From positions 1 through 33,281 of the forward strand of contig CALVIB010000012.1 in the NCBI GenBank assembly GCA_944329375.1: a DNA stretch of 33,281 bases, in the 5' to 3' direction. Every line of letters starts with the position of its first letter. Positions within the stretch are counted from its first letter, which is position 1. A model generated the notes under the pieces. It did no database searches, was not told where the DNA came from, and worked only from the letters and a program-made list of their open reading frames with translations. The position numbers and the translations under genes are program-made. The DNA is from an uncultured Bacilli bacterium (GTDB lineage Bacteria; Bacillota_I; Bacilli_A; RF39; UBA660). Shown piece after piece: positions 1-33,281 of this stretch.

Positions 1-10
1 TTAATATCAT
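1..10 (-). CDS. Possible 5' end of a gene running off the left edge
   Basis: An ATG at 10-8 on the minus strand lies 5 bases after a GAGGT-like ribosome binding site, downstream of a promoter-like pair (see 43-71). Only three codons (M-I-L) are inside the window, so nothing can be said about the product. The case rests only on the promoter, binding site and ATG lining up. Confidence 0.3.
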
Positions 11-42
11 ATGTTACCTCTTTCTAGAAGGTTATCCTTCAT

Positions 43-71
43 ATATTAACATACGATATTTTATAATCCAA
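43..71 (-). promoter_or_regulatory. Putative sigma-A promoter for the gene off the left edge
   Basis: On the minus strand TTGGAT (71-66), a 17-bp spacer and TAATAT (48-43) with an upstream TGn form an extended -10 promoter. A small GAAGG/CCTTC hairpin (27-40) lies between it and the ATG at position 10. Together with the terminator at 150-177 it separates the glycosyltransferase gene from the next unit. Confidence 0.4.
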
Positions 72-149
72 TTCCTTCAAAAAAATATCAAAATTTATAA
101 TAATTTGATTTTTTAAAACTATCATACACTAAATTATTGACAAACTTCC

Positions 150-177
150 ATTAAAAAACAAGATTTTACGCTTGTTT
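150..177 (-). terminator. Rho-independent terminator after the glycosyltransferase gene
   Basis: The arms AAACAAG (minus strand, 177-171) and CTTGTTT (162-156) enclose an 8-base loop and run into a T tract on the minus strand. It lies 21 bp after the stop of the gene ending at 198. Confidence 0.65.
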
Positions 178-197
178 CTTTGCTTTTAGTATTAAAA

Positions 198-1265
198 TTA
201 TTTAATATTTTCTAAAATAATTTCTTTATTTTTTAATAATCTTTCATCATCATCAATTTTAAGAGCTTCATCAACACACTCTAAAGCTCTACTATAATTT
301 CCTATATTAAAATAACAAATCGACAAGAAATCATATATACTAAAATCAGTACTAAACCATTCAGTAATATAAGTTTTATAACCTTTTTTAATATTTAATG
401 CCTTTTCTAAAAGTGGTATAGCTTTTTCATAATCTTGATTATCATAATAAAATAAAGCAAGTTCTGTATAAGCTTCCTTTAAATGTGGAGCTTCTAGTAA
501 AGCTTTTTGATACCAAAATTCAGCTTCTAATTTTCTATTTAAATGTTTATAACACCTACCAATAAACCTCATAGAAGCACATCTTTCATCTTTCCACGTA
601 GAATTTTTTAAAGACAAATGTTTTTCTAAAGTATCGATTGCCTCATTCCATCTCTCATAATACATATACTCTCTGCCCAAATAATGCATATTTCTATCAT
701 CTGAAGGATCTTCCGCAACAGACAACTCCAAAAGAGGCAAATAACTTCCTCTAGATTTACTCCTATCAGGATAATGATTTAATACTATTTTTTCATCAAA
801 CACCCTTTTCTCTACACCATCAAATTTTAAAACTTCATGTACAGGATGAGTCCATTTATAACCATATCTAGAATGTATTTTGTCAGAATAAAAACTAATT
901 ATAGGATTATTATTTTCATCTAAACTCCAATTAAAAGTATAACTAGCTCTAGTTGTATCTTTATCCCATATTTTTTCTAATTTATCTCGCCAACCTTTTT
1001 CAAACACTTCATCTAAATCTGTACATACACATATATCCGCATCTTCATCAACCATATCTAATGACACATTACGGGCCACATCAAATCTCCAAGGTTTAAT
1101 TATTTCTTTTTTTACTATTACTCCTAATTCTTTTAAAACATCATAACTATTATCTGTTGAACCAGTATCCAAAACAAATATTTTATCTGCTTCTTTCATA
1201 GAATCATACCATCTTTTTATAAATTTTTCTTCATTTTTGCATATAGCATAAACACATATTTTCAT
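198..1265 (-). CDS. Family 2 glycosyltransferase with C-terminal TPR repeats
   Basis: The N-terminal half is a GT-A fold: the start MKICVYAICKNEEKFI, then VLDTGSTDNS (nucleotide-sugar binding), and TDLDEVF, which carries the DxD-type metal-binding motif. The C-terminal half holds TPR-like helices such as AFWYQKALLEAPHLKEAYTE and YEKAIPLLEKALNI. The family transfers sugars from activated donors in the cytoplasm; acceptor and sugar cannot be read from sequence. The ATG at 1265 is chosen over one 39 bases upstream because GGAGG stands 8 bases before it. It follows sigE by 57 bp, where sigG sits in Bacillus; no terminator is visible between them, so read-through from the spoIIGA-sigE unit is possible. 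Confidence 0.85.
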   Translation of the reverse strand: MKICVYAICKNEEKFIKRWYDSMKEADKIFVLDTGSTDNSYDVLKELGVIVKKEIIKPWRFDVARNVSLDMVDEDADICVCTDLDEVFEKGWRDKLEKIWDKDTTRASYTFNWSLDENNNPIISFYSDKIHSRYGYKWTHPVHEVLKFDGVEKRVFDEKIVLNHYPDRSKSRGSYLPLLELSVAEDPSDDRNMHYLGREYMYYERWNEAIDTLEKHLSLKNSTWKDERCASMRFIGRCYKHLNRKLEAEFWYQKALLEAPHLKEAYTELALFYYDNQDYEKAIPLLEKALNIKKGYKTYITEWFSTDFSIYDFLSICYFNIGNYSRALECVDEALKIDDDERLLKNKEIILENIK

Positions 1266-1322
1266 ATTCCATCCCTCCATAATAGAATATGAAATCAATT
1301 TCAATATAATTATTCATAAACC

Positions 1323-2012
1323 CTAAATTTTATCAAGTAATTTTAATTTTCTAATAATTTTTTTCTCTATTCTAGATATATAAGATTGACTAATACCTAA
1401 TAATTCAGCCACATCTTTTTGAGTCATTTCTTCATTATCATAAAGACCATACCTTAAAATCATAATTTTCTTATCTCTTTCATTTAATTTTTCAATCTCA
1501 CCATATAACAACTTTTTATTTGTTTCTTCCTCCAATCCTTTAGTAACTATATCACTATCTGTTCCTAAAATATCTTCTAAATGTAACTCATTACCCTCTG
1601 AATCAAAACTTAAATTATCTTCAAAACTAATTTCTCCTTTTCTTCTTTTATTTTTTCTTAAAAACATTAATATTTCATTATCAATACATCTAGAAGCATA
1701 TGTGGCAAGCTTTATATTTTTATCAAGTTTATACGTATTTACCCCTTTAATTAAACCAACACTCCCAATACTCACTAAATCTTCCAAATCAACACCAGTA
1801 TTCTCATATTTTTTAGCTAAAAAAACAACTAATCTCAAATTATGCTCGATAAGTTTACCCCTAGCATTTTTATCACCATTAAGCCATAAAGTAACATACT
1901 TAACTTCATCTTCCTTAGATAAAGGTGCGGGTAATTTATCCGCACTACCAATAAAAAATACCCCATCCTTTTCAAAAAATCTTCTTAATAAATAAATCAA
2001 CTTTTTTATCAT
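1323..2012 (-). CDS. sigE: RNA polymerase sporulation sigma factor SigE (pro-form)
   Basis: A sigma-70 family factor of 229 residues that follows the Bacillus SigE pattern: NLRLVVFLAKKYENTG and DLVSIGSVGLIKGVNTY (region 2), then a region 4 helix-turn-helix with TQKDVAELLGISQSYISRIEK. SigE is the early mother-cell sigma factor of endospore formation, made as an inactive pro-protein. The sequence VFFIG (residues 18-22) matches the VYYIG processing site of B. subtilis pro-SigE, giving a pro-peptide about 8 residues shorter than in B. subtilis. The gene starts 2 bp after the stop of spoIIGA, the protease that activates it, with GGAAG 7 bases before the ATG. SigK is similar but is not paired with spoIIGA. 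Confidence 0.95.
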   Translation of the reverse strand: MIKKLIYLLRRFFEKDGVFFIGSADKLPAPLSKEDEVKYVTLWLNGDKNARGKLIEHNLRLVVFLAKKYENTGVDLEDLVSIGSVGLIKGVNTYKLDKNIKLATYASRCIDNEILMFLRKNKRRKGEISFEDNLSFDSEGNELHLEDILGTDSDIVTKGLEEETNKKLLYGEIEKLNERDKKIMILRYGLYDNEEMTQKDVAELLGISQSYISRIEKKIIRKLKLLDKI

Positions 2013-2014
2013 CT

Positions 2015-2782
2015 TTATCTTCCTTTCATTAAACCATTTAATAAAACATCCGCATCTGCTAACTTAAAATTCTTACTAAAACCTAAATAAACATTTTCAA
2101 AAACTCCCAAACCAATAACCTCGACCTTTTTAACTTTTATACATTCTAAGATTCCACTCCCTCCTATTACAATATATGGAATATATACTTTTTTATTTTT
2201 AAAATTATTATCGATATTAGTAATAATAACTAATGTATTTTTGTAAGTCAAAGTATTTCCAGAATCTAAATAACCATTTAAATTCAAAATTTTATTACCA
2301 ATATAAATATTTGTTTTAAAACTATAAATCATTCTCTGTTTAAAAAGTTTTATTTGCCTAACATATAAATATAAAATTATCGGCGAAATAATAATTAAAA
2401 ATAAAATACTAATGCTAAAACCTTTATTAAAAAATATAATTCCATTATGAGCATAAGAAAAATTAATATTCAAAAAATATAAAAAACCACCAAGTAAAAT
2501 ACTTACCATATAAAAACATCCAATATCAATAAAAAATCCTCTTAAACTTTTATATCCAAAACATACTATACACATAATAAAACTCAAATAAATTTTAATA
2601 AAAAATAATTCCAAAGAACCTATTTTAAAAAATAAAACTAAAATAGTTAAACTTCCAATAAAAGCTCCCAAAACAATTCTAAATATTTTTACATTCTTCT
2701 TTAAAATAACCACTACGGTTAAAAGTAAAAGAAAATCCAAATAAAAATTCAAAAACAAAAGACCATCTATATATATAATCAT
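2015..2782 (-). CDS. spoIIGA: Sporulation sigma-E factor processing peptidase SpoIIGA
   Basis: An integral membrane aspartic protease that cleaves pro-SigE at the sporulation septum. The N-terminal half contains about five hydrophobic helices. The C-terminal half carries the catalytic motif LDSGN with Asp173 (numbering from the chosen start), followed by a YIPYIVIGGSG segment typical of the pepsin-like half-domain. The ATG at 2782 starts MIIYIDGLLF, typical of the family N-terminus, with GGTGG 4 bases upstream; the longer reading frame up to 2854 lacks a binding site. At 255 residues it is shorter than the roughly 309 of B. subtilis. Co-transcribed with sigE, and 49 bp after proS. Confidence 0.93.
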   Translation of the reverse strand: MIIYIDGLLFLNFYLDFLLLLTVVVILKKNVKIFRIVLGAFIGSLTILVLFFKIGSLELFFIKIYLSFIMCIVCFGYKSLRGFFIDIGCFYMVSILLGGFLYFLNINFSYAHNGIIFFNKGFSISILFLIIISPIILYLYVRQIKLFKQRMIYSFKTNIYIGNKILNLNGYLDSGNTLTYKNTLVIITNIDNNFKNKKVYIPYIVIGGSGILECIKVKKVEVIGLGVFENVYLGFSKNFKLADADVLLNGLMKGR

Positions 2783-2831
2783 AAAACCACCATTTAAAGT
2801 ATAAAAAAAATGACTTAAATATAATGTCATT

Positions 2832-4514
2832 TTATATATTTTTAACAAAATCAATTACTTCATCCAATTTAAATTCTCCATCAACCTTACCATCACGTGA
2901 TTTTAATTCCAAAATACCATCAGAGGCTTTCTTACCAATTGTAATCCTATAAGGAATACCAACTAATTCCATATCCTTAAACTTAACGCCAGCTCTTTCA
3001 TCTCTATCATCAAGTAAAACATCAACACCCATTTTATTAAATTCATCATATAAATCTAAAGCTATCTTACTTTGAGTATTATCTTTCATATTAATAACTA
3101 TAATACCAACTGTAAAAGGAGCGACAGAAACAGGCCAAACTAAACCATATTCATCTGCTTTTTGTTCAGCAATAGCTGCCATACATCTAGCAACCCCTAT
3201 GCCATAACATCCCATATATACAGGTTTTAGCTTGTTTTCTTCATCTAAATAATTTAAATCTAAAGCTTCTGAATATTTTGTACCTAACTTAAATGTATTA
3301 CCTATTTCAATACCTTTTTTAAAATAAATCTTTCCTCCACATTTTGGACAAATATCTCCTTCACAAACATTTACAATATCTCCATACATATAAATATCAA
3401 AATCATCTATATTTACATTAATATAATGATATCCATCTTTATTTGCTCCACATACAAAATTACTCATATTAATAACTTCATTATCTACAATTATTTTTGC
3501 ATTTACCCCAATAGGACCTAAAGACCCAAACGAAGCATCAGTTACCGTTTTAAGTTCATCTAATGTAGCCATCTCCACACTCTGAGCTCCTAATAATTTT
3601 CTAAGTTTTGTATCATTTAAATCTCTATTACCTTTAACCAAAGCCAAAATAATTTCTCCATCAACATTATAAACTAATGTTTTAACAGTTTTATCAATAT
3701 CAACCTTTAAAAACTTAACAACATCTTCAATTGTTTTAACATTTGGTGTTGCAACTAACTCTCGTTTTTTCTTATCTTCTTTAGAAAATTCCATAGCTTT
3801 AACAGGGGCGACTTCAATATTAGAGCCAAAAGAACAACTATCACACATCACTAAAATATCTTCTCCAATATCTGTAACCGCTTGAAATTCCTCTGATAAA
3901 TCTCCACCCATAACTCCAGTATCAGCGTGTACAATTCTATAATCAATTTCCATTCTATTAAATGCATTTTTATAAGCTTCTACCATTTTTTGATAACTAA
4001 CTTCCCCAGTATCTTTATTAGTATCAAAACTATAAGCATCTTTCATTGTAAATTCCCTTGTTCTAATTAAACCAAAACGAGGTCTTGCTTCATCTCTAAA
4101 TTTATCTTGAATCTGATAAATATTAAATGGCATATCTCTATAAGATTTTATTTTTTCTTTAGCTGCCATTACAAATAATTCTTCATGAGTAGGTCCTAGA
4201 CAAAACTCACGATTATTTCTATCATTTAATTTAAACATATCAGAGCCAAAAGAATCATATCTATGTGATTTGTGAAAAATTTCACTTGGAATTAAAGCAG
4301 GCATCAAAACCTCATTAGCTCCCGCTTTATCCATTTCTTCTCTAATAATATTTTCTATTTTTCTTTTAACCCTAAGCCCCATAGGCATAAACATATATAC
4401 CCCACTAGCTTCCTTTTTAACCATGCCACTTCTTACTAATAAATTACCACTCTTACTATCTTCATCTTTAATATCATCTCTAATAGTATAGAAAAAACTA
4501 TTACTTAATTTCAT
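2832..4514 (-). CDS. proS: Prolyl-tRNA synthetase (bacterial type, with editing domain)
   Basis: Charges tRNA-Pro with proline. The 560-residue protein has class II catalytic motifs: motif 2 around RPRFGLIRTREFTMKDAYSF, and motif 3 around GCYGIGVARCMAAIAEQ. The insertion between them (about residues 230-390) is the editing domain found in bacterial-type enzymes. The C-terminal anticodon-binding domain begins near APFTVGIIVINMKD. AGGAGG stands 7 bases before the ATG. Expression is under a proline-type T-box leader with its own consensus promoter directly upstream, so the gene can be induced when uncharged tRNA-Pro accumulates. Confidence 0.97.
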   Translation of the reverse strand: MKLSNSFFYTIRDDIKDEDSKSGNLLVRSGMVKKEASGVYMFMPMGLRVKRKIENIIREEMDKAGANEVLMPALIPSEIFHKSHRYDSFGSDMFKLNDRNNREFCLGPTHEELFVMAAKEKIKSYRDMPFNIYQIQDKFRDEARPRFGLIRTREFTMKDAYSFDTNKDTGEVSYQKMVEAYKNAFNRMEIDYRIVHADTGVMGGDLSEEFQAVTDIGEDILVMCDSCSFGSNIEVAPVKAMEFSKEDKKKRELVATPNVKTIEDVVKFLKVDIDKTVKTLVYNVDGEIILALVKGNRDLNDTKLRKLLGAQSVEMATLDELKTVTDASFGSLGPIGVNAKIIVDNEVINMSNFVCGANKDGYHYINVNIDDFDIYMYGDIVNVCEGDICPKCGGKIYFKKGIEIGNTFKLGTKYSEALDLNYLDEENKLKPVYMGCYGIGVARCMAAIAEQKADEYGLVWPVSVAPFTVGIIVINMKDNTQSKIALDLYDEFNKMGVDVLLDDRDERAGVKFKDMELVGIPYRITIGKKASDGILELKSRDGKVDGEFKLDEVIDFVKNI

Positions 4515-4526
4515 TTAAAAACCTCC

Positions 4527-4722
4527 TAACAAAAAAAGAATGATACATAAGGAGTGCGTATGCACGGTACCATCCTTTTATTAACTTAATTTAAGATAAC
4601 GGTCTTACCCGAAAATGTTTTCATTTCTCTCAGAAAGTAGGAATTAAATACTATCATAACTTGCTTTCACCAACCAAGTTCGCTTTATATGAGGAAATAT
4701 TTAATATTCTTTCATCATCGAT
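4527..4722 (-). promoter_or_regulatory. T-box riboswitch, proline specifier (CCU)
   Basis: The minus strand carries the T-box core AGGATGGTACCGTGC (4576-4562), whose TGG pairs with the tRNA acceptor end. Stem I begins with GAAAG (4713-4709) pairing with CTTTC (4637-4633). Above it ATTAAATA pairs with TATTTAAT, leaving an internal loop whose 3' side reads TCCTA (4642-4638). The in-loop codon is CCU (4641-4639), a proline codon followed by A, matching proS downstream. A stem III-like hairpin (GAAATG/CATTTTC) precedes the antiterminator. The antiterminator AAGGA/TCCTT with GTGC/GCAC (4577-4549) competes with the terminator at 4531-4575. Confidence 0.9.
4531..4575 (-). terminator. Regulated terminator of the proS T-box leader
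   Basis: GGATGGTAC (4575-4567, minus strand) pairs with GTATCATTC (4546-4538), using G-U pairs, and is followed by seven T. The 5' arm contains T-box bases, so pairing of the T-box with uncharged tRNA excludes this hairpin. Confidence 0.8.
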
Positions 4723-4732
4723 TTACAAATTA

Positions 4733-4761
4733 ATATTAACATTTTTTTTTTAACTTGTCAA
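4733..4761 (-). promoter_or_regulatory. Sigma-A promoter of proS
   Basis: TTGACA (4761-4756), a 17-bp spacer and TAATAT (4738-4733) with TGn just upstream. It lies at the stop codon of the AI-2E permease gene and places transcription start near the beginning of the T-box leader. Confidence 0.75.
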
Positions 4762-4763
4762 AA

Positions 4764-5828
4764 TCATTTAATAATTTTATACCTTCTTTTTTTATTAATT
4801 CTCAAAATATCCTTTTTAAAAAATTTAAATGTCGCAATTGCTATAATAGCAACTGGAAGTGAAATAATAATACCTAAAACACCAAGTAACGCCCCACCTG
4901 CAAACACTGAAATAATAACCACTAAAGGATGTACCTGATTACTATTACCATATACAAATGGATTAATAATATAACCATCAACCGCTGAAAAAACTAAGAA
5001 AACAATACAAGTTTTAATAAATAAAGCTGGACTAATTACAAAAGCTGTAATAGCTGCAATAACATTAGTAATAATACCTCCAAAATAAGGAATTAAATTA
5101 CCTAAAGCTGCTAAGGTTCCAAGCATTAAAGCATTTGGATGACCTATTAAAGTATATATAATAGTATATTCAAAAAACGAAATAATTACTATCTTCATAA
5201 AACCGACAATATACTTTCTCATCTCATCATCGATAGTTGCCACATATCTATATATTTTTTTAGATTTATGAGATAAATATTCTTTAACAAAATTCCTTAT
5301 CTTATCCATATCAGCTAAAAAATAAACAAACGAAGCTAAAACAATAAATATTTTAGAAATATAATCAATAGAAACACCTATAAAACTTAAAGCTCCATTA
5401 GAAATATAAGTGCCTAACTTTTCTAAAGTATCATTAAAACTTATAGATAAAGTATTTTGAATATCTTTAAAATCAATATTGTAATCGGATGATATTTCCC
5501 TTAAAAAAGAAATAATACCATTAAATAAACTAGTAAGCTGCGACATAATAGTTGGTGTAATTAAAACTAATATTAAACAAATAATCCCAAAAGCTCCACC
5601 TACTACAATAAGCATAGATAAAGCTTTAGGTAAACCTTTATCAGTTAATTTTTTTACTATCGGATAAAAAGCATATGCAATAGCAAAAGCTATTAAAAAA
5701 GGAAGTAATATATTAAAAAGCAAACTAATAGTTCCAAACCAAAAATCTTTAGCTTGATAAACTAAATAAACTATAAGTACTAGTAAAACTGCATTTATAA
5801 GTTTAAAATCTAATCTATTTTTTATCAT
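4764..5828 (-). CDS. AI-2E family transporter (membrane permease)
   Basis: A 354-residue polytopic membrane protein with about seven or eight hydrophobic segments and a central amphipathic stretch. Family landmarks are NILLPFLIAFAIAYAFYPIV near the N-terminus, LAALGNLIPYFGGIIT, and VHPLVVIISVFAGGALLGVLGIIISLPVA near the C-terminus. Members include AI-2 exporters, Na+/H+ antiporter-like proteins and sporulation proteins such as YtvI; the substrate here is unknown. The ATG at 5828 is preferred because AAGGAG lies 7 bases upstream, while earlier in-frame ATGs fall within dtd with no binding site. It overlaps dtd by 14 bp, so translation is probably coupled. Confidence 0.85.
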   Translation of the reverse strand: MIKNRLDFKLINAVLLVLIVYLVYQAKDFWFGTISLLFNILLPFLIAFAIAYAFYPIVKKLTDKGLPKALSMLIVVGGAFGIICLILVLITPTIMSQLTSLFNGIISFLREISSDYNIDFKDIQNTLSISFNDTLEKLGTYISNGALSFIGVSIDYISKIFIVLASFVYFLADMDKIRNFVKEYLSHKSKKIYRYVATIDDEMRKYIVGFMKIVIISFFEYTIIYTLIGHPNALMLGTLAALGNLIPYFGGIITNVIAAITAFVISPALFIKTCIVFLVFSAVDGYIINPFVYGNSNQVHPLVVIISVFAGGALLGVLGIIISLPVAIIAIATFKFFKKDILRINKKRRYKIIK

Positions 5829-6270
5829 CGACATGCTCCTTCTGTAAAAGAATTGTAACAGGTCCATCATTTTGAATATTAACAATCATTTCTGCCCCAA
5901 AAACTCCAGTCTCCACATGGACATATTTACTTAATCTTTCATTAAATATTTTATATAATTTTAAAGCATTTATACTATCTAAAGCTTTCGCATAACTTGG
6001 TCTATTACCTTTTTTATTATCAGCATATAAAGTAAACTGAGAAATACTTAAAACCTTACCATTAATATCTAATAAAGATTTATTCATTACTCCATTTTCA
6101 TCATCAAAAATCCTTAAATTTAAAACTTTTTTAATTAAATAATCTATTTCTTTTTCACTATCATTTAAAGTAAAACCTATAAACAAAACTAATCCTTTAT
6201 CTATCTTACCAGTAACTTTACCACTAACTGATACATTTGAATTTAAACTTCTTTGAACAAGTATTCTCAT
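5815..6270 (-). CDS. dtd: D-aminoacyl-tRNA deacylase
   Basis: Hydrolyses D-amino acids mischarged onto tRNA. The 151-residue protein has the full-length DTD pattern: start MRILVQRSLNSNVSV, central SISQFTLYADNKKGNRPSY (SQFT motif), and C-terminal NDGPVTILL containing the Gly-Pro motif that sets chiral specificity. GAGAGG lies 8 bases before the ATG. The ATG overlaps the relA stop (ATGA). relA-dtd is a conserved pair in Bacilli. Confidence 0.95.
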   Translation of the reverse strand: MRILVQRSLNSNVSVSGKVTGKIDKGLVLFIGFTLNDSEKEIDYLIKKVLNLRIFDDENGVMNKSLLDINGKVLSISQFTLYADNKKGNRPSYAKALDSINALKLYKIFNERLSKYVHVETGVFGAEMIVNIQNDGPVTILLQKEHVDDKK

Positions 6271-8432
6271 TTAATTAACCTCTCTACATCAGTAACTTCA
6301 GGTATCATTTTAATATCATTCATAAGTTTAACAAGTTGTTCTTTATTATTCACTAAAACTGTCATTTCGATAGCATCATCTTCTTTAGATTTATGACTAT
6401 TAAACCTTCTAACTGGAATATCATTATTAGCCGCTTTAGAAATAATATTTATTAATGAATTATTATCACTATTAGCTCTTACTAAAATATTAGTAGGTAA
6501 TTTAGAACTTTCCATATTCCATTTAACTTCGATTAATCTCTCATCTAAATTTGATACATTAGGGCAAACCATCCTATGAACTGTAACTCCATAACCTTTA
6601 GTAATATAACCAACTATCCTATCTCCTGGAACAGGGTTACAACATGAAGCTAAATTAACCTTAATATCATCTATACCAGCAACCCCAACCAAACTATTAC
6701 TAGTATTCTGTTTTTGACTACCTTTACTTACTTTTTCTAAAAGCTTTTCTTCTTTAGATACTTCCTTTTTTAAATAAGTATCCATAACTGAAGTAATTGA
6801 TATCTTTAAACTACCTAAATTACCATATAACTCATTTAAAGAATTAAATTTTAAATCAGATAATAGTTTCTTTAATTTACTATCATCAAAAAAATCATCA
6901 TTACTTATCTTTCTTTTCTTTAACTCCTTATTTAATATATCTTCGCCTTTTTTAATATTTTCTTCTTTATTAACCCTATTAAAAAATGCTTTAATTTTAT
7001 TTTTTGCTTGAGTTGTTTTAACTATATTTAACCATTCTCTACTAGGACCAGTTGAATTATTATTTGTAATAATTTTAACAATATCATCACTTTTTAACTC
7101 ATAGTCTAAAGGAACCATATGTGAATTAACAATTGCTCCCGTAGCTTTATCTCCAACATTAGTATGAACCTTATAAGCAAAATCAATAGGTGTTGACCCA
7201 GCTGGAAGTTCTATAACATCCCCTAAAGGTGTAAAAACATAAATAGTATTTTGAAAAACCTCTTTTTTAACAGTATTAACAAAATCTTCTGGATTATCTT
7301 GTTCCTTTTTTAAATCCATAATAGCCCTAAAAAATTGTAATTTTTGTTCCATCTCATTTTGCATAACAGCTTTAACAGAGCCTTTTTCTTTATAAGACCA
7401 GTGTGAAGCAATACCATATTCAGCTACCCTATCCATCTCATAAGTTCTGATTTGAATTTCATATAACTGACCATCTACTCCAAAAACTGTTGTATGAAGT
7501 GATTGATACATATTTGTTTTAGGCATTGCGATATAATCTTTAAATCTTTTTGGTTTTGGTCTAAACTTAGAATGAATAATTCCTAAAGCTTGATAACAAT
7601 CTTGCTCTGTATCAACTAAAATTCTCAAAGCAAGCAAATCATAAATATCACTAAATCTTTTACCTTTTTCTAACTTTTTATAAATACTATAAATACTTTT
7701 AGAACGTCCTTTAATTTCATGTTTAATATCATGTTTATTTAAAAGGTCTGATACACTTTCAATCATCTTAGCTACACTATTATCTCTTTCCGCTTTAGTC
7801 GCATTTAATTTTTCAACAATATCATAATATTCTAAAGGCTTTAAATAACGTAAACAATATTCTTCTAAATCTTGCTTAATACTATTAATACCTAGTCTAT
7901 CAGCAATAGGCGTTAAAATATCTAAAGTTTCCCTAGCCGTAGCTTTTTGTTTTTTTTCACTATGTACAAATAATGTCTGCATATTATTTAATCTATCAGC
8001 AAGTTTAATAATAATAACCCTAACATCCTCAGTTAAACCGACAATAATTTTTCTCTGATTATTAATTAAAGCTTCAGTTGTCCCAGATATTTTAAGTTTA
8101 TTAATCTTAGTAACTCCATCCACTAAAACAGAAATATTATGCCCAAATTTTTCTTCTATTTCTTTTATAGAAACATTGCAGTCTTCTACAACATCATGTA
8201 ATAATGCCGCAGATAATGTTTCGTAATCCGCATTTATCCTTGTTAAAATATATGCAACATTCAAAGGATGAATAATATAATCTTCGCCAGTTAAACGTTT
8301 TTGCCCAAAATGTTTTATTGAAGCAAATTTATAAGCTTCATCTATAACCTTTAATTCATCTTTATCGGTAATATAAGTTTTAATTTTTTCCATAAGTTTT
8401 TCAATTGTCAAATCTTTTTGGTGTTTACCCAT
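6267..8432 (-). CDS. relA: Bifunctional (p)ppGpp synthetase/hydrolase (Rel)
   Basis: Stringent-response enzyme making and degrading (p)ppGpp. The order is an HD hydrolase domain (KHFGQKRLTGEDYIIHPL, then LLHDVVED), a synthetase domain (RFKDYIAMPKTNMYQSLHTT and EIQIRT), a TGS domain (IYVFTPLGDVIELPAGSTPI), a zinc-finger-like segment (ASCCNPVPGDRIVGYI) and a C-terminal ACT domain. The HD residues and the RFKD motif suggest that both activities are present. The ATG at 8432 is preferred: AAGAAGG lies 8 bases before it and overlaps the alternative GTG at 8441. At 721 residues the length is normal. It follows the comN-like gene by 13 bp. Confidence 0.96.
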   Translation of the reverse strand: MGKHQKDLTIEKLMEKIKTYITDKDELKVIDEAYKFASIKHFGQKRLTGEDYIIHPLNVAYILTRINADYETLSAALLHDVVEDCNVSIKEIEEKFGHNISVLVDGVTKINKLKISGTTEALINNQRKIIVGLTEDVRVIIIKLADRLNNMQTLFVHSEKKQKATARETLDILTPIADRLGINSIKQDLEEYCLRYLKPLEYYDIVEKLNATKAERDNSVAKMIESVSDLLNKHDIKHEIKGRSKSIYSIYKKLEKGKRFSDIYDLLALRILVDTEQDCYQALGIIHSKFRPKPKRFKDYIAMPKTNMYQSLHTTVFGVDGQLYEIQIRTYEMDRVAEYGIASHWSYKEKGSVKAVMQNEMEQKLQFFRAIMDLKKEQDNPEDFVNTVKKEVFQNTIYVFTPLGDVIELPAGSTPIDFAYKVHTNVGDKATGAIVNSHMVPLDYELKSDDIVKIITNNNSTGPSREWLNIVKTTQAKNKIKAFFNRVNKEENIKKGEDILNKELKKRKISNDDFFDDSKLKKLLSDLKFNSLNELYGNLGSLKISITSVMDTYLKKEVSKEEKLLEKVSKGSQKQNTSNSLVGVAGIDDIKVNLASCCNPVPGDRIVGYITKGYGVTVHRMVCPNVSNLDERLIEVKWNMESSKLPTNILVRANSDNNSLINIISKAANNDIPVRRFNSHKSKEDDAIEMTVLVNNKEQLVKLMNDIKMIPEVTDVERLIK

Positions 8433-8445
8433 ACTTATCACCTTC

Positions 8446-8718
8446 TTAAAAATCTAAATAAATTTTTCTATTTTTTTCATTTATTTTTTCTTTAAAATAA
8501 TCATCAACTAGTGCATTATCACAATTTAAAATATCACTAACCATATCACTAAGCATTAAATCATGACTACTTTTCCATTTTTTTTCTTTTAAATAATTCC
8601 ATATATCCTCTGGTTTCAAATAACCATAACCATTCGCTTTAAGTTCACTCATTTTAGTATTTAAAGCGGGTCTCAAACGATTGTATAATTCTTCTAAAGA
8701 TTTAAATTCTAAATCCAT
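8446..8718 (-). CDS. ComN-like post-transcriptional regulator family protein
   Basis: A 90-residue soluble protein with the pattern GYGYLKPEDIWNYLKEKKWK followed by LMLSDMVSDILN, resembling the short ComN/YrzD family of Bacilli. In B. subtilis comN lies in the spoVB-comN-secDF-recJ-apt-relA-dtd neighbourhood, and here it sits between spoVB and relA-dtd, which supports the call. In B. subtilis ComN affects comE mRNA; no com genes are visible in this window. The start has an AGGGG-type binding site 8 bases before the ATG. Confidence 0.7.
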   Translation of the reverse strand: MDLEFKSLEELYNRLRPALNTKMSELKANGYGYLKPEDIWNYLKEKKWKSSHDLMLSDMVSDILNCDNALVDDYFKEKINEKNRKIYLDF

Positions 8719-8741
8719 TTTCTCATCCCCTTATATTTATC

Positions 8742-8770
8742 ATTATATATTAATTTTCCTTATTTTTAAA
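8742..8770 (-). promoter_or_regulatory. Putative promoter of the comN-relA-dtd unit
   Basis: TTTAAA (8770-8765), a 17-bp spacer and a perfect TATAAT (8747-8742), 24 bp before the comN-like ATG. The -35 is weak. Confidence 0.4.
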
Positions 8771-8775
8771 GTAAC

Positions 8776-8804
8776 TTGAATTTTTTTCTGAAAAATGTTA
8801 TTAT
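8776..8804 (+). promoter_or_regulatory. Sigma-A promoter of the unknown gene at 8828
   Basis: TTGAAT, a 17-bp spacer and TATTAT with TGT upstream (extended -10). It is divergent from and overlaps the region of the comN promoter. Confidence 0.6.
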
Positions 8805-8827
8805 TGTTTCCCAAAGGAGATGAAAAT

Positions 8828-9361
8828 ATGTTTCAAGTTAAAGTAAATAATGATGAAAATATGAATTATTTTGTTTTTAAAGAAAAAGAATTAAATATCG
8901 TTAGTCATCCAACAGATGCCTTAATAGCACTACCAAACTTCTATGATTTAACAATTATTCCTGGTAATTATTCTCGTATTAATAATCCGACTACAATTGA
9001 AATAACTGTTAAAAACGGAGAAAAAACTGAAAAGGATGAAGAATATGAATATATGTATGGAAAGAAAAATAAACCCGAAGTAATATATAAACATAATGGA
9101 AATTCAGTAAATATTAATTCTGATTTAACCTTTGTTTATACTAATAACTGTCCCATCATATTAAAATATGATTTATTAAGAAACCCTCAAGAAATGCGTC
9201 TAGATACTGATATCATTCCTTTAACTTTAGAAGAATATAATCTATTTTACGAAGAATATTTAAATCAAATGAAAAAAAATCCAACTTCAGAATATTTAAG
9301 ATATCAAGAAAATAAACAAAATATTGAAGAAGCTAAAAAATTAATCAAAAAAAGAACGTAA
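8828..9361 (+). CDS. Conserved-looking hypothetical protein, function unknown
   Basis: I do not recognise this 177-residue protein. The ATG at 8828 has AAAGGAG 8 bases upstream and is preferred over the in-frame ATG at 8795, which lies inside the promoter. No signal peptide or membrane segment is seen. The middle is rich in beta-type sequence (LTIIPGNYSRINNPTTIEIT) with charged Glu/Lys loops, and the C-terminus is a charged helix (EEYLNQMKKNPTSEYLRYQE). It has its own promoter and terminator and so is monocistronic, between the divergent comN-relA unit and spoVB. Function cannot be inferred. Confidence 0.75.
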   Translation: MFQVKVNNDENMNYFVFKEKELNIVSHPTDALIALPNFYDLTIIPGNYSRINNPTTIEITVKNGEKTEKDEEYEYMYGKKNKPEVIYKHNGNSVNINSDLTFVYTNNCPIILKYDLLRNPQEMRLDTDIIPLTLEEYNLFYEEYLNQMKKNPTSEYLRYQENKQNIEEAKKLIKKRT

Positions 9362-9378
9362 ACCACGTTCTTATTTTA
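9352..9378 (+). terminator. Rho-independent terminator overlapping the stop codon
   Basis: AAGAACGT (9352-9359) pairs perfectly with ACGTTCTT (9365-9372) across a 5-base loop and runs into TTATTTT. Confidence 0.75.
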
Positions 9379-9511
9379 ATGCTTCAATTTCTGAAACCAA
9401 AAGTTCAGTTAGTTTAAAAATGATTTTTAAATCCATTTTATTTTCTAACATATTTTTAGCTATTTTATCTATATTAAATTCTAAGATATTTTTTAATAAT
9501 TCACTTATTTT
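9371..9511 (-). pseudogene. Short open stretch, possible gene relic
   Basis: The 9379-9621 gap holds no clear gene. On the minus strand a frame stays open from 9511 to a stop at 9371. It encodes about 46 residues of a helical, Leu/Glu/Lys-rich sequence ending LTELLVSEIEALK. The only in-frame ATGs (9451, 9436) lack a ribosome binding site, and the frame begins straight after a stop codon. This fits the decayed C-terminus of a small gene better than a live one, but chance in A+T-rich DNA is possible. Confidence 0.2.
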
Positions 9512-9621
9512 TTATCAACAAATTACCAAAATTATTTTTTAGATACTTTAAAAAAATAAAATTTCACTAATTTTTAACTTTTACACATTCAACTCCTAAT
9601 TTAAAAAGCATATATTCTAAT

Positions 9622-10917
9622 ATGAAAAAAAATGTCTTCTTAAAATCAGTTATTTTGCTTTTAATTGGTGGTTTTATAACTAAAATTATTAGTATGTTTA
9701 TTAAAATAGTTTTAGCAAGATTAATCGGCACTGAAGGTATGGGAATATATATGCTTATATCTCCTACTTTTGTCATGCTTATGGCCCTAGCTCAGTTAGG
9801 TTTTCCAGTTGCCATCAGTAAATTAGTTGCTGAAGATACCAAAAATAATAAAAACCTAGTCTTCTCTGTCATTCCTATATCACTAACTTTAAATATAGTA
9901 ATTATTATTTTACTATTTCTAACAGCTGGATTTATCTCTCATAACTTACTTAATGAAGATAGGTGCTGCTGGGCTATAATCTGCATTGGTTTTGTCTTAC
10001 CATTCATCAGTATCTCAAGTATTTTAAGAGGATATTTTTTCGGTAAACAGCAAATGCTACCTCATGTTTTATCAAATGTTACAGAAGATATTGTCAGATT
10101 AATTGCTATTATCATTGGCATTCCCATTTTTTTAAAATATGGAATTGAATATGCGGTTGCTTTTATTGTCTTAACAAATGTCATTAGTGAACTTACTTCA
10201 ATCTTCGTTCTATTTTTCTTCATTCCTAAAAACTTTAAAATCACTAAAAAAGATTTAAAACCAAATAAAAATAATATTAAAGAAGTCTTTTCCATTGGTA
10301 TACCAACAACTATGAGTAGAATAATTGGATCAGTAGGTGCTTTCTTAGAGCCAATCATCCTAACTTATGGTTTAATCAAAAGTGGTTATACCAATAACTT
10401 TATTGTCAATGAATATGGAGTAATCAATGGTTATGTTATGCCCCTAATATTATTACCATCTTTCTTTACAGGAGCCATATCACAAGCTCTAATTCCCAAC
10501 ATATCTAAAGCCCACAAACAAAAACATTACAAATATGTCTGGAATAAAATTAAATTTGCTATTTTTATATCATTAGTAATTGGTATTCCTGCTACTATAA
10601 TTTTTGAATTAATTCCAAACATTCCAATGAAATTAATCTATAACACAACAGTTGGTATAAACTATATAAAAGTTCTAGCCCCTATCGCTTTATTACATTA
10701 TGTTCAAGCACCCCTAACGGCATCACTTCAAGCCATGGGTAAAGCTAAAGAAGCTATGCATGGAACACTCATCGGTACAATCATTAGAACAATCACTCTA
10801 TTAATATTATGCTTCTCGCATATCGGTCTATGGTCTTTAGTATGGGCCACTGGTATCAATATTGTTATTGTTACGTTGCACCAATATAAACATGTTAAAA
10901 AAACTTTAAAAATATAA
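9622..10917 (+). CDS. spoVB: SpoVB-family polysaccharide/lipid flippase
   Basis: A 431-residue polytopic membrane protein of the MOP (MurJ/Wzx) superfamily with about 12 hydrophobic segments. The N-terminus follows the B. subtilis SpoVB pattern closely: FLKSVILLLIGGFITKI, VLARLIGTEGMGIYMLISPTF and LAQLGFPVAISKLVAED. SpoVB acts in spore cortex peptidoglycan synthesis, probably as a lipid II flippase; paralogues serve vegetative wall synthesis. Its place near comN and relA is like that in Bacillus, although here it is on the opposite strand. The ATG at 9622 matches the family N-terminus but no good Shine-Dalgarno sequence precedes it, so translation start is less certain. Confidence 0.88.
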   Translation: MKKNVFLKSVILLLIGGFITKIISMFIKIVLARLIGTEGMGIYMLISPTFVMLMALAQLGFPVAISKLVAEDTKNNKNLVFSVIPISLTLNIVIIILLFLTAGFISHNLLNEDRCCWAIICIGFVLPFISISSILRGYFFGKQQMLPHVLSNVTEDIVRLIAIIIGIPIFLKYGIEYAVAFIVLTNVISELTSIFVLFFFIPKNFKITKKDLKPNKNNIKEVFSIGIPTTMSRIIGSVGAFLEPIILTYGLIKSGYTNNFIVNEYGVINGYVMPLILLPSFFTGAISQALIPNISKAHKQKHYKYVWNKIKFAIFISLVIGIPATIIFELIPNIPMKLIYNTTVGINYIKVLAPIALLHYVQAPLTASLQAMGKAKEAMHGTLIGTIIRTITLLILCFSHIGLWSLVWATGINIVIVTLHQYKHVKKTLKI

Positions 10918-10922
10918 ATTAT

Positions 10923-11795
10923 TTAATTTTGTTTAATATTAAAGTTGATATAAGGCATAGATTTAGTTAAAACCAAAAGCTTATCATTTGCCTTTCTATA
11001 TAATTCTTTATTGTCATTGTAAAACTGATTAATAATATCCAAATTAGCGCTAAAAACACGCTTAATTTTTTTTATCGACCTTTTAAAATCTATTAAATTA
11101 GCACATTCTAAATCATTATTTATAATACTTGATGCGCCAAGACAGTTCATACCAAATAATGAACATAAATAATTCCCTTGAACTATTAATTCTTCATCAT
11201 AACAAATGAGTTTCTTTCTGTTTTTTGCATCCGTTACAAAAATTGTAAAATTTGTAGGATCTAAAAAATATTTTTTATTTTGAAAAATAGCAGTTGTAAT
11301 TAAATGATTAGAGATTAAAAAATCATATTTGACAGATAAATTAGAAGCTTCTATATTATAGTTTAAAAATATATCTGTAAGCATTGTAGCGATATGACGG
11401 CAAACGGCTTCTCCAGTAAATACCACAGTTCCCATATTAATACCAAAAGTTAAAATAGAATCATTATCATCAAATTCAAACTTCATATCTTTTGAAAAAT
11501 ATCCTAAAGCTAATAAATTAGAAAACATAACAAATATATCCATTGGATTTTGAAGCTCTAAAGTTCGATTCAAATTATTATAATTATCAATAAAATCATT
11601 ATATATTTGGTCTAATTGTTCATATTCCTTATCATATAATTTACAATCAGATATCCATTTTATAATATGTTTTATATTCCAAATTAAAAGGCCACCTATA
11701 ACACAATAATTTAAATGTCCAAGTTTAAGTAAAACATTTGTAAAATCTCTAGGATTATTACCAAAATTGTATAAATTTTTATTCTCTTTCTGCAT
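10923..11795 (-). CDS. Transglutaminase-like (Cys-His-Asp) domain protein
   Basis: A 290-residue protein whose central part fits the transglutaminase/papain-like triad: Cys132 in TGEAVCRHIATML, His164 in ISNHLITTAIF and Asp179 in KKYFLDPTN. The GEAVCRH and YFLDP contexts are characteristic of the fold. No signal peptide is seen, so it is probably cytoplasmic. Bacterial members are often peptidases or structural binders; the substrate is unknown. The ATG at 11795 has GGGGAG 7 bases upstream, better than a TTG at 11810. It is convergent with spoVB (5 bp between stops) and preceded by a leader with a short peptide ORF (11879-11967). The gene at 29954-30364 has a similar residue layout. Confidence 0.6.
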   Translation of the reverse strand: MQKENKNLYNFGNNPRDFTNVLLKLGHLNYCVIGGLLIWNIKHIIKWISDCKLYDKEYEQLDQIYNDFIDNYNNLNRTLELQNPMDIFVMFSNLLALGYFSKDMKFEFDDNDSILTFGINMGTVVFTGEAVCRHIATMLTDIFLNYNIEASNLSVKYDFLISNHLITTAIFQNKKYFLDPTNFTIFVTDAKNRKKLICYDEELIVQGNYLCSLFGMNCLGASSIINNDLECANLIDFKRSIKKIKRVFSANLDIINQFYNDNKELYRKANDKLLVLTKSMPYINFNIKQN

Positions 11796-11878
11796 TAAAT
11801 CACTCCCCAAATTTATTAACCGTTAAATTTAAAAAGCTTTTTTAATATTTACTTGTCACTTTTTCCGATATTATAAGA

Positions 11879-11967
11879 TTAATTAATGATTATATAAACA
11901 TCCATGTTTTCACCATAAATTCTACCAGCTGTCATATATAAGTATTCTTTTTTCTAAAATTACTCAT
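11879..11967 (-). CDS. Short leader-type ORF with a possible -1 frameshift
   Basis: An ATG at 11967 follows AGGAGA (9-base spacing) and a promoter (11995-12023). In frame it encodes only 11 residues (MSNFRKKNTYI) and stops at 11932. Codons 5-7 are AGA AAA AAG, so they contain the slippery heptamer A AAA AAG. A -1 shift there would give a 29-residue product continuing EYLYMTAGRIYGENMDVYII and stopping at 11879. It may be a programmed-frameshift micropeptide, a regulatory leader of the transglutaminase-like gene, or a small gene broken in an A-run. The rest of the 11796-12042 gap shows only a weak A/T palindrome near 11830. Confidence 0.35.
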
Positions 11968-11994
11968 TATACAATTTCTCCTATTAATACATTT

Positions 11995-12023
11995 AATATA
12001 ACATACAAGTATATTTTTGTAAA
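11995..12023 (-). promoter_or_regulatory. Sigma-A promoter of the leader ORF/transglutaminase-like unit
   Basis: TTTACA (12023-12018), a 17-bp spacer and TATATT (12000-11995) with TGT just upstream. Confidence 0.65.
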
Positions 12024-12035
12024 TAAAACAATTTT

Positions 12036-12063
12036 ACTAAAAAATAGTCATAACTTGACTATT
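12036..12063 (-). terminator. Rho-independent terminator of nifJ
   Basis: AATAGTCA (12063-12056) pairs with TGACTATT (12050-12043) across a 5-base loop, followed by a T tract on the minus strand. It overlaps the nifJ stop codon and ends the long operon upstream. Confidence 0.8.
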
Positions 12064-15000
12064 TCTGTTTTACTAAACCTTTATAAAAATTAAATCTCTT
12101 AATTGCCGCTTCTTTATTAATGTTAAGCATTTCTTCTGCTTTATCAGGATTAACTATTTTAAGCATACTATATCTTGTTTGATTATTTAAAAATTCATCA
12201 TATAAACTAAAATCAGGATTAGGACTATCTAAAATAAATTCATCTTTAAAACCATCATATCTAAATATAGGAAAATATCCACATTTAGTAGCTAATGCTT
12301 CTTCTTCTACTGAGCATCCCATACCTTTTTTAATACCATGAGAAATACATGGACAATAAGCAATTATAATAGAAGGTCCATTATGTTTAATTGCTTCATC
12401 AAATGCCTTTATTGTCTGCATCATATTAGCGCCTAATGATACTTGAGCTACGTAAGTATTTGGATAAGCCATCGCAATCCTAGCTAAATCTTTTTTATAA
12501 TTTTTCTTGCCAGAAAAAGCAAACTCCGCCACCATTCCTTCTGGAGTTGCTTTTGAAGCTTGACCACCAGTATTAGAATAAACTTCTGTATCTAAAACCA
12601 AAATATTAATATTTTCTCCAGAAGAAAGAACATGGTCAATACCACCAAAGCCAATATCATAAGCCCATCCATCTCCGCCAATAGCCCAAACATTCTTAGA
12701 AATAATATAATTTTTAAGTTCTTTTAGCTTTGGATGCTTATTATAATCTATTTTTTCAAAAACCTCTTTAGTAATCAAATAATTATTAGAATTATTAAGC
12801 CATTTATCAAATAATTCATCATCATGACTCATCATATATTCTCTAACCATATTTTTACCTTTTTCATAACCCATTAAAATACCAAAACCAAACTCCGCAT
12901 TATCTTCAAATAAACTGTTAGCCCACGCTACACTATATGGTGCATTAGGAAGTTCTCCTCCATAAATAGATGAACATCCTGTCGCATTTGCAATAACTAA
13001 ATTATCTGAAAGTTGTGTAAGTAATTTAATATAAGCTGTCTCTCCACATCCCGCACAAGCCCCATGAAAAGCAAACTTAGGTTTAACAAGCTGACTACCT
13101 TTAATAGTTTCTCTTTTAAAATTATCTTTAGGACTAACATTATTAACTAAATAATCAAACACCTTATCATTATCACTATTTTTAAGTTTTTGGAAAGCCA
13201 AAGCTTTATTATCTCTTAAACCAGGACATGTATTAATACATACTCCGCATCCAGTACAGTTTTTAGCCGAAACACCAATAATAAAATAATAATCTTTAAC
13301 GCCCATAGCCACTTTACATTTTTCTTTTACATAACTAGGTGCTTTATCATATTCTTCCTTACTAAGTAAAAACGGTCTAATAACTCCATGCGGACAAACA
13401 AGTGAACAAAAACTACACTGAATACAATTTTCACTAATCCACTCAGGTACAAATTCTGAAATATTCTGCGCTGAAGGTTCTATATGTTCAAAAGAACCAT
13501 CTTCAAAACCTTTAAAAGCAGATACCGCAAGTTCATTGCCTTTTCTATGCACTAAAGCAGAATATACATTATCAAAAGGAAATGCCAATTCTTCTTCCAT
13601 ATCATCTAATACAACCTCATGTAAACTGACATCATTTAAAGCATTAATATTATTTAAAGCAACATCCTTACTTTTAATCCCAAATTTTCTATTAATATAA
13701 TCTTCTAACCTTTTATCAGCATCTTCAAAATTCAAAAGATTTAAAATTGCTTTTTCCATAATCATACTTATTTTACGGCCTAAATTATGCCTTCTTGCAA
13801 TATCATCCGCACATATCTTATAAACTTTAATTTTTTTCTCTTTCAAAAACTTCTTATAAGGATTTAAAACATCTAATAACTTATCATCATCCAAAGAAGT
13901 ATTAATAAGTAATCTACCAAATTCAGCAAGATTTGTAATCGCATCAAAAATATTTAAATAAGTATCCTTAGAAATAACCACTAATTTGGGATTATGAACA
14001 AAATAAGTTGAATGAATAGGTTTAGAAGAATATCTTAAATGACTACATGTCACTCCTCCAGATTTTTTAGAATCATATTCAAAATACCCTTGAACATATT
14101 TATCCTTACCAATAATACCAAGTAATGACTTAGAAGCACTAATCATACCATCACTACCATAACCATAAACCAAAACCTCAGTATTATTAGTAACATTAAT
14201 ATCATCATAATCTAAAGATGAATTAGTCACATCATCCAAAATTCCAATGGTAAATTCATCCTTAGGATTATCAAGCATATCATAAACACTTTTTATCATA
14301 CCAGGAGTAGTATCTTTACTAGAAAGTCCATATCTTCCATGACATATATAAATATCCTTACCTTTTAAACTACTAACAACATCTAAATACAAAGGTTCTC
14401 CTTCACTTCCAGCTTCCTTAGTCCTATCTAAAACCGCTATTTTTTTAACACTCTTAGGTAAAACCTCTAACAAATGTTTATCACTAAAAGGTCTATATAA
14501 ATGTACCTCTACTAAACCAACATTACCTAAATAATCTATAACCTCTTTAATCGTTTCACAAACTGAGCCCATTGCAATAATAACTTTACTAGCCCTAGGA
14601 CTACCATAATAATTAAATGGTTTATAATCAAAGCCGGTTAATTCATTTACCTTATTCATATATAAGCAAACATTATCAATAGCCTTATTATAAAATCTAT
14701 TTCTAGACTCCATCTCCTGAAAATAAATATCTCCATTTTGATTAGTACCTCTAGTAACTGGTTTTTCATTATTTAAAGCCCTATTTCTAAAATCAATAAC
14801 CTTATTAAAAGGTATAATTTTTTTAATATCTTCATCTTCTAAAACATTAATCTTATTAAGCTCATGACTAGTTCTAAAACCATCAAAAAAATGTAAAAAA
14901 GGTAAAGAAGAATCGATACTAGCCAAATGACTAACCAAAGCTAAATTATAAGCGTCTTGCACTGAAGAAGAAGCTAACATACAAAAACCAGTACTTCGAA

Positions 15001-15391
15001 CAGCGTAAACATCTTGATGATCTCCAAATATACTTAATGCATGAGTTGCCAAAGACCTTGCTGCAACATGCATAACAAAAGGAAACATCTCTCCTGCAAT
15101 CTTATACATATTAGGAATCATTAAAAGTAAACCTTGACTGGCCGTATAAGTAGTAGCTAAAAGTCCAGACTGTAAAACACCATGACAAAGTCCAATAGCT
15201 CCTGCTTCACTTTGCATCTCTATTACCTTTGGTACATCACCAAATATATTTTTTTTAAAACTAGAAGCCCATCTATCCATCAACTCAGGCATAGGACTAG
15301 AAGGTGTAATTGGATAAATTCCAGCTATCTCTGTAAACAAATATGAAGCTCGCACACAAGCTTCATTACCATCACATATAATTTTTTTCAT
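12059..15391 (-). CDS. nifJ: Pyruvate:ferredoxin (flavodoxin) oxidoreductase
   Basis: Oxidises pyruvate with CoA to acetyl-CoA and CO2, reducing ferredoxin or flavodoxin; central to anaerobic energy metabolism. The single 1110-residue chain has the full PFOR order. It begins with an N-terminal pyrimidine-binding domain (GIYPITPSSPMPELMD). A ferredoxin-like domain follows with two 4Fe-4S motifs, CIQCSFCSLVCPHG and CTGCGVCINTCPG. The C-terminal thiamine diphosphate domain has GDGWAYDIGFGGIDH and DTEVYSNTGGQASKATP, with the proximal cluster cysteines starting at CAGCG. It is slightly shorter than the usual 1170 residues. The start lies 12 bp after the rpe fusion gene and no terminator intervenes, so co-transcription with prkC-rsgA-rpe is likely. 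Confidence 0.97.
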   Translation of the reverse strand: MKKIICDGNEACVRASYLFTEIAGIYPITPSSPMPELMDRWASSFKKNIFGDVPKVIEMQSEAGAIGLCHGVLQSGLLATTYTASQGLLLMIPNMYKIAGEMFPFVMHVAARSLATHALSIFGDHQDVYAVRSTGFCMLASSSVQDAYNLALVSHLASIDSSLPFLHFFDGFRTSHELNKINVLEDEDIKKIIPFNKVIDFRNRALNNEKPVTRGTNQNGDIYFQEMESRNRFYNKAIDNVCLYMNKVNELTGFDYKPFNYYGSPRASKVIIAMGSVCETIKEVIDYLGNVGLVEVHLYRPFSDKHLLEVLPKSVKKIAVLDRTKEAGSEGEPLYLDVVSSLKGKDIYICHGRYGLSSKDTTPGMIKSVYDMLDNPKDEFTIGILDDVTNSSLDYDDINVTNNTEVLVYGYGSDGMISASKSLLGIIGKDKYVQGYFEYDSKKSGGVTCSHLRYSSKPIHSTYFVHNPKLVVISKDTYLNIFDAITNLAEFGRLLINTSLDDDKLLDVLNPYKKFLKEKKIKVYKICADDIARRHNLGRKISMIMEKAILNLLNFEDADKRLEDYINRKFGIKSKDVALNNINALNDVSLHEVVLDDMEEELAFPFDNVYSALVHRKGNELAVSAFKGFEDGSFEHIEPSAQNISEFVPEWISENCIQCSFCSLVCPHGVIRPFLLSKEEYDKAPSYVKEKCKVAMGVKDYYFIIGVSAKNCTGCGVCINTCPGLRDNKALAFQKLKNSDNDKVFDYLVNNVSPKDNFKRETIKGSQLVKPKFAFHGACAGCGETAYIKLLTQLSDNLVIANATGCSSIYGGELPNAPYSVAWANSLFEDNAEFGFGILMGYEKGKNMVREYMMSHDDELFDKWLNNSNNYLITKEVFEKIDYNKHPKLKELKNYIISKNVWAIGGDGWAYDIGFGGIDHVLSSGENINILVLDTEVYSNTGGQASKATPEGMVAEFAFSGKKNYKKDLARIAMAYPNTYVAQVSLGANMMQTIKAFDEAIKHNGPSIIIAYCPCISHGIKKGMGCSVEEEALATKCGYFPIFRYDGFKDEFILDSPNPDFSLYDEFLNNQTRYSMLKIVNPDKAEEMLNINKEAAIKRFNFYKGLVKQK

Positions 15392-15402
15392 GTAATCACA
15401 TC

Positions 15403-16452
15403 CTATCTATGACAAGCTTCATCCATATTTTCATAAATAACATTATATTCAAAATTATTTTCATTAACCATTTTAACTTCAACAAATACTCCACTAAAAG
15501 AATCTACATAAGGCTTATCAGTCATGGGATTAATCAAATCATCATCAATATAACCTGGCTCAATAATTTCTCCATTTATTGTTCCACCATCTTGAAGTTC
15601 TTTAACACTTATCTTAAATGAATTATGCAAAGATGTAGGTAACAACTCAGGGTGGTCTATCATTACCATTTTAGCTCCTTCAATTAAACTATTCTCTTGA
15701 ACAGTGCAGCTATTATAACGACTCTCTTTAATATTTTTATCAATAGATGTAATTACTATTAACCCCAAAATACTAAGCACTACAATAACTCCTAATAATT
15801 CAGCTAAAGTAAATCCATTTCTTAAAGCTTTTTTTAATTTATAAAATTGACCTTTATAATCATTGCTATCAGTAATAAATGAACCAGCAACTACTATATC
15901 TACATTTTTAACAAACTTAATAGTATCATCATTTATACCGCCATCTACTTCTATCATATAATCTAAATTATTATCCTTACGGTAATTAATTAAATTATCA
16001 ATCTTATTAGTAATATTGATAAACTTTTGACCACCAGCTCCCGCCTTAACACTCATAACCAAAACTAAATCAATACTCTCTAAATAAGGATAAATCTTAG
16101 ATACTTCAGTTTCTGGATTAATTGCAATACCTGCTTTAATACCCTTACTATGAATATAACTAACTATATTTGTTATATCACAAGTACTCTCTAAATGAAA
16201 TGTAATACAACTAGGATTAAACAAAGAAACTTCATCGATATATTTTTTTAAATCTAAAACCATCAAATGAACATCAAAATTATTCCTTAAACCTTTAATA
16301 ACATCACTCATTTTATCAATAGGCCTACTTGCCCTTTCAGTAAATTGACCATCCATAACATCAAAATGAATCAAATCACAAACTTCATCAAGTTTTTTTA
16401 TCTTATCTTTATCATCTTGTATTTTTAAAAAAGAACCAGCAATTTTAACCAT
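15403..16452 (-). CDS. rpe: Ribulose-phosphate 3-epimerase fused to a prepilin-like domain
   Basis: Residues 1-210 form a complete epimerase barrel of the pentose phosphate pathway. Expected catalytic and metal positions are present: His29 and Asp31 in IHFDVMDG, His62 in DVHLMV, Asp170 in IEVDGG and the GQKFI phosphate loop. The usual N-terminal APSILS is changed to AGSFLK. Without a stop codon the frame runs into KKALRNG|FTLAELLGVIVVLSILG (residues 207-230), a textbook class III prepilin signal with Gly213, Phe214 and Glu218, and a roughly 120-residue pilin-like tail. No in-frame ATG, GTG or TTG lies near the junction, so this reads as a true fusion. It sits between rsgA and nifJ, the standard place of rpe. 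Its tail resembles the pilin gene at 31614-31973. Confidence 0.88.
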   Translation of the reverse strand: MVKIAGSFLKIQDDKDKIKKLDEVCDLIHFDVMDGQFTERASRPIDKMSDVIKGLRNNFDVHLMVLDLKKYIDEVSLFNPSCITFHLESTCDITNIVSYIHSKGIKAGIAINPETEVSKIYPYLESIDLVLVMSVKAGAGGQKFINITNKIDNLINYRKDNNLDYMIEVDGGINDDTIKFVKNVDIVVAGSFITDSNDYKGQFYKLKKALRNGFTLAELLGVIVVLSILGLIVITSIDKNIKESRYNSCTVQENSLIEGAKMVMIDHPELLPTSLHNSFKISVKELQDGGTINGEIIEPGYIDDDLINPMTDKPYVDSFSGVFVEVKMVNENNFEYNVIYENMDEACHR

Positions 16453-16460
16453 TGTTCACC

Positions 16461-17288
16461 TCATTTTAAAAATTTTAAATAATTATCATATCTACTTTTT
16501 AAAATAGTTCCATCATTAACTTTTTCTTTAACCTTACATTTTTTCTCATACACATGAAAGCAATCTCTAAATTGGCATTCATCCCTATAAAAATTAAATT
16601 CAGTAAAATTATCTCTAATATCTTCTTTACTCATACCTGTAAACTCTAAAGCTGAAAATCCTGGAGTATCAGCCACTAAACCTCCACATAGTTCAAGCAA
16701 TTCTGTATGTCTAGTTGTATGTTTACCTCTATTTAAAGCTAAAGAAATCTCTCCAGTTTTTAAATTAAAATTAGGATTAAGTCTATTTAAAAGCGTACTT
16801 TTACCAGCTCCACTTTGACCAGTAAATACACAAACCTTATCTTTAAATATTTTTTTAATTAAATCAATCTCATTATTCATATAAACATCATAACCAATTT
16901 TTTTATAATAATTAATAACTGGTTTTATTTTTAAAACCTCATCCTCACTTAACAAATCTGCTTTAGTAAAAATAATAACTGGTTTAACCCTATTATACTC
17001 ACATATAACCAAAAATTTGTCTAAAAGATTAGATGAAAAATCAGGCTTTTTTAAACTAGTAATAATAATAGCCATATCAATATTTGCTATTACAGGCCTA
17101 ATAAGTTTGTTTTTTCTAGGTAATATTTCTTTGATATAATTATTTTCTTCATCAAAAATAACTGCATCTCCAACTATGGGCGAAAGCCCTATGTTTCTAA
17201 ATTTACCACGGGCTTTACACACATATAGTTTATCTAAACTTTTAACAGTATAATCATTACTAATTAATTTAACAATCTTCCCTTGCAT
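16461..17288 (-). CDS. rsgA: Ribosome small subunit-dependent GTPase RsgA
   Basis: A 275-residue circularly permuted GTPase for late 30S subunit maturation. After an OB-fold N-terminus the GTPase motifs come in the order G4 (TKAD, 108-111), G1 (GQSGAGKST, 157-165) and G3 (DTPGF, 207-211). The C-terminal zinc site is Cys238, Cys243, His245, Cys251. The ATG at 17288 comes 1 bp after the prkC stop; the longer upstream frame lies within prkC. Order prpC-prkC-rsgA-rpe is that of B. subtilis, where RsgA (CpgA) is phosphorylated by PrkC. Confidence 0.96.
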   Translation of the reverse strand: MQGKIVKLISNDYTVKSLDKLYVCKARGKFRNIGLSPIVGDAVIFDEENNYIKEILPRKNKLIRPVIANIDMAIIITSLKKPDFSSNLLDKFLVICEYNRVKPVIIFTKADLLSEDEVLKIKPVINYYKKIGYDVYMNNEIDLIKKIFKDKVCVFTGQSGAGKSTLLNRLNPNFNLKTGEISLALNRGKHTTRHTELLELCGGLVADTPGFSALEFTGMSKEDIRDNFTEFNFYRDECQFRDCFHVYEKKCKVKEKVNDGTILKSRYDNYLKFLK

Positions 17289-17289
17289 C

Positions 17290-18993
17290 CTATTCAGTTT
17301 CTCCAGTATCAGTAGGAGTTTCTGTAACCTCAGGATTTTTAACAACTTTAATTCTTAAATTAGCGCCTTCACTAACCTTACTTCCGGCAGCCATATTTTG
17401 ATAAACGATTGCCCCATCTTCACTTTGCAAATCTTGAACTTCAGTAACATTTAATGTAAGTCCATTTTCATCACAAAACTTCTTAACATCTTCTTCAGTA
17501 TAAGTACCATCAGTAAAATTAGGATAACTAATATAAATATCGGGAATAATTAAAGTAATTGTATCACCCTCACCTAATTTAGTTCCAGGTTCCACATCTT
17601 GCTCCAAAATAGCACCTTCTTCTGGATTATCATCCTTAGAAACAGCTTTCTCATCAATTATAACTGTAATTCCAGCTTCTTCTAATAAAGCTTTAACTTT
17701 TTCATAATTTTCGCCAGTATAATCTTCTATCTCAATTTTTTCAGACCCAGTTGAAACAATTAATGTAATCTCAGAACCTTCTTTCAAAGTCTCGCCAATC
17801 TCTGGGTCAGTTCCAATAACCTTATCCTCATCAACTTCATCACTAGCTTCTTTCTTAGTCTTACCTAAAACCTCAAATCCCTTATCCTCTAAAGTACTTC
17901 TAGCTTGTTTAACTGTCATTCCTTGAACATCAGGAATTTCAATGTCTGGTTTATCAGAAATTCTTGGCCATAAAATAAATACAAATAGTAAAGCCGCAAT
18001 CAAAACACCAACAATAGTTCCAATTACAATTAAAGCTTTATTCATCCTTTTATCTTTTTTATTTTCATCCTTTTCTTTATTTCTAGCCACTCTACCTTCT
18101 TTAGGCACATCATTATCATCAAAATTTTTCTCAGGATATCTATAAATAACCCTAGGTTCATTAAATCTATCTTTATCTAAAGCTGTCTCTAAATCCTCAT
18201 GCATATCCCAAGCTGATTCATAACGATTCTTAGGATTTTTAGCCGCAGCTTTCAAAACAATATTTTCAATGGACTGTGGCATTTCAGGGTCATATTCACA
18301 AATACTAGGAATAGGCTCATTCATATGTTTAATAGCCACTTCTACTGGATTTTCACCCTTAAAAGGTACATGACCAGTAACTAACTCATACATCAAAATT
18401 CCTAAAGAATATATATCACTTTTAGTAGTAGCGGCCCCACCATTAGCTTGCTCAGGCGGAATATAATAAACCGTTCCCATCACACTATTAGTCTGAGTAA
18501 ACTCGCCAGCATTTAAAGCAACCGCAATACCAAAATCCATTATTTTAACTCTACCATCTTCTAAAATAATGACATTTTGTGGTTTAATATCTCTATGAAT
18601 AATAAAACTTTCATGAGCATGTGCTACGGCACTAGTAAGCTGAAGCATAATATCTTGTACTTCTGGTAAAGTTAAACTACCTCTTTTTTTAATTAATTGT
18701 TTTAAAGTTAAACCTTGAACATACTCCATTACAATAAAATATTTTCCATCATCTTCTCCAACATCATAAACTTCCACAATATTAGGGTCGTTTAAACTAC
18801 TAGCTGAAATAGCTTCTCTTTGAAAACGTCTAACAAATTTTTCATCTTCAGCTAAATCACCCCTTAAAATTTTAACCGCAACTTTCCTATCTAAAATAGT
18901 ATCCTGTGCTAAATAAACATTAGCCATTCCACCTTCGCCAATAGCTCTAATAATTTCATAACGGTCATTAATAAGTTGTCCCCTTGTTATCAT
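17290..18993 (-). CDS. prkC: Membrane Ser/Thr protein kinase with three PASTA repeats
   Basis: A cell-wall-sensing kinase. The cytoplasmic kinase domain (about 1-270) has a GEGGMANVYL loop, Lys41, Glu60, HRDIKPQN with Asp135, and DFG with Asp153. The activation-segment end reads GTVYYIPPEQ. A basic linker leads to one transmembrane helix (320-342), then three extracellular PASTA repeats (about 350-417, 418-484, 485-553) that bind peptidoglycan fragments. Family members control growth, wall synthesis and spore germination. The ATG overlaps the prpC stop by 4 bp and has AGGAGG 7 bases upstream, so kinase and phosphatase are translated together. Confidence 0.97.
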   Translation of the reverse strand: MITRGQLINDRYEIIRAIGEGGMANVYLAQDTILDRKVAVKILRGDLAEDEKFVRRFQREAISASSLNDPNIVEVYDVGEDDGKYFIVMEYVQGLTLKQLIKKRGSLTLPEVQDIMLQLTSAVAHAHESFIIHRDIKPQNVIILEDGRVKIMDFGIAVALNAGEFTQTNSVMGTVYYIPPEQANGGAATTKSDIYSLGILMYELVTGHVPFKGENPVEVAIKHMNEPIPSICEYDPEMPQSIENIVLKAAAKNPKNRYESAWDMHEDLETALDKDRFNEPRVIYRYPEKNFDDNDVPKEGRVARNKEKDENKKDKRMNKALIVIGTIVGVLIAALLFVFILWPRISDKPDIEIPDVQGMTVKQARSTLEDKGFEVLGKTKKEASDEVDEDKVIGTDPEIGETLKEGSEITLIVSTGSEKIEIEDYTGENYEKVKALLEEAGITVIIDEKAVSKDDNPEEGAILEQDVEPGTKLGEGDTITLIIPDIYISYPNFTDGTYTEEDVKKFCDENGLTLNVTEVQDLQSEDGAIVYQNMAAGSKVSEGANLRIKVVKNPEVTETPTDTGETE

Positions 18994-19727
18994 TCATTTT
19001 CCTCCTTTTGCAAATAGGCAACTGATATATTATCTGTTCCACCTCTATTATTCGCTTTATTAATTAACTTTTGAACTTTCGCATCTATATCAATATCACT
19101 ATCTAAAACCTTTTCAATTTGTCCCTCATTAAGCATATTAGTCAATCCATCACTACATAAAAGCACCGCACTGACATCTGTTTCAACATCAAACACATCC
19201 ATTTCAACAGATATATTTGCTCCCAAAGCTCTCATCAAAACATTTTTTCTAGGATGCTCCTTCGCTTCTTCCTCAGTAATCTCGCCAGATTTTACAAGCA
19301 AATTAACTAAAGTATGGTCATTAGTAATCTTATATAATTTTTTATCTTTAATTACAAAACCTGAAGAATCACCAATATTTCCAAAAAGTAAAAATTCTTT
19401 TGTCAAAAGTGCAATTACAATAGTTGTTCCCATACCTACACTTTCAGGATTGTCCTCTGTATATTTATATAAAAGCATATTAGCTTCACTAACTATTTCC
19501 TTTAAGAAATTAATTGCTTCTTCTTTATTACCAACACTAGATATATCTGTAAATCTTTTACCAATATGCGTTATTGCAATAGATGAAGCTATCTCTCCAC
19601 CTTTATGTCCACCCATGCCATCAGCTACAGCCATAAGTATCTCGCCACTACCATTTTTTACAATAGTAACGCTATCTTCATTATGGTCTCTAACTTGACC
19701 TGGATTGGTTAAATATGAAAATTCCAT
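18990..19727 (-). CDS. prpC: PP2C-type Ser/Thr protein phosphatase
   Basis: A 245-residue PPM/PP2C phosphatase, partner and antagonist of PrkC. Metal-binding motifs are present: VRDHNEDS near the N-terminus, ADGMGGHKGGE, GDSSGF (usually GDSRxY), LCSDGLTNML and GGTDNISV. The ATG overlaps the rlmN stop (TAATG), with AGGAGG upstream. Confidence 0.96.
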   Translation of the reverse strand: MEFSYLTNPGQVRDHNEDSVTIVKNGSGEILMAVADGMGGHKGGEIASSIAITHIGKRFTDISSVGNKEEAINFLKEIVSEANMLLYKYTEDNPESVGMGTTIVIALLTKEFLLFGNIGDSSGFVIKDKKLYKITNDHTLVNLLVKSGEITEEEAKEHPRKNVLMRALGANISVEMDVFDVETDVSAVLLCSDGLTNMLNEGQIEKVLDSDIDIDAKVQKLINKANNRGGTDNISVAYLQKEENE

Positions 19728-20749
19728 TACTTTCCCTCCTCAAAGTTACTTCTTAACTGTCCGCAGGCCGCACTAACTTCACTACCAAATTCCTTGCGAA
19801 CTGTTACATTTATTTTATTTTTCTTAAGTATATCGTAAAAATGCATTATTTTATCTCTATCTGTTTTTTTAAACTCTATATGACTTGTCTCATTATAAGG
19901 AATTAAATTAACATAAGCTGTCATCCCTTTAAGTAATTTAGATAACTCTAAAGCACATTCATCACTATCATTTACCCCTTTAAGCATAATATATTCAAAA
20001 GTAACTTTCCTATTATTTACTTTTAAATAATCTTTAACTGCCCGCATTACTTCTTTTAAAGGATAAACTTTATTAATTTTCATAATTTTATTTCTAATAG
20101 TATCATTAGGAGCGTGCAAACTAATAGCTAAATTAACCTGTCTTTTTTCTCTAGTAAATTCTTCTATTTTAGGAACTATTCCACAAGTTGATACTGTTAT
20201 ATGTCTAGCACCAATAGCTATTCCATAATCACTATTTATAATATCTATAAATTTCATTACATTATCATAATTGTCAAAAGGCTCGCCAATTCCCATTAAA
20301 ACAACATGTGAAATTCTATTTTTTTGAATCTCTTCAATAACTAATATCTGACTAACCATTTCATGTACTTCTAAATTTCTAACTTTTCTAAGTCTGCCAC
20401 TTTCACAAAAAGCACATCCCATATTACAACCAACCTGCGTTGACACACACAAACTGTTGCCATAGTCGTGATTCATTAAAACAGCTTCAATTTTATTACC
20501 ATCGGATAATTCAAATAAATATTTATGAACATCCTTTCCATTTTGAACTTTTAAAATTTTTAACTTTTCTATTTTAAAATTTTCTTTTAATTTATCTATT
20601 ACTGTTTTTTTTATATTAGTCATCTCATCAAAAGATTTAACCCTTTTTTTATAAAGCCAGTCGTATACTTGAATAGCTTTAAACTTTTTTTCACCTATAT
20701 TTATAAAATAAGTTTCTAAATCTTTTAGGGTCATACTATATATGTTCAT
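19727..20749 (-). CDS. rlmN: 23S rRNA (A2503-C2)/tRNA (A37-C2) methyltransferase RlmN
   Basis: A radical SAM enzyme adding a methyl group to C2 of adenine in 23S rRNA and some tRNAs. The 340-residue protein contains the cluster motif CNMGCAFC, the SAM-binding GIGEPFDNYDNV segment and the C-terminal catalytic cysteine in AACGQL. The ATG at 20749 has AAGGTGG 5 bases upstream; the GTG at 20758 lies within that binding site. It heads the rlmN-prpC-prkC-rsgA-rpe-nifJ operon, an arrangement common in Bacillota. Confidence 0.96.
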   Translation of the reverse strand: MNIYSMTLKDLETYFINIGEKKFKAIQVYDWLYKKRVKSFDEMTNIKKTVIDKLKENFKIEKLKILKVQNGKDVHKYLFELSDGNKIEAVLMNHDYGNSLCVSTQVGCNMGCAFCESGRLRKVRNLEVHEMVSQILVIEEIQKNRISHVVLMGIGEPFDNYDNVMKFIDIINSDYGIAIGARHITVSTCGIVPKIEEFTREKRQVNLAISLHAPNDTIRNKIMKINKVYPLKEVMRAVKDYLKVNNRKVTFEYIMLKGVNDSDECALELSKLLKGMTAYVNLIPYNETSHIEFKKTDRDKIMHFYDILKKNKINVTVRKEFGSEVSAACGQLRSNFEEGK

Positions 20750-20784
20750 AGTTACCACCTTATATTTAATTATAACAAAATATT

Positions 20785-20832
20785 AAAAAAAATAACAGAA
20801 GCATATACATTTTTATCATAAGTTCTGTTATT
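20785..20832 (-). terminator. Terminator between secG and rlmN
   Basis: AATAACAGAA (20832-20823, minus strand) pairs perfectly with TTCTGTTATT (20800-20791) across a 22-base loop, followed by a T tract. The loop is long, but the 10-bp stem and tract are convincing. Confidence 0.6.
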
Positions 20833-20870
20833 TTTATCATCAAATTAAATTCATTTTACACAATATTTAC

Positions 20871-21089
20871 CTATTTAATAAAATTCATAGCAATACAAAT
20901 TGCGAAAAAAGCCACACCTAAAAGAGCTGTCAATCTAGTAATGAATAACTCTCCACCTCTTTCTTTTCTACTAGCGAAAAGTTCATCATTACCACCCATA
21001 ATATTACTATCAGGACTTACTGCCTTACCACTTTGTAAAAGTACAATCGCAATTAATAAAATAGATACAATAATTAAAAGTATTTTCAT
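20871..21089 (-). CDS. secG: Preprotein translocase subunit SecG
   Basis: A 72-residue membrane protein with two hydrophobic helices: residues 2-19, then 52-70 around TALLGVAFFAICIAMNF. The linker contains GGNDELFASRKERGGE, typical of SecG. It assists SecYE in protein export. GGAGG lies 6 bases before the ATG. It is single, with its own promoter and terminator. Confidence 0.92.
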   Translation of the reverse strand: MKILLIIVSILLIAIVLLQSGKAVSPDSNIMGGNDELFASRKERGGELFITRLTALLGVAFFAICIAMNFIK

Positions 21090-21110
21090 AGTATCCCTCC
21101 GACTTCTAAT

Positions 21111-21139
21111 AATTTACCATAAAATAAAAGAAAAATCAA
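21111..21139 (-). promoter_or_regulatory. Putative promoter of secG
   Basis: TTGATT (21139-21134), a 17-bp spacer and TAAATT (21116-21111) preceded by TGG. The -35 overlaps the hairpin of the rpoZ terminator. Confidence 0.4.
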
Positions 21140-21168
21140 CCAATAACAAACAATAATGATTGATTTTT
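21121..21168 (-). terminator. Terminator of rpoZ
   Basis: AAAAATCAA (21168-21160) pairs with TTGATTTTT (21139-21131) across a 20-base loop, followed by a T-rich stretch on the minus strand. It overlaps the rpoZ stop. Confidence 0.45.
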
Positions 21169-21367
21169 AATTTTTTTTAATATGAATTAAACCATTGTTA
21201 ATTTCCTCTAAAGCTCTACCAATATTCTTACTAGATTTATATTCATTTTCCTTCATTTGAAAATAACCTGTTTCATCCATTTCTTTAGCTCTTTTAGAAG
21301 CAATATTAACAAGTAAATATTTTGATTCAATTTTTTGAAGTAAAGCATCTATTGATGGATATATCAT
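21167..21367 (-). CDS. rpoZ: DNA-directed RNA polymerase omega subunit
   Basis: A 66-residue protein with the omega signature SKYLLVNIASKRAKEM, followed by a short acidic/basic tail (KNIGRALEEINNGLI). Omega assists core RNA polymerase assembly. In Bacillus rpoZ usually follows gmk; here it stands alone with its own promoter. Confidence 0.9.
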   Translation of the reverse strand: MIYPSIDALLQKIESKYLLVNIASKRAKEMDETGYFQMKENEYKSSKNIGRALEEINNGLIHIKKN

Positions 21368-21386
21368 AATTACCCCTCCTAATTAA

Positions 21387-21415
21387 AATATATACTATCT
21401 TTTTATAAATTACAA
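21387..21415 (-). promoter_or_regulatory. Sigma-A promoter of rpoZ
   Basis: TTGTAA (21415-21410), a 17-bp spacer and TATATT (21392-21387), 20 bp before the ATG with AGGAGG in between. Confidence 0.55.
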
Positions 21416-21436
21416 GAAAACAACTAAAATTTGACA

Positions 21437-23263
21437 TTATTTAACAGTTTTGCGTAATCCATCCAAAACTGCAAACATCGCATAAGTATCTTGTCTACAA
21501 TATTCAACCAATTTTTGATATTTATGTTTATAATCTAAAGGTAATAACTTAGGAAATGAAGCATAAGTAATCATTGCCTCCACTCCATTACCAACCTCCA
21601 TTCCCTTATAAGTTAAATTCGAAAATAAAGGTAAAACTTTTTTAATTGAAAATGACCCATCCATATCGGGATGATAATAATTAAACATCTTAGCTTCTTC
21701 TTTTGAATATCCTAAACTTTCATATAAAGAAGATTTCGTTTTAACAATATTCATCAAATCAAACACATTATTTCTAATTTTAAATAATTTATCCTTATAT
21801 TCAGGAAAAATATAAGCTAACTCTTTAAGTCTAGTTTTTTCAAAAGAATCATTATAAACTAAAACCATCTTATCACTAGGAATTAACTCACACATATATT
21901 TAACTAAATCCAATCTATGGTCTAAATGGTCAGGGGCTAAATAACCATAATGATTCTTTTCTAAATCACACTTACCAGGTTTTTCTTCAACATGAAGTGA
22001 AAACTGAAAAACCGACTGTGTATATGGTCTTTCTCCTTTATATCTAGGAAGTGGACATGGAAAAGTTTCAAAATCCAAATGATAAAGTGGATAAGTAATT
22101 TGCTTAAGCCCATCTCTAATCTTTTTCTTATTTATATAAGACTTACCACTAACTACACATTCTTTTTGAATCCTATTTTTTTCTCTATTAAGTATATTAT
22201 CAGGAATATCTAACATTCCGACTTTACCACTATTAATTAAATCATAAGTATCATATTTAAGCTTACCATCCTTAAACCCATGATGATTATCTATATAATT
22301 TAAAATAGAATGCTTTTCTGGTAAAACATTAAAACATATTTTACAAAACTTACAAGAAACAGTATTCTTATACTCACAATATTTTCCTAAATTAACTCTT
22401 GAGCCATCCAATTCATCTATATATTTTTTAATTCTCTGACTATCCAAATATACCTTATCCAGCAAATCTTTAGTAATACTAGTCACATCAATATAAGCAA
22501 TAATATCTTCTCCATTTATAGTATTATAAATAGGCTCGCCATTTTCATATTTTCCATCAAAAACATAATCACTATTTAAAACAGCTAAATAATACTTAAC
22601 GTTTTTATTTTCATTATGACTTCTCAAATCATTTTCTATGATAAACCTTTGAACCGCAACATCATAAATATAATGTCCAGAAACGGTATATCTATCTAAC
22701 AACTTTGCTCTATTTCTTTCATAAACCTTTAAAGGCATAAAATCTTCTATATTCAAATTTAAATCTTCAAGCAAATAATATATTCCATCATTACCTTTTT
22801 TAAAAATAGAATTATCTTTATTACCTAAATCTAAATACTTCTTTGTAGTCGTTGCTTTAACTTCAATTATATTAATATTATTTTCATTCTTATTATAAAT
22901 ATCTACATAACACAAATATCTTATATTATTGATAATCGCATCAAAACTCTCTTGATTATAAGTACTCTTAGAAAATCTAAAACTACCCTTAAAATACTTA
23001 GGGGCAAGTTCGCCCGCTAAAATCTCAACCTTATTATAATAAGGCATCATAGTTTCCAAATGTTCATTTTTAACATCAATTAAATCATTTCCATTATCAT
23101 CAAACATATTACATAAAAGTTCTATAATATGTTCCATTTCTTCTTCTTTTTTATACTCTTCTATTGAAATCATACTATCTAATTTTTCTTTTTTTAAATC
23201 ATCTAGTGCTACATATCTAGGACACCTAGAATAATTTATAAATTTTGTTTTTGTAATCGCCAT
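21437..23263 (-). CDS. DUF2779-type protein: RecB/Cas4-like nuclease joined to a DEDD exonuclease-like domain
   Basis: A 608-residue soluble protein. The N-terminal half looks like a Cas4/RecB-type PD-(D/E)XK nuclease: Asp121, then IIEVKATT (Glu134, Lys136), with Cys14 and a cluster Cys296, Cys304, Cys307, Cys310 able to bind an iron-sulfur cluster. The C-terminal half opens with YHLDFETF (Asp397, Glu399), then VYNDSFEKTRL (Asp472) and YCRQDTYAMF (Asp592), the layout of a DEDD 3'-5' exonuclease. This matches the DUF2779 family, whose role is not established; DNA or RNA processing is inferred from motifs only. AGGTGG lies 4 bases before the ATG. It is not in an operon with a recognised defence gene. 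Confidence 0.75.
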   Translation of the reverse strand: MAITKTKFINYSRCPRYVALDDLKKEKLDSMISIEEYKKEEEMEHIIELLCNMFDDNGNDLIDVKNEHLETMMPYYNKVEILAGELAPKYFKGSFRFSKSTYNQESFDAIINNIRYLCYVDIYNKNENNINIIEVKATTTKKYLDLGNKDNSIFKKGNDGIYYLLEDLNLNIEDFMPLKVYERNRAKLLDRYTVSGHYIYDVAVQRFIIENDLRSHNENKNVKYYLAVLNSDYVFDGKYENGEPIYNTINGEDIIAYIDVTSITKDLLDKVYLDSQRIKKYIDELDGSRVNLGKYCEYKNTVSCKFCKICFNVLPEKHSILNYIDNHHGFKDGKLKYDTYDLINSGKVGMLDIPDNILNREKNRIQKECVVSGKSYINKKKIRDGLKQITYPLYHLDFETFPCPLPRYKGERPYTQSVFQFSLHVEEKPGKCDLEKNHYGYLAPDHLDHRLDLVKYMCELIPSDKMVLVYNDSFEKTRLKELAYIFPEYKDKLFKIRNNVFDLMNIVKTKSSLYESLGYSKEEAKMFNYYHPDMDGSFSIKKVLPLFSNLTYKGMEVGNGVEAMITYASFPKLLPLDYKHKYQKLVEYCRQDTYAMFAVLDGLRKTVK

Positions 23264-23304
23264 AAAACCACCTAATCTAATTATACATCTTTTTATATTT
23301 TTCC

Positions 23305-23331
23305 AAAAGGAAAAAGTGCCTAGGCACTTTT
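23305..23331 (-). terminator. Terminator of sortase substrate gene 1
   Basis: AAAAGTGCC and GGCACTTTT (23331-23312) form a near-continuous palindrome, followed by TTCC and TTTT on the minus strand, 4 bp after the stop codon. Confidence 0.65.
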
Positions 23332-23334
23332 AAA

Positions 23335-24207
23335 TTAAGCTAATTTTTTATGAGCTATAAATACTACTACCACACTTAAAGCTAAAGTAGCAAAAGTAAT
23401 CATAATTCCATCTGAAGTTTTTGGATTTTCTACTTCATCTTTAACATCTTCATCTTTGACATCTTCAGATGGTTCTGTAATTGAAACTGGGGTTTTAATT
23501 AAAGTATAACCATAAGCAAAATCACTACTTACTGCATCGCCAGAAATTGATGCATGGGTTTTATCATTTTCTCCTAATGCATAAGTAAATTTGTCACTAT
23601 CTTTTTGTGCGACTACTAAGTTATCTTTAACATCAACAACTGTTGAATACACATTCGCATTTTCAAAAACATTTACTTTTACTTGTAGACCACTTTCTCC
23701 ATATACAGATATATTTCCATATAAATTAGTTACACCTGTTCCCATATAAGTAGAAGCAGATCTAACCTCTAAATTACCAACAATATTTACAGTACCATTA
23801 TTTGTAAATGTTGTAGGCGCTCCAGTAGTTAAAGCCATATTACCATACAAATTGAAAGTAGAGCCTTCATTAACTACAATATTAATTGGATACTTTTGAC
23901 TATTATATGTAACATACATTAAGTTTTTCATATGCCTTGTCTCAGCAACACCATCAACAGTCATAGTAATACCATTACCATCAAATGCTACTAAAACTTT
24001 TCCTTCAGTAATATTAATATAACCATCTTCTCCAATTAATTTTTCGCCAAGAGCTGTAAAAGTATCACCAGCCAAAAACTCTTTTGGTGTACCTCCCATT
24101 ATTTCAAGTGCTGTATCATCTGTATAATCAGCAGCCTTTACATTACCAAATGGCATTAAACAAACCCCTAAAACCAAAGTTCCTAAAAATAATCCTAGCT
24201 TTTTCAT
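23335..24207 (-). CDS. Secreted cell-wall-anchored protein with NPKTSDGI sorting signal (substrate 1)
   Basis: A 290-residue protein with a signal peptide (residues 1-25, ending NVKA) and a C-terminal sorting signal. The latter is NPKTSDGI (261-268), a hydrophobic helix and the basic tail HKKLA. NPxT is the core of class B-type sortase motifs, and a matching sortase is encoded at 26869. The body has repeats of short beta strands (FNLYGNMALT, VNIVGNLEV, TNLYGNISV) suggesting a beta-helix or beta-solenoid. An acidic, lysine-containing linker (EDVKDEDVKDEVE) precedes the signal. Binding partner unknown. AGGAGGAGG lies upstream of the ATG. Signal peptide, linker and tail are shared with the gene at 25759. 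Confidence 0.8.
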   Translation of the reverse strand: MKKLGLFLGTLVLGVCLMPFGNVKAADYTDDTALEIMGGTPKEFLAGDTFTALGEKLIGEDGYINITEGKVLVAFDGNGITMTVDGVAETRHMKNLMYVTYNSQKYPINIVVNEGSTFNLYGNMALTTGAPTTFTNNGTVNIVGNLEVRSASTYMGTGVTNLYGNISVYGESGLQVKVNVFENANVYSTVVDVKDNLVVAQKDSDKFTYALGENDKTHASISGDAVSSDFAYGYTLIKTPVSITEPSEDVKDEDVKDEVENPKTSDGIMITFATLALSVVVVFIAHKKLA

Positions 24208-24242
24208 ATTTATTCCTCCTCCTAGGCTATCTTGCCACTTTT

Positions 24243-24271
24243 ATTGTATCAAATGCACCTATAATTTTCAA
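24243..24271 (-). promoter_or_regulatory. Promoter of sortase substrate gene 1
   Basis: TTGAAA (24271-24266), a 17-bp spacer and TACAAT (24248-24243) with TGA upstream. Confidence 0.6.
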
Positions 24272-24360
24272 TATTCAAATTATATTTTGATGTAACATTA
24301 ATGTAAAAACTTTTTTAAATAAAATTATATGAACAAAATGTCAAAATAAATTTTGACATT

Positions 24361-24475
24361 AGCTTACCTCACGGTAAGCTATTTCTACTTCATAGCAGCC
24401 TTAGGCTCCTCCATAGACCAATATCGGATAGTCGCTACCCTAACATATATTTATTTGTCAAAATTTATACTTAAA
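24361..24475 (-). ncRNA. Candidate omega-RNA (TnpB guide scaffold)
   Basis: The non-coding segment right after, and slightly overlapping, the tnpB stop is richer in G+C than its surroundings. On the minus strand it forms GGGTA/TATCC, AGCC/GGCT (in GAGCCTAAGGCTGC) and the 9-bp TAGCTTACC/GGTAAGCTA hairpin. A structured RNA at this place is the hallmark of TnpB systems, with the guide beginning just past the element end. The exact 3' end and guide are not resolved. Confidence 0.55.
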
Positions 24476-25619
24476 CAGAATGTTTTATTCCTTTCATATA
24501 TATTTTTAACCCTTCAAACATTATATTTACTGATGCATTATAATCACGGTCATGATTAGTATAACATACTGGGCATTCCCATTTCCTTATGCTTAAATCT
24601 TTTACTTTCTTATTTTGATAATTACATACATTACATATTTGACTACTTGGATAATATCTATCTATTTGTATTAATTTTTTATTATTCCAATTAGCTTTAT
24701 ATTTAAGCATTCTTATTATCTCAGAAATTGGATTCTCATTTAAGCCTTTTGCCACATAATGATTTTTCTGCATACTTTTTACATCTAAATTCTCAGTTAC
24801 TATAATGTCATTTTCTTTTATTAACTTATTTGTAATATCGTGTATCATATGCTTTCTAGCATTTCTTATTTTCTGATACATTCTTTGTATTTTAAGTTTC
24901 ATTTTATATCTATTTTTACTTCCTGCTTTACATCTGGCTAAACCACGTTGTAAACCAATTAATCTTTTATTATTTATTTTAATAGTATTTTCTATTTTTT
25001 CATTATAAGATGTTACTATTAAATTTTTTATTCCTAAATCTATTCCTATTATACTTGTTGGAACAAAGGCTGGTCTAATTAAAGGCTCTTCTATTAATAC
25101 ACTTACATAATATCTACCAGCCTCTTTTTTAATAACGGCACTTTTAATATTACCAGGTATTACTTCTTTATTCCTATATCCTCTTATTTTTACTTCTTTT
25201 AATTTTGGTAAAGTAATAGTTTTATTTTTTAAATCTAATTTTATAGTTTCATAATGATTACCTTTATAACTACTTTTAATGTTATTGGTTTTATATCTTT
25301 CATGAACACCTTTTGCTTTAAATTTAGGAAAGCCACTTCCATTATAGAAATTTTTAAAAGCTCTTTCTAAATCTAACAAACTATTTCTAAGAGAGCAACT
25401 ATCAACTTCTTTTAACCATTCTTTTTCTTTAGAAAGTAATGGAATTAATTTCATTTGATCAAATGCACTTTTACTTTTTCCAGTTTCTTTATATTCTTTT
25501 ATTTTATCATCTAAAAAATAATTATATATAAATCTAGAGCAGCCAATAGTTTTATTAATTAACTGTTCTTGCTCTTTTGTTGGATAAAGTCTAAATACAT
25601 AACCTTTTAATATTTGCAT
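24471..25619 (-). CDS. tnpB: RNA-guided endonuclease TnpB (IS605 OrfB family)
   Basis: A 382-residue protein that appears intact. The N-terminal HTH/wedge part begins MQILKGYVFRLYPTKEQEQL. The RuvC-like residues are Asp194 (IGIDLGIKNL), Glu276 (IVTENLDV) and an Asp of HDRDYNAS (357 or 359). The zinc ribbon has Cys329, Cys332, Cys349 and Cys352. TnpB cuts DNA under the guidance of an RNA from the element's own end and favours its retention. The ATG at 25619 has AAGG upstream and matches the family start; codons further up lack a binding site. No tnpA transposase is present, so the element is non-autonomous or domesticated. Confidence 0.93.
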   Translation of the reverse strand: MQILKGYVFRLYPTKEQEQLINKTIGCSRFIYNYFLDDKIKEYKETGKSKSAFDQMKLIPLLSKEKEWLKEVDSCSLRNSLLDLERAFKNFYNGSGFPKFKAKGVHERYKTNNIKSSYKGNHYETIKLDLKNKTITLPKLKEVKIRGYRNKEVIPGNIKSAVIKKEAGRYYVSVLIEEPLIRPAFVPTSIIGIDLGIKNLIVTSYNEKIENTIKINNKRLIGLQRGLARCKAGSKNRYKMKLKIQRMYQKIRNARKHMIHDITNKLIKENDIIVTENLDVKSMQKNHYVAKGLNENPISEIIRMLKYKANWNNKKLIQIDRYYPSSQICNVCNYQNKKVKDLSIRKWECPVCYTNHDRDYNASVNIMFEGLKIYMKGIKHSV

Positions 25620-25648
25620 ACCATCACCTTCTAGTTTTTGTTTAACTA

Positions 25649-25677
25649 AATATATCACGAACAGTTATATTTGTAAA
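25649..25677 (-). promoter_or_regulatory. Promoter of tnpB
   Basis: TTTACA (25677-25672), a 17-bp spacer and TATATT (25654-25649) with TGA upstream, 29 bp before the ATG. Confidence 0.6.
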
Positions 25678-25695
25678 TAACTTTTTGCAAACTTA

Positions 25696-25714
25696 TTGCT
25701 TTTTTGCAAAGCAA
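25696..25714. repeat. Subterminal hairpin, candidate left end of the tnpB element
   Basis: TTGCTT and AAGCAA (6-bp arms, 7-base loop) lie between the upstream gene's terminator and the tnpB promoter, where IS605-family left-end hairpins are expected. Confidence 0.35.
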
Positions 25715-25726
25715 ATTCCTAATAGA

Positions 25727-25753
25727 TAAAAAAAGCACTTATCACAAGTGCTT
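25727..25753 (-). terminator. Terminator of sortase substrate gene 2
   Basis: AAGCACTT (25753-25746) pairs with AAGTGCTT (25740-25733) across a 5-base loop and runs into seven T on the minus strand. Confidence 0.8.
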
Positions 25754-25758
25754 CCAAA

Positions 25759-26727
25759 CTAAGCTAATTTTTTGTGAGCAATAATAGCAACCACAGCACT
25801 TACAGCTAAGCCGATTACTACCATTACAATTCCGTCTGATGTTTTTGGGTTTTCTGCCTCATCTTTTACTTCATCTTTAGATCCTTCTGGAACTTCAGGA
25901 GTAACTGATGAATCAACTAACACAAATTCTCCATTTTCTTCTTTCATTTCAAAACCATCTGCAAGATAAGCACTTACATCATGTGAATAAGAACCACCAC
26001 TTACAGTAACTTTATCTTCTCCTTCATTAAAGAATACTCCTTTATTTGCATTAAAAGTTCCACCAGTAACTTCTAAAGAAGCAGTACTTGTTGAGCCTTG
26101 ATTTGTAATTAAAGAATATGCGCCTGTATTTCCTTCACTAATGGCAAATTCTCCACCTTTTATTTCCATTTTACTAGCATTATTTAAAGCCGAAAAATTA
26201 TGTGCTTGAATAAATTTACCACCTTCAATAACAGTAGTTCCTTCATTAACTAAGCCGAATACATTATCAGCTTCAGTAGTAATAGTACCACCTTTAACAG
26301 TTAAATCACCAGCATTATTTAATGCCGCACTCTTTTCACCAATAGAACTAATAAGTCCACCCTCTAAAACTAAAGTACCATCATTTTTAATAGTAGGTGC
26401 AGCTGAAGCATTAAGTTTTTTAATAGTTCCAGTTCCCTTACTATCAACAATAGTTAAAGTTCCGCCATTTTGAACCCAAATGGTTGAACAACCATCAGTA
26501 TAATTAGTAAGATTAAAACCATTTAAATCTAAAATAACAGTTTCATCTTTTCTAATTTCAATATCTTGCTTATCATTACCTTTTAAGGTCAAATACCAAA
26601 CGTTATCTTTTTGTTCAGAAGTAACATTTCCTCCTATATTATCAACGTTAATAGCCTTTACTCCCATAAAAGGAATAACCATAAATGCACATACAAATAA
26701 ACCCAAAACAATTTGTAATTTTTTCAT
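25759..26727 (-). CDS. Secreted cell-wall-anchored beta-helix protein with NPKTSDGI signal (substrate 2)
   Basis: A 322-residue protein: signal peptide 1-25 (ending GVKA), then a right-handed beta-helix built of short rungs such as GGTLTIVDSKGTG, GGLISSIGEKSAALNNAG, GGTITTEADNVFGLVNEG and GGKFIQAHNFSALNNAS. An acidic linker (EGSKDEVKDEAE) and the sorting signal NPKTSDGI (293-300) with a hydrophobic helix and HKKLA tail follow. The passenger resembles adhesins or polysaccharide-binding surface proteins; the target is unknown. AAGGAG lies 8 bases before the ATG. It is divergent from the sortase gene at 26869, its probable anchoring enzyme. Confidence 0.82.
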   Translation of the reverse strand: MKKLQIVLGLFVCAFMVIPFMGVKAINVDNIGGNVTSEQKDNVWYLTLKGNDKQDIEIRKDETVILDLNGFNLTNYTDGCSTIWVQNGGTLTIVDSKGTGTIKKLNASAAPTIKNDGTLVLEGGLISSIGEKSAALNNAGDLTVKGGTITTEADNVFGLVNEGTTVIEGGKFIQAHNFSALNNASKMEIKGGEFAISEGNTGAYSLITNQGSTSTASLEVTGGTFNANKGVFFNEGEDKVTVSGGSYSHDVSAYLADGFEMKEENGEFVLVDSSVTPEVPEGSKDEVKDEAENPKTSDGIVMVVIGLAVSAVVAIIAHKKLA

Positions 26728-26750
26728 TCAAATCTCTCCTTCCTATTATA

Positions 26751-26779
26751 ATTATATCAAATAAAAAAAAATTAAACAA
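26751..26779 (-). promoter_or_regulatory. Promoter of sortase substrate gene 2
   Basis: TTGTTT (26779-26774), a 17-bp spacer rich in T and TATAAT (26756-26751) with TGA upstream. Confidence 0.6.
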
Positions 26780-26837
26780 GCGAACAAATCAAATTATGAA
26801 TAAAATGTGAAAAATGATGTCAAGGATATACAAACTA

Positions 26838-26846
26838 TGTTATAAT
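26838..26846 (+). promoter_or_regulatory. Extended -10 promoter of the sortase gene
   Basis: TGTTATAAT, a perfect extended -10; the hexamer 17 bp upstream (TGTCAA) is a poor -35. It is divergent from the promoter of substrate gene 2. Confidence 0.5.
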
Positions 26847-26868
26847 TATTAAAGTTAGGAGAATAAAT

Positions 26869-27717
26869 ATGCACAATAATGGGCGAATAACTAGAGCAGA
26901 ATATAAAAAAAGAAAAATAAAAAAGAAAATAATTTGGTATACGGTTTTCATCATCAGCTTAATTGTCTTTGTCATATGCATATTAAAAATATTTTTATGG
27001 AATCAAGACAATAAAGATATAGACAAAATTACCAAAGAAATTAATACAGAAAAAATTACTAAAGAAATACCATCAGAAACAGCAGAAAACATAAACCCCC
27101 CAGAAAATAAAAAAGATGACTATTGGGATTACATTAAAATGGATATGTTATCTGTCGATTTCAATGAGTTAAAAAAGAAAAATAATGATACCGTAGGCTT
27201 TATAAAAGTTAATGGAACAAATGTTAACTATCCTATAGTTCAATCAAACGATAATAAATATTATTTAAAACACGCCTTTGATAAAACCGCAAATTCAGCA
27301 GGATGGGTTTTTGCCGATTATCGAAATAACATGGTAGATTTTGACAAAAACACGGTTATATATGGTCATAGCCGTTCAAATCAAACAGTTTTTGGAAGTC
27401 TTAAAAAAGTTCTTAATAAATCATGGTATAGCAATAAAGATAATCATATAATAAAACTTTCAACACCAACAGAAAATTCATTATGGCAAATAGTCAGTAT
27501 TTATACAATCCAACCAGAAAGTTATTATATAACAACTAAATTTTCAAATACCCAATTTCAAACATTTATAAAAACAATAAAAGAAAGAAGTCAAATAAAC
27601 TTTAGTGGAACAATAAATGAAAACGATAAAATACTAACCCTATCAACCTGTGAAGATACCGCAGGAACAAGAAGATTAGTAATTCATGCTAAATTAATAA
27701 AATTAGACAAAAGATAA
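26869..27717 (+). CDS. Class B-like sortase
   Basis: A membrane-anchored transpeptidase of 282 residues that joins surface proteins to the cell wall. It has a short cytoplasmic basic N-terminus, a transmembrane helix (about 21-43), a linker, and a sortase barrel starting GFIKVNGTNVNYPIVQ. Catalytic residues are visible: His167 in VIYGHS, Cys261 in TLSTCED and Arg269 in TRRLVIHAKL. The N-terminal VNGTNxNYPxVQ and the TLSTC context are those of class B enzymes, which use NPxT-type motifs; both neighbouring surface proteins carry NPKTSD. AGGAGA lies upstream of the ATG. Alternative class D/E assignment cannot be excluded without alignment. Confidence 0.9.
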   Translation: MHNNGRITRAEYKKRKIKKKIIWYTVFIISLIVFVICILKIFLWNQDNKDIDKITKEINTEKITKEIPSETAENINPPENKKDDYWDYIKMDMLSVDFNELKKKNNDTVGFIKVNGTNVNYPIVQSNDNKYYLKHAFDKTANSAGWVFADYRNNMVDFDKNTVIYGHSRSNQTVFGSLKKVLNKSWYSNKDNHIIKLSTPTENSLWQIVSIYTIQPESYYITTKFSNTQFQTFIKTIKERSQINFSGTINENDKILTLSTCEDTAGTRRLVIHAKLIKLDKR

Positions 27718-27746
27718 ACCCTTTAAGATAAATCCTAAAGGGTTTT
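27716..27746. terminator. Bidirectional terminator between convergent genes
   Basis: AAACCCTTTA (27716-27725) pairs perfectly with TAAAGGGTTT (27736-27745) over a 10-base loop. It overlaps the stop codons of both the sortase and the convergent gene. Confidence 0.75.
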
Positions 27747-28380
27747 AAATTTGAGCATAATTTATAATAACAGACATATCCTTACGAACATCAGTTGCAG
27801 AAGAAGCACTTCTATTATACATAGCTGTAACCGTCATATCAACAGACTCTCCAGCCTTTAACTCATCTCCTAAGCTAATTCCCCCAACTGAATATATAAT
27901 TTGGTCATCAGGTTTATTTTCTGGAATAATATAAATACTATCCACTTTTGCATCCATAGTTCCACTATTTTTTATAGTTAAATTATAAACTATTTTATCT
28001 CCTGGACCAGATAAAGAAATATAAAAGTTAGCTTTATTACTTGTAAAAGATGGCTTTCCTAATTCCTTAGCTCCACCAACAATATCATTAATTTCCATAT
28101 TTATAAATCCAATATTCCAAGCTCCAGAATCAGCAGCCTGTTGCCTTGCATTAAAGCCCAAAGGCTGTGCGAATGTCGCATACCATACAATTAAAAATGC
28201 ACCAATAGCCACCAAAATAATAACTATTTTATTTGTAGACTGTTTAGACATTTTAATATGACGGTCCTTTGCTTCTTTAATTTCATCTGCATGAGGTTCC
28301 CATAATTCTAAAGTTTCAATCTCATCATCATTTATATTTTCATCTCTAACAGTATCATCTTTATTAAATTTATCATTCAT
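27745..28380 (-). CDS. Membrane-anchored exported protein, function unknown
   Basis: A 211-residue protein with an acidic cytoplasmic N-terminus (about 45 residues), one transmembrane helix (about 51-70, IVIILVAIGAFLIVWYATFA) and an extracellular beta-rich domain of about 135 residues. The segment KIVYNLTIKNSGTMDAKVDSIYI resembles immunoglobulin-like or TasA/DUF11-like strands, but I cannot place it in a family. The ATG at 28380 is chosen because AAGGA lies 9 bases upstream; the ATG at 28389 directly abuts that site. It is convergent with the sortase but has no sorting signal. Confidence 0.65.
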   Translation of the reverse strand: MNDKFNKDDTVRDENINDDEIETLELWEPHADEIKEAKDRHIKMSKQSTNKIVIILVAIGAFLIVWYATFAQPLGFNARQQAADSGAWNIGFINMEINDIVGGAKELGKPSFTSNKANFYISLSGPGDKIVYNLTIKNSGTMDAKVDSIYIIPENKPDDQIIYSVGGISLGDELKAGESVDMTVTAMYNRSASSATDVRKDMSVIINYAQI

Positions 28381-28412
28381 AAATATCATTCCTTACTGTT
28401 TACTCTAAAAAT

Positions 28413-28441
28413 AGTATATCATAAACATTTTTTTTAAGCAA
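28413..28441 (-). promoter_or_regulatory. Promoter of the exported protein gene
   Basis: TTGCTT (28441-28436), a 17-bp spacer and TATACT (28418-28413) with TGA upstream. Confidence 0.5.
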
Positions 28442-28494
28442 TTATATTTCATAATTTATTTTTTTAATACATAATCTTTACTAAAGGAGGACCT

Positions 28495-30364
<1,870 letters not shown>

Positions 30365-30403
30365 AATTAATATATTAATAAATTTCCAAATAAAAATCAA
30401 TGC

Positions 30404-30628
30404 TTACATATACTTTTGCATTGATTTCATCATTTGATTAACTTGTTTTTGACTTGGTGTTCTACCCATTCCAGACATCATTGCCTTAATCATTTTTTCA
30501 TTAATAGGTGGATTTTCTTTAAGTTGTTTCTTCATTATCTTCTTAGCAATTAAAAAGCCAATAATAACACCTACAATTAATCCTCCTAAAACCTTTAATA
30601 AATCTAATAAAAATGCTCCCCAATCCAT
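30404..30628 (-). CDS. YneF-like (UPF0154) small membrane protein
   Basis: A 74-residue protein with an N-terminal transmembrane helix (about 12-28, [16 protein letters not shown]) followed by [23 protein letters not shown] and [17 protein letters not shown]. This matches the UPF0154/YneF family. In B. subtilis yneF also lies near lexA and yneA. Function not established. AGGAGG lies 8 bases before the ATG. Confidence 0.88.
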
Positions 30629-30694
30629 TTTATCCGCCTCCTATAGAGTAATTTTACTAAAAAAACATTTAAATAGCAAGCTTTTTAGAAATTT

Positions 30695-30826
30695 TTATGC
30701 GTTTTCTTTAACCAAATTATCATTAGAATGGCTTTGAATAGTCACATTCTCTGACGCACTAATATAACTTACTCCTAAAATCATAACTACTAAAATAATA
30801 ACAGATTTACACTTTAAAAATTCCAT
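30695..30826 (-). CDS. SOS-regulated single-pass membrane microprotein (yneA position)
   Basis: A 43-residue ORF: MEFLKCK, one transmembrane helix (about 8-24, SVIILVVMILGVSYISA) and a polar tail ending LVKENA. The ATG at 30826 has GGGGAGG 8 bases upstream; an earlier ATG (30833) falls 1 base after that site and stops after 8 codons. A consensus promoter with a LexA box between -35 and -10 drives it divergently from lexA. In B. subtilis this position holds yneA, an SOS-induced division inhibitor with one helix and a LysM domain; this protein has no LysM. A cell-division inhibitor role is inferred from position, regulation and topology, not homology. Confidence 0.7.
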   Translation of the reverse strand: MEFLKCKSVIILVVMILGVSYISASENVTIQSHSNDNLVKENA

Positions 30827-30853
30827 ATTTCATACCTCCCCTTCGACAAATTA

Positions 30854-30882
30854 ATCATATCACGAACAAATATTCGTGTCAA
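30854..30882 (-). promoter_or_regulatory. Promoter of the SOS microprotein
   Basis: TTGACA (30882-30877), a 17-bp spacer and TATGAT (30859-30854) with TGA upstream. The spacer is filled by LexA box 1. Confidence 0.8.
30863..30876. promoter_or_regulatory. LexA/DinR box 1
   Basis: CGAACAAATATTCG, one mismatch from the Gram-positive SOS consensus CGAAC-N4-GTTCG. It is extended to CACGAA/TTCGTG at 30861-30878 and placed between -35 and -10 of the microprotein promoter. Confidence 0.85.
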
Positions 30883-30890
30883 TATATTTT

Positions 30891-30906
30891 TCAAACAAAT
30901 GTTTGA
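30891..30906. promoter_or_regulatory. LexA/DinR box 2
   Basis: TCAAACAAATGTTTGA, arms TCAAAC/GTTTGA around AAAT, a variant of the same operator. It overlaps the -35 of the lexA promoter, giving autoregulation. Confidence 0.75.
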
Positions 30907-30931
30907 CCAAATTAAAAATATATGTTAAAAT
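30903..30931 (+). promoter_or_regulatory. Sigma-A promoter of lexA
   Basis: TTGACC, a 17-bp spacer and TAAAAT with TGT upstream, 28 bp before the lexA ATG. Confidence 0.7.
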
Positions 30932-30959
30932 GTGTATATAATAATTTAGGAGGAAATAT

Positions 30960-31577
30960 ATGGAAAAATTAACCCGCCGTCAAACTGACGTTTTAAACTA
31001 TGTAAAAAGCTATATTGTCTCACATGGCTACCCACCAACAGTAAGAGAAATTGGTAAAGCCTTAGATATCTCATCTCCAGCAACTATCCATGCCCATTTA
31101 GAAAATCTAGAAAAAAAAGGATTTATCAAAAAAGAAAATTCTAAAAATAGAGCCATTGAATTATTAGTAAAAAATGAATTTGAACCAGAAAACGATTTAG
31201 TCGCTGAAGTTCCACTATTAGGTAAAATTACCGCTGGCTCCCCTATTGAAGCCATTGAAATGCCAGATGAATACTTTGCCATTCCTAGTTACCTACTTCC
31301 AAAAGGAAAAGAAGTATTTACTTTAAAAGTCGATGGTACAAGTATGATAAATGCAGGAATATTAGATGGCGATATTGTTATAGTAGAAAGAAAAAATACT
31401 GCTAGAAACGGAGAAATCGTTGTAGCTATGACTGATGAAAATGAAGTAACCCTTAAAACTTTTTATAAAGAAAAAGGCCATTTTAGACTTCAACCAGAAA
31501 ATGACACTATGGAACCAATAATCTTAGAAAATGTCACTATTTTAGGTAAAGCAATTGGCTTATATAGAAAAATATAA
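30960..31577 (+). CDS. lexA: SOS response repressor LexA
   Basis: A 205-residue repressor. The N-terminal winged helix (1-70) includes GYPPTVREIGKALDISSPATIH. The self-cleavage site is Ala92-Gly93 in ITAGSP, and the latent protease dyad is Ser128 (DGTSM) and Lys166 (VTLKTFY). RecA filaments trigger cleavage and derepression. AGGAGG stands 6 bases before the ATG. Two operators in the divergent region control it and the microprotein gene. Confidence 0.97.
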   Translation: MEKLTRRQTDVLNYVKSYIVSHGYPPTVREIGKALDISSPATIHAHLENLEKKGFIKKENSKNRAIELLVKNEFEPENDLVAEVPLLGKITAGSPIEAIEMPDEYFAIPSYLLPKGKEVFTLKVDGTSMINAGILDGDIVIVERKNTARNGEIVVAMTDENEVTLKTFYKEKGHFRLQPENDTMEPIILENVTILGKAIGLYRKI

Positions 31578-31604
31578 CGTACTAAACTAAGTACGTTATT
31601 TTAT
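31574..31604. terminator. Bidirectional terminator after lexA
   Basis: ATAACGTACT (31574-31583) pairs with AGTACGTTAT (31590-31599) across 6 bases, with a T-rich end on both strands. It overlaps the lexA stop and serves the convergent pilin-like gene as well. Confidence 0.75.
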
Positions 31605-31613
31605 ATAATAAAA

Positions 31614-31973
31614 TTATTCTTCATATATAATATATTCTAATTTTTTATTGTTACTTCTTTTAACACAAACTCTCATATTAACATCAAACAAATCATTCGT
31701 TTTTGGATTTTTTATATCAAGCGGTAAATAGCCTCCTTTTTGTAATTCCTCAATTGTTTTACAGGCCAAAGCATTATTTTCTGGTAATTCCGATAAATGT
31801 TCAGAATAATAATCTTGACAGCCTTTTTTTATCTGTTCAATCTGTACATCATATAAATTCTCCTTACTTTGGCTAAGAGAACGATTAATTACTGGAACTG
31901 TAATAATAGCAATAATACCCAAAACTGCTACAACACCTAATAATTCTATCAAAGTAAATCCTTTATTATTCAT
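31614..31973 (-). CDS. Type IV pilin/pseudopilin-like protein (ComGC-type prepilin)
   Basis: A 119-residue protein with a very short class III signal, MNNKG|FTLIELLGVVAVLGII (Gly5, Phe6, Glu10), the usual N-terminal helix, and a small globular tail with three cysteines (in KKGCQDYY, LACKTIEE and RVCVKR). The tail motif EELQKGGYLP...KLEYIIYEE resembles that of the pilin domain of the rpe fusion (KELQDGG...FEYNVIYE). The ATG at 31973 has GGGTGG 4 bases upstream, better than the ATG at 31985. No pilus assembly ATPase, platform protein or prepilin peptidase is in the window. Confidence 0.85.
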   Translation of the reverse strand: MNNKGFTLIELLGVVAVLGIIAIITVPVINRSLSQSKENLYDVQIEQIKKGCQDYYSEHLSELPENNALACKTIEELQKGGYLPLDIKNPKTNDLFDVNMRVCVKRSNNKKLEYIIYEE

Positions 31974-32017
31974 ATTACCACCCATAATTATAATATCATA
32001 TTTTTTAACTAAATAAA

Positions 32018-32045
32018 ATTAAAAAAGTAACTATTAAAAGTTACT
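32018..32045 (-). terminator. Terminator of xseA-xseB
   Basis: AGTAACT (32045-32039) pairs with AGTTACT (32032-32026) across 6 bases, followed by six T on the minus strand; overlaps the xseB stop. Confidence 0.65.
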
Positions 32046-32262
32046 CTGAAACTTCAAAATCTTCCAAATTACCATTTTCTGTAACAATCTTATTAACCTT
32101 AGTTTCAATATTTTTAAGTTCACTATCACACTCTTTAACAAGCTTCATAGCTTCAGTATATTTTTTTATAGAATCATCTAAAGAAACATCTCCATTTTCT
32201 AATTCATTGATAATATCCTCTAATTCTTTAATTTTATCTTCAAATTTTTTTTCTTTTGACAT
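32041..32262 (-). CDS. xseB: Exodeoxyribonuclease VII small subunit
   Basis: A 73-residue helical protein with the XseB signature FEDKIKELEDIINELENGDVSLDDSIKKYTEAMKL-type layout: two antiparallel helices. It binds XseA in large excess and is needed for activity. The ATG overlaps the xseA stop (TAATG), with AAGGAGG upstream, so translation is coupled. Confidence 0.95.
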   Translation of the reverse strand: MSKEKKFEDKIKELEDIINELENGDVSLDDSIKKYTEAMKLVKECDSELKNIETKVNKIVTENGNLEDFEVSE

Positions 32263-33281
32263 TATTTATCCTCCTTCACATTAATTACCTTACTTTGAAT
32301 AACTCCATCAGTAAGTTTAATATCCAATAAATCATTTTCTTTAACTTCTTTAACACTTTTGAGCGCTAGAGAATTTAAATAAGTTATACTATATCCTCTT
32401 TTTAAAATATTTAAAGGATTCAAAAGTTCTAATTTTTCGATAATATTTTTTACCTCTAAAATTTTATCTTTATATAAAAGTTTGGGATTAGTTAAAACAT
32501 AACTTTTTTTAATCTTTTCCATCTCATTTTTTAATCTATCTACTTTACCTAACATTAAATCATTTAACTTGCTATTCATTAAATCTAAACTTTGCTTTTT
32601 ATTTTCATACATAATCATTGGATTTTTAATAACAAATGAATTTTTAATAGAATCTAAATAAAGTTTTAAATAATTTACTCTTTTTAAAACACTTTCATTA
32701 AGTCTAATAGATAACTGACTAATATATTTTTTTAAATCACTCATATTAGGCACTGCTAGTTCTGCAGCAGCTGTTGGTGTAGGTGCTCTTAAATCAGCCA
32801 CAAAATCAGCAATTGTAAAATCAACCTCATGTCCAACTGCACTAATTATAGGTACCTTAGAATTATAAATAGCTCTCGCCACCACTTCTTCATTAAACGG
32901 CCATAAATCTTCAATAGAACCTCCACCACGGCCAACTATCAAAACATCTAAATCATAATTCTGAGCCATTTCAATATTACGAACAATATCATCTTTCGCA
33001 TTCTCTCCCTGCACTAAAGTAGGAAATAAAATAGTCTCACAAATTGGAAATCTTCTTTTAATAGTTGTTATAATATCTCTGATAGCTGCTCCTGTACTAG
33101 CGGTTACAATACCAACTCTTTTAGGAATTTTAGGAATTTTCTTCTTATGTGTTTTATTAAACAATCCTTCTTTTTGTAATTTTTCCTTTAACTGTTCATA
33201 AGCTATATATAAATTACCAACACCATCTTCAAGCATTTCATCGACATATATTTGATAACTTCCCATAGCCTCATATACACT
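32262..33281 (-). CDS. xseA: Exodeoxyribonuclease VII large subunit (5' end cut by the window)
   Basis: The frame is open to the window edge (first codons S-V-Y-E-A before MGSYQIYVDEM), so the N-terminal OB-fold of about 100 residues lies outside. The catalytic core includes KRVGIVTASTGAAIRDI, DVLIVGRGGGSIEDLWPFNEE, SAVGHEVDFTIADFVADLRAPTPTAAAELA, then the long coiled-coil arm that binds XseB. The enzyme degrades single-stranded DNA from both ends in mismatch and other repair. Confidence 0.95.
   Translation of the reverse strand, partial: SVYEAMGSYQIYVDEMLEDGVGNLYIAYEQLKEKLQKEGLFNKTHKKKIPKIPKRVGIVTASTGAAIRDIITTIKRRFPICETILFPTLVQGENAKDDIVRNIEMAQNYDLDVLIVGRGGGSIEDLWPFNEEVVARAIYNSKVPIISAVGHEVDFTIADFVADLRAPTPTAAAELAVPNMSDLKKYISQLSIRLNESVLKRVNYLKLYLDSIKNSFVIKNPMIMYENKKQSLDLMNSKLNDLMLGKVDRLKNEMEKIKKSYVLTNPKLLYKDKILEVKNIIEKLELLNPLNILKRGYSITYLNSLALKSVKEVKENDLLDIKLTDGVIQSKVINVKEDK

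Follow-up and report, generated by a model that had tools for sequence, protein, structure and literature searches.

A predicted ribulose-phosphate 3-epimerase fused in frame to a type IV prepilin in a genus of uncultured gut Bacilli

Gene organization of the fusion locus

The window, i.e. the whole 33,281-nucleotide stretch of an uncultured Bacilli bacterium analysed here, carries an rpe gene that is continuous with a prepilin gene (Table 1). The first-pass annotation had described one chain in which ribulose-phosphate 3-epimerase (RPE) passes into the prepilin sequence KKALRNG/FTLAELL (the slash marks the predicted cut site) with neither a stop nor a new start codon, and this is what is seen: a single ORF of 349 residues, in which the nearest in-frame ATG, GTG, or TTG lies 48 codons upstream of the pilin part. 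The ORF starts with an ATG, with TGAGGTGAA ahead of it. The annotation had also placed the gene at the ordinary rpe site, in agreement with the presence of rsgA upstream and nifJ downstream.

Table 1. Features of the rpe-pilin fusion locus in the window
Feature	Position	Strand	Remarks
rsgA, conserved upstream neighbour	16461..17345	-	
Shine-Dalgarno-like GAGGTG ahead of the fusion ATG	16457..16462	-	anti-SD duplex energy -11.0 kcal/mol
rpe-pilin fusion ORF	15403..16452	-	349 aa, uninterrupted, stop codon included
Ribulose-phosphate 3-epimerase barrel (predicted), residues 1-198	15859..16452	-	profiles, conserved residues, model
Last epimerase helix as putative prepilin leader, residues 199-213 (YKGQFYKLKKALRNG)	15814..15858	-	net charge +4, last 12 residues
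Predicted prepilin peptidase site, Gly213/Phe214	15811..15816	-	motif invariant in clade A
Mature type IV pilin part (predicted), residues 214-349	15406..15813	-	
Hydrophobic N-terminal part, long pilin helix, residues 214-240	15733..15813	-	Glu at mature position 5
nifJ (pyruvate:ferredoxin oxidoreductase), conserved downstream neighbour	12059..15391	-	

The genome is about 1.2 Mb in size and carries sporulation-type genes in the window: a SigE/SigK-like sporulation sigma factor beside a SpoIIGA-like peptidase (1323-2854, minus strand) and a SpoVB-like protein (9622-10917, plus strand). The window also contains a gene for an IS200/IS605-type TnpB RNA-guided nuclease (24471-25658, minus strand; NF038281, 377 bits).

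Epimerase part

Two curated profiles identify residues 1-208 as a predicted ribulose-phosphate 3-epimerase: Pfam Ribul_P_3_epim covers residues 11-193 (E 4.8e-44), and the NCBIfam profile for the enzyme, NF004076, covers residues 2-208 (E 2.2e-55, 187 bits against a cut-off of 165). His29, Asp31, His62, and Asp170 are unchanged across the 24 fused homologues described below, and His29 and Asp31 align opposite the H-x-D of Streptococcus pyogenes RPE (2FLI). Both the profile score and the invariance of these four residues bear out the initial reading of this part as a full RPE with its catalytic His and Asp residues. The AlphaFold2 barrel superposes on 2FLI with a TM-score of 0.92 (normalised to 2FLI) at 33% identity. 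No second epimerase gene was found in the window's genome.

Phosphoketolase is encoded in 40 of the 44 genomes of the genus, including every genome of the window's own clade of 16 species (hereafter clade A). No transketolase was detected in any of the 16 clade-A genomes or in several neighbours, and RPE in clade A probably feeds xylulose 5-phosphate to phosphoketolase, both statements being subject to the incompleteness of these metagenome-assembled genomes (MAGs).

Prepilin part and pilus machinery

A prepilin motif, (Gly or Ala)/Phe-x-x-x-Glu followed by a hydrophobic helix, is present in the pilin part of the fusion, and the motif is invariant in clade A. Residues 211-234 match TIGR02532 (18.4 bits, cut-off 16.3) and score 20.4 bits with PF07963, which is 0.8 under its cut-off of 21.2. 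The tail had been called pilin-like, and alignment to ComGC and pseudopilin profiles had been suggested as a check; the ComGC profile NF040999 gave 20.2 bits, below its curated cut-off of 75 bits. Modelled alone by AlphaFold2, the pilin part has a pLDDT of 88.5, with a helix at 3-53 and strands, a layout that would correspond to the long N-terminal helix and the small beta head of type IV pilins. The best structural alignments of this model were modest (PulG, Z 5.1; TCP, Z 4.8; CFA/III, Z 4.7), and the closest solved folds were mostly type IV pilins and pseudopilins, at Z of about 5 or less. A Foldseek search with the pilin part alone returned nothing under E 0.001; a sequence profile of the same part retrieves PilE1 at 1.6e-6. 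In the AlphaFold2 model of the whole chain, the barrel and the pilin are each predicted with confidence and are separated by a short break at 211-215, where the predicted cut falls. Helix 199-210 and the prepilin leader form one stretch, as expected from the earlier suggestion that the last epimerase residues double as the leader.

The window's genome encodes one prepilin peptidase (A24_N, the N-methylase-type domain, and A24 domains; D...GGGD and CxxC pairs intact), which lies at about 81.8-82.6 kb of contig C2 and whose gene adjoins a PilC/GspF platform gene, together with a GspE/PilB-like ATPase homologue. Apart from the fusion, the genome has at least 13 prepilins, and the leaders of 13 of 13 are 4-9 residues long. 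A second, ordinary type IV prepilin with a short leader, GspG/ComGC-like, lies in the window itself (31614-31985, minus strand). Elsewhere in the genome, a Tad-like locus (L170, 2461-6730, minus strand) encodes a TadA ATPase and two T2SSF proteins, one of them with Ig-like domains.

Distribution in the genus

A search of 99 relatives identified full-length fused ORFs in 23 genomes beyond the window's, all of the same genus of uncultured gut bacteria, with 45-69% identity to the window protein. Thus, 24 of the 44 genomes of the genus carry the fused ORF, in each case flanked by rsgA and nifJ. In 19 genomes rpe and the pilin gene are separate, and in one (G041) the locus is cut by a contig end. 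In public records these loci belong to MAGs that several studies produced with several assemblers; Candidatus Coprosoma intestinipullorum is the recorded name of one unfused member of the genus. Since the fusion recurs in 24 species-level genomes, it is not an isolated artefact, so that the refuting conditions named at the outset fail, and the single-chain enzyme-prepilin fusion is confirmed as genuine.

In 18 of the 19 unfused congeners, the two genes touch or overlap out of frame. The overlaps are short and of the ATGA or ATGAATAA type, with the pilin Shine-Dalgarno sequence inside the 3' end of rpe; the exception (L048) has a gap of 81 bp. One false indel in such an out-of-frame overlap could mimic a fusion, and singletons (L024 and L028, for example) each have a single MAG behind them. 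An assembly or sequencing error that joined two out-of-frame genes has nevertheless a negligible probability and, in the window's own clade, is already refuted: the 16 clade-A species share an in-frame junction of fixed length with near-saturated synonymous differences. The sources of the fused contigs span several studies and several assemblers, and contig names give depths of up to 48.9x.

The pilin gene after rpe is large and modular in two unfused genomes, G033 and G037 (L043, 1608-3000, plus strand; L055, 1595-2999, plus strand), with repeats that by eye are parallel-beta-like and BspA-like leucine-rich, which suggests that the pilin slot may carry adhesins. Outside the genus, no full-length fusion was present among the stronger matches listed in surveys of the family and class (386 and 395 genomes), beyond which rare distant cases may exist, and most family members have no pilin gene directly after rpe. 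Six loci (L058-L063) considered as further enzyme-pilin fusions were rejected, their pilin motif being N-terminal and the extra part C-terminal. At L183 (G388; about 393-2490, plus strand), also outside the genus, a modular pilin with GLUG-like repeats directly follows rpe. A different C-terminal domain of ~130 aa is fused in frame to RPE in L180 and L181 (G102 and G241), which belong to another genus of the family.

Selection on the junction

Constraint along the gene was compared by pN/pS (a Nei-Gojobori-type count over all pairs of the 16 clade-A species), which, with synonymous sites near saturation, serves only to rank regions. The lowest value was obtained for residues 199-213 (0.163), followed by the transmembrane helix of the pilin (0.20), the RPE body (0.372), and the pilin head (0.541). 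Residues K205, L206, K207, K208, L210, R211, N212, and G213 and the following FTLAEL are invariant in all 16 species, and most sites of KLKKxLRNG/FTLAEL are encoded by two to four synonymous codons. Synonymous differences are as frequent at the junction as elsewhere in the gene. Because synonymous codons alternate there and the amino acids stay fixed, selection acts on the translated protein. These data show that the junction is translated and is under constraint at the protein level, and its constrained features match the needs of a prepilin peptidase substrate.

The RPE tail has also been remodelled. In 16 of 16 clade-A species it extends exactly 19 residues past GS(F/Y)(I/V)T, and the acidic RPE ends (-NE) of unfused relatives are absent. 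All fused tails are net positive (+2 to +4; +4 throughout clade A); those of the unfused proteins range from -2 to +3.

Origin of the fusion and loss of the internal start

In an RPE tree built without the junction, clade A is monophyletic (99/96), but the 24 fused sequences together do not form one clade. A single clade of all 24 was rejected by the AU test with RPE (p 4.9e-8) and with RPE plus pilin (p 2.4e-5). The distribution of fused and unfused states requires five to six changes on the tree, some of which could be losses. The fused junctions vary in length and sequence (LRNG, NYMKG, IFMNKG, KKALG, and LKSKA), which favours independent gains over losses. Taken with the scattered placement of the fused sequences, these differences suggest that the fusion probably arose at least three times: in clade A, in L024, and one or more times in the L025-L031 group, from which L028 is not separable by the test (p 0.21).

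The unfused relatives suggest the starting point. All 18 of the unfused pilin ATGs measured are preceded by a Shine-Dalgarno sequence with a duplex energy of -8.2 to -13.6 kcal/mol. This second-gene Shine-Dalgarno sequence and start of a translationally coupled pair, present in 18 unfused relatives, are not found in the window; they have been lost in clade A and in most other fused genes. Three genes (L025, L026, and L029) are fused yet retain AGGGG or AGGAG together with an ATG that lies in frame 4-6 codons ahead of the cut site, with internal Shine-Dalgarno energies of -7.5 to -8.1 kcal/mol. As judged from these comparisons, the ancestral state was apparently two overlapping genes, from which fusion would have arisen repeatedly: an indel in the short out-of-frame overlap of a translationally coupled pair would have joined the frames, and the internal ribosome-binding site and start would then have decayed.

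The three genes that keep the internal signals could be translated in both modes, and they are also what would speak for a pilin made from an internal start, with the fusion protein minor or irrelevant. We regard this explanation as very improbable in general and as largely refuted for the window's clade, given that the 16 clade-A fusions share neither a start codon nor a Shine-Dalgarno site (none better than -5.5), that the window sequence (L001) has no ATG, GTG, or TTG in the 47 codons before the site, and that the junction amino acids are fixed although their codons vary.

Proposed processing of the fusion protein

We consider it likely, with cleavage inferred from the conserved site, that the fusion is a two-product polyprotein: the enzyme of 213 residues would act as the prepilin leader and be freed in the cytoplasm when prepilin peptidase cuts after Gly213. 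Ribosomes would translate rpe and the pilin gene as one chain. With the epimerase folded in the cytoplasm, the basic helix at its end (KLKKALRNG) would stand in for the short prepilin leader, and the helix beginning with FTLAELLGVIV would enter the membrane with its positive charges inside and the pilin head outside. The single prepilin peptidase would then cut after Gly213 at the cytoplasmic face. The epimerase (213 residues) would then be available to the pentose phosphate/phosphoketolase route and the pilin (136 residues) to a type IV filament, at a fixed ratio of 1:1. Membrane insertion, cleavage, and the activity of both products are what we infer here. A large cytoplasmic domain at the N-terminus need not prevent insertion, since ComGC carrying T18 or T25 domains N-terminal to the mature pilin was still membrane-embedded and interacting (PMC5572924).

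Several points count against the two-product reading. The leader of 213 residues is outside the described range of 6-26 residues (PMC4471445), the fused L028 has Ala rather than Gly at position -1 (Ala also occurs in unfused relatives), and the literature searched offers no case in which a prepilin peptidase cuts downstream of a folded 200-residue domain. The length of the leader could instead suit an uncut chain, in which the pilin helix tethers the epimerase to the inner face of the membrane, either as a membrane-localised enzyme or by a degenerate pilin anchor: the leader would be about 10 times longer than known ones, and the folded barrel beside the site might obstruct the peptidase. A mere anchor, however, would not need Gly213, Phe214, and Glu218, which are invariant while the Gly and Glu codons vary; moreover, the pilin head is still under selection (pN/pS 0.54), and unfused relatives carry ordinary prepilins at the same place. 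We therefore judge the uncut chain unlikely. That Gly(-1) and Glu(+5) never vary across clade A fits cleavage and filament assembly and does not fit a plain anchor, in favour of the two-product polyprotein.

Why the genes became fused is a separate question. The chances are roughly even that the fusion reflects neutral gene compaction without benefit, the intervening stop and start being dispensable because the peptidase cuts anyway. Such compaction agrees with the repeated origins from short overlaps and with the state of roughly half of the genus, where each product has a gene to itself. The retention of the fusion with a highly conserved junction in a clade of 16 species points the other way, although such conservation is to be expected after fusion, and nothing that was found speaks positively for a benefit. 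A more speculative idea, which we hold only tentatively and think rather improbable, is that prepilin peptidase has become the maturation protease of the cell's only epimerase, which feeds phosphoketolase and would be set free solely through the processing of its pilin. The supply of the enzyme would then depend on both the production and the membrane processing of the pilin, and this would have been selected more than once.

Comparison with known systems

As a working assumption, prepilin leaders are short peptides that are discarded, and the fusion challenges this. It is a candidate for a natural polyprotein that prepilin peptidase divides, in which the tolerance of the peptidase for folded cargo is directly testable. 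Prediction rules that read only protein N-termini would miss such pilins, and an annotation would say rpe only. No report of an enzyme-prepilin fusion or of an RPE-pilin link was found in the searchable literature, outside which most subscription journals lie.

With the class III signal peptides of T4aP and Com pilins (PilD/ComC), the fusion shares a basic stretch, Gly/Phe at the cut site, Glu at +5, a long hydrophobic helix, and a single bifunctional peptidase. Prepilin leaders are said to vary in length (PMC10191384), but the leader here would be a complete 213-residue metabolic enzyme instead of 6-26 residues (PMC4471445). With the RPE of S. pyogenes (2FLI), it shares the entire TIM barrel and the active-site residues; it differs in that the C-terminus continues into the pilin and the last helix is recharged as a leader. 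The modular (adhesin) type IV pilins PilB and PilC of Streptococcus sanguinis likewise have an additional domain joined to a pilin; their grafts are surface-displayed and part of the mature pilin, whereas the graft described here sits ahead of the pilin, on the cytoplasmic side, and would be cut off by the peptidase. Translationally coupled overlapping pairs (ATGA) are exactly the arrangement of the unfused congeners, whereas in the fused genes the overlap is resolved into one frame and the second start site is lost. The genus offers a living evolutionary series, from coupled overlap through in-frame fusion with the old start kept to fusion with the start lost. The parts are known, and what is new is their arrangement, an entire housekeeping enzyme as the putative leader of a prepilin, together with living intermediates.
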